Position numbers and translations under genes: made by a program. Under the pieces are notes generated by a model. It was not told where the DNA came from and ran no database searches. It saw only the letters and a program-made list of their open reading frames with translations. Below are positions 1 to 64,000 of a stretch of DNA of 64,000 bases, one piece after another; positions within the stretch are counted from its first letter, which is position 1; every line of letters starts with the position of its first letter. The stretch comes from a virus: positions 1-64,000 of IMG/VR virus record IMGVR_UViG_3300037010_002878; one strand, given 5' to 3'.

Positions 1-17
1 GGGGAATCAAATTCCCC
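1..17 (-). terminator. Putative terminator hairpin after the 47-aa gene
   Basis: A perfect 7-bp inverted repeat (GGGGAAT-CAA-ATTCCCC) lies 12 nt beyond the stop of the small minus-strand gene at 30-173. Any T-run that would complete a Rho-independent terminator lies outside the window, so the function is inferred from position and GC content only. Confidence 0.4.
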
Positions 18-29
18 TTTAAAGAAAAC

Positions 30-173
30 TTAGATTGAAGTGTTCTGTAAAGAAGAATTATTTAACCATTGTTGGCATTGCCCCAACCCAGCTAAATTTA
101 GTAGATTATTGCGGAGCACGTTATTACGATTTGCTGCGTTGATATTAACGATGTTGTTGTTTACGTTATACAT
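30..173 (-). CDS. Small Asn-rich protein, 47 aa, unknown function
   Basis: ATG at 173 is preceded by a good Shine-Dalgarno (AAGGAG, about 7 nt upstream) and, 67 nt further up, by a complete sigma70-like promoter (240-262). A GC-rich hairpin follows the stop. The peptide begins MYNVNNNIVNINAANRNN and is very rich in Asn, with hydrophobic residues and no clear membrane segment or catalytic motif. Promoter, RBS and terminator in the right order make a real early-type gene likely despite the size. It shares its setting (tRNA island, own promoter) with the 41-aa gene at 3069-3194. No function can be assigned. Confidence 0.6.
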   Translation of the reverse strand: MYNVNNNIVNINAANRNNVLRNNLLNLAGLGQCQQWLNNSSLQNTSI

Positions 174-239
174 TTACGTGCTCCTTATTTTTATTTTATT
201 TATTGTTTGAAAAATTACTTTTTCTTTTTATGTATATGT

Positions 240-262
240 ATTATAACACAATATACCTTAAA
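240..262 (-). promoter_or_regulatory. sigma70-like early/middle promoter
   Basis: On the minus strand: TTTAAG, 11 nt, TATAAT, with TG just before the -10. It lies upstream of the 47-aa gene and matches the same motif at nine other early-type genes in the window. Confidence 0.65.
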
Positions 263-342
263 GTTGGATTAAATTTATTAACTTTTGTGAAAGACTTTTC
301 ATTTAAGAAAATATTGCCCTTCATAAAAATTAATTAAAGGTT

Positions 343-418
343 TGTTGCTAGACGGAATTGCACTGTATCTGGAGTGTCCAATGTGCTCTCCTATTTTACT
401 ATTATAACTACAAGCAAC
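343..418 (-). other. Degenerate tRNA-like element
   Basis: A 76-nt stretch has complementary ends (GTTGCTT with TAGCAAC) like an acceptor stem, and a T-loop-like segment. The anticodon stem pairs poorly, no anticodon with T33 can be placed, and the 3' end is not CCA. It sits at the end of the tRNA cluster, directly beside tRNA-Tyr. It is either a decayed tRNA or an unrelated structured RNA. Confidence 0.3.
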
Positions 419-426
419 ATATCAAA

Positions 427-510
427 TGGTGGGTATGGTTGGACTTGAACCAACAGTCAGAAAGAACGGTTTTACAGACCGCGCGGCTACCAATTACCGG
501 TTACACACCC
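427..510 (-). tRNA. tRNA-Tyr (GTA)
   Basis: Acceptor GGGTGTG pairs with CATACCC, followed by A73 and an encoded CCA. The anticodon loop CTGTAAA gives GTA. There is a long class II variable region and a T-arm with TTCAAGT. It is one of three Tyr(GTA) tRNAs in this island. Confidence 0.9.
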
Positions 511-623
511 ATATAAAACTTCATCTTGTGCAACATAGGAATGTGAACGTTGAACGTTATAGCCTCATTCCAAGCACATAAGCCTTGCAGAAGATATGAT
601 AGTTTCATCACTGCAATGACTTC

Positions 624-667
624 AAAGTTTTAATAATAATATTCTAAAATGTCATTATTAAAACTTT
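624..667. repeat. Perfect 14-bp inverted repeat between tRNAs
   Basis: The arms at 624-637 and 654-667 (AAAGTTTTAATAAT and its complement) flank a 16-nt loop, just downstream of tRNA-Ile(TAT) on the minus strand. Too AT-rich for a standard terminator. It could be a processing or stability hairpin in the tRNA precursor. Confidence 0.5.
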
Positions 668-741
668 TGGTGCTCGTACCCAGAGTTGAACTGGGGTTAC
701 GCCGTTATAAGCGGGGCGCTCTACCATTAAGCTATACGAGC
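668..741 (-). tRNA. tRNA-Ile (TAT anticodon)
   Basis: Acceptor GCTCGTA pairs with TACGAGC, then A73 and an encoded CCA. D-stem GCTT/GAGC, T-arm with TTCAACT. The anticodon loop CTTATAA gives TAT, which would read AUA directly without lysidine modification. One mismatch is present in the anticodon stem. Confidence 0.85.
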
Positions 742-783
742 ATATAAAATGTTTCGTATATCAGATATGTCTGTTTCCATCAT
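727..783 (-). CDS. Possible 18-aa leader peptide overlapping tRNA-Ile
   Basis: ATG at 783 (or 780) follows a strong AAAGGAG and encodes MMETDISDIRNILYARIA. Its 3' end runs into the 5' half of the tRNA-Ile gene. The RBS is better than expected by chance, but the peptide is tiny and overlaps a tRNA, so this is doubtful. Confidence 0.25.
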   Translation of the reverse strand: MMETDISDIRNILYARIA

Positions 784-874
784 ATGCTCCTTTTGTTTTT
801 TAATTACTTTTTATGTACAAATATTAAGAATATAATCCAACTTAAAGTTGGTATATTCAAAAAGAATTTCTAAA

Positions 875-1759
875 TCAATCGTACCATTTATCTCTTGTAC
901 TTGATACGATTAATATGTCTTTATCTAGCTTAAAACTTGTCTTATTATCGCCGAAAACTAGTTTTACTGCATACATTACATCATCTTCACCATATTTAGT
1001 TATTAGCTTTTTAAGGTTAAATTTAGTTGTTATATATGTACGTGTACCTGATACATATGGTGATGATGGAATTGAACTTGATGATGCATCAGAACTAATA
1101 GGTTTCAATTTTTTAAGTTCACGTATAATTTCCGTAGAAGATAATTCTTTAGAAAACACTTCTGAAAATTTTTCTTTAGCGTCTTTAAATGCTTTGAATT
1201 TATTATCAATATCATTTATTAGCGCATTTGCTATAACTCCATCAAAATTACCTTTTGCAAACACTTCCAATTCAGTAGAAGTTCCATTGTCAAAGATGAC
1301 TTTTCCATACACCCCTGATACATAAGTACTGTCCTTAACATTATTCCTTAAATTTTCTACTTTTTTAATTGATGTATATGCTTTCTTATCCAAAGCATTA
1401 ATAATCAAACCTTTTCTGAACGTTGATACGTACTCATTCCATTCAGGAATTTTATATGATTTTGATTCTTTTACATCAAGTGAGTTGTTGTTTTCGGTGT
1501 ATAATCTTACCAACACTTCCATATTATCTGTAATATATATAGATAGGATAAACGGAAGGTTATTAATCCTAACCTTAAAGTAAGTTACCCTTCCTTTGTT
1601 TTCTGTGAAATATATACCTGACCAATATCTATCACCTATCCAAGGATGTAAACTAACTTTGTCCTTGATACCCCACGCACTTTTATTACTGAAATTAACA
1701 TTTTTCAATGCATCATCGATAAATGTATTGCTCTCTTCAAATAGTTCTTTAAATTGCAT
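875..1759 (-). CDS. Late protein with capsid-targeting-like N-terminus, 294 aa
   Basis: No family is recognised. The N-terminus MQFKELFEES resembles the short capsid-targeting peptides of T4 head-packaged proteins (compare Alt, MELITELFDE) and holds an L-x-E site of the kind cut by the gp21 protease. An exact late promoter lies at 1781-1788. I chose the second ATG (1759) because the SD AGGG is 6 nt from it but only 3 nt from the first (1762). The rest is a soluble mixed alpha/beta sequence with a Ser-rich linker (about residues 225-237) and no membrane segment. Inference: an internal head protein, possibly injected. The gene sits between tRNA clusters. Confidence 0.8.
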   Translation of the reverse strand: MQFKELFEESNTFIDDALKNVNFSNKSAWGIKDKVSLHPWIGDRYWSGIYFTENKGRVTYFKVRINNLPFILSIYITDNMEVLVRLYTENNNSLDVKESKSYKIPEWNEYVSTFRKGLIINALDKKAYTSIKKVENLRNNVKDSTYVSGVYGKVIFDNGTSTELEVFAKGNFDGVIANALINDIDNKFKAFKDAKEKFSEVFSKELSSTEIIRELKKLKPISSDASSSSIPSSPYVSGTRTYITTKFNLKKLITKYGEDDVMYAVKLVFGDNKTSFKLDKDILIVSSTRDKWYD

Positions 1760-1780
1760 CATTATCCCTAATTTTATGAT

Positions 1781-1788
1781 TATTTATA
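1781..1788 (-). promoter_or_regulatory. T4-type late promoter TATAAATA
   Basis: Exact TATAAATA on the minus strand, 22 nt upstream of the 294-aa gene. It indicates late expression of that gene. Confidence 0.7.
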
Positions 1789-1797
1789 ATTAGGCCT

Positions 1798-1873
1798 TGG
1801 TTGCTGTTGCAGGAGTTGAACCTGCTGTCTCTGGGTTATGAGCCCAGCGGCGAAACCGTTTGCCCCTACAGCT
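1798..1873 (-). tRNA. tRNA-Met (CAT), initiator-like
   Basis: Anticodon stem-loop CTGGG-CTCATAA-CCCAG, T-arm GCAGG/CCTGC with TTCAACT, encoded CCA. The three G-C pairs next to the anticodon loop and an unpaired first acceptor position (A1:A72) are features of initiator tRNAs. The 5' acceptor pairing has a second mismatch, so initiator identity is only suggested. An Ile2 (lysidine) tRNA is the other possibility. Confidence 0.8.
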
Positions 1874-1885
1874 ATATAAAATTTT

Positions 1886-1960
1886 TGGTCCTCGATGATT
1901 GAATCGAACAATCATTTTGCGATTATCGGTCGCATGTACTAACCGTTGTACGAATCGAGG
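1886..1960 (-). tRNA. tRNA-Ile (GAT), with C33
   Basis: Acceptor CCTCGAT/ATCGAGG, A73, encoded CCA, D-stem GTAC/GTAC, anticodon arm TGCGA-CCGATAA-TCGCA. The loop reads GAT but has C at position 33, where U is nearly universal. It may be impaired, or the identity may differ. Confidence 0.7.
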
Positions 1961-1965
1961 ATGAA

Positions 1966-2048
1966 TGGTGGTTAGGTGTGGTTTCGATCCACTCCCGTAA
2001 AGACAGGTTTTACAGACCTGTTGCCAGAGCCACTGGCTTTACCTAACC
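1966..2048 (-). tRNA. tRNA-Tyr (GTA), second copy
   Basis: Acceptor GGTTAGG/CCTAACC, A73, encoded CCA, anticodon arm ACAGGT-CTGTAAA-ACCTGT giving GTA, and a long variable arm. The sequence differs clearly from the Tyr tRNA at 427-510. Confidence 0.9.
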
Positions 2049-2053
2049 ATATA

Positions 2054-2127
2054 TGGTGCCCAATGACTGAATCGAACAGTCGACAACTGATTACAAATCA
2101 GTTATTATACCTCTTAACTAATCGGGC
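2054..2127 (-). tRNA. tRNA-Thr (TGT)
   Basis: Acceptor GCCCGAT/ATTGGGC with A73 and encoded CCA. Anticodon arm ACTGA-TTTGTAA-TCAGT gives TGT. T-arm GACTG-TTCGATT-CAGTC. Confidence 0.9.
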
Positions 2128-2139
2128 ATTTTATCTTTT

Positions 2140-2232
2140 TGGAGGGCAATGTCGGGTACGATCCGACAAGAGTTTTTTAGGCTCTGCTAGTTTTCAAGAC
2201 TAGTGCAATTATTCCATTTCTGCCAATTGCCC
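2140..2232 (-). tRNA. tRNA-Ser (TGA)
   Basis: A 93-nt class II tRNA: acceptor GGGCAAT/ATTGCCC, encoded CCA, anticodon arm CTAGT-CTTGAAA-ACTAG giving TGA, long variable arm. The discriminator is T, not the usual G of bacterial Ser tRNAs. Confidence 0.88.
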
Positions 2233-2237
2233 ATGTT

Positions 2238-2311
2238 TGGTAGTTCTAGAAGGTACTGACCCTTCGTCTATCCCTTATCAAGGGATTACTCTGCCATTGA
2301 GCTATAGAACT
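2238..2311 (-). tRNA. tRNA-Ile (GAT)
   Basis: Acceptor AGTTCTA/TAGAACT, A73, encoded CCA, D-arm GCTC/GAGT. Anticodon arm ATCCC-TTGATAA-GGGAT gives GAT with a normal T33. This is the regular Ile(GAT) of the island. Confidence 0.88.
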
Positions 2312-2319
2312 ATTTGTTT

Positions 2320-2394
2320 TGGCGATCTTGAGGAATTTTGAAATCCCGACCCTTCCGCTGACAACGGAGCACTCTGCCTCTGAGCTACAAGATC
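2320..2394 (-). tRNA. tRNA-Asp (GTC)
   Basis: Acceptor GATCTTG/CAAGATC with G73, as expected for Asp, and encoded CCA. Anticodon loop TTGTCAG gives GTC. Confidence 0.9.
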
Positions 2395-2405
2395 ATTTAA
2401 ATTAT

Positions 2406-2482
2406 TGGTGGAGAATACGGGTTACGCTCCCGTCTTCCTACGTTGCAAGCGTAGAGTAATCAACCTAATATACTAATTCCCC
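2406..2482 (-). tRNA. tRNA-Ala (TGC)
   Basis: Acceptor GGGGAAT/ATTCTCC with one G-T pair, A73, encoded CCA. Anticodon arm CTACG-CTTGCAA-CGTAG gives TGC. The T-loop (AGCGTAA) departs from the usual TTC start. Confidence 0.85.
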
Positions 2483-2642
2483 ATTTTTAAATTTCATTTT
2501 TACGACCCTTAAGACAACCTAAATTTTTTCATATTCAGGAAAAGATTCTTTTTCTTTATTTTCTTATTTCAACATTGAATTATTAGTTTCCCATTTAAGG
2601 TACTTACAACGTTCGCTACGTGAAAGCTAATTCTTGAACGTC

Positions 2643-2714
2643 CGGTCCCACGGGGAATTGAACCCCGATCTCATGGCTGACAACCACATATAATAACCAC
2701 TATACGATGAGACC
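2643..2714 (-). tRNA. tRNA-Asp (GTC), second copy
   Basis: Acceptor GGTCTCA/TGGGACC with G73; the following bases are GAC, so the CCA end is not encoded. Anticodon loop TTGTCAG gives GTC. T-arm CGGGG-TTCAATT-CCCCG. The 160 bp before it (2483-2642) hold nothing I can identify. Confidence 0.82.
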
Positions 2715-2726
2715 ATTTTAAATTTT

Positions 2727-2802
2727 TGGTAACACTAACGGGGCTCGAACCCGTAACATATCCTTGAAAGGGATATAAGATAACCTATTTCTCCATAGTG
2801 TC
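2727..2802 (-). tRNA. tRNA-Glu (TTC)
   Basis: Acceptor GACACTA/TAGTGTT, A73, encoded CCA. Anticodon arm ATATCC-CTTTCAA-GGATAT gives TTC. T-arm ACGGG-TTCGAGC-CCCGT. Confidence 0.88.
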
Positions 2803-2812
2803 ATTTAACAAT

Positions 2813-2901
2813 TGGTGGTCAGTCTTGGAGTCGAACCAAGAGTCCTTACGAAACCGGGTTACAGCCGGTGCACCTATCCAGTTAGTGTTGATTAACTGAC
2901 C
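2813..2901 (-). tRNA. tRNA-Tyr (GTA), third copy
   Basis: Acceptor GGTCAGT/ACTGACC, A73, encoded CCA. Anticodon arm ACCGG-CTGTAAC-CCGGT gives GTA with an unusual C38. Class II variable arm, T-arm CTTGG-TTCGACT-CCAAG. The segment between acceptor and D-stem is longer than normal, so function is less certain than for the other two Tyr genes. Confidence 0.78.
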
Positions 2902-3030
2902 ATTCTTTGAGAAGTTTTAAGTAAACTCTCGTAAAAGACTGCTAATTCAGAACACAATAAACTCGCGTTATATTGTACTTAAAATGAAATAATTGATTGA
3001 ATTTGTCCGAATGGACTGAGGATTCATTCA

Positions 3031-3054
3031 ATGTCTTTCATTTCTGAAAGACAT
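3031..3054. repeat. 10-bp inverted repeat after the 41-aa gene
   Basis: ATGTCTTTCA and TGAAAGACAT are separated by 4 nt, downstream (minus strand) of the stop at 3069. There is no T-run, so it could be an mRNA-stabilising hairpin or a weak terminator. Confidence 0.4.
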
Positions 3055-3068
3055 AAATGACTTTCAGA

Positions 3069-3194
3069 TTAGATAATATCTGTCTCCGATGCAATCGCAT
3101 CCGTTTCAGAAATAGAGTAGGCATAGGTATAATCAGATGTGTTTACTGATGTATATGATATTACATTTACTGTTGAGTACATTGTGTAAATCAT
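3069..3194 (-). CDS. Small Thr/Ser/Tyr-rich protein, 41 aa, unknown
   Basis: ATG at 3194 is preceded by GGAG at a proper distance and by a complete sigma70-like promoter at 3229-3251. The peptide starts MIYTMYSTVNVISY, is rich in Ser, Thr and Tyr and ends in an acidic stretch. No domain is recognised. Like the 47-aa gene at 30-173 it is a stand-alone, promoter-equipped mini-gene beside the tRNAs, a typical place for phage early host-takeover peptides. That role is inference. Confidence 0.55.
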   Translation of the reverse strand: MIYTMYSTVNVISYTSVNTSDYTYAYSISETDAIASETDII

Positions 3195-3228
3195 TTTGTT
3201 TCTCCTATGTTTCTTTTTATATGTTGTT

Positions 3229-3251
3229 ATTATATCATATGTTACCTTAAA
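3229..3251 (-). promoter_or_regulatory. sigma70-like early/middle promoter
   Basis: TTTAAG, 11 nt, TATAAT with TG before the -10, on the minus strand, 35 nt upstream of the 41-aa gene. Confidence 0.65.
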
Positions 3252-3285
3252 ATAACATTAAATGATACAAATCTTTTTCTTTTAT

Positions 3286-3672
3286 TTATTGTTTGAAAAA
3301 TACGTCCGTTGCAATTTTAGCATACAAATTATAGTTAAGATCTTTCAATTCCAATTGTTCAATAACGTCTAAGGCTTTATTCTTAGTAAGTGTTGGAAAC
3401 GACAAATCAATATTGTTTGCCAAATATTCTTTTATTTCTTCTAAAGAAATTGTAGCGCTGAACTTGCTTGTGTTTTCATTTACTTCTTCATTTAAACGTT
3501 CTAATACAAGTTCACGTCCTACTTTTTTTGAAAACATATCTTTGCTTGAGCAGACTGAACATGCCAGAAACAATGAATCATCATTGTACATCCATCCCAA
3601 GGTGACACCGCCTTTATTACCTTCAAATTGAAAGTGTTTAAATCTTGTATTATCCAATGTCGCTGTTAACAT
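3286..3672 (-). CDS. Hypothetical early protein, 128 aa
   Basis: I do not recognise the family. The protein has a CSVC pair near residues 38-41 that could bind metal, followed by a basic/acidic helical half (about residues 45-128). SD AAGGAAAC lies before the ATG at 3672 and the promoter at 3702-3724 is directly upstream. It has its own early-type promoter and is transcribed away from the plus-strand late genes starting at 3755. Confidence 0.75.
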   Translation of the reverse strand: MLTATLDNTRFKHFQFEGNKGGVTLGWMYNDDSLFLACSVCSSKDMFSKKVGRELVLERLNEEVNENTSKFSATISLEEIKEYLANNIDLSFPTLTKNKALDVIEQLELKDLNYNLYAKIATDVFFKQ

Positions 3673-3701
3673 TTTGTTTCCTTCTTATTTTAAATTATGT
3701 T

Positions 3702-3724
3702 ATTATATCAGCACTTACCTTAAA
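3702..3724 (-). promoter_or_regulatory. sigma70-like early/middle promoter
   Basis: TTTAAG, 11 nt, TATAAT on the minus strand, 30 nt upstream of the 128-aa gene. Back to back with the late promoter at 3729. Confidence 0.65.
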
Positions 3725-3728
3725 ATCT

Positions 3729-3736
3729 TATAAATA
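3729..3736 (+). promoter_or_regulatory. T4-type late promoter TATAAATA
   Basis: Exact TATAAATA on the plus strand, 18 nt before the ATG of the neck protein gene at 3755. SD AAAGGAGGG lies between. Confidence 0.7.
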
Positions 3737-3754
3737 AAACAAAAAGGAGGGAGT

Positions 3755-4384
3755 ATGGCTTGGAACTTGAATAATAAAACCAATGAATATATATTACATC
3801 GAAACCAATCTAAAGAATTAATTGATATATATGGCGTCCAATTGAGTTATTTCAAGATAACCAATAAAGGCAAAAATACTGTTTTTCAAGAATATACATA
3901 CAAAGAATCTAATCCCAATAATGTTTTTTCAATTATGATGTATCCAGAGAATGTAGAAGCATTTGACAACGCTGGTGATTTATTTAGCAAGTTTGGTATG
4001 CAGATTACGGATACGATTAATTTGATTGTAAGCACAGAAACATTTAAAGACATATATGACTTAACCGATTTTAAAAATGCATTTCAATCAGTGGGAGATA
4101 TTATAAAAACTCCTAGAGGAAAATTATTTGAAGTAACAGGTGTTGAAGATGAAGTTCCCGGGTTGAGCAATATATTCACATCAAATAACGGAAAAAATGT
4201 ATTAATGTTAAAATGTAACATATACAATTATAAACCATCAGACAAGGTTCCAGAAATTGTAGATCCTAGTGAGTATGATTTTTCAAATTTAGATTCCGTC
4301 TTTAACGGTCAGAAAGAAGAACAAGAAGTAGAAACTACAACATATACAGCTCCTAGAGATTCTGTATTTGGAGATTTAGGATAA
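3755..4384 (+). CDS. Neck / head completion protein, T4 gp14-like
   Basis: 209 aa. The central part (FSKFGMQITDTINLIVS, then GDIIKTPRGKLFEVTGVE and a final LKCNIYNYKPSD segment) has the order of conserved blocks I know from T4-type gp14 neck proteins: an FG-x-[MQ]-x-D motif, a G-D-hydrophobic turn, [LF]FE[IV], and a C-x-[LI]-Y-x-Y end. gp14 joins the filled head to the tail. T4 gp14 is somewhat longer. A late promoter sits 18 nt upstream and fibre genes follow. The assignment rests on motif order and length and is moderate. Confidence 0.55.
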   Translation: MAWNLNNKTNEYILHRNQSKELIDIYGVQLSYFKITNKGKNTVFQEYTYKESNPNNVFSIMMYPENVEAFDNAGDLFSKFGMQITDTINLIVSTETFKDIYDLTDFKNAFQSVGDIIKTPRGKLFEVTGVEDEVPGLSNIFTSNNGKNVLMLKCNIYNYKPSDKVPEIVDPSEYDFSNLDSVFNGQKEEQEVETTTYTAPRDSVFGDLG

Positions 4385-4395
4385 GGAGATAAATA

Positions 4396-4725
4396 ATGAC
4401 TACAGTTTTAAATTCTACAATGGGTGTAACTAATTTTACATCTATTCCAACAGCACCTACAGCTACTAAAGGGGATAGTTCACTTAAATTAGCTACTACA
4501 GAATTCGTTATGAATGCTTTATCAGGCGTAAGTACAACTAAATACAAATTCGTAGCAACAGACGGACAAACTGTATTTAATGCTGGTGCAGTTTTAGTTG
4601 ACCCAATGGTTTATCTAAACGGTGTTCTTCAAACAAAAGATTTGAGTTATACATTCACACCTGGTGCAACATCAATAACCTTTTTAGATGCTAGGGTTCT
4701 TAACGAAACTGTAGTAATTGCATAA
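4396..4725 (+). CDS. Short fibre or baseplate-decoration protein, 109 aa
   Basis: Residues 30-42 contain KLATTEFVMNAL, the 'A-T-T-E-F-V' segment common in phage fibre shafts. The C-terminal half (VYLNGVLQTKDLSYTF) resembles the small beta-domain of T4-like fibre and baseplate decoration proteins. It follows the gp14-like gene by 11 nt with its own SD and precedes the Kelch genes. Probably a virion protein that attaches or caps adhesins; the exact role is unknown. Confidence 0.65.
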   Translation: MTTVLNSTMGVTNFTSIPTAPTATKGDSSLKLATTEFVMNALSGVSTTKYKFVATDGQTVFNAGAVLVDPMVYLNGVLQTKDLSYTFTPGATSITFLDARVLNETVVIA

Positions 4726-4734
4726 GGATTATTA

Positions 4735-5778
4735 ATGTATGAAAATTCAATAGTAGTAGTAAAAAATTGTACATCAACCGGCATAGATGTAATTCCTATT
4801 AATTCATTAATATTAAATAAAGATACTGGTGATATTTTTTTATTAACAAATAAAACAAACGTATCATCTACTACACAATTTTGTGATGTAGTAGGTAAAG
4901 TATTAATCGCTAGTCTTGTTATAAGTGGAGCATTGTTTTATGGCGGTAGTAATAATATAAATCTAAATTTAGCTACCATGCTATCAGCAACGGCTACATT
5001 AGTTCAAGCTGAAAAGAGTGTAGGTACAGCTAGATATGGATTAGCTGGAGCTAACGTAGGTACAAATGCTTTATTTTATGGTGGATATACTACAACATAT
5101 GTATCTACCACTACTTTATTATCACCAACAATTAATTTAGTACAATCAGAGACTAATGTAGGTACAGCTAGGGCTACCCCAGCTGGGGCTAAGGTTGGTA
5201 CAAATGCTTTATTTTACGGTGGTGCCGTTGATTCAAGCTATTATGGGGTAGATACCGTAACATTACTATCACCAACAGCTACATTAGTTCAAGCTGAAAC
5301 AAATCTTGGAACATCTATGTACTCATTAGCTGGAGCTAACGTAGGTACAAATGCTTTATTTTATGGTGGAGCTAATTATGGAAGCTATAATACAGCTTCT
5401 GTAGTATCTCCATTGGGCGTCTTAGTATCTCAGTCTACTAATATAGGTACAGCTAGATTTGGCCTAGCAGGAGCAAATGTTGGTACGAATGCTTTATTTT
5501 ATGGTGGAATACAAATCTGGCCCACTGTTCTCAATACAACTACTTTGTTATCACCGACGGCTGTTTTATTACAAGCTGAAACAAGTGTTGGATCAGTAAA
5601 ATGGTCAAATTCTGGAGTTAATGTTGGTACAAATGCCCTATTTTATGCTGGGTGTAATGATGCATCAACAACATTTATCAATACTACTACACTACTATCA
5701 CCTACCGCAACATTAGTACAGCCAGAGACTAATGTTGGAACATCAGGCCGTCATTACTTAGGAGGAGCATTAATATGA
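4735..5778 (+). CDS. Kelch-like six-repeat adhesin A
   Basis: 347 aa. Residues 1-60 form an N-terminal domain shared with the genes at 5775 and 8095 (pattern D/C-x-STGID). Then follow six repeats of about 45-48 residues, each with NALFYGG, a variable loop, a TxLLSPTATLVQ strand, ETNVGTAR and AGANVGT. A hydrophobic-GG turn plus spaced aromatic and Arg positions is the Kelch beta-propeller pattern, so six blades are expected. The stop overlaps the next start (ATGA). Inference: receptor-binding or glycan-binding tail protein. The variable loops after each GG would form the binding face. Confidence 0.75.
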   Translation: MYENSIVVVKNCTSTGIDVIPINSLILNKDTGDIFLLTNKTNVSSTTQFCDVVGKVLIASLVISGALFYGGSNNINLNLATMLSATATLVQAEKSVGTARYGLAGANVGTNALFYGGYTTTYVSTTTLLSPTINLVQSETNVGTARATPAGAKVGTNALFYGGAVDSSYYGVDTVTLLSPTATLVQAETNLGTSMYSLAGANVGTNALFYGGANYGSYNTASVVSPLGVLVSQSTNIGTARFGLAGANVGTNALFYGGIQIWPTVLNTTTLLSPTAVLLQAETSVGSVKWSNSGVNVGTNALFYAGCNDASTTFINTTTLLSPTATLVQPETNVGTSGRHYLGGALI

Positions 5779-6893
5779 GTTTTGAAAGACAGTCTCTTGT
5801 TGTTTTTAAAGATGAGTCATCAACTGGAATAAACTTTGTTGCAAATAATAGATTTGTATTTGTGAACTCAACTGGATATATGTATATTAAAGTTAATTCA
5901 ACTAATATCACTACCAATACCACCATAGCACAAGCAATTTCAGGTGCAAATTTAATTTTAATAACTGGAGTTATTCCTGCTCCACCAACAACGACAACAA
6001 CGACAACAACGACAACAACGACAACAACTACTACAACAACGTCAACTAGTTTTACCAAAGCTTTATTTCATAATGGGATAGATAGTTCACCAACAAGTGT
6101 ATCAACAACCACATTGTTATCTTCAACGGCTACTTTAGTTCAAGCAGAAACTTCAGTAGGTACAGCAAAATTTGGCGTAGCAGGAGCCAATGTTGGTACA
6201 AATGCATTATTTTATGGCGGAACAGATAATTCTTATTATTACAACACAGTTACATTATTATCACCAACTGCGACATTGGTTCAAGCTGAGTCTACTGTTG
6301 GGTCAGGAAGAAGTTATATATCTGGAGCAAATGTTGGTACAAATGCACTATTCTATGCTGGGTACAATTCTGGATATAAGAATACGGCAACAATATTGAC
6401 ACCTACTGGTTCATTGGTTCAAGCTGAGTCAACTGTAGGAACAGTGAGAACTGGAACGGGTGGAGCCAATGTTGGTACAAATGTATTATTTTATGGTGGA
6501 ACAAATGGTTCATATTTTAATACAGCAACACTGTTATCATCAACAGCTACTTTGGTACAAGCGGAATCAAATGTTGGCACAGCACGGTCATATACTGCTG
6601 GAGCTAATGTTGGTACGAATGCTTTATTCTACGGTGGGTATAATGGTTCATACTTAAATACAGCAACACTGTTATCATCAACAGCTACTTTGGTACAAGC
6701 TGAATCAAATGTTGGTTCTACTAGACTTGGACCAGCAGGAGCTAACGTAGGTACAAATGCTTTATATTATGCTGGGGCTAATAGTGTTAAATTAAATACT
6801 GCTACATTATTATCGCCAACAGCTACTTTAGTTCAAGCAGAAACTAATATAGGTAGTACACCTAGACATGGACTCGCAGGATCTAGTTTATAA
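5775..6893 (+). CDS. Kelch-like six-repeat adhesin B with poly-Thr linker
   Basis: 372 aa, a paralogue of the genes at 4735 and 8095. N-terminal domain about 1-70 (VVFKDESSTGIN), then a run of 18 Thr and a TSTS tail (about 73-95), then six repeats of NALFYGG/TLLSSTATLVQAES/NVGTAR type. Poly-Thr is a flexible, possibly glycosylated spacer that would place the propeller away from its attachment domain. Start overlaps the stop of gene A, so the two are probably translated together as a pair. Confidence 0.75.
   Translation: MSFERQSLVVFKDESSTGINFVANNRFVFVNSTGYMYIKVNSTNITTNTTIAQAISGANLILITGVIPAPPTTTTTTTTTTTTTTTTTTSTSFTKALFHNGIDSSPTSVSTTTLLSSTATLVQAETSVGTAKFGVAGANVGTNALFYGGTDNSYYYNTVTLLSPTATLVQAESTVGSGRSYISGANVGTNALFYAGYNSGYKNTATILTPTGSLVQAESTVGTVRTGTGGANVGTNVLFYGGTNGSYFNTATLLSSTATLVQAESNVGTARSYTAGANVGTNALFYGGYNGSYLNTATLLSSTATLVQAESNVGSTRLGPAGANVGTNALYYAGANSVKLNTATLLSPTATLVQAETNIGSTPRHGLAGSSL
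5986..6050 (+). repeat. ACAACG-type microsatellite encoding poly-Thr
   Basis: Tandem ACA/ACG/ACT codons with a 9-nt periodicity (acaacgaca). Gain or loss of 3- or 9-nt units would change linker length without changing the frame. Confidence 0.8.
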
Positions 6894-6896
6894 ATA
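6889..6896 (+). promoter_or_regulatory. T4-type late promoter TATAAATA
   Basis: Exact TATAAATA overlapping the stop of adhesin B, 29 nt before the ATG at 6926. It would restart late transcription for the genes at 6926-9302. Confidence 0.65.
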
Positions 6897-6925
6897 TTAA
6901 AATATAATATGAAAGAAGAGTAAAA

Positions 6926-7564
6926 ATGGCATCACAAGTAAATTCACAATATGCATATCTTAACCTTATTAATGGAGAGACAATTTGGGAGAGATTAAGA
7001 ATAGTTCGTAATTTTATTGAGGATAGAAAAATTGCAAAAAAATTACAAACTACACAAGAACTAAAACATCAAGCATACATTGCTAAAGTTCAAGAAGCTA
7101 CTAAAGAATCAGAAAGATTATTTGCTCAAGCAGAGTTAGAAGAATTTGAAGCTCATCAAGAACAGCAAACAGATGGTTATAAAAAGCTTGATGATGAACT
7201 TGCTTTCTTGTTAAAGTATGAAGCGGAATTAGCATCAATTGCTGAACAGTCTCGTATAGAAGGTAAATCAGATGATGAAATGTACCAAATAAATATGGAA
7301 ACAGAGGTTTATTTAAGAAACCTTAAAAAAATTGAAACAGAACAAGTGGCAAGAACCTTAGGTATTTCTCAAGCAACCGCTGAAGAAGCTATGAGAATAC
7401 CTCAAATGCGTGTACAGTTGTTAAATACAGCCACAGCAATGATGCTACCTGATACTGATGAGAACAAAGCTAATTTAATAGCAAATGGTATTAACCTTAA
7501 TAACATACCACTAAGTGTTCAAGAGACTCTAAGTATAACCAAATTACTAACACAAGGAAACTAA
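6926..7564 (+). CDS. Coiled-coil virion-region protein, 212 aa
   Basis: Not recognised. Residues 25-140 are almost entirely charged helix (IEDRKIAKKLQTTQELKHQA and following) with heptad-like spacing, so an elongated coiled coil is likely. The C-terminal 60 residues are more hydrophobic and globular. It has its own late promoter and lies 2 nt before the DUF4376-like gene and ahead of adhesin C. Fibre shaft, adaptor or assembly factor are possible; none can be chosen from sequence alone. Confidence 0.7.
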   Translation: MASQVNSQYAYLNLINGETIWERLRIVRNFIEDRKIAKKLQTTQELKHQAYIAKVQEATKESERLFAQAELEEFEAHQEQQTDGYKKLDDELAFLLKYEAELASIAEQSRIEGKSDDEMYQINMETEVYLRNLKKIETEQVARTLGISQATAEEAMRIPQMRVQLLNTATAMMLPDTDENKANLIANGINLNNIPLSVQETLSITKLLTQGN

Positions 7565-7566
7565 AA

Positions 7567-8082
7567 ATGAAACTCGTAACATGGCTAGCGAAAGATTCAG
7601 AAACTCTATTTGGGAAATTTGACCCAATGTCTAATACGGATACAAGAACTAATGTTCAAATTATAGCAATTGGGCAATTTGAACCAGACGCAAGTCAATA
7701 CATTGGTCTATCTAATGAAGATGTTACCCCAAAAGAATGTGCTGAAATTTTGAATGTTCCCGAAAATACATTTTATAACATATATAGCCCTATTAATGGA
7801 TATTTTTTAACGGATGCTTGGGTTGAATCAATATTGAAAGATTTGCGTCAAAAAGAACTAGATAACTTAACAGTAAAAGTTGAAGATCATGTTTATGATG
7901 CTGATGAAGTATCTCAAGATCGTATGGCAAGAGCCTATATGATTATTGGTGATACAGGAACCATTGATTGGAAATTAGCAGATAATAAAGTATTTAATGT
8001 TTCAGGTGGAGAGATTAAACAAGCTTTGACACTCGCTGGAAAGGCTCAAACAGCTCTATGGGCTAAATACACACTTAATTAA
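7567..8082 (+). CDS. DUF4376-like tail protein, 171 aa
   Basis: Residues about 100-171 match the DUF4376 pattern: VEDHVYDADEVSQDRMARA, then WKLADN and a helical end with AGKAQTALW. This domain is found at the C-terminus of phage tail and fibre-associated proteins. The N-terminal 95 residues are unassigned. It lies between the coiled-coil gene and adhesin C, consistent with a fibre or baseplate-edge component. Confidence 0.75.
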   Translation: MKLVTWLAKDSETLFGKFDPMSNTDTRTNVQIIAIGQFEPDASQYIGLSNEDVTPKECAEILNVPENTFYNIYSPINGYFLTDAWVESILKDLRQKELDNLTVKVEDHVYDADEVSQDRMARAYMIIGDTGTIDWKLADNKVFNVSGGEIKQALTLAGKAQTALWAKYTLN

Positions 8083-8094
8083 CAAGGATATAAT

Positions 8095-9177
8095 ATGGGG
8101 GCATCACAGTCTCAGTCTCAAATTTCTGGATTTACCAGAAACCCTATATGGGTGTTTAAGGATGAAACTTCAACTGGGTTAGATAAGATTCCAGTAGGAG
8201 AGATTGTCGCTATTAAATCCAACAAATTACTATATCAATGTGTTAGTAAAGTTGGAGTCACTAGTAGCACACAAGTTGGTTCAGCTACTGGATTATTACC
8301 TTATACATTTAAGGTAACAACCTCTTTTACCAAAGCTTTGTTCTATGGGGGGTGGATATCAACCGTTGTGGCTACCACGACTCTATTATCTTCAACAGCT
8401 ACTTTAGTTCAAGCAGAAACCAATATAGGTACAGCTAGATATGGATTATCAGGATCTAACGTGGGAACTAATGCTTTATTCTACGGTGGGTGGATATCAA
8501 CAACAGCTGTTTCCACAGCTACTTTATTATCACCAACCGCTACTTTGGTTCAGGCAGAAACAAATGTAGGTACAGCTAGACGTGAAGTAGCAGGAGCAAA
8601 AGTAGGTACAAATGCTTTATTTTATGCTGGATGGGGTTCAACAACAGCTGTTTCCACAGCTACTCTATTATCTTCAACAGCTACATTAGTGCAAGCCGAA
8701 ACAAATGTAGGTGTAGCTAGATATGGATTATCAGGAGCTAATGTAGGAACTAATGCTTTATTCTACGGTGGATTTGCCCTTTCAGGAGCTATACCAACAG
8801 CTACTCTATTATCTTCAACAGCTACTTTAGTTCAAGCAGAAACCAATATAGGTACAGCTAGATATGGATTATCAGGATCTAACGTGGGAACTAATGCTTT
8901 ATTCTACGGTGGATATGGCAATAACATAATATCTACCACGACTCTATTATCACCAACAGCTACTTTAGTTCAAGCAGAAACCAATATAGGTTCAGCTAGA
9001 TATGAATTAGCAGGAGCTAATGTAGGAACTAATGCATTATTCTATGGTGGAGATACGGGAACTAGCTCTCACGTAGCTGTGAAAACAGCTACTCTATTAT
9101 CTTCAACAGCTACTTTAGTTCAAGCAGAAACTAATGTAGGTACAGCTAGATATTACCTAGCAGGAGCATCATTATGA
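8095..9177 (+). CDS. Kelch-like six-repeat adhesin C
   Basis: 360 aa. N-terminal domain about 1-75 with FKDETSTGLDKIP, then six repeats beginning KALFYGGW/NALFYGGW and ending AGASL. Repeats are more uniform than in A and B, and two of them share 110 identical bases. It ends in ATGA overlapping the start of a broken fourth copy, the same junction as between A and B. Likely a tail adhesin. The near-identical repeats suggest recent internal duplication or gene conversion. Confidence 0.75.
   Translation: MGASQSQSQISGFTRNPIWVFKDETSTGLDKIPVGEIVAIKSNKLLYQCVSKVGVTSSTQVGSATGLLPYTFKVTTSFTKALFYGGWISTVVATTTLLSSTATLVQAETNIGTARYGLSGSNVGTNALFYGGWISTTAVSTATLLSPTATLVQAETNVGTARREVAGAKVGTNALFYAGWGSTTAVSTATLLSSTATLVQAETNVGVARYGLSGANVGTNALFYGGFALSGAIPTATLLSSTATLVQAETNIGTARYGLSGSNVGTNALFYGGYGNNIISTTTLLSPTATLVQAETNIGSARYELAGANVGTNALFYGGDTGTSSHVAVKTATLLSSTATLVQAETNVGTARYYLAGASL
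8380..8912 (+). repeat. 110-bp identical direct repeat inside adhesin C
   Basis: 8380-8489 and 8803-8912 read identically, offset by 423 bp. Unequal recombination here would remove 423 bp (141 codons, about three blades) in frame. Confidence 0.85.
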
Positions 9178-9302
9178 GTTATATAAAACAATCATTAGTA
9201 ACATTTAATGATACATCTGCCTTAGGGTTAGATAAAATTTAAGATAATATATTATTTTTTAAAGAAAGTAATATAAAAGATAATTCAAATAATTTTCTGT
9301 AA
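9174..9302 (+). pseudogene. Truncated fourth Kelch-adhesin gene (N-terminal remnant)
   Basis: Starts ATGA-coupled to adhesin C and encodes MSYIKQSLVTFNDTSALGLD, then KI and a stop at 9240. This aligns with the start of the A, B and C N-terminal domains. The frame continues after the TAA for another 19 codons (DNILFFKESNIKDNSNNFL) in the style of the same domain, then stops. The propeller part is missing. Best read as the leftover of an adhesin D that paired with C as B pairs with A. Confidence 0.65.
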
Positions 9303-9456
9303 AATCATAAGTAAGTACATTTATTATCAACAATATTATAAATGAAAACCCTATTATAAAAGAAATGAAAGGTTTATTTATGAACATAATAAAATGCTTT
9401 AATCTTTCCTCATTAAAATATATGTTCCCCAACTCATCATTACCTTATCAAAAAAT

Positions 9457-9477
9457 AAAGAACTATTTTAGTTCTTT
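9457..9477 (+). terminator. Terminator after the adhesin operon
   Basis: AAAGAACTA-TTT-TAGTTCTTT stem followed by TATCTTC, downstream of the plus-strand adhesin genes. Confidence 0.5.
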
Positions 9478-9558
9478 TATCTTCAATTTAAATTAATCAA
9501 AATTATGTTATTATAACACAATATTCATAAATCTAAAGTTCTATCTTAGATGGAAAAA

Positions 9559-9586
9559 GGTCCCGATGAAAAAATCATCAAGGACC
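9559..9586 (-). terminator. Rho-independent terminator for the capsid operon
   Basis: Stem GGTCC-x-GATGA with TCATC-x-GGACC. On the minus strand it is followed by TTTTT. It lies 25 nt downstream of the gp23 stop. Confidence 0.7.
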
Positions 9587-9602
9587 TAAATAAAAGGTAA
9601 AA

Positions 9603-9622
9603 CCTTTAGCTTACGCTAAAGG
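9603..9622 (-). terminator. Hairpin overlapping the gp23 stop codon
   Basis: CCTTTAGC-GTAA-GCTAAAGG on the minus strand, followed by TTTT. The loop contains the TAA stop. With the hairpin at 9559 it makes a tandem terminator after the most strongly expressed gene. Confidence 0.6.
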
Positions 9623-10915
9623 AGATGTTTTACCTGCTGCTACGGTTGCAAAATTAACACCGAATGTTGCGATGTAATTTTCTGGGTTCAATGGAGTTGT
9701 ATCCAAAGCGTAACGTTGTGACAAGATGATTGCTGGTTGACCTGATTCTTGCAATGTAACACGTTGGAATGACGCTGGTACATATGGGCTGAAGAATACA
9801 GCTGAATCACGACGATCTTGACCTTTGTAAAGGATAGTTGCATAATCGCTTGCTGCGAATGTATCAACAACAACTTTATAACGTCCATCAAATGTTCCTG
9901 CTACTGCAGTTGACATACCATCTACAGTTGATTGAATTGCAGCTGCACTGAATCCACCAAGTGCTTCAAGAGCAACTGATACTTTAGGAGACACTAACAA
10001 TGTGTTACCTGCACCACGACGAGTCAAACGATTGATTTTTGAACTTTCATCAGCAAGTTTAATTGCCAACATTCTGTAACGTTCAATTTCCCAACGACCG
10101 TCATAACCACCAATTGCAGCATCTGCTACTACACGTGCTGTATTGTTAACTTTAGAAATGATCTCACGGTCAATCTCTGCTTGCATTTCATAACTCATGA
10201 TTCCCATAAGTTCTTCATCTGCATTCATACCATGTTGAGATTTCAAATCTTGGTACATTTCAAGGGTATATTTACCTTTCAATTTACGTGTACGAGCTTC
10301 AACAGTTTTACGAGAAAGTTCAAATCCGATTTCGTTCATGTCGTCGCCAAGAATCTCACCATCCGCTGTTGAATATGATCCAGTATAACCTTTAAGTACT
10401 TTGTTAAAAGTAGCTTCATTCGTATAAGTATCTAAAACATGAACGTCTGTAAAAATTACATCACCTTGAGCTTTAGTTGTGCCAGCCCAAAGAACTTTTA
10501 CAACATTACCATCAGTTTCTTTGTAAAGAACGTCTCCGCCAACAATAACTTTTGCATCATCTGCAACTGCAACTACAAGAATTTGTTTTTTATTACTTGG
10601 AGCGATTTTGTTGATACTATTACCAGTATAACGACTTGTCATTGAATAAATGAAACCAGTTGGTCCATTCAACGGTTGAACACCAGCGATTTCGTTAGCG
10701 ATCAAATTAGGGTAAACACGACGAACTAAAGGCATAAGGATTTTTGTAAATCCTGCTACGTCAGCAGCTTGTGTACCTTCTTTCAACATATCGCTAATAG
10801 CTTTTTCTTGTTGTTCAAGAATAACTGCCATAGTAGACATATCTTTTTTGCTGATTGATGAGTAGTTTTCACTCAACAATTGCTTTTCAAATTTTTCAGT
10901 AAGATTGAAATCCAT
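9611..10915 (-). CDS. 23: Major capsid protein, T4 gp23-like
   Basis: 434 aa, shorter than T4 gp23 (521) but with its hallmarks: an N-terminal charged prohead-binding segment, ILE at residues 32-34 as a likely gp21 cleavage site, then ADVAGFTKILMPLVRRVYPN and LIANEIAGVQPLNGPTGFIY, and a typical C-terminal HK97-like region (RYKVVVDTFAASDY, SPYVPASFQRVT). It forms the hexamers of the head shell. A late promoter at 10947-10954 drives it and tandem terminators follow. Order 20-core-21-22-23 is as in T4. Confidence 0.95.
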   Translation of the reverse strand: MDFNLTEKFEKQLLSENYSSISKKDMSTMAVILEQQEKAISDMLKEGTQAADVAGFTKILMPLVRRVYPNLIANEIAGVQPLNGPTGFIYSMTSRYTGNSINKIAPSNKKQILVVAVADDAKVIVGGDVLYKETDGNVVKVLWAGTTKAQGDVIFTDVHVLDTYTNEATFNKVLKGYTGSYSTADGEILGDDMNEIGFELSRKTVEARTRKLKGKYTLEMYQDLKSQHGMNADEELMGIMSYEMQAEIDREIISKVNNTARVVADAAIGGYDGRWEIERYRMLAIKLADESSKINRLTRRGAGNTLLVSPKVSVALEALGGFSAAAIQSTVDGMSTAVAGTFDGRYKVVVDTFAASDYATILYKGQDRRDSAVFFSPYVPASFQRVTLQESGQPAIILSQRYALDTTPLNPENYIATFGVNFATVAAGKTSPLA

Positions 10916-10946
10916 AACTTAAATTCCTTTGTTAATTGATTTGATT

Positions 10947-10954
10947 TATTTATA
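10947..10954 (-). promoter_or_regulatory. T4-type late promoter TATAAATA
   Basis: Exact motif on the minus strand, 31 nt before the gp23 ATG. A dedicated late promoter for the major capsid gene also exists in T4. Confidence 0.75.
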
Positions 10955-10956
10955 TT

Positions 10957-11685
10957 TTAGAAAAAACGTGAACTATCTGCAACTGAAGCAGGTAATACAG
11001 AACCTTCTGGTTCTTTGTTTTCAACAATTGGTGTATGTGTATGTGTTTCTTCAACTTTTGCTGCAGTTACACTCTCTCTCAAAGTTTCTAATTTTTTCAA
11101 ATATCCACTAGCATCAGAAGAATTGAATTCTACGATTGCAGCCAATTTGTCAAATTTTTCTTTTTGAATAACACTTAATCCTTCTTTAACTTCAGCGATA
11201 AGACCCATTTTCAAAAGTTCTGCTTTTTGTTTTTTCAAATCCAAATTTTCAACAACTAGTGCATCAATTTTTGCAGTGCTTTCAGCAATTTGAGCTTTCA
11301 TTTCAGTATCATCAAGATTCTCAGCGATTTGTTTGATTTCAACGCCACCAGCTATTAACAATGCGTTAAAGCCTTCTAACAATGATTCAAGTTTTTCACC
11401 TTGTACACTTTCTTCGATAGTGATTTTATTTTCACTGATGTATTCTTCAGCGATAAGACTCAAAAATTCATCTAGGTTTTCAAGCAATTTTTCTTTATAT
11501 TCTTTTGCTTCTGTCATGAATTTTTCTGTGATTTCAGTTTCTTTTTCTTCAACGATTGCAGCTACTTTTTCAGCAACTAATGTCTCAACTTTCGCATCAA
11601 CAGCAGCGTTAAAAGATTCAGAAATTTCGGCTTTCAACTCGTCTGTAAAAACAGCTTCGTCAAGTTTACTTAGAATTTTTTCCAT
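10957..11685 (-). CDS. 22: Prohead core scaffold, T4 gp22-like
   Basis: 242 aa, strongly acidic and almost entirely helical (many VAEKVAAIVEEKETEI-type stretches), with several (L/I)-x-E sites that gp21 would cut during maturation. Position between the protease and gp23 genes is exactly that of T4 gene 22. It fills the prohead and is degraded before packaging. Confidence 0.88.
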   Translation of the reverse strand: MEKILSKLDEAVFTDELKAEISESFNAAVDAKVETLVAEKVAAIVEEKETEITEKFMTEAKEYKEKLLENLDEFLSLIAEEYISENKITIEESVQGEKLESLLEGFNALLIAGGVEIKQIAENLDDTEMKAQIAESTAKIDALVVENLDLKKQKAELLKMGLIAEVKEGLSVIQKEKFDKLAAIVEFNSSDASGYLKKLETLRESVTAAKVEETHTHTPIVENKEPEGSVLPASVADSSRFF

Positions 11686-11721
11686 ATCTAATCCCTTTGT
11701 TAATAATTACAATTTTATTTA

Positions 11722-12402
11722 TTAAAATGATTTAAACAATTCTTCAAATTTATTTTTAGCACACTCTTGTACAAGTGATTTATTTTCTAAAGTACAACCG
11801 CTTTCGCTACATATTGTCACTTTTTCAATATCTCCGGATTCTGATATTGAATAATCAAAATCTTGTACTATACCATTCTCTACAATAAGAGACTCTGCTA
11901 AACCATTTAAGTAACTACCAGGGTTACTTGGGTTATCTACTAGGTCATATGTGATTAATTTGAAATCTTCAACTATACCACCACTCCCTACAGATCCAAC
12001 TCCACGTGAACTAATACCAATTTTAATTCCTTCATCTATAAGATTTTTTAATCTATTTGATTCTGGATTATCTAATAATTTAGCTTTTCCGTAAACAAAA
12101 TCACCTTCCATACGCAGTTCAACAATTTTGATGACTGCCTTCATTGGATCAATTGTAGTTCTTGGTGGATGTTGCCATTCACCAAGCGTTTCTAAACCAT
12201 TATTTTTAATAACTGATTGATATCTTTGAACTTCACGTCTCCATATATTGGAAGGGTAAATTCGTTTGTTAGCGTTTTGCACGTTAGCTGTCGAAAAAAC
12301 ACCTTCTACAAAATATGACTTCTTTCTTACATTAGAAGACTCATTAAGTTCTTCTACGCAATACCCGTCTAACGGGACAGCTTGCTCTAAAATAAGTTTC
12401 AT
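11722..12402 (-). CDS. 21: Prohead maturation protease, T4 gp21-like
   Basis: 226 aa. Contains the gp21 blocks: NANKRIYPSNIWRREV near residue 45, LGEWQHPP near 75 (catalytic His region), GISSRGVGSV near 120 (catalytic Ser region), and DLVDNPSNPGS. It is a serine protease that cleaves core and shell proteins after (L/I)-x-E. It follows the small core gene by 3 nt and precedes gp22. Confidence 0.93.
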   Translation of the reverse strand: MKLILEQAVPLDGYCVEELNESSNVRKKSYFVEGVFSTANVQNANKRIYPSNIWRREVQRYQSVIKNNGLETLGEWQHPPRTTIDPMKAVIKIVELRMEGDFVYGKAKLLDNPESNRLKNLIDEGIKIGISSRGVGSVGSGGIVEDFKLITYDLVDNPSNPGSYLNGLAESLIVENGIVQDFDYSISESGDIEKVTICSESGCTLENKSLVQECAKNKFEELFKSF

Positions 12403-12405
12403 TCT

Positions 12406-12633
12406 TTATTCCTCAGAAGATTTTGGCTCCGGTTCCTTGTCAAGATAAGTTCGTTTGTCTATCTGTGCGAAGATATCTTTAATTCTTGAAAAGTTATCGA
12501 GCTCTTCTTTTTTGTCCTTAATATAAGGGTGTGTTTTTACTTTTTGATCTAACACTGCTTTTACTGTCTGAGCAAAATCGGTAAATTTACCATCATGTGC
12601 TTGATCTAAAATGTCTGTTGACAATTCCGCCAT
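12406..12633 (-). CDS. Small prohead core protein (gp67/gp68 position)
   Basis: 75 aa, charged and helical, with KFTDFAQTVKAVLDQKV near residues 15-32. It lies between portal and protease genes, where T4 encodes core proteins gp67 and gp68, and its style fits. Direct similarity is too short to decide which one. A late promoter variant (CATAAATA) is upstream. Confidence 0.65.
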   Translation of the reverse strand: MAELSTDILDQAHDGKFTDFAQTVKAVLDQKVKTHPYIKDKKEELDNFSRIKDIFAQIDKRTYLDKEPEPKSSEE

Positions 12634-12662
12634 TTTTAAACCTTTCTGTTTTTATTCATATT

Positions 12663-12670
12663 TATTTATG
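12663..12670 (-). promoter_or_regulatory. Late promoter variant CATAAATA
   Basis: One base off TATAAATA on the minus strand, 29 nt before the small core gene, overlapping the portal gene's downstream spacer. Confidence 0.45.
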
Positions 12671-12684
12671 TTTTTTAGAAATCT

Positions 12685-14250
12685 TTAAAAATTGCCTTCA
12701 TCAGTTTTATAAAAAGCTGCATAACGTGGGTCTTTTTTCTCTTTCTCTATTTGTTCACCCATAGCTTTTATATCTTCGTCAGATAATTTCAAAATATTTT
12801 TGAATGTAAATTCTACTGGGAATACTTTTCCTATTAAATCAGAAACATTATTATACGCTTCGATTTTTTTATTAAACATTTCACTTTCTAGATTTTGAAT
12901 AAATGTATTTTCTTTACTAAAATATAAAGTAAAACTATCATAAATTTCATTCCACTCTTGGTTAGTAACTTTACCTTGAGACAATAAATGTCTATACATA
13001 AGCTCTTCAAATAAAGATAAAAATTTACGTCTTAGTCTTTGTGTATATGCAAAGAATTTAACTTCATCTCTTTGAACGCTAGTAGAGCTAAAATCAAATT
13101 CAGCTGAATTTCCTTCTATTTCATTGTTAATTCGAGACATAGGAATTTTTAACGCTGTGTATAATTTTTTCTTAAAATACATTACATCACCCAATTCACC
13201 AAGGTTTCCAGTCTCATCCAATGTTTCTACGGTCGTGCCCCTTCCTCCAGATCTATTAGGGAACCAATAATCTTCAACCAATGTAGTTACATGATTTTGG
13301 TTACTAATTGTACCTTTTTCAATATCATAAAACTTTTTATACTTGAAGTTTTGTTTTATTTTCTCTAACGCTTGTTCTGCACGTTGAGGATTTAAATCAC
13401 CTACGTCTACATTAAAAACTCGTCTTGAAATTGAACGGCTGAATCTCATAGGAATAAGCATGTCTTCTACAGTTTTAAGTTGATTTGCTGGTTTTATTGC
13501 TGTATATAACTCACTCAAAATCAACTTTTCAGATCCCATACGGTTTTTCTTAAAGCTAGGTTCTATGTAAATCCCACTATCTATTTTAAATACTTCATCT
13601 ATTTTAAATCTTATTTTAGACTTTGATTGAGAAACAAATCCAGTGAATTGATCTGTTTCTTCTATCATATAAAGCCATTCATTATTTGCTTTGTCGAAAT
13701 ATAAATCTAAAGGAGACAAAATATTTAATTTTACTATTCCTTTAGATAAATCCGAATTATCATAGATTGTTTGAATATTTAATTGTCCATCTATAAACCA
13801 TTGAGATATTAAATTATAAGCATTAGAATCGAAACGTAACAATCTGGACATTTCTTCAAATGCATCAGTAATCATTTTTTTAGTACCTTCTGTCATTTTA
13901 GCGTCAGAAAAATTAATTTTAACTAATGATTCATTTCCTGTAGTAAATACAATTTCATTCATTATTTCAGAAACAGCTGCGGAAACGTCTGGATGTGTAA
14001 CAATATCTCTAAACGTTTCAATATATCTGCGTTGTTCTGCCAAAGCAGACATCATTAAATCTTGATTAGATCTATCATAATTTTTATCATCTCCATCAAA
14101 AAATCCTATAGTTGGAGATATTTCGGCTGTAAAATTTTTGCTAAATGTTTGTGATATTACTAATGGGTCCGTATCATAATCAGTTAAACTCTTTTGATCT
14201 TCAGGTTTAGGTATAAAGGTTTTCTTCAACGATTCGTAGAGAGTTCCCAT
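12685..14250 (-). CDS. 20: Portal protein, T4 gp20-like
   Basis: 521 aa (T4 gp20 is 524). Family blocks are present: AVSEIMNEIVFTTGNE near residue 90, QWFIDGQLNIQTIYD near 150, FSRSISRRVFNVDVGDL near 270, and NRSGGRGTTVETLDE near 330. It forms the dodecameric vertex ring through which gp16/gp17 package DNA. It starts at 14250 under an exact late promoter that is divergent from the terminase promoter. Confidence 0.95.
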   Translation of the reverse strand: MGTLYESLKKTFIPKPEDQKSLTDYDTDPLVISQTFSKNFTAEISPTIGFFDGDDKNYDRSNQDLMMSALAEQRRYIETFRDIVTHPDVSAAVSEIMNEIVFTTGNESLVKINFSDAKMTEGTKKMITDAFEEMSRLLRFDSNAYNLISQWFIDGQLNIQTIYDNSDLSKGIVKLNILSPLDLYFDKANNEWLYMIEETDQFTGFVSQSKSKIRFKIDEVFKIDSGIYIEPSFKKNRMGSEKLILSELYTAIKPANQLKTVEDMLIPMRFSRSISRRVFNVDVGDLNPQRAEQALEKIKQNFKYKKFYDIEKGTISNQNHVTTLVEDYWFPNRSGGRGTTVETLDETGNLGELGDVMYFKKKLYTALKIPMSRINNEIEGNSAEFDFSSTSVQRDEVKFFAYTQRLRRKFLSLFEELMYRHLLSQGKVTNQEWNEIYDSFTLYFSKENTFIQNLESEMFNKKIEAYNNVSDLIGKVFPVEFTFKNILKLSDEDIKAMGEQIEKEKKDPRYAAFYKTDEGNF

Positions 14251-14263
14251 CTTTTATCCTTTT

Positions 14264-14271
14264 TATAAATA
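14264..14271 (+). promoter_or_regulatory. T4-type late promoter for terminase
   Basis: Exact TATAAATA, 30 nt before the terminase ATG, located between portal and terminase genes and interleaved with the minus-strand promoter at 14284. Confidence 0.7.
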
Positions 14272-14283
14272 TAATGTTTCATT

Positions 14284-14291
14284 TATTTATA
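14284..14291 (-). promoter_or_regulatory. T4-type late promoter for portal
   Basis: Exact TATAAATA on the minus strand, 33 nt before the portal ATG. The two promoters face so that their transcripts start within each other's region. Confidence 0.7.
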
Positions 14292-14301
14292 AAGGAGTTT
14301 T

Positions 14302-16011
14302 ATGAGATTAAAAGACATTGATAAACTGATAACATCATTAGAATTACCCAAAGATCATGAAGGTTATTATTTAGATGCTTTTGGAAATAGAATTTCATTT
14401 AATGGCGTTAGAACATTAAAACCATCATTTACACAATTACAATTAACTCAGCCGCATATTGAAGAAATAATAAAATGTGCTAATAGTTATCAATATTTTA
14501 GAGCTAACTATTGTATAATTTTAACTAAAAAAGGTTATGATAGACCAGAGCCACGTGAATATCAAAGAAGATTAGAAGTCGATTTGTTAAATTCAAAGCG
14601 TAATATAGTCTTGTTTGGTAGACAATCTGGGAAAACAGTTACTATTGCCACTTACCTTCTATGGAAAGCGTTATTTTCAAAAGATATGACTATAGGAATA
14701 GCTGCAAACAAACAAGGTATGGCTGTAGAAGTTTTGGATAAAATAAAAAATATTTTTATCAATTTACCTATTTGGCTTATGGCTGGAGTAACAACATGGA
14801 ATAAGAAAACTATTGAATTTGAAAATGGCGTAAGGATTTTAACCAGTGCGACAAATGGGGATTCATTTCGTGGTTTCTCATTAGGAATGTTATACATAGA
14901 TGAAACAGCGTTTATTAGACCGACCATATGGAAAGAATTTGAAGACTCCGTATTCCCTACTGTAGAGGCTATTGAAAACTCACAGATAATCATTTCTAGT
15001 ACACCTAAAGGTATGAACCACTTCTATGACTTAGTTCAAGGAAGCCGATTAAATGTTAATGGATATACATTAACAGAAATGGAATGGAATGAAGTACCTG
15101 GTAGAGACGAAACGTGGCGTAAAAATATTATAGCAGATAAAGGACTAACATTTTTTGAGCAAAATTATGGTTGTAAATTTAGTGGATCTGCGGATACATT
15201 AGTTTCTCATCAATGTCTTCAAAGAATAATTTCAACACCAGTTCTATATAAAAACAATAATGTCGATGAGTTAAGAGTTTATAAAGAGCCCGAACCTTCT
15301 CACAAATACATATGTTCTGTGGATAGTGCTAAAGATGGTATAGACAAAATAGCAATTCAAATGATAGACGTAACTAAATTTCCATTTGTGCAAGTAGCAG
15401 CGGCTAATTTAGATATAAGTTATTTAAAGCTCGCTGGCCCATTAACTGAGCTATGTAGAGAATATAATAATGCCTTTTTAGTTGTAGAAAATAATGAAGG
15501 TGCCGGACAATCATTAGTAGACACAGTCACAGAAACTTATGATTATGACAACGTTTATAAAGACAAACCTGGTAAAGATGGAAAAGCTAAAAGATATTAT
15601 GGATTCAGAACTTCAGGAAAGTCCAGAAAAGTAATATTAAGTATGTTAAAAACGTTTCTTGAAAATGATAGGTTGGTTTTAAATGATAAAGAAACTATAG
15701 AAGAACTTTTCCATTTTCTAAAAATAAATGGAAAATATCAAGCCGATGATGGATATCATGATGATTTAATAATGGCATTAGCAATTTCATTTGCTCCTAT
15801 TATGGATATTAAAAATATGGATGACCAAAAGAAATTCATTGATAATATGTTTTCTGATTCAGAAGAAGATGAGGAAGATGCTACATTTGAAGAAATGTTT
15901 GCATTTGGTTCTTTTGATGATATTGATGATTCAGTCTACAAAAATGAATTTGAAGACTGGAATTCATATAGAGAAAATAATGATTCATATACAGATAGTA
16001 ATTTTGATTAA
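14302..16011 (+). CDS. 17: Terminase large subunit, T4 gp17-like
   Basis: 569 aa. ATPase: Walker A FGRQSGKT (about residues 104-111) and Walker B MLYIDETAF (about 195-203). Nuclease: CSVDSAKDG (about 335), LVVENNEGAG (about 393) and DGYHDDLIMALAI (about 482), giving the three acidic positions of the RNase H-like fold. It pumps DNA into the prohead and cuts concatemers. The acidic C-terminal tail (SEEDEEDATFEEM) is longer than usual. Its small-subunit partner gp16 is 26 kb away, unlike T4 where the two are adjacent. A strong SD AAAGGAG precedes the start. Confidence 0.96.
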   Translation: MRLKDIDKLITSLELPKDHEGYYLDAFGNRISFNGVRTLKPSFTQLQLTQPHIEEIIKCANSYQYFRANYCIILTKKGYDRPEPREYQRRLEVDLLNSKRNIVLFGRQSGKTVTIATYLLWKALFSKDMTIGIAANKQGMAVEVLDKIKNIFINLPIWLMAGVTTWNKKTIEFENGVRILTSATNGDSFRGFSLGMLYIDETAFIRPTIWKEFEDSVFPTVEAIENSQIIISSTPKGMNHFYDLVQGSRLNVNGYTLTEMEWNEVPGRDETWRKNIIADKGLTFFEQNYGCKFSGSADTLVSHQCLQRIISTPVLYKNNNVDELRVYKEPEPSHKYICSVDSAKDGIDKIAIQMIDVTKFPFVQVAAANLDISYLKLAGPLTELCREYNNAFLVVENNEGAGQSLVDTVTETYDYDNVYKDKPGKDGKAKRYYGFRTSGKSRKVILSMLKTFLENDRLVLNDKETIEELFHFLKINGKYQADDGYHDDLIMALAISFAPIMDIKNMDDQKKFIDNMFSDSEEDEEDATFEEMFAFGSFDDIDDSVYKNEFEDWNSYRENNDSYTDSNFD

Positions 16012-16103
16012 GATAATATTAAGGAATGTATTCGGTTATAATTTTTATCCGATGCATTTTTATCATTAATGTAATAATCGCTCTAACTAGATTAAAAGAA
16101 TAT

Positions 16104-16123
16104 AAAGGGAAGTTGAACCCTTT
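16104..16123. terminator. Bidirectional terminator between convergent genes
   Basis: AAAGGG-8 nt-CCCTTT between the end of terminase (plus) and the end of the 213-aa gene (minus). T or A runs on both sides allow use from either strand. Confidence 0.55.
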
Positions 16124-16136
16124 CTAACTTATTATA

Positions 16137-16778
16137 TTAATTCACCGTAATATATTTAACTAACCAAATAGAATCTTCACTGGCCAATGTAGCTTTTAAT
16201 TTGAAAGTCTGTTCAGAACCTTTATTGTTCTTAATAGTGAAGCTTCCTCTCTCAGATAAATTTATTTTTAATTTAACTTTTCCGTTTATCTCTGCATTTT
16301 CTGGAGTTTTATCTTGCATTTTTATATAAATGTTTTCATAATGTTTTATACTATCAATAGGGTCGTCTATAAAGTAGTTAAATTTATAAACAGTTTCCCC
16401 TTCATTTAAACTCCATTTAGAAGTTAGTTCATTGAAAAAACAATTAGAACCAGATATATCTATTCTAACCAAACCTAAAACTTTTTTATCAAAATCATAA
16501 ACTGGAAAACTATCTAAAAAATCATCTATACACATAACAGCTAGTCTGTAAGTGTCATAATCTACTTTTCCCAAATGAACTGCTACCATATTCGGAACAT
16601 TAATATCTTCTAATGCATAATCTGAATAATGATACCCTTTAACTATATTAGATTTAGCATCAATCAATAAAGTCAAGAATTTTTCAGTATCGTATTTAGA
16701 GAAAACCTCCATTTTGTTTTTATCAAATATTTTTTGATATGCATTTCTTTCTTCTTGGGTTAAATAATGTTTAATCAT
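16137..16778 (-). CDS. Unknown 213-aa protein coupled to the U32-like gene
   Basis: No family recognised. Residues 1-120 are alpha/beta with an aromatic-rich middle (GYHYSDYALED, VYKFNYFIDDPID); the C-terminal 70 residues look like a beta-sandwich (GKVKLKINLSERGSFTI). Its start overlaps the stop of the preceding U32-like gene by 8 nt, so the two are translationally coupled and may act together. It is the last gene of the tail-fibre operon. Confidence 0.75.
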   Translation of the reverse strand: MIKHYLTQEERNAYQKIFDKNKMEVFSKYDTEKFLTLLIDAKSNIVKGYHYSDYALEDINVPNMVAVHLGKVDYDTYRLAVMCIDDFLDSFPVYDFDKKVLGLVRIDISGSNCFFNELTSKWSLNEGETVYKFNYFIDDPIDSIKHYENIYIKMQDKTPENAEINGKVKLKINLSERGSFTIKNNKGSEQTFKLKATLASEDSIWLVKYITVN

Positions 16779-17748
16779 TTTTCAAAACTTCCTTAGCTAT
16801 AGTTTTATATATTATATCACAATAATTACATTCATGACATTTATTTTTACAATTTCTTGTTTTCTCATAGAAATTATGGTCATTTAAATGATGAGTGAAT
16901 ATTCTTTTGTAAATTCCGTTTGGGTTAGTATCTACTAAATTAAAAATACTTATATTTAAGTTATCAAAAAAGTAAGCTTTTATTCTATCAAAAACTTCAT
17001 TTAATGGTTTTCCTCTACAAGCTATTTTAAAATAATCTACTCCCATATCTTTATATTTATTTAAAGTACCTGGAATTACAAATGGTGATTTTAATGTTAT
17101 AGATGGATTAAGATCAAAATCCCCTCCACATGACAATCTGGAAATTTTGTTTACAACAGAATTAAGATTATTTGAAATGCTTTCATCACATGCTGATTTA
17201 TAAGGACAATTTGGAATACAACCTTCATTTAACAAAATAGTAGTTTTAATGTTATTAAGTTTACAATAATCAATTATTTTTAATAATTCATCTTCATTTC
17301 TATTTAAAGATCTATCTAACATAATAGAATTTATATTGAAAAATGTATGATATGTAATGACATCTTCTAAGGTTTTTAATTTATTATTAACAGAATTTTT
17401 TATTTCAATATTTTCTGATAATCCTCGATTTTTTAACTCTTTCAATAAAATGGTGTTATTAATTGTTAAAATATCTATAGGTAACATTCCGATAATATTT
17501 ATCAAAGCATCTACATTTTCGTCCAAATAAATTTGCTGATTGTATGTGTAACCATTCATTACTAAATGTAACTTCACATTATTGAACTTAATTTTTATCA
17601 ATTCATTAAGCATTTCTTGAGAGAATTCCTGAATTCTAGCAGAATTAGTTAAATGATGATTTATTGAGAAATAAACATCATTGACTAAATCATAACCTAT
17701 TATATCAAAAATTTCTGAAATTCCTGATGTATATCCAACACTGAACAT
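16771..17748 (-). CDS. U32-like cysteine-rich TIM-barrel protein, probable Fe-S enzyme
   Basis: 325 aa. Alternating strand/helix pattern with LPIDILTINNTILLKELK and SIMLDRSLN, then NEGCIPNCPYKSACDE near residue 180 and a C-terminal CKNKCHECNYC cluster near 300. This resembles the U32 family (UbiU/UbiV/RlhA-type proteins), whose conserved cysteines hold a [4Fe-4S] cluster in hydroxylation reactions. About nine cysteines in an AT-rich phage protein is striking. SD AAGGA lies before the ATG, 9 nt after a fibre gene. Family assignment is by motif style, not search. RNA or protein hydroxylation, or a structural role, are open. Confidence 0.6.
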   Translation of the reverse strand: MFSVGYTSGISEIFDIIGYDLVNDVYFSINHHLTNSARIQEFSQEMLNELIKIKFNNVKLHLVMNGYTYNQQIYLDENVDALINIIGMLPIDILTINNTILLKELKNRGLSENIEIKNSVNNKLKTLEDVITYHTFFNINSIMLDRSLNRNEDELLKIIDYCKLNNIKTTILLNEGCIPNCPYKSACDESISNNLNSVVNKISRLSCGGDFDLNPSITLKSPFVIPGTLNKYKDMGVDYFKIACRGKPLNEVFDRIKAYFFDNLNISIFNLVDTNPNGIYKRIFTHHLNDHNFYEKTRNCKNKCHECNYCDIIYKTIAKEVLKND

Positions 17749-17757
17749 TATTTTCCT

Positions 17758-18216
17758 TTATGGGTGTCTTGCAGTAACTGCAATTGTATAAGATAATGAG
17801 GCTTGTCTTGCTCTATAACCTGTAGCGGCTGTAGCTGTTATTGTAACGATTCCAGTAGATCCGAAAACCTGTGAAGAAAACGATGGATTTCCAACTACAG
17901 TATTTGAATATCCTTGAGTAGCTTCGGTTGATCCAGTAGAAGTGACTATCATTGAGTAAACCCAATCAGGACCGCTTGTACCAGTGATTGCAGCCAAATT
18001 GTGTGAATAAGTTCCGGGGGTTAATTGACCTACCGATGAGACAGTTCCGTATTTTACGTCGGCTGCTCTAGCTGCCCTCGATGCCTCTTGGGCTGCCTGA
18101 GCAGCCGCAGCATTTGCTCCGTTTATCATAGAAACTAGCTGATTATAATGGTCAGTAGTTAAATATCCAGATAGATCTGGCTGCTCTACCCTTTCTAATT
18201 TAGCTTTTGTTGGCAT
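17758..18216 (-). CDS. Small tail-fibre protein with Ala-rich coiled coil
   Basis: 152 aa. Residues 30-52 are an Ala-rich helix (NGANAAAAQAAQEASRAARA) like a trimeric fibre stalk, followed by a Gly/Ser/Thr-rich beta domain (residues 55-150). The stalk uses GC-rich codons unlike its neighbours, which hints at separate origin. It sits 9 nt downstream of the collar-domain fibre gene and is probably a fibre tip or fibre-attached protein. Confidence 0.65.
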   Translation of the reverse strand: MPTKAKLERVEQPDLSGYLTTDHYNQLVSMINGANAAAAQAAQEASRAARAADVKYGTVSSVGQLTPGTYSHNLAAITGTSGPDWVYSMIVTSTGSTEATQGYSNTVVGNPSFSSQVFGSTGIVTITATAATGYRARQASLSYTIAVTARHP

Positions 18217-18225
18217 ATTTTCTCC

Positions 18226-19854
18226 TTAAGATTTAGATCTCATAATATATGAAAGAACATAATATGGTGGCATTATATTGATTGGTTGTCCTGCACCTGT
18301 TGTATTTACAACAGTCTTATTTCCAGAAACTCCAGGAGTAACCGGTTTGAGTGTCAATTCATCATATCCATCAGGTGCATTATGCGCGCTAGGTCCTTCT
18401 TGCCCCATTAACAATTCATGATTATGGGGAGGTAAATTGTCTACAGAAATGTTTTTATTTACACTTCCACCGGCTTGCCCAAAAACAAAATTATCAGCAC
18501 CTATGAATCCTTCACCTAAAATAAATCTACCTCTAAGGTCCGGTGTTTGATTAGAGCCATCACAAAGATACCAATATGGAGCCAAGTTAGCTAACTCTAT
18601 AGCTGTACCTGAAAAAGATATAATACCACCGGGAGGAACTAAGAAATTATTAACTTCAGCTATTTTATTATCGGTGTAAGTATTAGATTTTGTTTGGGTT
18701 GAATCTACATATTGTTTATTAGTTAAATCTGAATCTGTTGTTGGTAATACTGAACATTTCAAAATACCCGACATTTCATCGCCAGTTTGTTTAACATAAA
18801 TTGGATCTAAAATTGCAGTTAATGCACCCTCTTCTAAAAACAAAATAGTTATTCGCTCACCTATGAAACGATTAGTTGTCCAAATAATAACGCTTCCGCT
18901 TAATGTATAATCCACACCTTCATACATCAAAACAGATCCAGAATAAATCATAACTTTTCCAGATTCCATAGTCACACCAACTGATGTACTAGCTTCTTGT
19001 CCTGCCACTATAACTTTATCAATTTTTTTAATAATATTATTGCTTCCATTTGCTATAACATTTTGAAGCTCTGTATCTACATATCCTTTAGTTGCAGCGT
19101 GTGTAGCTAAAACTGGAGTAGATACATTAAATACTTTAGAACTGTTTCCATTTATAGCTGCATAATTTAACAATTTATTATCAAAATCTTTTCCTAAATC
19201 ATCTACATATGATTTAGGAGTAGCATGTGTGCTTGCTGTTGGAACCGCAACATTAAAATTTATAAGATTGCTTCCATTTACAGCAGCTCTTGTATCCAGT
19301 TGAACCAAAGCCCACTGTCGAGTTACTGCAGATAATGCATTATCACTGTCTTTAACTAAAAATAACTCTTGTGGATTTCCATTTATATTTGCTTTTAATC
19401 TATCTAAACCATTTATAGCAGCAAAAACATTTGCAGGTCTTTCAGTATAAAGGATTTGATTTTGTAATTGCTTTAAAGTCCAAATAGTATCATCTTCTGT
19501 TTGTGGATCTTTATCTTGTATGATATATCTATTATATGCTATTTGGTCTGCATCAATATCAATGGGCACAATTTCCCATTCTTCTGGATTAAAATCGGGT
19601 TGTCTACCTGTGTTATCTTTTACACAAACATAATATATTCCTGAAAATTGAATTAAATCCCCTAAATAATATTCAGTGGTTTCCGACCACTCAGCTGGAC
19701 GTTCCCCGAAGATTAAATTCATTCTTCGGTTCATATCAAGTTGTTCATTTTTCAAAACAAGGATAGATTTGTTTATGTTTTGTTCTGAAGCCCATTCACC
19801 ATTTTTTGCCAATAGTGATATGAACTCAGCTTCTGTAGTTAAATATCTAGTCAT
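18226..19854 (-). CDS. Tail fibre with phage tail-collar domain
   Basis: 542 aa. N-terminal region includes WSETTEYYLGDLIQFSGIYY (about residues 55-75), like carbohydrate-binding modules of the chitin-binding type. The middle has repeated THATPKSYVDD and THAATKGYVDT segments of fibre shafts. The C-terminus (about 410-542) is a tail-collar domain: LCDGSNQTPDLRGRFILG, NLPPHNHEL and MPPYYVLSYIMR, as in short tail fibres such as T4 gp12. Its stop overlaps no gene; the start overlaps the previous stop (19854). Likely receptor-binding fibre. Confidence 0.88.
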   Translation of the reverse strand: MTRYLTTEAEFISLLAKNGEWASEQNINKSILVLKNEQLDMNRRMNLIFGERPAEWSETTEYYLGDLIQFSGIYYVCVKDNTGRQPDFNPEEWEIVPIDIDADQIAYNRYIIQDKDPQTEDDTIWTLKQLQNQILYTERPANVFAAINGLDRLKANINGNPQELFLVKDSDNALSAVTRQWALVQLDTRAAVNGSNLINFNVAVPTASTHATPKSYVDDLGKDFDNKLLNYAAINGNSSKVFNVSTPVLATHAATKGYVDTELQNVIANGSNNIIKKIDKVIVAGQEASTSVGVTMESGKVMIYSGSVLMYEGVDYTLSGSVIIWTTNRFIGERITILFLEEGALTAILDPIYVKQTGDEMSGILKCSVLPTTDSDLTNKQYVDSTQTKSNTYTDNKIAEVNNFLVPPGGIISFSGTAIELANLAPYWYLCDGSNQTPDLRGRFILGEGFIGADNFVFGQAGGSVNKNISVDNLPPHNHELLMGQEGPSAHNAPDGYDELTLKPVTPGVSGNKTVVNTTGAGQPINIMPPYYVLSYIMRSKS

Positions 19855-20213
19855 TATTTAATCTCCTTACTTGCAGATATTGCATTTCTGGCATCTTGTC
19901 TTTTTTGTAACAATGCAATATATTCCGATTCTGTTAAATCTGGAGTTATTCCCAAATCCAATTGATCTCGATATTTTATTACTTTATAATCTGTAGCATT
20001 CAAGAAAATTGTATTTTCATCTAAAGGTTTCAATTCTTCATTTACGGTCACTGTTTGCAACTGTATAGATCTTTTTTGTAGTTCATCATTAATTACTATA
20101 TAATCACGAGGATCTATTTCCTCATCAATTTTTAATTGTTTTGCTCCGTCAACTACAATTTCAATTTCTGCCATAGAAACTATGTCACCATTTGGTTTAT
20201 AATAAATGTACAT
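19854..20213 (-). CDS. Fibre-associated small protein, 119 aa
   Basis: Not a named family. The C-terminal part (NATDYKVIKYRDQL, YIALLQKRQDAR) matches the C-terminal part of the 118-aa protein at 54096-54452, which also sits beside fibre genes. The position and pattern suggest a fibre hinge or dedicated assembly chaperone. It couples to the collar-fibre gene by a 1-nt overlap. Confidence 0.65.
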   Translation of the reverse strand: MYIYYKPNGDIVSMAEIEIVVDGAKQLKIDEEIDPRDYIVINDELQKRSIQLQTVTVNEELKPLDENTIFLNATDYKVIKYRDQLDLGITPDLTESEYIALLQKRQDARNAISASKEIK

Positions 20214-20222
20214 ATTTTCTCC

Positions 20223-21278
20223 TTATTTCCAAAACATTATTTTTACATAACCTGAACTATAACGATTGTTTGCGTTCGTATAAACTCCACCATCTCCCGT
20301 TCTTATCCAGTAATGTATATTATCGTAAGACTCTACCAATGTATAACAATTGGCGCCATAACCATTCCAACCGTACCACCAATACCACCAATAATTATTA
20401 GCAGTTGTTTGAATATGTGGTATAGTAAACACTTGTTTAGTATCTGAATTTGAATTATCATGTGAAAAAACTATTTGATAAAAACGAGGTCTAATTCCTA
20501 AATTATGTGGTATTGAAAAAGTATTACCACCAGATACATATATCCACGGAGATTCATAATCTGCAACTAAATCAATATTAGCCCCTGATATTGTTCCTGA
20601 AGAATCAATAACTTTATGCCCCCCTATAGATAATCCAGTACTATCCAATTGAGATGTACCTGCAGTAATTATAGGTGCTGAAATGTTTTGAGCTCTAACT
20701 TGGTCACCGATATAAACTTTAGGCATACTAGAAAATAAAACCATTTCATCTTGAGGTCCTTGACCTTCTTGCCATTTACCGAAACTAAATAAATCAGAGT
20801 TGATGTATAAACCTACTCCTTTAGTATTTACGCCATTATATGGACGAATTGTAAAATCATTCGTAGGTGAATCTAATTTTATTCCTAATCCAACCACTTT
20901 CAAAAACCCATTAGATGTTACTACAGTATCAGCAGATACAGCTTGAATTTTATTTGTGGTACTCAATGTTAATGTTCCGGTTATTTCAACATCACCAGTT
21001 ATCTTGCCACCAGTTTTTGCATAATAATCGTGAGGTAATTGGCTATGATTGAATGCAATCTGACCATAATCTCCTCTAAAAGCAGTAGAGCTAGTATTCC
21101 CTAATTTAATGTTTTCAATCCAGGTTTTATTACCATTAATATCTGAAGTTAAAACTAGCCCGGATTTTTCCGGAAAAGGAATTCTATCTTCTTTTCCTTG
21201 ATTGAGCTGAATAAGAGGAGTGTTGAAATTGTCTGGGCGTTTATCGCCTTCTTTTAAAAGAGATATGTTAATCGGCAT
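20223..21278 (-). CDS. Tail fibre with aromatic-rich tip
   Basis: 351 aa, first gene of the fibre operon with an exact late promoter at 21304. The N-terminal part (FNTPLIQLNQGKEDRIPF, HDYYAKTGGKITGDVEITG) is a typical fibre attachment and shaft sequence. The last 110 residues are a beta-rich tip with a SIPHNLGIRPRFYQIVF segment as in H-type lectin-like fibre tips. A remarkable YWWYWWYGWNGYG patch follows at about residue 305. That patch probably forms a sugar-stacking surface. Confidence 0.78.
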   Translation of the reverse strand: MPINISLLKEGDKRPDNFNTPLIQLNQGKEDRIPFPEKSGLVLTSDINGNKTWIENIKLGNTSSTAFRGDYGQIAFNHSQLPHDYYAKTGGKITGDVEITGTLTLSTTNKIQAVSADTVVTSNGFLKVVGLGIKLDSPTNDFTIRPYNGVNTKGVGLYINSDLFSFGKWQEGQGPQDEMVLFSSMPKVYIGDQVRAQNISAPIITAGTSQLDSTGLSIGGHKVIDSSGTISGANIDLVADYESPWIYVSGGNTFSIPHNLGIRPRFYQIVFSHDNSNSDTKQVFTIPHIQTTANNYWWYWWYGWNGYGANCYTLVESYDNIHYWIRTGDGGVYTNANNRYSSGYVKIMFWK

Positions 21279-21303
21279 TATTTTTCCTATTATCTAATTA
21301 ATA

Positions 21304-21311
21304 TATTTATA
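21304..21311 (-). promoter_or_regulatory. T4-type late promoter of the fibre operon
   Basis: Exact TATAAATA on the minus strand, 25 nt before the ATG at 21278. Confidence 0.7.
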
Positions 21312-21401
21312 GGAAATATTTTATAGTGCCACAATCCCAATATCTATCCATATCCATTATTTAGCATATTTTCATATTCCGTTAACTCAGAATCAAACAC
21401 T

Positions 21402-22935
21402 TCAAGTAATTTTTTTTAGTTTATGTTTCATAAATGTAGATCTATGAAAAACCTCTCCATCTTTAAAATACCAATAAGATGGAGGAGTTATTTCCGATTT
21501 CTTAGAAAACTCCTCATAAACTTTTTTCCCAGGATTTCTAGATATATCAGCATAAGATATTATATTTTCTGATTCATAATTTAATTTAAAATATGATAAA
21601 AATTTACTAAACATTCCTGGGATATGGAAATCTAATAAAGTGCAAAATCTAGATAGTTCAATCTCTCCGGATTTATATGAGGATTTCTTGAATGTCATTA
21701 CGGACACCAGCTCATCTTTTAAATAAGCCCCTAACTTTACAGATGATATATCTTTTCCTTGGATATGATTATTTTCTAAAAATTCGTTTTTGATATTATT
21801 AGGTATTTCTTTTATAGTGACTTGACGGGCATAACATTTTGTAGATAATTTTTTTAATTTAGACTTAATTATATTTAACTATTTCTTGTTTATTCAACCA
21901 ATGATGTTCAAATATATGAAATAATGTTATTCCCAATTCTTCACTTATTTTCTGTTTGTTTAAATGGTAATTTTTGTCTTTTCCCATAGATTCTGAATGC
22001 CAATATAATCCATTATATTCAAAACCTATATTTAACTCAGGTATAAAAATATCTATTTCATTTACACCTGGCAATCTTTTAGCTTCAGTTCTAAAACCTA
22101 AAGATTCTATAAATTCTTTAACTTCTAATTCAGCATACGATGTCCCGTATGGTTTTGGATTACACATCTTGCATGGATTATAGGTTACATTCTTTAATGA
22201 ATGAGTAAATACATTTTTGCAAGTTTGGCAATGAAGTTCATAAGGAAAAAAATTATTAGATAGCAATATATTGTGATCTAGTAGTTTATTTTTCTGTCTA
22301 TCTATAAAAGCTTGTTGTTTAATATATAAATGTTCAGTTGTAAAACCCTCGGGAGGGGTAGTTAAATTATTTTTCAGGCAATATTTTAATTCAGATATAT
22401 TTAAAGATTTATTATATGGTATATTCAATAAATCCAATAAATTATGTAGATATTTTGAACTAACCTTATCAATCTCAAGAAAACTCCTATCAAGTGAATA
22501 TTTTTCAATAACCTTACACAAAAAATTAGTACATCTGTGCTTATTTTCTTTTCTAACATAAACTAATTGTTTTCCGCAATATCTACATACATTAGATTCT
22601 TTTCTTAAAATGGATTCTTCGTGTTTCTTTGAATTTGATTTTAATAGATTATTGGTACAAGTGCGCTGACATTCATTTGAGCAATATGTTTTGAATTTGT
22701 TATTTCTATCAGGTGAAACTAGATTATTGCACGAGGGATTATTGCAAAATTGTGGTTCGTGTAAATCTAATTTTATATAAAATAATCTAGTACGTGAGGG
22801 GGTATTGTTAGGGAGAAATGGAGTTAGATTTTTTAACTCCATCTCAAATGTAGTATATTTAGATGTGTCTTGGGTACATCTTTTAGAAATGTCACCATCT
22901 GGGTAAAATTGTTTTAATAATTCTAATCTATCCAT
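21402..22935 (-). pseudogene. Homing endonuclease, frameshifted
   Basis: Two reading frames make one protein. Residues 1-356 (22935-21865) carry Cys-pair zinc-finger modules (CNNPSCNN, YCSNEC, CRYCGKQ, CQTCKN, CKMCN) and a nuclease core with NEIDIFIPELNIGFEYNGLYWHSE and FHIFEHHW. The conserved C-terminal region continues in another frame through KKLSTKCYARQVTIKEI to the end of the 101-aa frame at 21402 (NRFCT-like SRFCTLLDFHIPGMFSKFL, YWYFKDG). Removing one T near 21873 restores an unbroken frame (EIVKIIKSKLKKL). The family is the free-standing endonuclease common in T4-like phages. It lies between a fibre gene and a baseplate gene. Confidence 0.8.
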
Positions 22936-22956
22936 ATATGTTATAATCTTTTTATT

Positions 22957-22979
22957 ATTATAACATATATATGCTTAAT
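22957..22979 (-). promoter_or_regulatory. sigma70-like early promoter of the endonuclease
   Basis: ATTAAG, 11 nt, TATAAT with TG before the -10, 22 nt upstream of the endonuclease ATG. An own early promoter inside a late gene cluster fits a mobile gene. Confidence 0.55.
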
Positions 22980-23597
22980 TTAAAATATAATTTTCCAAAC
23001 AATTACTAATTTTACAGTATCTTCCTTAACTCTTGCTGGGAAACATTTCATTGAAAACAAATCAACATCTCCACCAGCAACTGATACTAATCCTGCTTCT
23101 GTGTAAGCAACTGGACCTGCTGGATTGTTTGCACTAGTTACAGGAACTGTAATTGTATAAGTAGTTTCTTTTCCAGAAACGCCAATATTAACAACTACAT
23201 CTGAAGTGGTTTCTGAACCATTTACTGTATTAACTACACTTTGAACTGTAGCATTTCCACCCAATGGATTTGGAATAAAATCTACGTACCAGTAAGGAGT
23301 ACCACCTGGAGCTTCTTCTGAATACAATCTTGTTTTAGAAGAATCGAAGCTACCTTCAGTATATGCTCCACCAACTACTTTAGGAGACAATAAATCAGTT
23401 CCTACATGTCCTCTAGTTCCTAAAATGAAACGATTGATGACTTTTCCTACAGCTAATCCAGCAATTAATTCAGCCATATTTTTTCTAGCTGCGTCCATGA
23501 TTAGATTCTTTTCAGAATATTCTTCTATCAATTCATCTTTTTCATTATATGCTTGGACTGTAAAATGTCCTTGAAATTGAATTTTATCTGATAACAT
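22980..23597 (-). CDS. Baseplate periphery / fibre connector protein, 205 aa
   Basis: Begins with a beta-rich part (IQFQGHFTVQAYNEKDELIEEYSEKNLIMDAARKNMAEL, split here only for context) and has FILGTRGH near residue 60, a block seen in baseplate-edge proteins of many myophages. The middle is Gly/Ser/Thr-rich and the C-terminus ends VKLVIVWKIIF. It lies just downstream of the wedge genes, where T4 encodes gp9, gp10 and gp11, so an equivalent peripheral role is inferred. Confidence 0.6.
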   Translation of the reverse strand: MLSDKIQFQGHFTVQAYNEKDELIEEYSEKNLIMDAARKNMAELIAGLAVGKVINRFILGTRGHVGTDLLSPKVVGGAYTEGSFDSSKTRLYSEEAPGGTPYWYVDFIPNPLGGNATVQSVVNTVNGSETTSDVVVNIGVSGKETTYTITVPVTSANNPAGPVAYTEAGLVSVAGGDVDLFSMKCFPARVKEDTVKLVIVWKIIF

Positions 23598-23618
23598 TTA
23601 TAGTTTCCTTTTAATTAA

Positions 23619-25787
23619 TTAATTGTATTTATTTAAGATATTATTTAACTCTGTTTGAATAGCTTGTTTGGTTTTTATCATTTCATCACGTTCCAATCTG
23701 AGTTTGGTTCGTTCATATACTCCCCAAATTCCAACTATTTCATTTATTCTCATAGTTATATCTGTGATATCTAAATCTATTTCAGAAATCATTCTTTTAT
23801 AATCGCTAATAATTTCAGAGTCCAAGGTAAGTGCATCACCAATGAAGCTCAAATAATCAACTAAAGAAAATGAACCATCTTGATTTTTAACATAAGTGAA
23901 AATCCCAGCTCCATCTTCTGTGTCTAATGAATCTTCATATCCTAAAGGTTTAGAACCTAAAGCATCTAAACCTAAAGTCATACCATCTGCATTTGACATA
24001 TCAATCAACATCGTAGTTGATACCAATTCATCCGTGATATGACCAGTGTCTGTTAAAAAATGATTATCGGTTTTTTCAATGTTTTCACTTAATATATAAT
24101 CATCTTTTAACGTTTCCCCTTCTACAATGAAGTAAAACTCTTCTCTGCCGCTATAAACTTTGGATAATGCATCTTCAATAGTTTTTATATCTGTTTCATT
24201 GCTAAAAATATCATTTTTCAATGAGCTTATTTTTGCTCTTAATGCAGCACCTGTCAAATTCGGGACGTCTCTGGTATCTTCTTTTTTTCTTGGATCCGAA
24301 CCGCCTAACCATCTTCCTATTCGACGTCTACCAATTCTAGTTGAATAAGTGAATAACAAATCTTTATTTTTTAATAATTCATCTTTTACATCATCAAGAG
24401 CTTTTTGATAGTACTTGATATAATAATCCATATCTACCCAGAACTGCTCTTCATCTTCATTAATTTTTACTGGATCACCTAATTTGAATGTCCCAACATT
24501 TGGACCTACTCCAATGTATTTAGGATTATTCATCCAAATATATTTAGTCATATCTAATGTTTTTGATTCGGTTGGCTCTGGAAATTCTTCTGGTCTGAAT
24601 ATAGAATTATGTGTAACTAAAATTGGCTCTGTATATTCTTTGACATCTTCTAAAGATTTAGTATCATCTATATGATCTACTTTTTCGGTATAATCTCTAA
24701 CAAATTCAATAACAGTAGTTCCATTTCGATGAGAAACTTCATATGCATCTGTCCAATAGCTCCAATGATGATCTATTTTAACATCTTTAGTCAAAACGGT
24801 TATTCTTTTACGGAAAGCATACTCTACATCATAATATTTTTTAGGCCATTTATGAGGTGTTCCGTTTACATCATAATAAATCAGGTCTCCATTAGCTATT
24901 CTATATAAACGTTCTCCGGACATAAAACGTATGTCCAATTCTTCTATTCCATATTCATTCATATTAGAAGAGAATGTTTTTATAGATTGATTAGTTACAT
25001 TTCCAGAAGCATCTAAAACATCAGTCCATTTATAAGTTCTTCCATTTTGTTGTTTTACTACAACATTATATCCGTAATTTTCTACATTAAGGTTGAAATA
25101 ATCAGAAATTAATAATTTCAATACTCTAGTGTAAATCACTTCAAATCCAACTGGATGTACCAAAGGTTTTATAGCTTTATTGAACACTACATTATGAAGA
25201 GAAGATTCTACTTCATATTTCAATACTTCAGCTTCTCCAGTATCTGGGTTTTTGTGGTCAAAAACCTTTATATCTCCAATTGGCGCTATACCAGGATCTA
25301 ATTGTTCATTTTCAATTAAGTTACATAAAAAATCAAATGGTATATTTGTACCTTTTGTTTGAGCTAAATTTTTAGAACATGATATAACTTCTTCATCAAT
25401 GTTTACATTTAACTTGGTTAAATCATACAATGCAGATTTTTCTAGACCTAGTAATCTTGCATATTGTTCTAATTTAGAGTCTATTTCTTTATCATTTTTC
25501 ATGACTTCATAAAAATCTTTTAAATTATTAGTAAAAAGATTTACGAATGCCATTTTTAATTCTATATTTTCTCTTTTGTTAACTGGATAATAACTGAATG
25601 ATGATTTATCTTCAGCTTCATCTTCTTGAATTGCAGTTACTAGATTTGATAGATTAGAAACTTTGGCGTATGAAGTTTCATTAATAAATTCAAGAAATAT
25701 TCTAAATAATTCAGAAACTACTGGATTATTTTCTTTTATATGATCTGGAACTAATGCATTTAAGACTACTTCTAATTCTCTTGTCAT
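23619..25787 (-). CDS. Baseplate wedge protein, gp7-position
   Basis: 722 aa. N-terminal 60 residues (LVPDHIKENNPVVSELFRIF, FLEFINETSYA) resemble the start of wedge subunits that dock on gp6. The remainder alternates beta segments and two helical regions, one near residues 450-550 with many Lys/Glu, one at the extreme C-terminus (coiled coil to LNNILNKYN). It directly follows the gp6-like gene by 11 nt, as gene 7 follows gene 6 in T4. T4 gp7 is longer (1032 aa). Role inferred mainly from position. Confidence 0.65.
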   Translation of the reverse strand: MTRELEVVLNALVPDHIKENNPVVSELFRIFLEFINETSYAKVSNLSNLVTAIQEDEAEDKSSFSYYPVNKRENIELKMAFVNLFTNNLKDFYEVMKNDKEIDSKLEQYARLLGLEKSALYDLTKLNVNIDEEVISCSKNLAQTKGTNIPFDFLCNLIENEQLDPGIAPIGDIKVFDHKNPDTGEAEVLKYEVESSLHNVVFNKAIKPLVHPVGFEVIYTRVLKLLISDYFNLNVENYGYNVVVKQQNGRTYKWTDVLDASGNVTNQSIKTFSSNMNEYGIEELDIRFMSGERLYRIANGDLIYYDVNGTPHKWPKKYYDVEYAFRKRITVLTKDVKIDHHWSYWTDAYEVSHRNGTTVIEFVRDYTEKVDHIDDTKSLEDVKEYTEPILVTHNSIFRPEEFPEPTESKTLDMTKYIWMNNPKYIGVGPNVGTFKLGDPVKINEDEEQFWVDMDYYIKYYQKALDDVKDELLKNKDLLFTYSTRIGRRRIGRWLGGSDPRKKEDTRDVPNLTGAALRAKISSLKNDIFSNETDIKTIEDALSKVYSGREEFYFIVEGETLKDDYILSENIEKTDNHFLTDTGHITDELVSTTMLIDMSNADGMTLGLDALGSKPLGYEDSLDTEDGAGIFTYVKNQDGSFSLVDYLSFIGDALTLDSEIISDYKRMISEIDLDITDITMRINEIVGIWGVYERTKLRLERDEMIKTKQAIQTELNNILNKYN

Positions 25788-25798
25788 TTAATTCCCCC

Positions 25799-28132
25799 TT
25801 ATAAAAATTCAACGCTATTTAATCTTGGAAGACTGTTTCTCATAAATCTAAAATTGTCTGTTTTATTAGCTAATCTTATTTTTTGTGGTTGTGAAAAATA
25901 GCTCTTTAATAATGTAGAATTAGCAAAAACGCTATTATCATTTTCTCCATTATTTATCCATAAGTCAACTCTAATGTAATTATTAGAATCTAAATCAGAA
26001 TTTCTAATGATATACATACCAACATCTTTACCTGCAAAAACTATAGGCAAAACTACTAAATTTGATAACTCAGAAATTTCATTTATTTCATATGGAACAG
26101 TAACATCAATGGAATGTTTTATTCTAGTAAAGTCTACAACTAATGAATGATCTACAGAGTTTGTAGAGCTTTTAATAAAATCTACAGTGTCTATATTTGG
26201 CAAGTTTTCTGGAATAACTAATTTTTGCACGGTATTATCATATAAGTCTTCAAATGGAAATTCTAAATAAAATTGAAACATGTAATTGTCATTAACTTTA
26301 ATGAAATTTCCTGAGCTTAAATTTATTGAAAATTCAGCATCAATTTCAACTCCAGATATATTACCTAATTGATTATCAACCATTCTAATTATGTTAGAAT
26401 TAAAATATTCAACATTGAACTCATTCATATCAGATTTAAAATAAGAATTAATTACATTAAATATAGCTTGTTGAGTATTTTTTCTGTCAGTCAAATATCT
26501 CATAACTTTTATTTTGTAATCAACATCTATAAAGACTGGGTTTCTATGAATCAAACTCATAGTCATTATTTTATAACGTTCTAAGTACTTAATTATATCA
26601 GAAATATTAGTTTCTGTCAAGTAAAAATTGGTGTCATAATAAGAAGCTGAATCTGGTTCTAAAGCTACACCATTTTGGTCATATAGATCCGTTTTCTCTA
26701 ATCTATAAACATTATTATAATTATCATGATTAAATTTATCTAAAAATTGTGCGGTTACAGCTGACAAGAATGATAAATAGACGTTTCCAATTTCTTTTTC
26801 TATTTTTTGTTCCCCACCCCAAACAGCACATCTTTGTATTTCAGTTCGTCTTTCACATATAGCTTGGTAATCTCTAGCAGTAACTGCTCGGTTTGCAGTG
26901 TTGTAAAAAACTGGAGCATTTATTTTTATGCTCTCATTAGATTCTTCATCTGAACCTACTGAAACCATTATAGGTGCAGAACCAGTTTCTAAAACTAGAT
27001 TTTCTTTTAACAATTCATCTTCTATTTCAATGGATGTAATGTCATTGCCTAAAGATCCAGATGATTTTAATACATTAACGCTAACTTTAGATCCTGGATA
27101 TAAATTTTTTCCAGTTCTTCCATAACTAAAATATAATCTTAAAAAATTAGTGTCAAAATCTAACAAAGGTAAAAAACTATCTTTATTGTTATCAACTTCA
27201 TCATCAACTACAAAATATGTACGTTTAGTGAATGGTCTAGATTTCATAGGATCTACGGATTGAATATCTAACAGTGGATTATTTTTATAGTTTTTAATTA
27301 CACTATTTGTTGAATTTCTCCAAGAACTTAAAAATTCCCATTCACCTTTCATAAGGTTAGATGAACCTTCAGCTTTTGCTATATAAATGTTAGTTTCTTG
27401 AGCGATATCTTTAATTAAGCCATTTGAATTAGCTGTTCTCACCCACAATGAGTTTTTAGGAACCATTGTAGGAATTTCTTCCTGAAAATATACATTTATG
27501 TCATCTGGAGAGGTTACAAAAACTTCGATTCCATCTTCTTCGATATTTTCTTCATAGATCAATACCGATGATTCTACTTTTATTTCTCCATTATAATCTA
27601 CAAAGGTATTAATTACATAATTAAAATCATCTCTATCAGTATTTTTAATTAAAATACCTTCTTTGACTTTCAATTTTATTCTTGAATTTTCGTTGTAATT
27701 TAAAATATCTTGTTTAGTTATAGTTCTTTCAAAATCTTCACCCATGTAATAACAGTAAAGATTATTAGAAGCTTTGAAACGAGTGTATTTAGAAATTCTA
27801 AAGGTAATTTCATTGGCTGGCCAATCATTGATATTTAGTTTAGGAACTAATGTTATTTCAAATTCTGCAGATTTTCTTCTTAACGCCTCATAACCTAAAT
27901 TTCTAGCCACTTTGAGAATATTTGTGCGATCTACAGCATCTGTAAGCAACATCTCATTAATACCAAAAGATGTATTTGCATTAACAATTTGAGCTGCTGA
28001 AGCTAATAATGTTATCAACACAGAAATGTTAGAACCTTCATAATCAACATCTTTAAATACATCAGACTCTTTCATTTTATTTTTTAAAGATTCTTTTATT
28101 TCTTCAAAATTGAATGGAACTACTTCTAACAT
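25799..28132 (-). CDS. 6: Baseplate wedge protein, T4 gp6-like (baseplate J)
   Basis: 777 aa. The N-terminus (LLASAAQIVNANTSFGINEM, LKVARNLGYEALRRKSA) is the gp6/gpJ signature, and NRAVTARDYQAICERR near residue 410 is the conserved J-domain block. gp6 dimers tie the wedges into the inner baseplate ring. It overlaps the gp25-like gene by 1 nt upstream and precedes the gp7-position gene, keeping the T4 25-6-7 logic. Confidence 0.9.
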   Translation of the reverse strand: MLEVVPFNFEEIKESLKNKMKESDVFKDVDYEGSNISVLITLLASAAQIVNANTSFGINEMLLTDAVDRTNILKVARNLGYEALRRKSAEFEITLVPKLNINDWPANEITFRISKYTRFKASNNLYCYYMGEDFERTITKQDILNYNENSRIKLKVKEGILIKNTDRDDFNYVINTFVDYNGEIKVESSVLIYEENIEEDGIEVFVTSPDDINVYFQEEIPTMVPKNSLWVRTANSNGLIKDIAQETNIYIAKAEGSSNLMKGEWEFLSSWRNSTNSVIKNYKNNPLLDIQSVDPMKSRPFTKRTYFVVDDEVDNNKDSFLPLLDFDTNFLRLYFSYGRTGKNLYPGSKVSVNVLKSSGSLGNDITSIEIEDELLKENLVLETGSAPIMVSVGSDEESNESIKINAPVFYNTANRAVTARDYQAICERRTEIQRCAVWGGEQKIEKEIGNVYLSFLSAVTAQFLDKFNHDNYNNVYRLEKTDLYDQNGVALEPDSASYYDTNFYLTETNISDIIKYLERYKIMTMSLIHRNPVFIDVDYKIKVMRYLTDRKNTQQAIFNVINSYFKSDMNEFNVEYFNSNIIRMVDNQLGNISGVEIDAEFSINLSSGNFIKVNDNYMFQFYLEFPFEDLYDNTVQKLVIPENLPNIDTVDFIKSSTNSVDHSLVVDFTRIKHSIDVTVPYEINEISELSNLVVLPIVFAGKDVGMYIIRNSDLDSNNYIRVDLWINNGENDNSVFANSTLLKSYFSQPQKIRLANKTDNFRFMRNSLPRLNSVEFL

Positions 28133-28506
28133 TAATAAACTCCTTTTTCTAACAAGATTCTAACGGAATCTTGGGTTTCTTCAAAACTTTCTAAAATTGT
28201 ATAAAAAATATTACAAAATAATTCATTATTATCTGTTAATATTATGGACACTGAATCTACTTTTATTCTCGGTTCGTGATTTTTTAAAACTGTTTTTATT
28301 TCCAATTCTAAATTTATTTGATCTGCTAGATTCATATTTTTGAACAAATAGCCAGTAACTCTAGAACCTAACAAGACATTACCCATCAAAGTATTTTTCT
28401 TTATCAATATTAGATTTTTTATAGAATTTCTTATACTATCTTTGTCAATTATAGAATGAGTCACGAAATCCGGAGATATATCAGAATATTTCATTAACAA
28501 CTCCAT
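28132..28506 (-). CDS. 25: Baseplate wedge protein, T4 gp25-like
   Basis: 124 aa (T4 gp25 is 132). Has the gp25 fold pattern: SIRNSIKNLILIKKNTLMGN, GSRVTGYLF, INLELEIKTVLKNHEPRIKV and a final two-strand hairpin. gp25 joins gp6 and gp53 in the wedge and starts sheath polymerisation. Coupled to gp6 by stop/start overlap. Confidence 0.92.
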   Translation of the reverse strand: MELLMKYSDISPDFVTHSIIDKDSIRNSIKNLILIKKNTLMGNVLLGSRVTGYLFKNMNLADQINLELEIKTVLKNHEPRIKVDSVSIILTDNNELFCNIFYTILESFEETQDSVRILLEKGVY

Positions 28507-28522
28507 CTTTTTAATTATTTAT

Positions 28523-28771
28523 TCAATTAAGAAAGATTCCGCCATCAATAGTTTTTATAACCACATTAGTTCCAGAAACTAACCCTAATTCTTTATCAGA
28601 ACCTAAAATTATTTTAGATTTAAACTTAACCACGGTATAACCATCAACTTCATCTATAGATTCAAATATAGATAATACTTTATCTATCTTCTCCTCTAAA
28701 GATAAAATACTAAGATTTCCTTTAGGTAAATCAGGTAGAGATGTCGCTTTTAAAGAAAATTCTTCATTCAT
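28523..28771 (-). CDS. Small baseplate-operon protein, 82 aa
   Basis: Unknown. Contains NLSILSLEEKIDKVLSIFES and a beta C-terminus (KSKIILGSDKELGLVSGTNV). It lies between the PAAR and gp25-like genes with short spacers, in phase with the operon. Probably a minor baseplate component. Confidence 0.7.
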   Translation of the reverse strand: MNEEFSLKATSLPDLPKGNLSILSLEEKIDKVLSIFESIDEVDGYTVVKFKSKIILGSDKELGLVSGTNVVIKTIDGGIFLN

Positions 28772-28780
28772 TATAGTCCT

Positions 28781-29059
28781 TTAGTTAGCAAATACATTAG
28801 ATGACCCCATAGCAGACATAGATCCACAATCCACAGAATCCCCTATTCTAATACATGGTTTTCCATTAACAAACACTTTGTTAGATCCTTTACAAAATGT
28901 TCCAGAATGACAAGTAACACAACAATGAGTAGTTACCGGATCTTGAAGCCTAGCTGTAGGAATGTTATTAGTAAAAACATTGTTGGACCCCATTTGAATT
29001 ACATGAGATGACCAACAAGGATGATTACAAGTATCACCCTGTCTAGATACTGGTGGCAT
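28781..29059 (-). CDS. PAAR spike-tip protein
   Basis: 92 aa, the usual length. PAAR pattern: PPVSRQGDTCNHPCW, GSNNVFTNNIPTARLQD and GSNKVFVNGKPCIRIGDSV, with Cys/His residues suited to hold a metal at the apex. It sharpens the central spike, as gp5.4 does in T4. Encoded in the same operon as the gp5-like spike and hub genes. Confidence 0.92.
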   Translation of the reverse strand: MPPVSRQGDTCNHPCWSSHVIQMGSNNVFTNNIPTARLQDPVTTHCCVTCHSGTFCKGSNKVFVNGKPCIRIGDSVDCGSMSAMGSSNVFAN

Positions 29060-29080
29060 AATGTTATCCTTTTAAAATAT

Positions 29081-32000
29081 TTATTGAGGATTTATAGTTA
29101 TAATAATTTTTCCTAGATTAGATTCTACATTCATTTCATCTTTAACTTTGAAAAATATTGTTATGATCTCAGGATTTGTTATTGTCGAATACGAAGATGG
29201 TGTTACTGTAATTATGTTATTATTAATAGCTATCCCAGCATCGTCTCCAGTTATTGAGATACTATTTGGTTCTACAAGTAATACATCATCGTCAAAATCA
29301 ATAGCATATTTTAGCATATCTATATTGGAAGATGCATCAGTTTTTATAAAACTAACCCCATAATCTTGTGTTATTTCTGGGGCGTGATTAACTCCAGTTA
29401 TTTTAAAATTCAATGTTCCTAAATCTGAAAACCCACCATTCAAATCATTAGCTTTATAATTAGCTGATATATTTTGAACTTCACCTCTTTTCAAAACATT
29501 ATAATATTTGGATGGATTTATCACAAACTTTGTAACGTTTGCAGATAATGAATTTTTCGGATCTGTAAATTTCACGTAATCTGAAATATTTAAAATATCT
29601 CCATCAAAATCTGTAGCTAAATCTGATAATAAAATATCAGTGGAATTAACATCTGCAAAGAAATTATAATTTTTAATAACCTCATTTAAAACTGGAGCGT
29701 GATTGATACCAGTTATTGAAATAGTCAATCCAGTGAACGCTTTAGGTGAATAACCATCTGTTATTGAATAAGTATAATTTATAATTTCTGTTTCAGATCT
29801 TTTTAATATATCTTTATAATATGATGGCAGCACATTCAATATATTAGATGTTGTAAAATATTTTTCAATACCAGACTGACCAGCTTTATCATTATCAGTC
29901 AAACATTCTATATCTGATACAAACAATTCATCATTTTCTGGATCTGAAGCATTTTGCAATAAATTTATAGATTGAGTAGTCAACACATCTGCGCTATAAA
30001 CCACATTGATTGGCCCTGATATAACAGGTCTATCATTGACGGGAGTGATATATATAGTCCATAACGAAACGCTAGATGCTCCTTTAGAATCAATTACTTT
30101 ATAACTGAAACTAAATGAACCATTTACATTTTGATCTGGATAAAAATAATAATCACCTTTATTTCCAATCAATTTTAACAAACCAAATCCAGATATATGA
30201 ACATCAACACTAGCTAAATTAGGGTTCGTAGAAATTTCTGTTCCATTTATTTTGATGCTATCTAGATAGAAACTATCACCATCAATATCAAAAACACCAT
30301 TCAACATATTTCCAGTAATTGCAGTATCTTCAGCTGTATTTATTACTACTGGAGCAATAATAGGAGGGTTATTTGATAACAAAGGAGTCCAAACGAAATT
30401 AGTTCCATTATATGAATATACTTTTTGTCTAATACCTAAAGCAGAATCACTAGAATCTAACCAAATATCTCCAATATTAGTCCATGATTGATACTCATTC
30501 CAAGTAGCAGCTGGGTCTATTCCATCATTAGATGAGTATGTATTTGTTTTGTTATCAATATTAGAAAAAACCGAAGCATCTAATGTTAAAGTTACATTTA
30601 TGGGATCTTCATTTAAATCCCTAAAAATTTGAACAGTACTTCCAATCTCTTTCCATTCATAAGTGAATGTAGATGAAGTGCTACCCAGTAATCTCAAATA
30701 CATGTAAACTTTATGTGTAGTACTATCTTGCCAAACATCGCCATGAAATAAATTCAAAGAAGGATTTTCGGAAACTTCGTTTGTTATTTGAATGTGTGGA
30801 TTAGAAAAAGCTAAATAAACTTTGCCGTCCCCTATTCTAATTATATTTTTACCTGGGTAATCATAAGATTTTTTGGTTCCGTAATATAAAGCATCTGATA
30901 ATGAATTTTTTATAATGAAATCATTATATTTTGAATCCATTTCCGTAATCTTTTCGGTTAAGTTAGTAATAAATTCATCAAAGTTTTTGAATTCATCATA
31001 AAATTGTTTTATATGATAATTAAATGAATTAATTTTTGAAATATCTGTGCTTATAAATTCATTGCTATTGTTTATGTCATTGTTCTTTATATTTTCATAA
31101 TCATATGATGATAATGGAAAAGTAAGAGTTATATTCCCATTTATACCATCATTTTTAGTGAAGCTATTTGTTTTATTAGCAATAGCGTCTTTACCAGCTT
31201 CAATAATCCATTTTAATCTACCAATTTTGTTTGGATTATTATCCAAAATCTCATATAATGTGTATAAATTTACAGTTCTTAAGTCATATGAATTCATAAA
31301 AGTTAAATAATCTTGTATTACTGATGGGGTTTCTCCCGTCTCAGCTAATCTAGATAATGAATCAGTATATTTAGCTATTGTTATAGTCTTTTTATAAATT
31401 GAATTATCATAGTCAGTTTTAGCTCTAATCAATATTTTTTCTAGATTTGGAATATCTTGAAGAGTTATGAATGAATTATCACCCTTTTTGCTTTTATTAT
31501 CTAAAATGAAATTGAATGGGGCTACATGATTTGCCCAACCTTGAATCATTACATCAGAAAACAATTCTGGAATTATTTCATGTGTTTTTATATATAATGT
31601 TCCATTTCTTTTATCTTCTACATTATCACCAGCTAGAATATCTAAATTCATAAAATCTATATCAGATTCTACATACCATGTTCTAGGAACTTTTTTTACT
31701 GTTTTTGATATATCATCATTTAATGTCCAAATACCACCAGCAGCTAAACACGCTTCTTTAGTATCATTTCCTGAAATAGAACAAAAACCTTGAGTTTGTA
31801 ATTCTGAAGTTCCAATATCTCCAGCTTCAGCAACTAAAGCATTTACTAGTCTAGATTGCATATCTACCAATTCTTGGTCATATCTAACACCAGCGTCATA
31901 CATATAACCAAAATCTGGGTCATATTCCGCACTATCAATATTCACTTTACTATACTTCAAAATATCTGCTAAAGATATATTTTCTGTCGGATATCTAGTC

Positions 32001-32614
32001 AATTGAACTTCATTTAAAGCTTTTATATTTCTAGTGCCATTAGATTTATTTCCGTACATTTTTCCGATTATTCTTTCGGTTTTTCTTAAATGACCTTCCA
32101 TATAAGACGGAAACGATGTTGAAGGTGAAAAATTAGGTGTTTGAGATAATAATGTAACTAGATCGCCAAAATTACAATCAATATCAAAATCTCCTATTCC
32201 TTTAAGAAAGTCTAAAAGTGAATATATCTGAAGCATGAAATTTTTCATCATGTTTACAAAATTCATAAGACCATTTATCATAGAACATGCAGAATTTATT
32301 AAATTGTTTGCTTTTGTTAACGCTGCTGAAGGATTAGTTCCAAGTAATTCTGTCATGGAATCATCCATGAAGTCACCCATAGCTATTCTTCCTGCAAAAT
32401 CAAAAGTACTCCAATGTACGGTACAAGATGCTGAATTTAATAAGCTTCTTATTTGATTATACTGACTAAGTGCCTCAGTTAAAAATCCAGTTTGACTTAT
32501 ACAACTAGTTTTTGCTGTTCTTAATATACCATTAAGTGCATCTAACTGAGGAGTTCCCGGACCAGAAGTAGAGATCTTTTCAGTTATGGTAGTTATCATT
32601 TTAGCTGTAGCCAT
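29081..32614 (-). CDS. Large baseplate protein with cadherin/Ig-like repeats
   Basis: 1177 aa. The first 180 residues are helical and Cys-containing (TAKTSCISQTGFLTEALSQY, DIDCNFGDLVTLLSQ) as in baseplate proteins. An ACLAAGGIWT insertion occurs near residue 290. From about residue 760 there are four tandem domains of the cadherin-like / tandem-95 type, seen as VVINTAEDTAITG, ITPVNDRPVISG, GINHAPVLNEV and GVNHAPEITQD, each with DxDGD or DPENDE calcium-binding-like loops. It sits between the PAAR and gp5-like genes, so it probably surrounds or extends from the hub. Such repeats are unusual in T4-type baseplates. Confidence 0.75.
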   Translation of the reverse strand: MATAKMITTITEKISTSGPGTPQLDALNGILRTAKTSCISQTGFLTEALSQYNQIRSLLNSASCTVHWSTFDFAGRIAMGDFMDDSMTELLGTNPSAALTKANNLINSACSMINGLMNFVNMMKNFMLQIYSLLDFLKGIGDFDIDCNFGDLVTLLSQTPNFSPSTSFPSYMEGHLRKTERIIGKMYGNKSNGTRNIKALNEVQLTRYPTENISLADILKYSKVNIDSAEYDPDFGYMYDAGVRYDQELVDMQSRLVNALVAEAGDIGTSELQTQGFCSISGNDTKEACLAAGGIWTLNDDISKTVKKVPRTWYVESDIDFMNLDILAGDNVEDKRNGTLYIKTHEIIPELFSDVMIQGWANHVAPFNFILDNKSKKGDNSFITLQDIPNLEKILIRAKTDYDNSIYKKTITIAKYTDSLSRLAETGETPSVIQDYLTFMNSYDLRTVNLYTLYEILDNNPNKIGRLKWIIEAGKDAIANKTNSFTKNDGINGNITLTFPLSSYDYENIKNNDINNSNEFISTDISKINSFNYHIKQFYDEFKNFDEFITNLTEKITEMDSKYNDFIIKNSLSDALYYGTKKSYDYPGKNIIRIGDGKVYLAFSNPHIQITNEVSENPSLNLFHGDVWQDSTTHKVYMYLRLLGSTSSTFTYEWKEIGSTVQIFRDLNEDPINVTLTLDASVFSNIDNKTNTYSSNDGIDPAATWNEYQSWTNIGDIWLDSSDSALGIRQKVYSYNGTNFVWTPLLSNNPPIIAPVVINTAEDTAITGNMLNGVFDIDGDSFYLDSIKINGTEISTNPNLASVDVHISGFGLLKLIGNKGDYYFYPDQNVNGSFSFSYKVIDSKGASSVSLWTIYITPVNDRPVISGPINVVYSADVLTTQSINLLQNASDPENDELFVSDIECLTDNDKAGQSGIEKYFTTSNILNVLPSYYKDILKRSETEIINYTYSITDGYSPKAFTGLTISITGINHAPVLNEVIKNYNFFADVNSTDILLSDLATDFDGDILNISDYVKFTDPKNSLSANVTKFVINPSKYYNVLKRGEVQNISANYKANDLNGGFSDLGTLNFKITGVNHAPEITQDYGVSFIKTDASSNIDMLKYAIDFDDDVLLVEPNSISITGDDAGIAINNNIITVTPSSYSTITNPEIITIFFKVKDEMNVESNLGKIIITINPQ

Positions 32615-32623
32615 TGTGTTCCT

Positions 32624-33601
32624 TTATCCTAAATAGACATAGCTGTCTATAAAAACAGCACTTGCATGAATTTTTGCTTTTGGGTTAGCGTTCATATTAA
32701 ATCCGCCTGAAATATTAACATCTTCTTTTCCACAAACTTTTCTAGTAACGTTACCAGAAATTCCTTCGGTTTGATTACCAACAATAGCTTGTTCCACATT
32801 ACCTTTTACTAAGGTTTCACGATTTCCATCAATACCAGTTTTTTCATTACCCACAACTCTTTTTAATTTATTGCCTTTAATATTTTCATAATCATCAGCT
32901 TCTACGAATCTTTCAAAGTTTTTTACAGTTTTTAACGTTAAAGTTCCCGTATTTTCTATCTCATAATATGTGTGAGATGAATGAAAAACACGTATTCTAT
33001 TATTTCCTGCAGTATCATCTATTTCAAAAACATGACCAGCTGAAGTTTCCTGAACGGCAACATCTGGATATTTTGATGCATCATTTTTTGAAGGTTTCTC
33101 TTTAAAATAAAAGGAAACGCTTGTTCCACAAGCTGCTCCAGATTCATCACATTCAGTTAAAGAATCATTTATTATCTTATGCGGTGTTTTATCTAACTCT
33201 TGAACTCTAGAACATCTATGAGTGCTTAATTGATTATAATCTTGTTCTTTAGGATATACACCTGATGGGTCACTAAAACCTTTAGATAAATCTGGTTTTC
33301 CTTGGTTTAAAAACGGAATTCTTGCAAAAATTATGGGACGATTTTCATCATCTCTATCAAAGAAACACCAGACCCAATCTCCAGGTAAAGGAATGCTTTG
33401 GTCTCCCCTAGTTGTAGGAAATGCTAATTCAGCCCATGGGAGAGCCTCTGTAGGTAATTTTTTCTTATCTTCAGTGTGAATGCTTACTATTCTAATCTTA
33501 CATCTATTCAATAATTCAGGATCTTTATTATCTTCTACTAATGCTCTGTAAAATATATAATTAGGATTGACAGTATCTTTTAATCTTTGAAAGTCATCCA
33601 T
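32624..33601 (-). CDS. 5: Central spike protein, gp5-like without lysozyme domain
   Basis: 325 aa. Residues 15-110 form the OB-fold of gp5/VgrG (FYRALVEDNKDPELLNRCKIR, LPWAELAFPTTRGDQSIPLP, VWCFFDRDDENRPI). The C-terminal third is a gp5/VgrG-type triple beta-helix: EIDDTAGNNRIRVFHSS, then repeats of xVxGNxxxxIxGN. The T4 gp5 lysozyme domain (about 150 aa in the middle) is absent. The trimer would carry the PAAR tip and attach to the gp27-like hub encoded upstream. Confidence 0.88.
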   Translation of the reverse strand: MDDFQRLKDTVNPNYIFYRALVEDNKDPELLNRCKIRIVSIHTEDKKKLPTEALPWAELAFPTTRGDQSIPLPGDWVWCFFDRDDENRPIIFARIPFLNQGKPDLSKGFSDPSGVYPKEQDYNQLSTHRCSRVQELDKTPHKIINDSLTECDESGAACGTSVSFYFKEKPSKNDASKYPDVAVQETSAGHVFEIDDTAGNNRIRVFHSSHTYYEIENTGTLTLKTVKNFERFVEADDYENIKGNKLKRVVGNEKTGIDGNRETLVKGNVEQAIVGNQTEGISGNVTRKVCGKEDVNISGGFNMNANPKAKIHASAVFIDSYVYLG

Positions 33602-33622
33602 TATATACTCCTTTTTTAATAT

Positions 33623-34831
33623 TTATTTAGGTTTTACAGGCGCAGTATCTGTTTTCATTATTCTAGGTCTAGCTAAAGTAACTATTTGATAAAAAGAAGG
33701 AGGTTGAATCACATCTTGTATTCCAATTACCAACCACACTCCAGACATTTCTTCATCAACTTCATCAGTTCTTCCACCCGTTGAATAAACACAAGTTTCC
33801 AATAAAGTACCTATTTCCAAAGTAAAGTCACCATAAATCATAATTTTAATTTTATGCCGTTGTACAACTTTAGATAAATATGTGTGAATTATTCTACCTT
33901 CAGGAGATACATCATTTAACCTAGTATCGTTTTCACCAATTTTAGCATGATAATCATACGGTTTATTAATTTTCTTTTTGTATCCAAAATTTTTTTCATA
34001 TTCTGGAAGATCTATATCCACTCTTTGGGGAAATGCATAAAATTGTGAAAACCATTCTTTTTTCAAAGTGTCATCTTGTAGATCTATTATCTCTGGCGGT
34101 AACTTATGTACCTCATCAATTTTATAATAATAATTATCATTTGGAGCTACTACATGATATATATCTGGTCTAGGTTCTTTATCTTTAAAGATTTCTTTTA
34201 AAAATGTTAATTGTCTATTTTTTCTATCAGTGAAACAAAGCAAACCTTCTTCATAATATTTATCTTTTAAATTTCTGAATAATGATTTTTTCCCATTTAA
34301 TATATAACTATAAGTCTTACAAAAATCTGTAGGTATCTCCCAATCTTTAGTAGAATTTATAAACTCATGATGTCCATTGACTGGCTTATCTAATTTATAA
34401 TCCGGGTCTGTTTTTATCGCATTCCATATTTCATCAGTTCTTTTTAATGAATAACCCTTGCTATCAAATATCTGAGACATCTTATAAGAGTATGGATCCA
34501 TCATAGCTGCGGTAATGCGTTTTCTATCTCTTTTTACAGTTTCTACATTAAAATCAGTGACTATGAAAATATATTTAAATTTATTTTTTTGTGTATCTAC
34601 TAAATTAACTTCAAAAGTAACTCCAGGTTCTATAGGCATTGTTTCATGAAATGATAGATAATCCTGAAAAGATAATGTGCTACCCACAAGTCCATTCATC
34701 TTTAAAAGATCCCAATGAATAACAAACATATCTATCCAACTTGGTTCTACAAAATATTTTTCACCAGCTTTGTTTTTAAAAAAGAATTCACATTCTTTTA
34801 TGAATAATTCAGATAATGGGCTCGCTTTCAT
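33623..34831 (-). CDS. 27: Baseplate hub protein, T4 gp27-like
   Basis: 402 aa (T4 gp27 is 391). MNGLVGSTLSFQDYLSFHE, KRITAAMMDPYSYKMSQIF and the C-terminal MIYGDFTLEIGTLLE with a GVWLVIGI end follow the gp27 beta-barrel pattern. The trimer is the hub cup between tail tube and gp5-like spike. Its stop is 21 nt before the gp5-like gene and its start overlaps the previous stop. Confidence 0.8.
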   Translation of the reverse strand: MKASPLSELFIKECEFFFKNKAGEKYFVEPSWIDMFVIHWDLLKMNGLVGSTLSFQDYLSFHETMPIEPGVTFEVNLVDTQKNKFKYIFIVTDFNVETVKRDRKRITAAMMDPYSYKMSQIFDSKGYSLKRTDEIWNAIKTDPDYKLDKPVNGHHEFINSTKDWEIPTDFCKTYSYILNGKKSLFRNLKDKYYEEGLLCFTDRKNRQLTFLKEIFKDKEPRPDIYHVVAPNDNYYYKIDEVHKLPPEIIDLQDDTLKKEWFSQFYAFPQRVDIDLPEYEKNFGYKKKINKPYDYHAKIGENDTRLNDVSPEGRIIHTYLSKVVQRHKIKIMIYGDFTLEIGTLLETCVYSTGGRTDEVDEEMSGVWLVIGIQDVIQPPSFYQIVTLARPRIMKTDTAPVKPK

Positions 34832-35655
34832 TAAAGTCCTTTGTTTATGAAATCTAGAATTTTTGCTAAATATTCTCTTTTAGGATATTTAATGTATCTA
34901 TATTGTTCATTTTTAATCAATTCATCATTCATCATTTTATCATAAACATTCTTAACCATTGTTGAAGTATTTTTATTAATTAATTTTTCAGCATCTTTTT
35001 GTTTAATAGGAACCCATGTTCCTTTAGGTTCAATGCCATCTTCTACTAAATCTAAAATTATTTCTTGAATTTTAAATATTTCTTCTCTAATATCATATAT
35101 TTCTTGTCTTAAATTTTTTCTTCTAAATACACCGTATTCGGACCCGTCATCTTTTATAGATTCATACTCTGATTCTAACAATGTTAATTTAAGAGTTTTT
35201 TCGTCTATTTGTTTGTTGTACTCAGATTGTTTGGTAATAAGTTCTTTATTTTCTATTCTTGTAGAATATTCATCAGCAACAAACATGTACCAAATATTAT
35301 CTTTAATCATTATATCTGGAACGTCTATGTCTTTACCTTTTCTTAAGTAACGTTCTAACCATTTATTAAACTTAACATCAACCAAATCTGAAACTACATA
35401 AGTGGATTTAGGTAATACTAAAGGGTCGTTAATTTTATTGTATATCATCAAGATATCCCAATAATCGGTTACTCCATATATTCCTAATGAACATAATTCA
35501 AAAGTTAAATCATCATCTACTAAAATTTTATTATAATAATCATCTTTAAAATACTCATCAGGAATTAAATTCAAATTTCTAGTAAAATTTTTAAAGGAAA
35601 ATTCTCCATATTTAGATGTTGTTACAATATCATCAAATTTTATTCTAGATTTCAT
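34831..35655 (-). CDS. 53: Baseplate wedge protein, T4 gp53-like
   Basis: 274 aa. The middle section LGIYGVTDYWDILMIYNKINDP followed by a short basic/acidic helix resembles the LysM-like core of gp53, which clamps gp25, gp6 and gp7. The C-terminal 100 residues form a long Lys/Glu helix not present in T4 gp53 (196 aa). Position next to hub genes is consistent. Moderate assignment. Confidence 0.6.
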   Translation of the reverse strand: MKSRIKFDDIVTTSKYGEFSFKNFTRNLNLIPDEYFKDDYYNKILVDDDLTFELCSLGIYGVTDYWDILMIYNKINDPLVLPKSTYVVSDLVDVKFNKWLERYLRKGKDIDVPDIMIKDNIWYMFVADEYSTRIENKELITKQSEYNKQIDEKTLKLTLLESEYESIKDDGSEYGVFRRKNLRQEIYDIREEIFKIQEIILDLVEDGIEPKGTWVPIKQKDAEKLINKNTSTMVKNVYDKMMNDELIKNEQYRYIKYPKREYLAKILDFINKGL

Positions 35656-35664
35656 ATTTGTTCC

Positions 35665-36564
35665 TTAAATTTTATCAGTTTTTCCTACACTTACACCTGA
35701 AGAAGTTTTTAACCAATCCTGGGCATATAATGTATAACGCTCTTTAAATGTCATAGAAATAGATACTTTTTTTGGCATACCATCTTTGAAAAATGCGGCA
35801 TAACCATCTTCAAAAAATGATGTACTAAAATTAACCAATACACAATCTATAGGCATTAGCATATCATTAATATGAGGATTAGCAAAATTTATAATGAACA
35901 CATGAGGCTCTTTTATAAATGCATTAATATTATTAACTCCTATAGCTTGAAGACCCTCACTTACGCTAGCAGTCATATCCCCTGATGTTTGAGATTTTAT
36001 ACCAGTTCCAAATACTCTAAAGAATTTAATTATATTTTTTATTGCAGTTGCATCCGCAGCTGACTCAGGTAACAATGTAAAATTGAAAGTAAATTCCCTT
36101 AGTCCTTCTCCAGTGTATTCCAATCTAGTGTTTGGATCTATACCAACTCCGGTTGTTCGTCTTGATAATTTACTAATAAGCCCATTAGATGCGACCAATC
36201 CTCCAACGGTAGACGCTGCTCCTGCAATTTTTGAAGCAACACCACCCAATGCAGATCCAACCTCTCCGGCAAATTCTTGAACAGAGTCTGTTATTGAATA
36301 TGTAGACCACATATGCTCTTGAGCATCTTGTATTTGATTAGGCATAGGCAAAACCACAGAACCTTTTATTTCTAAAGCAGGTGCTAAAGCTTTATATCGT
36401 TTATCACCTTTTTTAGAATCTTCATTTTCATATGCTGCAGTTATACATATATATGGCTCCTGTTCTAATGCTGCAGTTCTCGTTGGAAAAATTAAGCCTT
36501 TAGGTGTACTTGATTTATTATTTGAAGTTGTTCCGCCTAAAGATGTTGTCTTAGCATTATTCAT
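35665..36564 (-). CDS. Tail-tube initiator, T4 gp54/gp48-like
   Basis: 299 aa. DPNTRLEYTGEGLREFTFNF near residue 145 and the C-terminal PKKVSISMTFKERYTL are the blocks by which gp48 and gp54 resemble the tail-tube protein. An Ala/Gly-rich hydrophobic segment (about 95-125, GSALGGVASKIAGAASTVGG) is an insertion. It caps the hub and seeds the tube. Which of gp48 or gp54 it equals cannot be decided. It follows the tape-measure gene. Confidence 0.75.
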   Translation of the reverse strand: MNNAKTTSLGGTTSNNKSSTPKGLIFPTRTAALEQEPYICITAAYENEDSKKGDKRYKALAPALEIKGSVVLPMPNQIQDAQEHMWSTYSITDSVQEFAGEVGSALGGVASKIAGAASTVGGLVASNGLISKLSRRTTGVGIDPNTRLEYTGEGLREFTFNFTLLPESAADATAIKNIIKFFRVFGTGIKSQTSGDMTASVSEGLQAIGVNNINAFIKEPHVFIINFANPHINDMLMPIDCVLVNFSTSFFEDGYAAFFKDGMPKKVSISMTFKERYTLYAQDWLKTSSGVSVGKTDKI

Positions 36565-36576
36565 TTTTCCCTCTTA

Positions 36577-39423
36577 TTACAAAGTCATTAATGCCGTGAT
36601 ATACGGATTAACGCTTTCTAAATGTTTCATTCCGAATTCTGATTTGTCGCGAGCTTTTTCGCTTTTACTATTATTATTTTGATTATTTATAACAATAGGA
36701 GCCGCTTTTTTAGTTTTTGTAGTATCTAGTTTATCATTTTGATGAGCAACTGTAACTGGTGAATCTGATGGTTTTATATCTACTGATACTGCTTTAGGAT
36801 TAGAAACTGTTGGTGATGAATAAGTCTTTTTGTCTAATGCTGCTGCAACAGAATCTTCTTCCTTATCGGCTTCTAATGTTTGTGTATCTACACCATCCGT
36901 AGCCATATCTGTAGCTGTAGGTTTTTTGCTTACTCCAGATGATTGAGTTGAGGGTGTTGAAGTTTTGGCTGTTGCTGCTTGAGTGTTTTGATAACCAGCT
37001 TTCATTATAGCATCTTTATTTAAACCTACTGGTTCTATATGCCAAGTCTCACCTCTATTATATAAGTAAGGTCTATCAAATCCATATTTTGATAATAACC
37101 CCATATTAGCCAAGTCATTTGCGTTAGATGGATCTATATCTATAGCCATACCATATTCATGCATAGATCTTCCTGGTTTTGCTGCCATCCCTTTTGGTTT
37201 GGAAGCATACAATCTAGCTTGTTCTTCAGAAGATCTATATCCAGAAGTGATTAAAATATCTTTACCAGTTTTTTGCTTATATTCTGCAGCCATTTCTTCA
37301 AAATTCTTTTTGACCCCAGAATTAACTCCTTGGTAATTTACGCCACCACTTAGCTTGAAACCTTTTCCTTTGATTGAATTACCTATATTAGTTACAGCGT
37401 TAGAAGCATTTTGCCAAGCTTTTGAGAAAAATGATCCAGGAGATGCGGAACCGCCGCCATTATTAGATCCTCCAAAAAGTCCTCCACCTGAAGACACTTT
37501 ATTAGAAATATATTGAGCACCTGCTTTAATTGAACCAGATAATCCATTATTTTGATATCCTGAAGTTATAGAACCTAAAAATCCTTTATTATCATCATCA
37601 TCACCTTCATCAGCAACATTTGTAGCTTCAATTTTAACTGATTTATCTGGTTTATTAGCTGTGGTGGTATCAAATCCTAAAGATTCTTTTTGTTTCTCTT
37701 TTATAAGGTTTCTAGTCAATATACTAACGTTTTTAGAAATATCTTTAGTATTTTGTTCTATCTTAGCTACTTTTTGATCTATAGTTACTGGTTTTTTAAT
37801 AACAGTTTTGTTATTTTTAGAAACTTTAGATGTTCCACTAAGACCTTCTAATTTATCAGCCGCGTTTTCTACACGATCTATTTGTTTTACTAATAGAGGA
37901 GGCGGAGGTAACATACCATCTGGAACAGGTCCTTGTTTTATACCAGGAACTGTTTTTTGTGGGATATATCCAGCTGGCGCTTTAGGTGATTGCATTTTTG
38001 AGCTTGCATAATCACCTAAAGCATCACCACCTTTTTGCCCTAAATATGCACCGGCAATACCACCAACAATACCTCCAATAGCAGTACCAAAAACAGGAAC
38101 TACACTTCCAATAGCGGCTCCTGCCATTGCACCCGTAGCGGCTCCTGCCATTGCTCCTCCGGCGGTTGCCGCTACCTTAGTTGTTTTTTGACCCGTAGAT
38201 AATGTTTCATCATTTTTTACTTGATTATATCTATCATATCCAGCAATTGCACCCGTTAAGGGAACTGCAACTTTACTAGCTACATTTCCAGCAACCTTTA
38301 ACCCTTTTGAAACACCCGTAGGAATTTTAGACGTTAATTTTGATAATCTGCTAACGTCACTTACAGGTGCCGACTGAGCTAACGGTTTTACTGGAGCTAA
38401 TTTATTTACTGGTTTAATATCAGATCCGGCTTCAACATCACCTAATTTAGTTGACCATGAATTTGGTTTAACTTTAGGATTAACTGACTCATTAACCGGT
38501 GTTTTGCCAATACCTAACATTTTTTTCATGGCAGCCCATGCACCTACAGCGCTGGCACCGCCTAAAAACATATCTAATAATCCGCCGCCACTGGAATCTT
38601 TATTCACAGATTGGTCAGTTTTTAAATTAGTGTCCAATTTTTTGAATAATCCTGGTTTATTTTCGCCAAGATTTTTTCCAGCCATTGCATTATCAAAATC
38701 TAAATCAGGCCTATGTGATTTAAGCAATAACTTAGTAAGCTTGGTGTCTAACTTATTTACTCTTTTTGATAATTTACCTTCAGCTTCTTTTACTATAGAT
38801 TTTATAGATAAATTAATTTCATCTGAATCTGGTAAATTATCAACTTTATTAGATATTTCATCAAATACTTTTTTATTTTCTTTTTGATTTTTCTGTTCAA
38901 TATCTCCAAAAAAAGCACGTTTGATTGCATTATCTATTGTATCAGAAAAATGATCTGGAGAAAGAACTTTTTCAAATGGCTTCATTGCACCATCTAATGA
39001 AGCAGTAAATTCTTCAGTCATCAATTTACTATCTTTCATTATTTTAGACAATTCATCTTTATCTCGTTTCATTATTTTTGAAACGGTTTCTTTCATTATT
39101 TTATCTTTGATTTCATCGGCTTCATCACCTTTCAAATCTTTTAATAAAATATCTATAGTTTGTTTTAAATTTTCTTCAAAATCTTTTTTCTCTTTTTGAT
39201 ATTCAGATAAAACTATATTTTTAACTGTATCTTTTAAAGTCTTATGAATATCTTTGGAATGTTTCTCATAACCTTTATCTGTAAACAAATAACTTAAAAC
39301 GTTTTTAGTACCTTTTACAGTTTTTACAGCTTTTGAATTTCCTATCTTTTCTACAGACTCGGCTGTAGAATCGCGAAACCCCTTTAATTTAGAAAGGAGC
39401 CCGTTATTTTCTTTATTTTCCAA
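36577..39423 (-). CDS. Tape-measure protein with M15 peptidase domain
   Basis: 948 aa. Long helical N-terminal half (about 1-250), a glycine-zipper membrane-active stretch (about 425-475, GAMAGAAIGSVVPVFGTAIG), then low-complexity linkers and, at about residues 695-805, a D-Ala-D-Ala carboxypeptidase-type M15 domain: ITSGYRSSEEQARLY, SMHEYGMAIDID and ETWHIEPVG give the zinc ligands H, D, H. A Ser/Thr-rich tail follows. Role: sets tail length, forms the injection pore and cuts peptidoglycan cross-links. This explains the missing lysozyme in the gp5-like protein. Corresponds in place to T4 gp29 but is much larger. Confidence 0.85.
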   Translation of the reverse strand: MENKENNGLLSKLKGFRDSTAESVEKIGNSKAVKTVKGTKNVLSYLFTDKGYEKHSKDIHKTLKDTVKNIVLSEYQKEKKDFEENLKQTIDILLKDLKGDEADEIKDKIMKETVSKIMKRDKDELSKIMKDSKLMTEEFTASLDGAMKPFEKVLSPDHFSDTIDNAIKRAFFGDIEQKNQKENKKVFDEISNKVDNLPDSDEINLSIKSIVKEAEGKLSKRVNKLDTKLTKLLLKSHRPDLDFDNAMAGKNLGENKPGLFKKLDTNLKTDQSVNKDSSGGGLLDMFLGGASAVGAWAAMKKMLGIGKTPVNESVNPKVKPNSWSTKLGDVEAGSDIKPVNKLAPVKPLAQSAPVSDVSRLSKLTSKIPTGVSKGLKVAGNVASKVAVPLTGAIAGYDRYNQVKNDETLSTGQKTTKVAATAGGAMAGAATGAMAGAAIGSVVPVFGTAIGGIVGGIAGAYLGQKGGDALGDYASSKMQSPKAPAGYIPQKTVPGIKQGPVPDGMLPPPPLLVKQIDRVENAADKLEGLSGTSKVSKNNKTVIKKPVTIDQKVAKIEQNTKDISKNVSILTRNLIKEKQKESLGFDTTTANKPDKSVKIEATNVADEGDDDDNKGFLGSITSGYQNNGLSGSIKAGAQYISNKVSSGGGLFGGSNNGGGSASPGSFFSKAWQNASNAVTNIGNSIKGKGFKLSGGVNYQGVNSGVKKNFEEMAAEYKQKTGKDILITSGYRSSEEQARLYASKPKGMAAKPGRSMHEYGMAIDIDPSNANDLANMGLLSKYGFDRPYLYNRGETWHIEPVGLNKDAIMKAGYQNTQAATAKTSTPSTQSSGVSKKPTATDMATDGVDTQTLEADKEEDSVAAALDKKTYSSPTVSNPKAVSVDIKPSDSPVTVAHQNDKLDTTKTKKAAPIVINNQNNNSKSEKARDKSEFGMKHLESVNPYITALMTL

Positions 39424-39446
39424 ATTTAAGTTCTCCTTTCATTGTT

Positions 39447-39608
39447 TTATTCATTATTGATTTTTCGAGTCTCAAATAATAATCCATGGTAAATCTCACG
39501 CTCAAATGGGTACATATCATCTATTTCAAATGTAGTATAGTTTCCATAATATTTCATATTATTATAATAATTGTACAAGTCACTGAGCGTGGTACTCGTA
39601 ATTACCAT
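39447..39608 (-). CDS. Small tail assembly protein, T4 gp51-like position, 53 aa
   Basis: ATG at 39608 overlaps the last codons of the gp26-like gene (ATGGTAA), and the stop is 24 nt before the tape-measure start. The peptide ends DDMYPFEREIYHGLLFETRK, a 'Y-P-x-E-x-E-I-Y' pattern typical of small tail-assembly chaperone subunits. T4 gene 51 lies directly after gene 26, so this is the expected counterpart. It is short and was found by reading the overlap. Confidence 0.6.
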   Translation of the reverse strand: MVITSTTLSDLYNYYNNMKYYGNYTTFEIDDMYPFEREIYHGLLFETRKINNE

Positions 39609-40279
39609 GGAAATAAATTTGGGATATCACCTAATCCAATATCTTGTTCAGTTTTACAGAACATACATTTTTCTACGGAATGATAGCTAACATCTTCCAA
39701 TTGCTTTGAATATTCATTAAAGAAATAATCAAAAGTCTCTGCTTCTAACTCATCAAAAAATGAAAATGCTTCATCGAATGAAAAATCTCTATGAACTTCA
39801 TTGTCTATAGTAATTGTTTCAACATGCATTACAAATTTTGAGAAATTATATTCTGCGACTGAATTTTTAGGTAATTTAGAAACATCAATTTCATTTCTAA
39901 AACTAATAGATATTCCATTTTTTGTGATTTTTTCAAATCTATAAGGTGTATATTTTACAATATCACTAAGTTTCATTTTAGTTTCATTATATTTTTTACA
40001 ATTCCCACATGTAAATTGAACATCTATACTATCACCAAAAGATTTTTTTCTTATTTCAATCATAAGCATTTGTTTTTCACCCTCAGTCAATTTAATATCA
40101 GGGTTTTTTAAACAAGGCTTAACCAATGAGTTGTATAGATCTTCATCAGAAATTTCATCTTTAGTTGTTTGTAAAATCAAAAACTCTTTTTCGTCTTTAG
40201 TTTTCCAAGCTCTGAACTCTACAATTTTTCCATTAATTTCAAAATCGTAATAAGTAGGTTGTATTTTAGGTAACATCAA
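39602..40279 (-). CDS. 26: Baseplate hub assembly protein, T4 gp26-like
   Basis: 225 aa (T4 gp26 is 208). N-terminal FRAWKTKDEKEFLIL and SDEDLYNSLVKPCLKNPDIK are the gp26/T4-like tail assembly pattern. Two Cys pairs (CGNC near residue 91 and CMFC near 207) probably bind one zinc. It helps build the hub around the tape measure. Position before the gp51-like gene and the tape measure supports the call. Confidence 0.75.
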   Translation of the reverse strand: MMLPKIQPTYYDFEINGKIVEFRAWKTKDEKEFLILQTTKDEISDEDLYNSLVKPCLKNPDIKLTEGEKQMLMIEIRKKSFGDSIDVQFTCGNCKKYNETKMKLSDIVKYTPYRFEKITKNGISISFRNEIDVSKLPKNSVAEYNFSKFVMHVETITIDNEVHRDFSFDEAFSFFDELEAETFDYFFNEYSKQLEDVSYHSVEKCMFCKTEQDIGLGDIPNLFPW

Positions 40280-40305
40280 TATCCTTTTTTTTATATTTTA
40301 TATAT

Positions 40306-40791
40306 TTATTTAATTATCATGCTATTAGATTTAAAACCAACAGAAAAATCTAATGTGCTGTTGGTTATACTATGGTCAAATGCCAAATCTGATAAATTAG
40401 ACATTAAACAATCTTTAAAAATAATGGTTTTATGGGTTTGACCTTTAAAATTTCCGGTGTAAGTAACTTCTATGTCAACATATTGTTTTATAGGATACTC
40501 ATTTACATTATCATTCATCCATTTAAGATACCTTTGATACAAATACAATGATTTTATATTTCTTAGAGTTAACTGAATTTGAAAAATAGAGGCTCTTCCT
40601 CTAGTCATAACCCATCTATTGTTGAAAAAGGTTTCTATAGATTCATCATTGTATTGAGGTATATTTATAGATTTTAATGATAGCTGGGCTTCTTCTATGG
40701 TTAATAACCCTTTAGATATAGTAACATCAAATTTATTGGGGCTATCTATATTGGTTGATTTGATTTTTTGCAATTGAGGCATCATGCTCAT
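40306..40791 (-). CDS. Tail-tube-like protein, probable baseplate tube component
   Basis: 161 aa. Has the layout of the gp19 tube fold: SLKSINIPQYNDESIETFFN loop, TRGRASIFQIQLTLRN strand, a helix with YLYQRYLKWM, VDIEVTYTGN, then IIFKDCLMSNLSDLAFD and a final strand. Shares this plan but little sequence with the tube gene at 40860, which is divergently transcribed. A second tube-like protein at the start of the hub operon suggests gp48/gp54-type tube initiation. Confidence 0.65.
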   Translation of the reverse strand: MSMMPQLQKIKSTNIDSPNKFDVTISKGLLTIEEAQLSLKSINIPQYNDESIETFFNNRWVMTRGRASIFQIQLTLRNIKSLYLYQRYLKWMNDNVNEYPIKQYVDIEVTYTGNFKGQTHKTIIFKDCLMSNLSDLAFDHSITNSTLDFSVGFKSNSMIIK

Positions 40792-40816
40792 TTTTTTATC
40801 TCCCAGTTTTTAATGA

Positions 40817-40824
40817 TATAAATA
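40817..40824 (+). promoter_or_regulatory. T4-type late promoter for tail tube
   Basis: Exact TATAAATA, 35 nt before the tail-tube ATG at 40860. Confidence 0.72.
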
Positions 40825-40831
40825 TATAAGA

Positions 40832-40839
40832 TATTTATA
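40832..40839 (-). promoter_or_regulatory. T4-type late promoter for the hub operon
   Basis: Exact TATAAATA on the minus strand, 40 nt before the ATG at 40791. Lies inside the region transcribed from the plus-strand promoter at 40817. Confidence 0.72.
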
Positions 40840-40859
40840 CAAAACATATAGGAGAACAT

Positions 40860-41351
40860 ATGAGTCTTGATCTTTTAAAGAGTACTTTAGGCCTTGGAGC
40901 TCGTGCTAACAAATACCGAATTAATTTGCCTTATTCAAGTGCTCAGGAAATGGACGTACTAGCTAAGGCAACTTCATTACCTGATGTTACATTAGGAACT
41001 GTAGAAGTTTGGCATCGTGGACGTAAATTATTGGTTGCTGGAGAAGCTCAATATGCAGGAACATGGGATGTTACATTTTACAATACAGAAGATTTGAATC
41101 TTCGAGATATTTTCACTCAAGAAATTGCAAAAATTGATAGTTATTTAACTGAACAAAAATCAGTCAGTGGTAATGATGAATACATGGTTAACTTGAGCGT
41201 AACACAATTGGATTCTAAAAACAACCCAACTCGTGAGTTCGTTTTATTCAACGCATACCCAACTGTAATTTCATCAGTAGATCTTGCATCAGATTCAGCT
41301 GATACAATTTCAGAATTCACAGTTACATTTGCTTATAGTCACTGGGCATAA
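40860..41351 (+). CDS. 19: Tail tube protein, T4 gp19-like
   Basis: 163 aa, exactly the T4 length. KYRINLPYSSAQEMDVLAKA, TSLPDVTLGTVEVWHRGRKL, GTWDVTFYNTEDLNLRDIF and the SEFTVTFAYSHW end are classic gp19 blocks. It forms the inner tube of stacked hexamers. Codon use is less AT-biased than neighbours, as expected for a highly expressed structural gene. Late promoter and SD ATAGGAG upstream. Confidence 0.95.
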   Translation: MSLDLLKSTLGLGARANKYRINLPYSSAQEMDVLAKATSLPDVTLGTVEVWHRGRKLLVAGEAQYAGTWDVTFYNTEDLNLRDIFTQEIAKIDSYLTEQKSVSGNDEYMVNLSVTQLDSKNNPTREFVLFNAYPTVISSVDLASDSADTISEFTVTFAYSHWA

Positions 41352-41371
41352 TTTATCCGAAAGGAATTTAG

Positions 41372-42046
41372 ATGAATTTTTTTCATCACTACAGTTTGCG
41401 GCGATACACAGCCGCATTAAAAGATACTTTTAATGATATACATGTAAAAAGATTCTCAGAAACAAACATTGAAGAATCTGATTACATAGTACCTATCTCT
41501 TTTGCTTCGGCTCAAAAAGCTTACACATTAACAGATGATGATTATACAAAATATCGAGAATCTAAATATAATGTTCTACCTAGAATGGCTTTATCTTTTG
41601 ATGGAATGAGCAAAGCTCCAGAGAGAGACACAAACAAATTAAATAAAACATTAAAGATAAATGATGATGGAAAGAATATAACATACACGTATAATTCTGT
41701 AGCGTGGACTTTCGATTTTACTCTTCATATTTTAGCTGATACATTTACAGATTTAACAATGATAGTAGAGCAAATAGTACCAATGTTTAACCCAACATAT
41801 ACTTTAAAAATAAAAGATATTGAATTTCATTCTGAATACACTAATATACCTGTTAAAATTAACGAAGTATCATGGAATCTTGATACGGATTTGTCTATGG
41901 ATGATAATATACGTCTTGTTACTGCTGAAATTTCATTATCTCTTAATGGTAACTTATATCCTCCTATAAAAGATGGAAAAATAATAAATCATGTAATAGC
42001 TAATGTTTATAATGGGTTTGATCCATCACCTAAAGGAGAGTTATGA
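41372..42046 (+). CDS. 15: Tail sheath stabiliser / completion protein, T4 gp15-like
   Basis: 224 aa (T4 gp15 is 272). The start FFHHYSLRRYTAALKDTFNDI and VLPRMALSFDG are the gp15 signature. It forms the terminal ring that locks sheath and tube and meets the gp14-like neck. Follows the tube gene by 20 nt and overlaps the next gene by 4 nt. Confidence 0.85.
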   Translation: MNFFHHYSLRRYTAALKDTFNDIHVKRFSETNIEESDYIVPISFASAQKAYTLTDDDYTKYRESKYNVLPRMALSFDGMSKAPERDTNKLNKTLKINDDGKNITYTYNSVAWTFDFTLHILADTFTDLTMIVEQIVPMFNPTYTLKIKDIEFHSEYTNIPVKINEVSWNLDTDLSMDDNIRLVTAEISLSLNGNLYPPIKDGKIINHVIANVYNGFDPSPKGEL

Positions 42047-42573
42047 GCTTAGCGGAAAAAATAAAAAGAGGGGAACAATTATCTAAAAAATTAGATAAAA
42101 TTGCCTCTCAATTTGATATAGCAGAAAGTGCAGCTGATGAAATGCATGAATATATTTTAGAAACTTTACCTCAAGAAGCTACATTTGAAACAAATCCAAT
42201 TGAACTTCCAGTAGAAGTTGCTGAAAGTGTAATTAAAACATCACTTTTAAAAGAAGATTTCATGACAATTCGTGAAACGTTGTTAAGTACTGTTAAAAGC
42301 GGAAGATTGATATTACAATCAGTTGCTGATGAGTTATTAATTTCTGATTCTGAAAGAAAAGCTCAAATGATAACTTCATTTGCTGAATTAACTAATGCAG
42401 TCAACCAATCTTTGAAATTGCTTAGCTCTATATATAAAGACATCGTACAAGTTCAAAAAGAAATTATGAATTTTGGCAAACAAGAAGGTCCAAATACAGT
42501 CAATAATACTCAAAACAATTTCATTTCAAGCACTCATGATATTATAAAAATGCTTAAGAGCGAAAACTCTTAA
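42043..42573 (+). CDS. 16: Terminase small subunit, T4 gp16-like
   Basis: 176 aa (T4 gp16 is 164). All-helical, with DFMTIRETLLSTVKSGRLIL in the DNA-binding/oligomer core and SERKAQMITSFAELTNAVNQ leading to the coiled coil. It recognises DNA ends and stimulates gp17. Genes 15-16 stay together as in T4 (15-16-17), but gene 17 is 26 kb away. Its 3' end overlaps the convergent 76-aa gene by 4 nt. Confidence 0.8.
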   Translation: MSLAEKIKRGEQLSKKLDKIASQFDIAESAADEMHEYILETLPQEATFETNPIELPVEVAESVIKTSLLKEDFMTIRETLLSTVKSGRLILQSVADELLISDSERKAQMITSFAELTNAVNQSLKLLSSIYKDIVQVQKEIMNFGKQEGPNTVNNTQNNFISSTHDIIKMLKSENS

Positions 42574-42800
42574 GCAATATTTATTTTATTGCTAAAAGAC
42601 ATTCCTCTAGCATAAAACTCTTCATCATAACCAGTAAGGCTATTGCCTGTCATATCTCTACTTTCCATAAAAGTAAGAACCGGAACCATAATACGTCCAT
42701 CATATAATTTAATTGCATATTCTCCATTATTCAATTCTACAAGCTCACCTTTTACTTTAATGGTCTTAACCGCTTCTGTTTTGAATACTTGTGTTTTCAT
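42570..42800 (-). CDS. Hypothetical early protein, 76 aa
   Basis: Unknown. Small beta-rich protein (VFKTEAVKTIKVKGELVELN, YAIKLYDGRIMVPVL). It has its own sigma70-like promoter (42830-42851), so it is early or middle expressed although surrounded by late genes. Convergent with gp16. Confidence 0.7.
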   Translation of the reverse strand: MKTQVFKTEAVKTIKVKGELVELNNGEYAIKLYDGRIMVPVLTFMESRDMTGNSLTGYDEEFYARGMSFSNKINIA

Positions 42801-42829
42801 TTCTTCTATCCTTTAATTTTTAATACAAT

Positions 42830-42851
42830 ATTATAACATAATAAACTTAAT
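42830..42851 (-). promoter_or_regulatory. sigma70-like early/middle promoter
   Basis: ATTAAG, 10 nt, TATAAT with TG before the -10; 30 nt upstream of the 76-aa gene. Confidence 0.6.
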
Positions 42852-42859
42852 ATATTATG

Positions 42860-42879
42860 AAGGGTTACACTTAACCCTT
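42860..42879. terminator. Hairpin after the repeat-fibre gene
   Basis: AAGGGTTA-CACT-TAACCCTT, 8 nt downstream of the minus-strand stop at 42888. The U-run is poor, so a bidirectional or weak terminator. Confidence 0.45.
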
Positions 42880-42887
42880 CTAATAAA

Positions 42888-44060
42888 TTATGCTAAAGTT
42901 AAAACTGTACTACGAACTACGCCATCTGAACCTTTTACTTTTATCGTTAATGATGTATCAGATGTTAATTCAAACATCATATCCCCGTTATTTACTGGAA
43001 CAACTGATGCACTAGGAGTCATAACAACATCATCAATAAATGTTTTAACACCAGCTATTGACTGATTTCCTACAGTATAAACTCCATTTGTAACTGTTCC
43101 AGCATTACCAGTAATTGACCCAGTAATGGTACTAGAGAATGTTTTAGCTCCTGTAATAGTTTGAGTGGTACTAGCATAAACTCCATCAGTTACTGTTCCA
43201 GCATTTCCCGAAATTGATCCTATAATTGTACTAGAGAATGTTTTAGCTCCTGTAATAGTTTGAGTGGTACTAGCATAAACTCCATCAGTTACTGTTCCAG
43301 CATTACCTGAAATTGACCCAGTAATGGTACTAGAGAATGTTTTAACACCAGCTATCGTTTGGTTTCCTGTTGTATAAACTCCATTTGTAACTGTTCCAGC
43401 ATTACCTGAAATTGACCCAGTAATTATCTGAGTAAATGTTTTAGCTCCTGTAATAGTTTGAGTGGTACTAGCATAAACTCCATCAGTTACTGTTGTTGCA
43501 TTACCTGTTGTATTTGCTACTATACCATCTGAAAAAGTTTTAACACCAGCTATAGTTTGGTTTCCTGTTGTATAAACACCATTTGTTACTGTAGCTGCAT
43601 TTCCTGAAATATTACCAGTAATAATTGTAGTAAATGTTTTAGCTCCTGTAATAGTTTGAGTGGTACTAGCATAAACTCCATCAGTTACTGTAGCTGCATT
43701 ACCTGAAATTGACCCAATAATTGTACTAGAGAATGTTTTTGTTCCTGCAATAATCTGATTGCCAATTGTATAAACACCATTAGTTACTGTTTCTGAATTA
43801 CCAGTAATTGAACCAGCAATTGTACTAGTGAATGTTTTAACTCCATCTATGGATTGATTTCCAATTGTATAAACACCATTAGTTACTGTTTCTGAATTAC
43901 CAGTAATTGAACCAGCAATTGTACTAGTGAATGTTTTAACTCCATCTATAGTTTGACTGCCTGTTAACTTTACAGCAGTGGTATCTAGATAAACGAAATT
44001 ATCATCCACTTCATTGTGTGTTAATACAGTACCTTTGTCTCTTCTTAATATTAATGCCAT
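42888..44060 (-). CDS. Repeat-built tail fibre, nine 33-aa repeats
   Basis: 390 aa. N-terminus LRRDKGTVLTHNEVDDNFVYL is the attachment motif also found at 53120 and 54454. Residues about 35-335 are nine 33-residue repeats of the form QTIAGVKTFSSTI-x-GSISGNA-x-TVT-x-GVY (plus a partial tenth). The C-terminal 55 residues (SVVPVNNGDMMFELTSDTSL) form a small tip. Expected to be a long trimeric beta-structured shaft. DNA repeats are nearly identical, so length may vary by 99-bp steps. Confidence 0.85.
   Translation of the reverse strand: MALILRRDKGTVLTHNEVDDNFVYLDTTAVKLTGSQTIDGVKTFTSTIAGSITGNSETVTNGVYTIGNQSIDGVKTFTSTIAGSITGNSETVTNGVYTIGNQIIAGTKTFSSTIIGSISGNAATVTDGVYASTTQTITGAKTFTTIITGNISGNAATVTNGVYTTGNQTIAGVKTFSDGIVANTTGNATTVTDGVYASTTQTITGAKTFTQIITGSISGNAGTVTNGVYTTGNQTIAGVKTFSSTITGSISGNAGTVTDGVYASTTQTITGAKTFSSTIIGSISGNAGTVTDGVYASTTQTITGAKTFSSTITGSITGNAGTVTNGVYTVGNQSIAGVKTFIDDVVMTPSASVVPVNNGDMMFELTSDTSLTIKVKGSDGVVRSTVLTLA
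43762..43949 (-). repeat. 89-bp identical tandem repeat, 99-bp period
   Basis: 43762-43850 and 43861-43949 read identically inside the repeat fibre. The remaining seven units are close relatives. Confidence 0.85.
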
Positions 44061-44091
44061 AATTTATTCCTTATCCTAAATTCATTAGATC

Positions 44092-44181
44092 TTATAGATC
44101 TTTTAAAAGCAATAGCTGTCTATATTTAATTAAAATTTCTGCATTATCTTTCAATTTTTCCCAAAAGCTCTTTTTCATCAT
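44092..44181 (-). CDS. Possible 29-aa basic peptide
   Basis: ATG at 44181 encodes MMKKSFWEKLKDNAEILIKY and nine more residues. It lies just downstream of the 49-aa gene. The RBS is weak (GGTGG), so this is tentative. A competing 28-codon ORF in another frame (start near 44227) has a slightly better RBS. Confidence 0.25.
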   Translation of the reverse strand: MMKKSFWEKLKDNAEILIKYRQLLLLKDL

Positions 44182-44198
44182 TTGAGCCACCGTCTAAT

Positions 44199-44348
44199 TC
44201 ATTCAGGTGCTTGTTGTATCTGCTTTGCATCAGGTTTCCTTTTTTTGATTTTTTTAATGCGTTTAACTATCTGATTGTATTTATTGTTTTTATCACCTAA
44301 TGGTAAGTCAACACCTGCTATATCTGCAGCTGCAGTTTCTTCATTCAT
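44199..44348 (-). CDS. Small basic-tailed protein, 49 aa
   Basis: Starts at 44348 with ATG overlapping the TGA of the previous gene and SD AGGAGAGG a few nt upstream, so coupling is likely. Sequence NEETAAADIAGVDLPLGDK followed by a lysine-rich helix (KRIKKIKKRK, about residues 28-38). The basic stretch could bind DNA or a membrane. Expressed with the two putative injected proteins upstream. Confidence 0.55.
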   Translation of the reverse strand: MNEETAAADIAGVDLPLGDKNNKYNQIVKRIKKIKKRKPDAKQIQQAPE

Positions 44349-44833
44349 TTTCCTCTCCTATAATTGTAATAATCTTTAAATACAGTTAAAAAATAAATTA
44401 AATCACTGTATGTTTTAACTTCATTAATAGATTTTATTTTATTTAATTTGCTCTTGTTCATAAATGAAAATAATCTAGATAAGTTTAAAATAAAATAATT
44501 ATTAGATTCAAACATTATAATACTTTCTTCAAGAGTTTTTAAAGTTTTGATTTCTTCATTATTTACGATCTGTGTGCATTGAAATAAATCTATTGGTATA
44601 AAAACATTTTCACCTTCTCTTTTAACTTCAGTTGGTTCTAATATGTTTTTAACTATTATACCTGGACCTTGTATATTTGAAAAATTAGTTTCTATAAAAA
44701 ATAAATCTCTATTTTTTAATCGTTTAGAGTATTTTATACAAGGATCTATAATAGTCTCTATTAAATCTTTATTTAAATCAAAAGTATTCACTTGATTGTT
44801 CAAATCATCTAGATATGTTTTGAAGCTAAACAT
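44345..44833 (-). CDS. Putative late internal protein, 162 aa
   Basis: No family recognised. I start it at MFSFKTYLDDL (44833), not the upstream ATG at 44854, because GGAGGA lies 6 nt before it; it then overlaps the previous gene by 8 nt. The N-terminus again resembles a T4 capsid-targeting peptide (M-x-x-F-x-x-[FY]-[LI]), though it lacks the L/I-x-E cut site. Middle part is alpha/beta (NVFIPIDLFQCTQIV). It shares the late operon with the ART-like gene. Confidence 0.7.
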   Translation of the reverse strand: MFSFKTYLDDLNNQVNTFDLNKDLIETIIDPCIKYSKRLKNRDLFFIETNFSNIQGPGIIVKNILEPTEVKREGENVFIPIDLFQCTQIVNNEEIKTLKTLEESIIMFESNNYFILNLSRLFSFMNKSKLNKIKSINEVKTYSDLIYFLTVFKDYYNYRRGK

Positions 44834-45419
44834 TATTTTCCTCCAAATAATCAACTAAATCCTCATAAGTATGCATATACGGCATATTTTCTACATTAAT
44901 ATAATAATATTCATTACATAATATCATTATTTCATTGTTATCTTTTATTTTAGAAATATCAGAATATTCAATATATGTATCTACTATTGCTTGTAATTTT
45001 TCTTCTATGGTTTTTTTATCTTTCAGAATCTCATTATTTTGAAGATTTAATTTTATTTTATCAAATGTAATTAAGTCTTTAACAAATGGCGAATGATAAA
45101 ACTTAGCTTTATCTTTAGGTATAACAATTACAGGAGTTCCATAATCTGCAGCTAAATGTTGATTTTTTACACAAAAAACAGCTTCAGATCTTAATTTAGA
45201 TTTAAATTTTTTGAAAAACAGCTCATTAAATTCATAATGATAAGAGTAATTAGATAGAGATTCTCTATCTTTTCTAACTTTTTTCAAACCAAAATCATCA
45301 TCTAATTTGAAAGTTACTCCTCGCCAAAGGAAAGGTCCGTTTAGATTATTTAGTTTTATAGCTTTTATAATTTGGTCATAAGAAATAGTTTCTGTGATGA
45401 ACTGAGAGAATTTCTGCAT
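44826..45419 (-). CDS. ADP-ribosyltransferase-like protein with capsid-targeting-like N-terminus
   Basis: 197 aa. The first ten residues, MQKFSQFITE, closely follow the capsid-targeting sequence of T4 internal proteins (MKTYQEFIAE) including an I-T-E cleavage site. Then PFLWRGVTFKLDDD (an R-G strand as in the NAD-binding site of ADP-ribosyltransferases), a KVRKDRESLSN segment, LRSEAVFCVKNQHLAADYGTP, and a C-terminal NEIMILCNEYYYI that could supply the catalytic Glu. T4 likewise packages the ADP-ribosyltransferase Alt and injects it. An exact late promoter lies 25 nt upstream. Enzymatic assignment is by motif pattern only. Confidence 0.6.
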   Translation of the reverse strand: MQKFSQFITETISYDQIIKAIKLNNLNGPFLWRGVTFKLDDDFGLKKVRKDRESLSNYSYHYEFNELFFKKFKSKLRSEAVFCVKNQHLAADYGTPVIVIPKDKAKFYHSPFVKDLITFDKIKLNLQNNEILKDKKTIEEKLQAIVDTYIEYSDISKIKDNNEIMILCNEYYYINVENMPYMHTYEDLVDYLEENNV

Positions 45420-45444
45420 TATAATTGCCTTAATTGAATTATAA

Positions 45445-45452
45445 TATTTATA
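45445..45452 (-). promoter_or_regulatory. T4-type late promoter
   Basis: Exact TATAAATA on the minus strand, 25 nt before the ART-like gene; would serve the three genes down to 44199. Confidence 0.7.
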
Positions 45453-45529
45453 CAGAAAAAATAAGTAGAATTATTTTGAGGTGAGTTTAAAAAATTTATT
45501 TTTGAATATAAAACCTTCCAAAAATGAAA

Positions 45530-45553
45530 AATTGAACATTCAAATGTTCAATT
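45530..45553 (-). terminator. Rho-independent terminator after the helicase gene
   Basis: An 11-nt perfect inverted repeat (AATTGAACATT) overlaps the Dda stop codon. On the minus strand it is followed by TTTTTCATTTTT. Confidence 0.7.
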
Positions 45554-46868
45554 AAACGAAAAGATAAACATTTTTTCTAGCTCTAGTTAATGCAACATAA
45601 ACTAGATGAAATAACATTTTTCTATCTGGTGAATTATCAATAGTTTCTTTTAAATTAAGATAAACATCATTGTAACTGGAACCTTGTAATTTATGAATGG
45701 TATTGGCAAAGTTGTATTTTACATCTACAAACATAGATTTAACTTCCCAATACTTATCCCATAATTCTTTGGCTTCCTTGTGTTTACCTTCAAATTTGAA
45801 TTTTTTTGCTTTTGTTGATATTTTGTCTAATAATTCATTATAAGCTCCAATAGAATCATCATCTAGGACTTGAACGAAAATTCCCTCAGTATCTTCTTCT
45901 TTTGGAGTAAATGACCAATAATTAACTTTTAATACTGGGTGATGATTTAAAACTGGTGAATATACTGTTAAAGTATCGCCATTTGATAAAAATTTATTAT
46001 CAAATGAATATGCTTCTTGAAGAACTACCTCTTCTCCATCTATCAATTTAGGTAAATTTACACTACCATTAACATAATTTCTAACAAATTTATTATAAGC
46101 ATTAACAGAATCGTTTGTAAACGAAGATAACATTTTGTCATCTTTATTTTCTAAGTAATGTTTAAGCCATTCTTTCATATCTTTATAAAGAAATATTCCA
46201 TTAGAAGAATTTGTAAACTCATCAAATCTCAACACATTCATATCAAAATTGTTATTAGCTATACACATTCTAATTTCTGTAGCTTTTTTCAAAATAGGGC
46301 TATCTGCAGCCTGTCTTACTACTTCGGTTAATTCATATTGATCTATAGAATCATAGACTGGGTTTTCTCCACCTTCTACTGGAGGTAATTGCATCTTATC
46401 TCCAACAAATAAAACTACATCTATTCCACTTTTAAATGCTTTGTTTTTTATATGGTCAAACAAAGATTTAGAGACCATAGAGCTTTCATCTATAATTAAA
46501 ATTTTTGTTTTATCCATTTTTCCATCATCAAAATCTTCTATCAATACAATTCTATCTTCTAATTTTTGCATTTTCAGTTTTAAATAAGAGTGAATAGTGC
46601 TTGATGAATAATTTCTATGTTTTTTGATGCTTTTATCAATATAGTCATTTAAAACTTTTAATGATTTGTGAGTAGGTGTAGTAACTCTTAAATTTTTCAT
46701 AGGATATTTTTCTAAAAGATATTTAATTATTCTTGAAGAAATTACAGTTTTTCCTGTTCCTGCGGGTCCAGTTAAAGATCCAAAGAATTTTTGACCCATT
46801 CCTAGAGACGTATCTATTCCATCAATTATATCATTAAATATTAGTTGTTGATGAGGGGTTAACTGCAT
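45552..46868 (-). CDS. dda: SF1B DNA helicase, T4 Dda-like
   Basis: 438 aa (T4 Dda is 439). Walker A GPAGTGKT at residues 34-41, motif II LIIDESSM near 127, VGDKMQLPPV near 153, a VVRQ motif near 185, and the C-terminal YNFANTIHKLQGSSY and YVALTRARKNVYLF motifs V/VI. Dda is a 5'-3' helicase used in early replication initiation and recombination. It overlaps the upstream 105-aa gene by 35 nt and shares its promoter. Confidence 0.94.
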   Translation of the reverse strand: MQLTPHQQLIFNDIIDGIDTSLGMGQKFFGSLTGPAGTGKTVISSRIIKYLLEKYPMKNLRVTTPTHKSLKVLNDYIDKSIKKHRNYSSSTIHSYLKLKMQKLEDRIVLIEDFDDGKMDKTKILIIDESSMVSKSLFDHIKNKAFKSGIDVVLFVGDKMQLPPVEGGENPVYDSIDQYELTEVVRQAADSPILKKATEIRMCIANNNFDMNVLRFDEFTNSSNGIFLYKDMKEWLKHYLENKDDKMLSSFTNDSVNAYNKFVRNYVNGSVNLPKLIDGEEVVLQEAYSFDNKFLSNGDTLTVYSPVLNHHPVLKVNYWSFTPKEEDTEGIFVQVLDDDSIGAYNELLDKISTKAKKFKFEGKHKEAKELWDKYWEVKSMFVDVKYNFANTIHKLQGSSYNDVYLNLKETIDNSPDRKMLFHLVYVALTRARKNVYLFV

Positions 46869-47151
46869 TATTATCCTTTGTTAATCTCCACCCAAAAAAT
46901 GAAAAAGGAGGTTTAAAAACAACACCTAAGAAAACATTATCTTCTTCATCTACTTGTACATCAAAGCTTTTAATTTTTTTGTTATAAGTTATAATTATTG
47001 TTTTTTTCTCTTCTAAAGAGGTAGTGTCGTCAGAAAAATGTTGCTTAATATCGTATGTTAAAATCATTTGGTTTTTTCGTTTAGAAATATCAATGATGTT
47101 TCGGGCATCTGCTATTGAGCTAGGTATTTTGGAAACTTTATCATATTCCAT
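46834..47151 (-). CDS. Hypothetical protein upstream of Dda, 105 aa
   Basis: Unknown. Residues 30-80 look like a small beta-sheet domain (MILTYDIKQHF, TIIITYNKKIKSFDVQV). Has both a sigma70-like promoter (47199-47221) and a late-type CATAAATA (47179-47186) upstream. Its 3' end overlaps dda by 35 nt, suggesting coupled translation and a helicase-related role. Confidence 0.7.
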   Translation of the reverse strand: MEYDKVSKIPSSIADARNIIDISKRKNQMILTYDIKQHFSDDTTSLEEKKTIIITYNKKIKSFDVQVDEEDNVFLGVVFKPPFSFFGWRLTKDNNAVNPSSTTNI

Positions 47152-47178
47152 GTAGATCCTTTGATAAATAATTCAAAA

Positions 47179-47186
47179 TATTTATG
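47179..47186 (-). promoter_or_regulatory. Late promoter variant CATAAATA
   Basis: One base off the consensus, 27 nt before the 105-aa gene. It may give late expression in addition to the sigma70-like promoter. Confidence 0.4.
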
Positions 47187-47189
47187 ATT

Positions 47190-47197
47190 TATAAGTA
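47190..47197 (+). promoter_or_regulatory. Late promoter variant TATAAGTA for the YD-repeat genes
   Basis: One mismatch to TATAAATA, 40 nt before the ATG at 47238. No better promoter is visible for the 47238-52552 block. Confidence 0.4.
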
Positions 47198-47198
47198 T

Positions 47199-47221
47199 AT
47201 TATATCATAACTTAACTTAAA
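47199..47221 (-). promoter_or_regulatory. sigma70-like early/middle promoter of 105-aa gene and dda
   Basis: TTTAAG, 11 nt, TATAAT, with TG before the -10, 48 nt upstream of the ATG at 47151. Confidence 0.6.
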
Positions 47222-47237
47222 CTTTAATGAGGTCACT

Positions 47238-49337
47238 ATGGAAATTTTGAGTCCAAATGTTCACATTTTTGAATATGAGTACCGAGACCTTAATGCCACG
47301 TCAGACTTAGCTACTGTATTTGGAATACCTAGCAAACCATATAATCTTATAGCTCCTATCTACAAAAATACAAATATTTCTAAAGAAGCTGTAGTACCTT
47401 TAGAATATAATTGTAATAATGTTCATTATGAAATTTGCCAAGAAAACGGTTTGAATATAGGATTGCTTTTTGAATATGACAATACTAAAAAGAAAATAAT
47501 ACCATTTACTAACTTTAGAAACATGTTATATTACGCATCTTTTGATAAATCTTTAGATGTTTGTTTTATAAAATCTATTAAGAAATTTTACAATGGTTTC
47601 ATAATAGGAGAATATATTACTCAGTATGATGAATTAGAAGATAAATTCCAAATTAATACTTTGTTATATGTAGACATTCAATCGAAATTAACCACAAAAA
47701 AATGGACATATGAATATATCAATGGAAACATAACAGTTAAAGAATATACTTCATCTAATGGAACTACATTTGAATTAGTTAGAACTATAGAGTCATTGAA
47801 TACAGATGAAGATGGTAAGCTTTATGATGTTCAAATGAGACAATCATATATCGAAAATGGTGAAGTTGTCGATTTTCAAAAATGTGTTTACTCTTATACA
47901 AATACTTCAAGATTCTTGATAGGATTTGATAGAGAAAATTATTCTTACATGAGATTCAGTACAGACGTTGATGGAAGAGCTAAAGTAATTTCATATCAAA
48001 AAGAGTGGAATACTGTTATAGCTTGTAATATATTCTACTTTGCTGAAAAACCTTTTGTTACGGGACCAGCTAATTTAAATTTAGCTATAAAATGCGAACA
48101 ATATTTTGGAGCAAAAAAAGAAGGTTCTAGACGTATAGAAGTATTAATTAATGAAGATAAGCCTCCTGTAAATGCATTCTCAGATATGTCAGATTATGGT
48201 CTCGCTTTTTTATCTTTCGATAAAAAACATAAGCATGTTGAAGAAATTTTATATTACAATGAAATTGATATTTTATATCAAAAAGCTACTCCAAAATATC
48301 GCCCAGATAATCTTATAGATTCTTTAATTTTTGAACGTATAGAAAGTGATGGAGTAAATTATTCATATTATGGTATAATGAATTATTATTATGATTTGAA
48401 TGGAAAATTATATAAAGTTATGTTTTTTGATGCGGACGAAAATATATCTAAATATTATACGGTTGTTAGAGATGATAAAGGAAGGATTGAAACCTTCTTG
48501 AATAGAAAAAACATTAATTTTGATATTCACTTAGAGTATAAAAAATACAATGGTTATTTTCATAAAGCTTATAGATATATCAATGTACATGAAAATCCAG
48601 TTCTTTGGTATAAAATTTGTTACTCTAGCTCTAAAATAAACGGGATATTTTTTGAAGATACTTTAACTATTGAATTGAAATTTCTTAGTGATGGTGATTG
48701 TATCATTGGCGAAATTGATGGTGTTTCTGATAAAGATGATCCCGTTGCTACAGAATCTGTGTTTATTGATGAAAACAATTCATTAGATTATGTTTATGAT
48801 TATAATAGACCTAAAGTTCAAAGATTTTTTATGAATGAAAATGATTGGAACTTTGCTGAAGGAACTGGTTGTCAACCTTACTTGAAATACATAATAGTTA
48901 AAAACGGGGGCATTGATTTTTTCTTCATTCCTTTTTATAGAAAAGATGGCATTTGTCAATATGTAGATGTATTTGAGAAAATAAATGATGTTTACGTTGG
49001 AAATTTCATAAAAAGAATTGAATTCCTTAGCACTTTAGGAAGAGAATCATCTAAATTTGAACACCCTGATATTGAATATCAAATCATGGTAGCTAAACCA
49101 TATATGACTAAAGATGGATATTTTAACTCAGAAAATTCTAACGCTATAAAATATATCGATTTTGTAGATAGTTATCACAAGTTAGGGTATTTTGAAGTTG
49201 ATGATTATGTAATTCCAAAAGAAGGTTATGTTAGTCAATACCCAATTTATGAGCCATGTCCAGATGATGAATGTGACACTAGCTATTGGGATGATGATTT
49301 CTCATCAGATTTTGAGTATGTAGCTATGTGCTTGTAA
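47238..49337 (+). CDS. Large YD/RHS-like repeat protein 1, 699 aa
   Basis: No family can be named. The protein is dominated by beta-hairpins rich in Tyr and Asp: YYYDLNGKLYKVMFFDADEN, TVVRDDKGRIETF, STDVDGRAKVISYQ, the Y-D-x-x-G-[KR]-[LIV] pattern of YD (RHS) repeats. The N-terminus (SPNVHIFEYEYRDL) looks like an attachment peptide. The C-terminus is acidic (YEPCPDDECDTSYWDDDFSS). SD TGAGGT precedes the ATG. It is the first of four coupled plus-strand genes with the same style. Probably a structural or surface protein; no toxin domain is visible. Confidence 0.7.
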   Translation: MEILSPNVHIFEYEYRDLNATSDLATVFGIPSKPYNLIAPIYKNTNISKEAVVPLEYNCNNVHYEICQENGLNIGLLFEYDNTKKKIIPFTNFRNMLYYASFDKSLDVCFIKSIKKFYNGFIIGEYITQYDELEDKFQINTLLYVDIQSKLTTKKWTYEYINGNITVKEYTSSNGTTFELVRTIESLNTDEDGKLYDVQMRQSYIENGEVVDFQKCVYSYTNTSRFLIGFDRENYSYMRFSTDVDGRAKVISYQKEWNTVIACNIFYFAEKPFVTGPANLNLAIKCEQYFGAKKEGSRRIEVLINEDKPPVNAFSDMSDYGLAFLSFDKKHKHVEEILYYNEIDILYQKATPKYRPDNLIDSLIFERIESDGVNYSYYGIMNYYYDLNGKLYKVMFFDADENISKYYTVVRDDKGRIETFLNRKNINFDIHLEYKKYNGYFHKAYRYINVHENPVLWYKICYSSSKINGIFFEDTLTIELKFLSDGDCIIGEIDGVSDKDDPVATESVFIDENNSLDYVYDYNRPKVQRFFMNENDWNFAEGTGCQPYLKYIIVKNGGIDFFFIPFYRKDGICQYVDVFEKINDVYVGNFIKRIEFLSTLGRESSKFEHPDIEYQIMVAKPYMTKDGYFNSENSNAIKYIDFVDSYHKLGYFEVDDYVIPKEGYVSQYPIYEPCPDDECDTSYWDDDFSSDFEYVAMCL

Positions 49338-49470
49338 AAGATACTGTATGTAATTTAATTACGTAGATGTATCATATGCATTAGATTTATGATCTGTTTA
49401 GTTACATTCCGATGAAAATTATGCCATTGATTAAGATGGCTATATTCAATATCCAGGAGGATAATATACA
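49338..49470 (+). other. Decayed coding remnant between YD-repeat genes
   Basis: One frame reads NYVDVSYALDL, stop, SV, stop, LHSDENYAID, stop, DGYIQYPGG, stop. The DGYIQYP end recalls EGYVSQYP near the C-terminus of the preceding gene. Three in-frame stops of all kinds suggest a degenerated duplicate. The region ends with the strong SD (CAGGAGGA) of the next gene. Confidence 0.35.
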
Positions 49471-50472
49471 ATGGGATACAATGATTTAGAAACCTCTACA
49501 TTAAATTTATATGAAGCAGGAGTTTTGTCTAGTTATAGACCTGTTGAAGAACTTTATGTGGAACCAACATATGTTTCCTATAATTATGCGGATACTGAGG
49601 TTTATAATCGAAAAATAAGAAGCTTAGATGGTGGCTATCTAAGCTTAGAAAAAGAAATAAACATTTTTGATAATTATATCTATACAGATTTTGAATCTGC
49701 AATAGGTATGGTATCTAATGAAAAACAATTGATGAAATTTAGCTCTGATAATATATTAGAGTCTATCATAAATTATAGAGATAATATGATAGAATCACCA
49801 TATCTATCTGTCAAATATGAAGGGTCTTTAGTTTCTGGATACTTAACAGAAGGAATATTTTATACCGTAATTCAGGAATATGTTAGATCAGGTCATTTGC
49901 TAACTCCTAGAGGGTATGTTAGCCATGATTATTGGGATGATAATACTTATGAAAATGTAAACCCTAATTATAATGAAGAATTATATTCTCAATCAGATTA
50001 TGTTGAGCTGGATTATTCAGATTATGCTAGTGCTAGAAATAACACTTTAGCAATTAATGGAATGTATGATAATTTAGATTGGGTAAATAATGAACCTGAC
50101 TTCGTTGAGCCTACAATTCATTCTGCATTTTCTTTTAGTGAAATAGATGATAGATTTATTCATGTAGTTTATAATAAAGATCTTCCGTATGTAAACACTT
50201 TTTATATGGGTGAACAAGGTCCTTTACAATTTTATATGATACCATCTAATACTAATCAGCCTTATATTGATTACATAGAAATACTTAATTATTCTAGAAC
50301 TAAAATATTGAACCAGTTTATAATGTATTATGGCGGAGTTGTTAACTCTGTTCCAGATCCATATAAGATTCATCATGTTAAATACACTGATGGAGATAGA
50401 AATTTGATAAGCACATTATATTATGACTATGACTCAAATGGAAATATAACACAAGTTAGAGAGGAATATTAA
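49471..50472 (+). CDS. YD/RHS-like repeat protein 2, 333 aa
   Basis: Very Tyr/Asp-rich N-terminal two-thirds with several 'Y-x-x-x-Y' stretches (LYVEPTYVSYNYADTEVYN, LTPRGYVSHDYWDDNTYEN). GYVS and YWDD echo the C-terminus of the 699-aa protein. The end, LYYDYDSNGNITQVREEY, is a textbook YD repeat. The stop overlaps the start of the next gene (TAATG). Function unknown. Confidence 0.7.
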   Translation: MGYNDLETSTLNLYEAGVLSSYRPVEELYVEPTYVSYNYADTEVYNRKIRSLDGGYLSLEKEINIFDNYIYTDFESAIGMVSNEKQLMKFSSDNILESIINYRDNMIESPYLSVKYEGSLVSGYLTEGIFYTVIQEYVRSGHLLTPRGYVSHDYWDDNTYENVNPNYNEELYSQSDYVELDYSDYASARNNTLAINGMYDNLDWVNNEPDFVEPTIHSAFSFSEIDDRFIHVVYNKDLPYVNTFYMGEQGPLQFYMIPSNTNQPYIDYIEILNYSRTKILNQFIMYYGGVVNSVPDPYKIHHVKYTDGDRNLISTLYYDYDSNGNITQVREEY

Positions 50473-51995
50473 TGGCACAAAGAGTTTATATTTACAACAA
50501 AACTGGTAATGATGAAACTGGTAATGATATAACTAGTATGTCTAGAATAGCGCCAGGATTGGATTCTGTAGAATATGATTTAGAATTCCTTAATGGAAAA
50601 ATATTGAATGTATCAGATAAAAGAACCTCTAATATTGAGCCTATAGTTACGTTTCAAAGAGATGTGAATGATGAAGTTATAAAATTTATCTTACATAAAG
50701 ATAAAAAAGAAGCTATAGTAAAATTAGCCAATAGTGATGATTACAATGAGTTTTATGTAAGAAAATCCATTATATCTAAAGAATCTGAATATCATTCTGG
50801 AAGAAAAGAGAAATTATTTCATTTTCATGATGAAAGAGAAATAGTAAATAAAATACCTATTAGTATTTTAAGAGAATATAATTTAGAAAATATTGATTGT
50901 AGAGGAAAACAAGCTCAGATAGATCTTATAAGAAATTATGATACGTCACTACAGATTGTTCCCACATATTACGATGGAAAAATACTAAATGTGTTGGGTT
51001 ATGACCAAGTCAATAATCTAAATTTTAGGGTAAACTACATTTATAATTCTGATGATATTCTTATACGAATAGATGAATACTCATTAAGAAAAACACCTTT
51101 GGGAAACGAACAATATCTTTTAGATGCTAGCTTTAGTTTATTTTATTCTAATGATAGAGTAGCATATATTACTAGCACGGGAACACCTTACAAAAAAATT
51201 GAATTACAATATAATTCCGTAGGTGAGTTAAGTTCTGTATATAAAATAACAACTTCAAAAAATTTATGGTTCAAAGTTAATAAAAACTACTTGACATTCT
51301 CTAATAATGATATAACTTCATTTAGATTTAAAGGAGATAAATTACAGAAAAGTTCGATATTTGGCGAAGCTGTTCTTAACTTCAAATATAACGTAACTAA
51401 ATCATTCGTAAATAGATTTGTGGTTCCTGGAATTATAACACCAGATAGAACTATTTCTAATTTGTTTATGTATAATATAGATATGTTAGGCTTACAACCA
51501 AATATTTCTGAAATAGAATACATTTATAAAGGAGTAAACATATATAAGTTTATTCCAGAATATAAAAGAGGTAAAATTGTAACATTGGGAATACATGATT
51601 TTGACTCATTGACTAAGTTAGGTTATATTAAATATTTTTATTCTAAAAATTTGATTTCTAGTATTGAAACTTATTATTATAACAAAACAGATCAACCTAT
51701 ATGGGCTAACACGTTTGTTTATGATAGAAATCCATATAATCCATTAGATCGAACTTTAATTGTGGAACATGATAGCGCCGGAGTAGGTGAGTTTAAATCA
51801 GGTAAATATTCTTTCAAAATGACTAAAGATAATAAAATTGCTTCAATTTATGATAATTATGGCAAGTTGGAGATAGGTCAAGTTATATATGATAAAGATA
51901 ATGACGTTCAAGAATACACTCAATATACATTAGATTTTGATATTAATACAGATGATTTAAAATTACGCGAATATTATGAGCTAGGAGATAAATAA
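50472..51995 (+). CDS. YD/RHS-like repeat protein 3, 507 aa
   Basis: Series of beta-hairpins with Y-D/N-x-x-G/D motifs throughout: EYDLEFLNGKILNV, PTYYDGKILNVLGYDQ, INYIYNSDDILIRIDEY-like segment near residue 190, LQYNSVGELSSVYKI, KIASIYDNYGKLEIGQV. Such arrays wrap into a beta-shell in RHS proteins. No signal peptide, no protease or toxin tip. Coupled to both neighbours by TAATG overlaps, so fixed stoichiometry is likely. Confidence 0.7.
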   Translation: MAQRVYIYNKTGNDETGNDITSMSRIAPGLDSVEYDLEFLNGKILNVSDKRTSNIEPIVTFQRDVNDEVIKFILHKDKKEAIVKLANSDDYNEFYVRKSIISKESEYHSGRKEKLFHFHDEREIVNKIPISILREYNLENIDCRGKQAQIDLIRNYDTSLQIVPTYYDGKILNVLGYDQVNNLNFRVNYIYNSDDILIRIDEYSLRKTPLGNEQYLLDASFSLFYSNDRVAYITSTGTPYKKIELQYNSVGELSSVYKITTSKNLWFKVNKNYLTFSNNDITSFRFKGDKLQKSSIFGEAVLNFKYNVTKSFVNRFVVPGIITPDRTISNLFMYNIDMLGLQPNISEIEYIYKGVNIYKFIPEYKRGKIVTLGIHDFDSLTKLGYIKYFYSKNLISSIETYYYNKTDQPIWANTFVYDRNPYNPLDRTLIVEHDSAGVGEFKSGKYSFKMTKDNKIASIYDNYGKLEIGQVIYDKDNDVQEYTQYTLDFDINTDDLKLREYYELGDK

Positions 51996-52552
51996 TGACT
52001 GAAATTATTAATTATTCAGTACCTTTAAATTTGTTTAAAATAGAAGGTAAAAATACATCTATAGAGTTTACGTTCAATGATTCAATACCATCCACCCAAA
52101 TGCCTTTTTTAGGTATAGATGCATCTATACCTTTTTTGAACTCAAGAGAAATCTCAGGCTTTCAATATGTCAAAATTATTAGAGATGATGTAATCGTTTT
52201 CACTCCATCTTATACAAATTCCAAAATGACTGGATTATTGGCTGACAATGGTGATTATTTTCAGCTGACTTATAAAGATGAAATTTTGTTTAAAATTAAA
52301 GAAAAGCGAGGAAATAGTTTTTATGCATATTACTTGATGTATGATGATGAAGGTAAAGTTTTTGAAATAAACAATTATTCAGGAGAAGAGGGCGCGGAGA
52401 GTTTAATATCACAAAAAGAACTTCAATACTCTGATAATGATATATTGCTCGGGTTCAATGAATTAAATGAAAATCATATGTTTAAATTCAATGATTTTGA
52501 TATTCAAGAATTTTCATCTATAGAAGGAATTTTTACTATAATATATCAATGA
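51995..52552 (+). CDS. YD/RHS-like repeat protein 4, 185 aa
   Basis: Same style as the preceding genes: YYLMYDDEGKVFEINNYSG near residue 115 and LQYSDNDILLGFNEL. The N-terminal 60 residues (VPLNLFKIEGKNTSIEFTFN) may be an assembly domain. The 3' end overlaps the convergent minus-strand gene by 17 nt. Probably the terminal piece of the four-gene assembly. Confidence 0.68.
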   Translation: MTEIINYSVPLNLFKIEGKNTSIEFTFNDSIPSTQMPFLGIDASIPFLNSREISGFQYVKIIRDDVIVFTPSYTNSKMTGLLADNGDYFQLTYKDEILFKIKEKRGNSFYAYYLMYDDEGKVFEINNYSGEEGAESLISQKELQYSDNDILLGFNELNENHMFKFNDFDIQEFSSIEGIFTIIYQ

Positions 52553-52781
52553 TATTTCTAGTCAAATATTCATCATATAGAGCCTTTCCTTCGTCAAACT
52601 CTATATGTAATGTATTTGAAATTTCTAATATAATCATATCTACATATTCAAATATTTGTTTCTCAAATTCATCATCTGATAAATTTCTTGAGAAAATAAC
52701 ATCTAGATATTCTTCTAAATTAAATTCTTCTTCAATAAAATAAATTACTGAACTAATATTATCATCAAATTTCATATTCAT
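52536..52781 (-). CDS. Small acidic helical protein, 81 aa
   Basis: Unknown. Highly acidic, helical (VIYFIEEEFNLEEYLDVIFS, DEFEKQIFEYVDMIILEI). Its start overlaps the stop of the 94-aa gene (ATGA-type, 4 nt). Part of a two-gene minus-strand late operon under the promoter at 53082. Confidence 0.65.
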   Translation of the reverse strand: MNMKFDDNISSVIYFIEEEFNLEEYLDVIFSRNLSDDEFEKQIFEYVDMIILEISNTLHIEFDEGKALYDEYLTRNIIDIL

Positions 52782-53062
52782 TCTCCAGCTAATGCCTTTA
52801 ATGAATTAAGTGCATGTGTTATGACTAGTTTTTTCTGTTTATAATTAGCGCTAGGAAATGTTTCTGATATTTTTGGATAATACGTTCTAAAATAATCGGT
52901 ATCTATAATTCTAGTGTCTAATTGAGTATTTTCTTCCTCAGTGAAAGTTATTGGGTGCTTTAAAGTAATACTAAACTGGTCATTTTGATAAATCAATTCA
53001 TAAACAATATCATCTTTCTTGTAAAAATTATTTTTTTCTATATAAAACTCGGGCAAATTCAT
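52778..53062 (-). CDS. Small late protein, 94 aa
   Basis: Unknown. N-terminal beta part (LPEFYIEKNNFYKKDDIVYE), C-terminal helix (NYKQKKLVITHALNSLKALAG). An exact late promoter lies 19 nt upstream, part of the palindromic TATTTATAAATA shared with the fibre gene at 53120. Fibre assembly factor is possible from position only. Confidence 0.65.
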   Translation of the reverse strand: MNLPEFYIEKNNFYKKDDIVYELIYQNDQFSITLKHPITFTEEENTQLDTRIIDTDYFRTYYPKISETFPSANYKQKKLVITHALNSLKALAGE

Positions 53063-53081
53063 ATTTGAACCTTTTTATTTC

Positions 53082-53089
53082 TATTTATA
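53082..53089 (-). promoter_or_regulatory. Late promoter, minus half of overlapping pair
   Basis: TATAAATA on the minus strand; shares four bases with the plus-strand promoter at 53086 in a palindromic TATTTATAAATA. Confidence 0.7.
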
Positions 53090-53093
53090 AATA
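53086..53093 (+). promoter_or_regulatory. Late promoter, plus half of overlapping pair
   Basis: TATAAATA on the plus strand, 26 nt before the fibre gene at 53120. The two overlapping boxes cannot both be bound at once. Confidence 0.7.
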
Positions 53094-53119
53094 TTACAAA
53101 ACATAAGGAAGGTTTCTAA

Positions 53120-54085
53120 ATGATTTTAAGAACTGCTAAAGGTTCAGCATTAACTTATGAAGAAATGGATTCCAATTTAACTTATCTTGATAACACGAAG
53201 GTTAATAAAACCACAGATGAAACAATTGCTGGTATTAAAACATTCACTTCACCTATTCAAGGTAATTTAGTAGGAAATGCGACATCTGCTACAAAATTAC
53301 AAACTCCAAGAACTATTAATGGTGTAGCTTTTGACGGAACTCAAAATATTATTATCCCGGCACAAACATTAGATGGTGTGGCTATCAATACACAACCTCA
53401 AACGTTTACTGGTGTAAAAACTTTTTCAGATGGTTTGATTACGGATATATCTGGAAACTCAGGAACTACAGATAAATTCAAAATAGGTAGAAAAATAAAT
53501 GGTGTTATGTTTGACGGTTCTCAAGATATTACTATTCCATTTGACACTGATAGTTTTGTTACATTGAGCACCAATCAAACAATTTCAGGGCAAAAATCAT
53601 TTTCAGTTAGTCCAACAGCTCCAACACCACCTTCTAGTGATAATTCTACTAAAGTGGCTACCACTGAATTTGTAAAAACTGCGTTGATTGGATTTAGTGG
53701 AGGTTCATCTACTCCAGGGCCAATGGGACCTGCTGGACCTCAAGGTCCTCAAGGTCCAATGGGACCAGCTGGACCAGGAAGTTCATTATTTGTATCATCT
53801 GGTATGGTTGTATGTAGCGGAGGTTTTACTAGTAAAGTAGGTTATCAACCAGAATCTACTGAAGAAAATTATGCAGATGTATTTCCACCTACTGGATACA
53901 CAATGGATCATTTCAAGGGTGTAATACCTTCTATTAGAAATATGTGGTTTGCAGGAACAGTTAACAGTGATGATATTTCATACTGTATCAGTTATGTAAT
54001 GACTGATAGAATAAGAATACAATGTGGAAATTCAGAACAACGAGCCGCAGCACAAGCTAACTATGTAACTTTTTGGCAAAAATAA
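53120..54085 (+). CDS. Tail fibre with collagen-like segment
   Basis: 321 aa. N-terminal LRTAKGSALTYEEMDSNLTYL attachment motif (shared with 42888 and 54454 genes), shaft repeats with INGVAFDGTQNIIIP and TIAGIKTF, a KVATTEFVKTAL segment near residue 185, then a collagen-like Gly-Pro-x run (GPMGPAGPQGPQGPMGPAGP, about 200-220), and a C-terminal 100-residue tip. Trimeric fibre; collagen-like stalks are known from other phage fibres. Confidence 0.85.
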   Translation: MILRTAKGSALTYEEMDSNLTYLDNTKVNKTTDETIAGIKTFTSPIQGNLVGNATSATKLQTPRTINGVAFDGTQNIIIPAQTLDGVAINTQPQTFTGVKTFSDGLITDISGNSGTTDKFKIGRKINGVMFDGSQDITIPFDTDSFVTLSTNQTISGQKSFSVSPTAPTPPSSDNSTKVATTEFVKTALIGFSGGSSTPGPMGPAGPQGPQGPMGPAGPGSSLFVSSGMVVCSGGFTSKVGYQPESTEENYADVFPPTGYTMDHFKGVIPSIRNMWFAGTVNSDDISYCISYVMTDRIRIQCGNSEQRAAAQANYVTFWQK

Positions 54086-54095
54086 GGATTTTTGA

Positions 54096-54452
54096 ATGTG
54101 GATAGAAATAAATAATAAATTAATTACAGGTATTCATGAAAATGAACCCTCTCAAGTAAGTGAAAATTCGTCTATTGTCTTTATAGAAGGTGCTGGATAT
54201 GAATGTGCGGGAAAATGGTATACAAAAGCTAAAGGTATTCATGACCCAGTTCTTACAAAAACACAATCAACCGAAGAACAAAAAGCACAAGAAATTGTAA
54301 AGGCTAAACGATTTTTATTAGAAACTGATTATGTAGTTACTAAAATAAGCGAAGCTATGATATTAGATGATAATGTGCTAAAAGAAAAGCTTTTAACTGA
54401 TTACGCTGATGTTTTACAAAAACGAAAAGAATTTAGAGAATTGGTAGGATAA
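54096..54452 (+). CDS. Fibre-associated small protein, 118 aa
   Basis: Second member of the type at 19854-20213. Both end with a TDYxVxK helix followed by a YxxxLQKRxxxR segment (here LLETDYVVTKISEA and YADVLQKRKEFRE). Sits between two fibre genes, 1 nt before the S74 fibre gene. Likely a fibre connector or chaperone. Confidence 0.65.
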   Translation: MWIEINNKLITGIHENEPSQVSENSSIVFIEGAGYECAGKWYTKAKGIHDPVLTKTQSTEEQKAQEIVKAKRFLLETDYVVTKISEAMILDDNVLKEKLLTDYADVLQKRKEFRELVG

Positions 54453-54453
54453 T

Positions 54454-55083
54454 ATGATAGTATTAAGAAGAGAAAAAGACTCTCCATTAACTAGAGATGA
54501 AGTAGACAATAATTTTTACGAATTAGCTAACAAAACATTCAACGCGGTAACTATTATAGATCCTCAGACTATTGCTGGAATAAAAACTTTCACGGAATCT
54601 CCTATAGTTCCTAATTTGACATTAGGGGAATCTTCTGGAAAAGCTGTAAATGCTAAGTTTGTTTCTGATGTAGCTGCAAATATTTTAGATAATATTCAAT
54701 CAATGTCAATGTCAACAACAGATAATACTAAAGTTCCTTTAGCTGGAGGAACAATGACGGGTGATTTAATAATCAATGCAAATTTAGTAGTGTCTGGTAG
54801 TATAACGGAAACATCAGATATAAGAACCAAATCTAATATTAAACCGTTAGAAAATTCATTGAGTAAAGTTCTTTCTTTACAAGGTGTTAGTTTTACGAAA
54901 AATTCTACAGGTGAAGAAAATATCGGATTTATTGCCCAAGACGTTTTGGATGTAATTCCTGAAATTGTAAAAGAAGTTGATGGATATTATTCTGTAGCAT
55001 ATGCTAATGTTGTTGCATTATTAGTAGAAGCTATAAAAGAACAAGAGATTAGAATACAAGATTTAGAAGCTAAAATGAAGTAA
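54454..55083 (+). CDS. Tail fibre with S74 intramolecular chaperone domain
   Basis: 209 aa. N-terminal attachment motif VLRREKDSPLTRDEVDNNFY, short shaft, then from about residue 120 the S74 domain: ETSDIRTKSNIKPLENSL (self-cleavage site at the Ser), LQGVSFTKNSTGEENIGFIA, QDVLDVIPEIVKEVDGYYSV and a C-terminal coiled coil. The domain trimerises the fibre and then cuts itself off. Short shaft suggests a small fibre or a detachable tip gene. Confidence 0.88.
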   Translation: MIVLRREKDSPLTRDEVDNNFYELANKTFNAVTIIDPQTIAGIKTFTESPIVPNLTLGESSGKAVNAKFVSDVAANILDNIQSMSMSTTDNTKVPLAGGTMTGDLIINANLVVSGSITETSDIRTKSNIKPLENSLSKVLSLQGVSFTKNSTGEENIGFIAQDVLDVIPEIVKEVDGYYSVAYANVVALLVEAIKEQEIRIQDLEAKMK

Positions 55084-55203
55084 AAAATATCATTATCTGA
55101 TGATTCTGAAATAGATGAAACAAAAGTTTTTTAAAATGAAAATAGACTAAGATTTTCATGATAATTATAATCATTTAATAAGTACTAAATATATTTTAGA
55201 TAA

Positions 55204-55230
55204 AATAACTTAGAAGATTTCTAAGTTATT
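55204..55230. terminator. 12-bp hairpin between convergent operons
   Basis: AATAACTTAGAA-GAT-TTCTAAGTTATT between the S74 fibre (plus) and GroES-like (minus) genes. No U-run on the plus strand. The rest of 55084-55351 shows nothing else I can name apart from a lone TATAAT-like site near 55340. Confidence 0.45.
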
Positions 55231-55351
55231 GACTTGTAGAACAAATAATAAATTCTCCATTAACTTTTTTATTCTATTAATTTAGAATCTGAATTTTTTT
55301 CTGGAAAACTACAATTATTAAGGTATGCTAATAACTGTTATATTATAACCG

Positions 55352-55648
55352 TTAAGAAATGATTCCAAATATTTTGGAATCTTGCATTAAAATATAAAGT
55401 GCATCACTTCCTTCATATAAATCATAACCTGCAGTTTTATCAAATACTACAAAATCATTTATTTTCACACATTTAACAATATTACCTACAGATATTACCT
55501 GTCCTCTATCGGGCCGGTCAATAATTGTATCTTTTTCTGCTAAAATTATTCCAGATAGCGTTTCTTTTGGTTTAAATGAGCATTTAACCAAAACTGCGTC
55601 TCCTGTTGGTTGAAATTTTGTGATGTTTTCGTCTGTGAATTTATTCAT
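55352..55648 (-). CDS. GroES-like co-chaperonin (role of T4 gp31)
   Basis: 98 aa, the size of GroES. FQPTGDAVLVKCSFKPKETL, then a mobile-loop-like SGIILAEKD, then DRPDRGQVISVGN and NDFVVFDKTAGYDLYEGSDA, the GroES beta-barrel order. It would cap host GroEL and help fold gp23, as T4 gp31 does; T4 gp31 itself has lost obvious GroES similarity. Overlaps the ligase gene by 4 nt. Confidence 0.85.
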   Translation of the reverse strand: MNKFTDENITKFQPTGDAVLVKCSFKPKETLSGIILAEKDTIIDRPDRGQVISVGNIVKCVKINDFVVFDKTAGYDLYEGSDALYILMQDSKIFGIIS

Positions 55649-57018
55649 ATGCTTTTCGCTGCCTCTTCAATTTTTAAAATATTTTCCAATGTGTCACCAG
55701 ATGTTTTATCATCTCTGAGTTTTCCGAATACTGGATGTAACAAACTGTATCCATTTTCGGTAACACTAACTCCCTTACATTTCACTTCTGCATAAGTGTT
55801 TAGCAATGATTCTCTATTATCCCAAATGAATTTTCTCATTTCATCTGTAATTCCTGCTGGGTCTGTTTTCAGTATACCACATTCTGATTCACAAATCAAT
55901 GAACCTAAATTGCCTTCTAAACGAGTACCCTTTTTACCTTCATTGAACCCAATGATTCTAAGGTCTACAGCAATCTCAAGTTTAATTTTGATTTGATAAT
56001 TTGGTTTACCATCTTTCCAAATACCGCTCATTCCTTTTACAATAGTTCCTTCTTCACCACGAGCCAATAATTCTTGAAAATGTTTCATAGCTTCTTCTGG
56101 AGATTTAACCATTTTGTATTCTACCAATCTAACTCTATCGGTTTTTACAAATTTAAGCATCTCTTGTAATTCTTCCCATCTTTCATGGTATGGACGTTTC
56201 GATCCAGCATTCAAATACTCATCTAAGGTTATACAATCCCAAACGGTATATTTGATTTTTGGTAACATTTCTTCAAATGTTAGATTATATTCTTCATTAA
56301 ATGCATCTAATTCTTTAGAAACATCTTCTCCATTGTTCATTTTTTTGCTAATGCTTACCACGCTTGCGATGATGCCATTTGATGTGTAACGATTTACTCC
56401 ATCAATAGTTAATTCCCCATTTAAAATTACATTCATAGGGAATGATTCAAACACATCATCCAACGCTCCAGATAAATATGTTATTTCTCCAGAACGGGAT
56501 TCATGAACAATTGATTCTGTGATTATTGTATTGGCATATCTTCCATCCATTTTGACTTGAGACATAACACCTTTGGGATCTGTAAATAGTTTTTGAACTT
56601 TACTTTTATCATAAGCTATAGCACCTTGATATGGAGTAGTTTCAATTAATTTTTTCCAAACTTTATTTACAGTGGATTCATTTAAACCAATTTTTAGATC
56701 TTTTTTTATGATTCGTTCAATAACTGTAGCATCATTCACTGATAGGTTTTCTAAAATACCTTTTAGATGTTCAATAGCATCATTACCTGTTTTCTCTCTA
56801 GAACTTAACACTGATAATGATTCTAAAGCTTCCTCTAATGTCATATTTTCTTTGGAGGTGTATTCAGGAATTTTTCTAAGATAAAATTTAACACGAGGGC
56901 TCAATGCCAAATAAACTACTTTTTTAAGCAATTCAAAATCTTCATATTTTCTTAAGATTTGCTCTTTAACTTTTGTAGAATTTGTTTCATTTAACTCATT
57001 AAAAATTTTTATTACCAT
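55645..57018 (-). CDS. 30: ATP-dependent DNA ligase, T4 gp30-like
   Basis: 457 aa (T4 is 487). Adenylation motif I QVKMDGRY with the lysine near residue 155, motif III NGELTID near 200, motif IV GEEGTIVKG near 335 and V YQIKIKLE near 355. Seals nicks in replication and recombination. Promoter at 57043-57064. Ends by overlapping the GroES-like gene. Confidence 0.95.
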   Translation of the reverse strand: MVIKIFNELNETNSTKVKEQILRKYEDFELLKKVVYLALSPRVKFYLRKIPEYTSKENMTLEEALESLSVLSSREKTGNDAIEHLKGILENLSVNDATVIERIIKKDLKIGLNESTVNKVWKKLIETTPYQGAIAYDKSKVQKLFTDPKGVMSQVKMDGRYANTIITESIVHESRSGEITYLSGALDDVFESFPMNVILNGELTIDGVNRYTSNGIIASVVSISKKMNNGEDVSKELDAFNEEYNLTFEEMLPKIKYTVWDCITLDEYLNAGSKRPYHERWEELQEMLKFVKTDRVRLVEYKMVKSPEEAMKHFQELLARGEEGTIVKGMSGIWKDGKPNYQIKIKLEIAVDLRIIGFNEGKKGTRLEGNLGSLICESECGILKTDPAGITDEMRKFIWDNRESLLNTYAEVKCKGVSVTENGYSLLHPVFGKLRDDKTSGDTLENILKIEEAAKSI

Positions 57019-57042
57019 TGTATTCCTTTATTTTATGATATA

Positions 57043-57064
57043 ATTATAACAAAAAATACTTAAT
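57043..57064 (-). promoter_or_regulatory. sigma70-like promoter of the ligase gene
   Basis: ATTAAG, 10 nt T-rich with TTTTTTG, TATAAT. The closest match in the window to the Campylobacter-type consensus. Confidence 0.65.
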
Positions 57065-57074
57065 GTAAAATTAA

Positions 57075-57623
57075 TTATAAGTAAAATTCTGGATGTTTGA
57101 AGTAAAATTTGTCTTTATCTATATTCTCAATAATTTCTTCTTGATTGGACACAAACCCTTGATGGATAACCTCAGGTCTAATTTTCACTTTATTCATATT
57201 TAAGTTTTGATTATTTCTCAATAAAAAGAAAATTACATTGTCTTTAAATGAAGCATCTTGAATAACAGATAAACAATAATCAAACATTTCATCTCTCATA
57301 GATGTACATGTGCTTTGAAATGTATCTTGAATTATAGATTCTTTTGTTTTATAATTCAATTCCTGGATAGTATCCAGGAATTTAGAAAAGTAAATTTGAT
57401 TTTTCGTTTGAGTCAATGATGCTTTTGCTATCATTGTGAGGAATTTTTTGTCTTCAAAAATCAATTGTTTTAATATTTTTTCATAAATGTCTATACATTT
57501 ATTATTCTGTATCAATTGATTAGCTGCGAAGACTTGCTCTCTTGGAGATAAAGGCAATGGGGTTAGCTTATCTCTTAAAGAATCTTCTGATTCTGAAATA
57601 AAATCTATTTCTCTAACACCCAT
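57075..57623 (-). CDS. Hypothetical helical protein, 182 aa
   Basis: Unknown. Nearly all alpha-helical (LPLSPREQVFAANQLIQNN, FTDTIQELNYKTKESII-like central helices), ending KDKFYFKHPEFYL. Follows the PIN-PhoH gene by 9 nt with an SD, so it is co-expressed with it. No catalytic motif. Confidence 0.75.
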   Translation of the reverse strand: MGVREIDFISESEDSLRDKLTPLPLSPREQVFAANQLIQNNKCIDIYEKILKQLIFEDKKFLTMIAKASLTQTKNQIYFSKFLDTIQELNYKTKESIIQDTFQSTCTSMRDEMFDYCLSVIQDASFKDNVIFFLLRNNQNLNMNKVKIRPEVIHQGFVSNQEEIIENIDKDKFYFKHPEFYL

Positions 57624-57632
57624 TTCTTTCCT

Positions 57633-58988
57633 TTATTTAAAATCGTCTGCCCATTCTGCAATTCTAGAACGTACAGTTTTTGTTAATTTAATTGCTCCAA
57701 TATTAACATCTTTGTTTTCTAACATTATTCGGTTAATCAAATATGTTAGAGCCGATGTGTGTTTATTGATATATTTGTTATCTATTTGTTTATTAGAACC
57801 AATAGCAATTATTTTACAACCTTCTGTTACCCGAGTCAATGATGTTCTAATGCTAGCTACCGATTCATTTTGAATTTCATCTATAATTACAACAGCATCT
57901 CTTATATTAGTTCCACGCAAAAAACCTTCAAACAAAGATGTTATTTGATATTCTTTAATCAAATCAATCATCTTATTCTCTAATTCTTCTTTAGTGAATT
58001 TTCTATTTTGTTTAAATTTAGCATTGATTATTGCTTCTAAGTTAGAATACAATGGAGCCAAATAAGGAGATAATTTATCTTCTTGTGTTCCTGGAAGAAA
58101 GCCCATTTCTTCATCATCTGCATTTACTGTTTTTCTCATGTAAACGATTTTATTGAATCTTGTAGGATTCTTTTTTACTAATTTCATAGCTGCACTCAAA
58201 GCAATCAATGTTTTTCCAGAACCTGCTGGTGCATCTACTACAACTACATCATAAAATGGATCGTTTATCATACTAGAATATATTTTTTGTTCTATGTTTT
58301 GAGGTTTGATATCTTGGCGTTTAAGTTCATCTTCATTAATCTCATGAAATATGTTTCCAGATCTGTAATAGTAACTTCGATTTCCATCTTCTTTATACAA
58401 ACATAATCCAAAAATATTATCAGGAATTGATAAATCTTTAGCTTCAACTGCTTTAGGTAATGTATCTTCTTTATATTCAATTTCTTGATATAATTCCAAG
58501 TCTTCTTTGTAATCTCGACCCATACCTTCAGTTTTTAAACCTAAAGATATTGCTCTTAGTCTACACATAACATCATTAGAAATGAACACTATTGGAATAT
58601 CATAAAGTCTTTCACATTCTTCAGCTACCTCTAAAATTTTTCGGTCATTTAAAATGTGTCGGTCTACATTTCCTTCTACACTTTTGTATTTGTTTAATGA
58701 AATAACATCTATAGTAATGTTTTTATCCGAATTGATAAACATTCTTGATATTGTGTAATCTGTATTTTTATCAGCGTACAATATATCAGCTTTCTCTAGC
58801 AAGCGTCCGAAAGATCTGGCTTGGAAATTTATTTCTTCAAACCCAGTCTTTTTAACATCAATTTCGTCCATTACCGTTTCTGGTAAAACTATCAAGTTAG
58901 ATGATTGTTGAGATAAGATCTCAATATTAACTACATCATTCAAAATAACGTTCGTGTCTAAAACATAAATTTTTTCAAAATTATTCAA
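57633..58988 (-). CDS. phoH: PIN-PhoH fusion (PhoH2-type RNA helicase/nuclease)
   Basis: 451 aa. Residues 5-140: PIN domain with YVLDTNVILND, ETVMDEID and FISNDVMCRL acidic positions. Residues about 245-451: PhoH ATPase with VVVVDAPAGSGKTLIALS (Walker A), AVVIIDEIQNES (Walker B) and VTEGCKIIAIGSNKQIDNK. Such fusions act as ATP-dependent RNA-processing enzymes. The start is TTG at 58988 with AGAGG about 8 nt upstream; there is no ATG in a suitable place. Confidence 0.9.
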   Translation of the reverse strand: MNNFEKIYVLDTNVILNDVVNIEILSQQSSNLIVLPETVMDEIDVKKTGFEEINFQARSFGRLLEKADILYADKNTDYTISRMFINSDKNITIDVISLNKYKSVEGNVDRHILNDRKILEVAEECERLYDIPIVFISNDVMCRLRAISLGLKTEGMGRDYKEDLELYQEIEYKEDTLPKAVEAKDLSIPDNIFGLCLYKEDGNRSYYYRSGNIFHEINEDELKRQDIKPQNIEQKIYSSMINDPFYDVVVVDAPAGSGKTLIALSAAMKLVKKNPTRFNKIVYMRKTVNADDEEMGFLPGTQEDKLSPYLAPLYSNLEAIINAKFKQNRKFTKEELENKMIDLIKEYQITSLFEGFLRGTNIRDAVVIIDEIQNESVASIRTSLTRVTEGCKIIAIGSNKQIDNKYINKHTSALTYLINRIMLENKDVNIGAIKLTKTVRSRIAEWADDFK

Positions 58989-59008
58989 TATACTGCCTCT
59001 AAAGGTGA

Positions 59009-59056
59009 TTAATCAAATCTTTCCTTCAAAGTCATATCAACATTCAATACCCACAT
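59009..59056 (-). CDS. Possible 15-aa leader peptide before phoH
   Basis: ATG at 59056 has a near-perfect SD (AAAGGAG, 4 nt spacing) and encodes MWVLNVDMTLKERFD, stopping 20 nt before the phoH start. phoH itself has a TTG start and a weak RBS, so translation of the leader may matter for phoH expression. Confidence 0.35.
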   Translation of the reverse strand: MWVLNVDMTLKERFD

Positions 59057-59080
59057 GTACTCCTTTATTTTAATTAAAAA

Positions 59081-59088
59081 TATTTATG
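59081..59088 (-). promoter_or_regulatory. Late promoter variant CATAAATA
   Basis: On the minus strand, 24 nt before the leader ORF. The only promoter-like site close to phoH; it overlaps the 3' end of the AAA gene. Confidence 0.35.
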
Positions 59089-60037
59089 ATTCACGTCCTT
59101 TTAATATTAAAGAAGTGATGGATTTAGTTATTTTACGATCTGTATCCAAATTCAAGAAAATTTTAAATACATCTAGATGATTTTCTTTTAAATTGCTCAA
59201 AATAGAACCACGAGTTTCCAATTCTACACACCATAACATACTGAGTGCGGTAAGGGCTGAACTGACTGTGGCGTTTTTTACTATTTGTGTCTTAATGAAA
59301 AACTCAGTCAATTCAGATTTGTTCAATACATCCATAGATTTTAATAATGATTTTCTCAAATCATTTCCAATGATTTCTGGATCTTCAGATTCATGATTTT
59401 CTACATATGCTTGAATATCATCTGATGTTATTTGTTCATCAAATTTACAAAAATAAGTATAAAAACGAGTCCCAATACTCTCTCCAATTTTTCCTTTTAT
59501 TAAATCTAAAGTCAAAGGATTTTTCTTGGCATTTGGGATGTTTTTAAGAACGTCCGATAATTTAGTCCATGCTCGTGGAGTAGGATATTTTGAATCTTGA
59601 ACTTCTACTGAACTCCAATGTAATTTGTCTGGATTATCACGAATGAAAGATCTAATAACTTTTAAGACATCATGATTTTCCGCCCATTTTAGCCAAGCGT
59701 TTGCATCAACAGTAACATTTAATGTTAAAAATCTGTCTAGCAATGCTGGGTCCATAGCTTCAACTTGATATCCATCTTCTGGATTAATACAAGCTGTAAC
59801 CATAGCCGGAATACCTTTAAAATAAGGTAATGTATGTTGATGTATTTGTTTGCTTAGGATTAATTGAAGTGCAGCTTGTCTTATATCCAATGGTGCACGA
59901 TTTAACTCATCTAGTAATAATGAGGTGTGTTTACCTTTTGAATAATGAACGTGAGTGTTGTGTTTGCTCAACAGACTGTGGTCTGTTTCATAATACTGAT
60001 TGTATAAGTTTTGAAGGATTTCTCGAGTTATTATCAT
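59084..60037 (-). CDS. MoxR-type AAA+ ATPase, C-terminal half
   Basis: 317 aa from the second ATG (60037; SD AGGA is 6 nt away, while the first ATG at 60043 abuts it). Residues about 35-50 (SKGKHTSLLLDELNRAP) carry Walker B, then ACINPEDGY (sensor 1) and DPALLDRFLTL (arginine finger), the usual MoxR order. No Walker A is present; it is encoded in the separate gene at 62326-62700. The N-terminal 33 residues do not resemble the family. It has its own promoter (60065). Presumably works as a complex with the other half. Confidence 0.8.
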   Translation of the reverse strand: MIITREILQNLYNQYYETDHSLLSKHNTHVHYSKGKHTSLLLDELNRAPLDIRQAALQLILSKQIHQHTLPYFKGIPAMVTACINPEDGYQVEAMDPALLDRFLTLNVTVDANAWLKWAENHDVLKVIRSFIRDNPDKLHWSSVEVQDSKYPTPRAWTKLSDVLKNIPNAKKNPLTLDLIKGKIGESIGTRFYTYFCKFDEQITSDDIQAYVENHESEDPEIIGNDLRKSLLKSMDVLNKSELTEFFIKTQIVKNATVSSALTALSMLWCVELETRGSILSNLKENHLDVFKIFLNLDTDRKITKSITSLILKGRES

Positions 60038-60064
60038 AATCATTCCTGAAGGTTTATTTGTATT

Positions 60065-60087
60065 ATTATATCAGGTTGTTGCTTAAA
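60065..60087 (-). promoter_or_regulatory. sigma70-like promoter of the AAA C-terminal half
   Basis: TTTAAG, 11 nt, TATAAT, TG before the -10. It is embedded in the hairpin at 60071-60096. Confidence 0.6.
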
Positions 60088-60096
60088 ACAACCTGA
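60071..60096 (-). terminator. Hairpin after the bactofilin gene
   Basis: TCAGGTTGTT-6 nt-AACAACCTGA, a perfect 10-bp stem right after the bactofilin stop. No U-run follows, and it overlaps the next promoter, so it may regulate as well as terminate. Confidence 0.5.
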
Positions 60097-60100
60097 TAAT

Positions 60101-60451
60101 TTAAACGGAATTTAAAGATTTTTTTATGGTTCCATTATATGTGCAGTTTGGATTTATATTCAACATAGATGTATAAGTAATATCTGATTCTACGTCACCG
60201 GTAGGTTCAATAGTGATATTACTACAATTAATGTTTCCTTTATAAACTCCAGCGATAAAAACTTCGGAACATTCTATATCGGCAGTTAAAGAACCTCCAA
60301 CTTCAATAAAAACACTTTTAGCTATGATTTTATTAGCTTCTACAGTGCCTTTTATGTAAACTTGATGAGAACTGGTTATCTCGCCTTTAAATGTAGAATC
60401 TTTCCCGATTATTGTAAAATCGGGATTTTCTTTTTTGAAAAAATTAAGCAT
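60101..60451 (-). CDS. Bactofilin
   Basis: 116 aa, the normal length. Bactofilin (DUF583) pattern of short beta-helix rungs: TIIGKDSTFKGEITSSHQVY, IKGTVEANKIIAKSVFIEVG, GSLTADIECSEVFIAGVYKG and NITIEPTGDVESDITY, with short disordered ends. Bactofilins polymerise without nucleotide and scaffold cell-wall enzymes. The start overlaps the stop of the membrane transglycosylase gene by 8 nt, so the two are made together. A bactofilin in a lytic phage is very unusual; see findings. Confidence 0.85.
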   Translation of the reverse strand: MLNFFKKENPDFTIIGKDSTFKGEITSSHQVYIKGTVEANKIIAKSVFIEVGGSLTADIECSEVFIAGVYKGNINCSNITIEPTGDVESDITYTSMLNINPNCTYNGTIKKSLNSV

Positions 60452-61157
60452 ATCTTTCTTCCATTCTTTTGATTTTATCAGCTCTAGCTAAAACATCTAG
60501 AGCTTGTTTTCTACCTAAAGGACAGTCTGATTTATAATCAACTAGTGCCTCAAACGTGGACTGATGTTTAGAATATTTGTTCAAAATATATGCCCCGGCG
60601 GCTATAGCGTATTTTGGAATTTCCAAATCACTTGGTTTTCGGATAACATGATTGGCAATCAATTCTTTAGACCATATACCTGAAGCAACTCCTGTAAATC
60701 CTTTTACACCAATGTGTATAGATGATCCAGCATTGTGTTTGACATTCTTCTTAAAAGAAGATTCAGAATCTATTAAACCGGTTAAAACCGTATGTTTAAC
60801 ATTTTCATACTTGTTTGAGGATTTGATGATTTCAGTAGCATAATAAGCAGCTTCTTTATCATCAACTTTAGGATTTTTCTCCTTAATATACATTGAAATT
60901 ACTTGTTTCTGAACATTAAATTTCTTCAACTCAGCTTCATTTCTTTCCAAATCTTTCTTAAGGCGCTCGATTTCTTGAGCTTTTTTATCATTGAGTTCTT
61001 TTACATTCTTATTCTCAATACGAATGTCGTTATAATACGAATCAATGTACAATTTAGCGCTATACACTGTCACTGCAACAAGTGCTACTAAACCGACTAT
61101 TAAATTTCGTTGAATTCTAATAGATTTCCGTAAATTATCAATTGGATTTATTACCAT
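60444..61157 (-). CDS. Membrane-anchored lytic transglycosylase-like protein
   Basis: 237 aa. Short cytoplasmic N-terminus with basic residues, one membrane helix (about 19-37, IVGLVALVAVTVYSAKLYI), a coiled coil (about 45-85), then an SLT-like domain with VLTGLIDSESSFKKNVKHN (catalytic Glu132), GVKGFTGVASGIW and IAAGAYILNKY. Type II orientation puts the enzyme in the periplasm. SD AAGGAG at start. Coupled to bactofilin. Could be a lysis enzyme (the window has no other endolysin candidate) or a locally targeted wall remodeller. Confidence 0.8.
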   Translation of the reverse strand: MVINPIDNLRKSIRIQRNLIVGLVALVAVTVYSAKLYIDSYYNDIRIENKNVKELNDKKAQEIERLKKDLERNEAELKKFNVQKQVISMYIKEKNPKVDDKEAAYYATEIIKSSNKYENVKHTVLTGLIDSESSFKKNVKHNAGSSIHIGVKGFTGVASGIWSKELIANHVIRKPSDLEIPKYAIAAGAYILNKYSKHQSTFEALVDYKSDCPLGRKQALDVLARADKIKRMEERYA

Positions 61158-61302
61158 TATTGATCTCCTTTTTTCAATTTCGTTGGAAGATGAAACCTAT
61201 CATCTTTTACCTACTTTCTTAAGAAAGTGCTTCAATCATTGTAACTATCTTTTTGTTTCATTTGCCAGAAAAACAAAAGTTACATAACCTTACATTTTTA
61301 GG
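61158..61302 (-). other. Structured spacer with three hairpins
   Basis: 145 nt between kinase and transglycosylase genes: an ATAACCT/AGGTTAT stem just past the kinase stop (61284-61306), a perfect 16-nt palindrome ACTTTCTTAAGAAAGT (61213-61228), and AGATGA/TCATCT (about 61190-61207). A terminator plus a regulatory or promoter region for the transglycosylase-bactofilin pair is likely; no clear -10 is seen. Confidence 0.45.
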
Positions 61303-61827
61303 TTATTTGATTATATCAAAAACATCCTGAACAATACTTGAAGTAATTAGTTTAGATGAATATTGAACCTTATTTTGTGTCAACAACTCTACAAGATCTC
61401 GATCTATCTGTATCGCCTCAGATTCTGATTGAGTTCGACCATATCCCTGATATGGGTGATGGTCTAAATTCCTGATGAGATAAATATTTATATTGTCATA
61501 AGCATCATATGTGCTTTTAACAAAAGCTTTGAAATTATCTTCATTATAAATGGGGTTTTCTTGAAAGTAATGTAACGATAACAATAACGGGCTATCCGTT
61601 ATAACATAATCTACTTTTCCTCTAAGTTTCCACAGCTTATGATGTTGTTTAGTAAAAATATACAATTGATCTTTAAGTTTAAAAAATGATTCTTGATAAA
61701 CTACGTCTTTGGCGTATTCTGTTACCAATTCTACTTTATAACCCATTGTTTTCATTAAATGAAACAATCCTGCAGCTGTAGTGCTTTTTCCGGTACCTGG
61801 ACCGCCGAAAAAATTTATTACTTTCAT
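61303..61827 (-). CDS. P-loop nucleotide kinase / NadR-like ATPase
   Basis: 174 aa. Walker A FFGGPGTGKST (residues 6-16), TEYAKDVV, a DYVITDSPLLLSL Walker B-like strand, and a C-terminal lid with GYGRTQSESEAIQID. This AAA_28/NadR-like family is widespread in T4-type phages and may phosphorylate a nucleotide or nicotinamide riboside. Overlaps the MazG gene by 4 nt. Confidence 0.82.
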   Translation of the reverse strand: MKVINFFGGPGTGKSTTAAGLFHLMKTMGYKVELVTEYAKDVVYQESFFKLKDQLYIFTKQHHKLWKLRGKVDYVITDSPLLLSLHYFQENPIYNEDNFKAFVKSTYDAYDNINIYLIRNLDHHPYQGYGRTQSESEAIQIDRDLVELLTQNKVQYSSKLITSSIVQDVFDIIK

Positions 61828-62351
61828 GAGTCTCCTTTAATTCGGTTTAACTCTCTTTTTGCAAAGAAAATAATTTTATTCAAATCTCTTTCATATGTCG
61901 AATGATGCTCTACGCCAGATCTATACATAGCTTTGAATATATTACCTTGAGAAAAGTTCATATTTTTAAATTCAATGAGATCTTGCAAATCTTTAGCTCC
62001 CGCAGGAAGTTTATAATAATCTGTGCTTCCGCCATTATTTTTTGCTTCTTCTGGAACAGAATCATCATATAGAAGATAATCTTTAAAAGACCCTTTTTCT
62101 TCATTTTTATTTTTAGCTACATTCGCCAACTCATCAGGATTGATTCCAAATGTTTCCATTATGGTATCTAAAACTTCCATAATATCCGCTAGTTCTTCTA
62201 GAGATGTCAATCCAGTATCTATAAACTCTTGAGTTTCCTCTTTTAGTTTTAAAGAAAGATATTTTATTAAACTTTTTTTATCTGTTTGTTCAATATAAAA
62301 TAACTTATCTTCTGGGATTATATCTTTATATTTGTCCCTTACTAACTTCAT
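61824..62351 (-). CDS. MazG-like / DUF3310 fusion
   Basis: 175 aa. Residues 1-95: MazG-like NTP pyrophosphatase pattern (VRDKYKDIIPEDK, KLKEETQEFIDTGLTSLEEL, ADIMEVLDTI with metal-binding E/D). Residues 108-170: DUF3310 (YYKLPAGAKDLQDLIEFKNM, QGNIFKAMYRSG, DLNKIIFFAKREL), usually a separate small phage protein linked to nucleotide metabolism. Overlaps both neighbours, so co-translated with the kinase and the AAA N-half. Confidence 0.82.
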   Translation of the reverse strand: MKLVRDKYKDIIPEDKLFYIEQTDKKSLIKYLSLKLKEETQEFIDTGLTSLEELADIMEVLDTIMETFGINPDELANVAKNKNEEKGSFKDYLLYDDSVPEEAKNNGGSTDYYKLPAGAKDLQDLIEFKNMNFSQGNIFKAMYRSGVEHHSTYERDLNKIIFFAKRELNRIKGDS

Positions 62352-62700
62352 TCAATTCCTTTAGTTTTGAGTAAACGAAAGCCTTGAAGTCCTCATCCGA
62401 AAATTCTAAATCATCTACATCGAATTTAGCGGGCATAACCGCTTCTTCCATTTTTTGTAACCAAATAGGTTTCGTCCATGTATGAATAACCTCACCATTA
62501 CGTTCTATTGAACGTGGCATACCAATCAAATCACCCACTTCTTGGTTGGACAAGAATAATGTTTCATTATGCATATTATTTTCTGTAGCAAAATTAGCTA
62601 CAACCTCTGATTTTCCAATCCCATGAGGGCCTTCAATCATTAAAGTTTCATTAGATTTGAAACAAATCTCTAATACACTTCGTATATTGCTAATTAACAT
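62326..62700 (-). CDS. MoxR-type AAA+ ATPase, N-terminal half
   Basis: 124 aa. Walker A EGPHGIGKSEVV (residues 23-34), LSNQEVGDLIGMPR and THTWTKPIWLQKM-like block (HTWTKPIWLQKMEEA at about 72-86), which in full-length proteins leads directly to the Walker B segment found at 59084-60037. The last 38 residues are a charged helical tail, perhaps an interaction segment. Start overlaps the stop region of the 34-aa gene. Confidence 0.78.
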   Translation of the reverse strand: MLISNIRSVLEICFKSNETLMIEGPHGIGKSEVVANFATENNMHNETLFLSNQEVGDLIGMPRSIERNGEVIHTWTKPIWLQKMEEAVMPAKFDVDDLEFSDEDFKAFVYSKLKELNEVSKGQI

Positions 62701-62794
62701 TTATTCTACCCTTCAATTCTGAAAATACATTACAAGATGAAAATACGCCATACATCATTATAGCAATGAATGTAATTGTTAAAAAATACGCCAT
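62690..62794 (-). CDS. Small membrane peptide with lipobox-like motif, 34 aa
   Basis: ATG at 62794 with a strong AAGGAG and a promoter 25 nt upstream. Sequence MAYFLTITFIAIMMYGVFSS then C and a short polar end. One hydrophobic segment followed by FSSC, close to a lipoprotein signal peptidase site. It overlaps the AAA N-half start. Candidate small lipoprotein, for example a lysis or lysis-inhibition component; this is inference. Confidence 0.55.
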   Translation of the reverse strand: MAYFLTITFIAIMMYGVFSSCNVFSELKGRINVN

Positions 62795-62818
62795 AGGACT
62801 CCTTCTTTCTTACATTTA

Positions 62819-62841
62819 ATTATAACAGAAATTACCTTTGA
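62819..62841 (-). promoter_or_regulatory. sigma70-like early/middle promoter
   Basis: TCAAAG, 11 nt, TATAAT, TG before the -10; serves the 34-aa gene and the operon down to 61303. Confidence 0.6.
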
Positions 62842-62847
62842 AACTTA

Positions 62848-63699
62848 TTAAAGTTTATTACAAAGCACCATTTCAACATTCTCGTCTGAGTAATTCAATC
62901 TCTTAATGATTTGGATGAATCTTGTTCTGAAACATGGTTCTAACTCTGGGTTTTCTGGCTGTTTCAAATACGTTTCTTTTTTCCAAAGAATTCCATATTT
63001 GTATTTATCTGGAATATCGCTCCAAAAATGACCAAGCTCTTCACATATCTCAACTAGTTCATTGCTTGTTTTGTTTTGACATTCTTTATGGGATAGAATA
63101 CTTTGAGCAAAAACGTTTTTAGAGTTTCGTTCACAATCTCTGGTTCTCCATAAAAGTGAATTAAATGCCTCAGTTTTATCTGGAACTTGAAAAACTCGAG
63201 CATCAAAAAATGCTCTTCCAATTTTTGTCTCCAAAAAAGAAACCTTATTGTTAATTTTATCATATTCTTTAGATAATTCAACAGAAGCAGATCTAACACG
63301 CATCAAACCTTCTTTCTCAGTGTATAATTTACTAAGAGTTTCTCTGATTAATTCATTGAACTTCATTGAAGCAAATGATGCCGCTAATGAAGTTAGTTTT
63401 TGAATTCTTCCAGAATAAATCAAGTTATCATCTGGAGCAAAAATCAAGGTGATTTCGTCAGATTGAGAATAAGCGCAAACTGCTTTAAATTCATCCATCA
63501 ATGCTCTAGCTGTTTCTGCTAATGCATTTGCTAAAAATTCATCGAAAGGTTTTGAGAAACCTTTCGTCCATTTAGAAAAGCCGTGCCCATCAATTCGCAT
63601 GATGGAGTATTTGGATTTATCCAAATAAATCTCTGCACTTGCTTCATATTCTTTAATTCTATGACCGAATGGGTCTTTTTCTTGAATTTTTGAGGTCAT
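62848..63699 (-). CDS. Thg1-like 3'-5' RNA polymerase (tRNA repair)
   Basis: 283 aa. MRIDGHGFSKWTKGFSKPFD (metal Asp37) and YSQSDEITLIF (Asp81) are the Thg1 catalytic palm motifs. Bacterial and phage Thg1-like proteins add nucleotides to the 5' end of truncated tRNAs, repairing host anticodon or acceptor damage. With 13 phage tRNAs in the same window this is a coherent module. SD AAGGAA and promoter at 63725 lie upstream. Confidence 0.88.
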   Translation of the reverse strand: MTSKIQEKDPFGHRIKEYEASAEIYLDKSKYSIMRIDGHGFSKWTKGFSKPFDEFLANALAETARALMDEFKAVCAYSQSDEITLIFAPDDNLIYSGRIQKLTSLAASFASMKFNELIRETLSKLYTEKEGLMRVRSASVELSKEYDKINNKVSFLETKIGRAFFDARVFQVPDKTEAFNSLLWRTRDCERNSKNVFAQSILSHKECQNKTSNELVEICEELGHFWSDIPDKYKYGILWKKETYLKQPENPELEPCFRTRFIQIIKRLNYSDENVEMVLCNKL

Positions 63700-63724
63700 A
63701 TTCTTTCCTTTTATTTTGTATATT

Positions 63725-63746
63725 ATTATAACAGTTTATTCTTAAA
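63725..63746 (-). promoter_or_regulatory. sigma70-like promoter of the Thg1-like gene
   Basis: TTTAAG, 10 nt, TATAAT, TG before the -10. It overlaps the 3' end of the next gene, 25 nt before the ATG at 63699. Confidence 0.6.
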
Positions 63747-64000
63747 TTTAGTTAAAACAGCGAAAATATCTGTCAATTTTTTAGGTGTGAAGTTTATTAC
63801 TTCAACACTACAGTTAAATGATTTTTCTGAGTTAATAGCATTTGAATGACTATGTCCATGGATATTATAATCACATTTATAATCATTGTATAATTTGGTC
63901 AAATATCTAAATGGTTCTCTATATTTTCCCTCAAAGTTTTCATTATATTGGTGGATTCCAAAATGGGAAAACATTACCCTTTTGCCGTTTATATCAATTA
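63726..64000 (-). CDS. Metallophosphoesterase, C-terminal part (runs off the window)
   Basis: The frame stays open to the window edge (IDINGKRV precedes the internal Met at 63974). Residues visible include MFSHFGIHQYN and NIHGHSHS, the GH-x-H metal-binding motif of calcineurin-like phosphoesterases. Probably a small phage phosphatase or nucleotidase; the N-terminal motifs are outside the window. Confidence 0.75.
   Translation of the reverse strand, partial: IDINGKRVMFSHFGIHQYNENFEGKYREPFRYLTKLYNDYKCDYNIHGHSHSNAINSEKSFNCSVEVINFTPKKLTDIFAVLTKFKNKLL

Follow-up and report, generated by a model that had tools for sequence, protein, structure and literature searches.

Introduction

Among the characterized members of the U32 superfamily, those closest to the protein studied here act in hydroxylation. 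UbiU and UbiV each carry one [4Fe-4S] cluster on four cysteines and hydroxylate without O2 (PMC10470549), and RlhA and TrhP are required for the C5-hydroxylation of C and U in RNA, with E162, C170 and C177 of TrhP and their counterparts in RlhA being essential (PMC6599085). A phage setting of U32 proteins is that of the Tevenvirinae RB69 and Thanatos-1, the cytosines of which bear a sugar attached through a 5-hydroxyl (PMC13390438, PMC12838424). Formation of 5-hydroxy-dCMP has been credited to a thymidylate-synthase homologue (PMC13390438), and the authors of the Thanatos work gave no hypothesis for the route by which the hydroxyl reaches the cytosine (PMC12838424). Our literature search returned no paper devoted to a phage U32 protein, and a preprint on 5-hydroxycytosine biosynthesis (10.1101/2025.06.16.659550) may cover the RB69 gene. 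The U32 superfamily is already known; a phage subfamily with two predicted clusters, placed in fibre operons and accompanied by a conserved partner, as presented below, appears undescribed in the literature searched.

Results and Discussion

The window, i.e. the whole 64 kb stretch of DNA that we analyzed, is part of a 76,397-base virus record that is itself an incomplete fragment. It has a G+C content of 30% and belongs to a T4-like phage of bacteria, as judged from genes for the major head protein, baseplate wedge and hub, head closure and a Dda-like helicase; portal and TerL genes of the record were presumptively assigned from sequence and gene order. A preliminary description of this DNA had placed a U32-like, cysteine-rich Fe-S protein inside a late tail-fibre operon, coupled by an 8-nt overlap to a 213-aa protein. 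Both open reading frames are indeed present on the minus strand and share the letters ATGATTAA, and the two cysteine motifs had been read correctly as NEGCIPNCPYKSACDE (residues 174–189) and CKNKCHECNYC (residues 300–310) of a 325-aa protein, in which 10 cysteines make up 3.1% of the residues compared to 0.74% for the ORFs of the window overall. The two genes are the final ones of a minus-strand operon running from 21278 to 16137 with intergenic gaps of at most 9 bp (Table 1). The position directly downstream of fibre genes holds for the operon but not for the nearest neighbour, since a 152-aa ORF separates the 542-aa fibre gene from the U32-like gene.

Table 1: Features of the fibre operon and of its U32-like protein (positions in the window).
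Feature	Position	Strand	Basis or remark
T4-type late promoter motif TATAAATA before the operon	21304..21311	-	26 bp ahead of first operon gene
First operon gene, 351 aa, likely fibre	20223..21278	-	weak PHROG fibre match; 67% identity, same place in relatives
Fibre-associated gene, 119 aa	19854..20213	-	phrog_8716 tail fiber, 2.9e-4
Tail (collar) fibre gene, 542 aa	18226..19854	-	phrog_8469, 9e-13; phrog_1800, 2e-11
Operon member, 152 aa, probably virion-associated	17758..18216	-	ORF; L113 and L117 have a homologue at this position
U32-like TIM-barrel protein, 325 aa, 10 Cys	16771..17748	-	ORF; AF2; Foldseek; PHROGs
Cys set I, residues 174–207: N174 E175 x C177 x3 C181 x5 C187 x19 C207, predicted first Fe-S/metal site	17128..17229	-	
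K241-x3-R245, counterpart of KIEGR	17014..17028	-	invariant in family; HMM-aligned
Cys set II, C300-x3-C304-x2-C307-x2-C310, second of the two predicted metal sites	16819..16851	-	70/70 homologues
Conserved partner, 213 aa: N-terminal alpha/beta, C-terminal beta-sandwich	16137..16778	-	homologues beside U32; AF2
Intrinsic-terminator-like hairpin, operon end	16104..16123	-	immediately 3' of 213-aa gene

The designation of the operon as late is backed by the placement of TATAAATA, which we take to be the core of the T4 late promoter. The number of copies in the window (15) is not above chance; 12 of them sit 19–41 bp upstream of a start codon on the correct strand, compared to about 10% for permuted octamers, and one copy precedes the operon itself. 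Close relatives show an identical gene order of the fibre operon at 56% identity, and in the more distant lineage L114 (39% identity) the U32 gene and its partner are again flanked by fibre genes.

Several observations concern the surroundings of the operon. Just ahead of it lies a homing-endonuclease-like gene (21865–22935, minus strand; phrog_3339, 2.4e-35), which has a counterpart in the relative L113 (51% over 202 aa) and is absent from L117. TerL is uninterrupted in the window and split into two ORFs in L113 (12258–15315, minus strand), with the look of a fractured split intein: the first ORF stops after an N-intein-like CVGENSIINIF... sequence, and the second opens with a domain resembling a homing endonuclease, followed by a C-intein-like ...NNIINHN/C junction, after which TerL resumes. 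Between the U32/partner pair and TerL this one relative also encodes an RCC1-repeat protein (L113:10843–12261, plus strand), the start of which resembles a fibre-like protein of the window (42888–44060).

The 325-aa protein gave no match to Pfam, NCBIfam or PDB sequences, and it was not matched by the PF01136 profile at E<=1; the 76 kb record gave no match to this profile either. The earlier U32-like assignment therefore has to do without a direct PF01136 match, but it is carried by the fold, by transitive profile matches and by the K-x3-R motif. Only two PHROGs were matched, phrog_1458 (1.7e-11) and phrog_5757, annotated as 'peptidase' (4.8e-6). A tblastn search against phage genomes gave 325 records, with identities below 30% among the matches listed. 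They come from T4-like phages that infect enterobacteria, Shewanella or marine cyanobacteria, and some are labelled 'peptidase' or 'peptidase family U32'. Of eight family members four are matched by PF01136 at E<=1, the best (8.6e-12) being a member from the Tevenvirinae, and the homologue L009 reaches 45.3 bits at a cut-off of 22.4. A family HMM built from these eight detected RlhA (30.6 bits), TrhP (20.6) and UbiU (17.1) in E. coli, leaving UbiV unmatched, and hhalign assigned a probability of 96% to the transitive profile link to U32. The AlphaFold (AF2) model of the 325-aa protein, computed from 28 sequences (pLDDT 86, pTM 0.85), shows a U32-type TIM barrel. Its top Foldseek match among 350,542 PDB chains is 5d88, the U32 protein Mk0906 (E 2.1e-7, TM 0.50/0.63; runner-up 1.1e-4), and the closest viral model is an RB69-like 'Peptidase'. 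As the profile matches of the relatives, the predicted fold and the similarity to 5d88 agree, we regard the 325-aa protein as U32-like and past the reach of the Pfam model, and very probably as an Fe-S protein of this type. A radical-SAM identity of the C-terminal CxxxCxxC was rejected, as PF04055 does not match the protein and its fold is matched by U32.

Both cysteine sets are found in all 70 distinct homologues, as NExC-(x3 or x10)-C-x5-[C/H] and as a C-terminal C-x3/4-C-x2/3-C-x2-C, with eight ligand positions conserved throughout. The motifs are thus no product of chance, as they are retained although identity to the window protein drops to ~22%; in the family alignment C207, K241 and R245 are likewise invariant. 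Position 187 is a histidine in 59 and a cysteine in 11 of the 70 sequences, the cysteine marking the window clade and the Tevenvirinae clade and the histidine all others, and this exchange at a fixed position suggests a metal ligand. From the conservation of both sets two metal or Fe-S sites, predicted to be two Fe-S clusters, are expected per monomer. Of the Fe-S protein first proposed, the two strictly conserved cysteine sets are therefore observed and the Fe-S role is predicted from them. Sequence and modelled fold place the 325-aa protein within the U32 superfamily, as a divergent member with two predicted clusters, the first at the U32 position and the second at the C-terminus.

With RlhA, TrhP, UbiU and UbiV it has in common the TIM barrel, a cysteine cluster after the corresponding strand and the K-x3-R motif, K241 and R245 being aligned by HMM with the KIEGR present in three E. 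coli U32 proteins (RlhA, TrhP and UbiU), and the HMM link decreases from RlhA over TrhP to UbiU. In contrast, the ligand spacing here is C-x3-C-x5-[C/H]-x19-C, as opposed to C-x6-C-x14/16-C-(x3 or x38)-C in UbiU, RlhA and TrhP of E. coli, and the C-terminal Cys4 site is an addition that the U32 domains of all four proteins do not have. The essential glutamic acid of RlhA (E161) and TrhP (E162) has no clear positional counterpart, and the invariant E175 nearby may or may not replace it. This altered region, together with the structural genes all around, would also fit a non-catalytic virion or assembly component in which the U32 fold and the metal sites were retained for structure. We consider such a component improbable, as the U32-like active-site set (N174, E175, K241, R245 and the Cys/His ligands) is strictly kept at such low identity and as methyltransferase, radical SAM and oxygenase genes are associated with U32 in other phages (see below).

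The 213-aa protein had been suggested as a partner of the enzyme, and the arrangement holds in the window and is conserved beyond it, with the partner found beside U32 in four lineages. Homologues with 47–48% identity immediately follow U32 in relatives, in L114 a remote homologue (E 7e-5 in a two-sequence comparison with the L113 protein) likewise comes next to U32, and in L115/L004 (4e-4) a radical SAM gene lies between U32 and partner. A profile scan of IMG/VR revealed eight partner loci, each on a contig also carrying this U32. No match to the partner was found in Pfam, PHROGs or the phage collection, and a PDB fold search with its AF2 model (pTM 0.75) gave nothing below 1e-3. A relationship to the cyanophage proteins GC352 or GC353 was rejected as well, as hhalign lent it no support. 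Compared to UbiU/UbiV, the U32 protein of the window is accompanied by a beta-sandwich protein instead of a second U32.

Cyanophage-type U32 proteins carry a fused Methyltransf_24 domain. The corresponding T4-GC354, from the cassette GC351-GC352-GC353, belongs to the same family and shares the cysteine pattern and the place after fibre genes, but has a histidine at position 187 (cysteine in the window), the fused methyltransferase and no 213-aa partner. A survey of 23 marine-type loci showed U32 after a T4-GC351 fibre-like gene and GC352/GC353 in 22 of them, the exception (L049) being of Tevenvirinae type, and 2OG-Fe(II) oxygenase genes are often close by. The phage collection holds 123 records each for the U32-methyltransferase and for GC351, with an equal name breakdown of 77/38/8, compared to 479 for the cyanophage-type gp17; this is a comparison of totals and names only, in which many isolates are near-identical. 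Some GC353 proteins upstream of U32 (L015:3166–4524, L021:6377–7720) start with an N-terminal CxxCxxxxCC-type cysteine domain. In two fibre cassettes (L053:3206–5897, L066:2518–5198) the methyltransferase is separate from U32, and radical SAM, immediately ahead of U32, U32 itself and Methyltransf_24 are consecutive genes, possibly forming a multi-enzyme maturation module.

A different setting is found for the Tevenvirinae members RB69p050, annotated as 'peptidase' (L128:4493–5662), and TH1_065 of Thanatos-1 (L013). They share family and the eight ligand positions with the window protein, and PF01136 matches the Tevenvirinae member, but their first two cysteines are separated by a 10-residue insert and they lie in the early region, within arabinosyl/pentosyl-5-hydroxycytosine DNA-modification clusters, close to a 5-hydroxy-dCMP synthase-like (dCMP-hydroxymethylase-like) gene and to sugar genes, among them sugar-phosphate isomerase and nucleotidyl-transferase/kinase genes, whereas the window gene belongs to the fibre operon. 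For the substrate, fibres, RNA or a host surface molecule had first been suggested; as this clade resides in nucleobase-modification clusters, the substrate class could also be a nucleotide or a sugar. The main alternative to a protein substrate is that the enzyme works as a pyrimidine hydroxylase on RNA, nucleotides or DNA, with its place in the fibre operon being incidental. This would agree with the requirement for RlhA and TrhP in RNA hydroxylation, with the B. subtilis mo5U pathway, which also pairs a U32 protein with an O-methyltransferase (both PMC6599085), with the 5-hydroxycytosine-linked sugar clusters adjoining RB69p050 and TH1_065 (PMC13390438, PMC12838424) and with the 11 tRNA genes in the window. 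Nevertheless we regard a pyrimidine substrate as unlikely: the gene is part of a late operon and not of an early region, the window and marine clades are separate from the Tevenvirinae clade in the tree (distinct clades with an unsure branching order and long branches), the 5-hydroxy-dCMP step is given to the thymidylate-synthase homologue (PMC13390438), and the 76 kb record, a fragment, contains no such homologue (PF00303). Neither radical SAM nor Methyltransf_24 was found in the 76 kb record.

Relatives in cells are few. Genomes of bacteria and archaea yielded none in an initial search and four in a second one, two of which (L124, L125) look like phage sequence from their GC352/GC353-like neighbours. 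A Syntrophaceae contig (L126:16–2820) carries U32-like genes in tandem together with a third gene that has a similar cysteine motif, followed by GNAT and CysD/CysN-like genes, as read by eye, and possibly represents a cellular pathway for this U32 subfamily. These neighbours, the sugar genes beside the Tevenvirinae U32 and the Methyltransf_24 fusion could point to a small-molecule or sugar pathway supplying a decoration for fibres or for the host surface. Such a role seems slightly less likely still than a pyrimidine substrate, as no glycosyltransferase or sugar gene was seen in the window operon or in those of its close relatives.

Our preferred, though tentative, proposal is that the double-cluster U32 protein is an O2-independent enzyme that would modify a protein of its own late fibre operon, which we consider nearly even in probability with all other readings taken together. 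It would be made late, as the penultimate product of the operon. Homology to U32 proteins suggests O2-independent chemistry of the hydroxylation type, by analogy with RlhA, TrhP and UbiUV, and the late operon with the repeated pairing of U32 and fibre genes suggests a virion protein as target. This target may be a fibre or the 213-aa beta-sandwich protein, which could serve as substrate or as substrate-presenting subunit. The protein substrate is the weak step of the proposal: operon position as an argument for it is guilt by association, and to our knowledge none of the U32 proteins characterized to date acts on a protein. A collagen-like fibre as hydroxylation target was dropped, as a single short GXX run (~7 repeats) is found in the window, at 53120–54085 and thus outside of the operon. 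In a wider and more doubtful version, which we see as possible but rather on the unlikely side, phages would possess a post-translational modification system for the fibre or tip protein, with the O2-independent double-cluster U32 enzyme at its core and methyltransferase, radical SAM or beta-sandwich partners exchanged by lineage.

Conclusion

If the proposal is true, this would be the first protein-modifying U32 enzyme. If fibres are what it modifies, phages would chemically mature the part that decides which host is bound, so that sequence alone would be insufficient to describe it. TH1_065 might also be a candidate or helper for the 5-hydroxylation in Thanatos, although this step has been credited to a thymidylate-synthase homologue (PMC13390438). 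Furthermore, the family joins three phage settings in which its members are annotated as 'hypothetical protein' or 'peptidase', namely fibre operons of the window type, the fibre cassettes of cyanophages and the DNA-modification cluster of RB69 and Thanatos.
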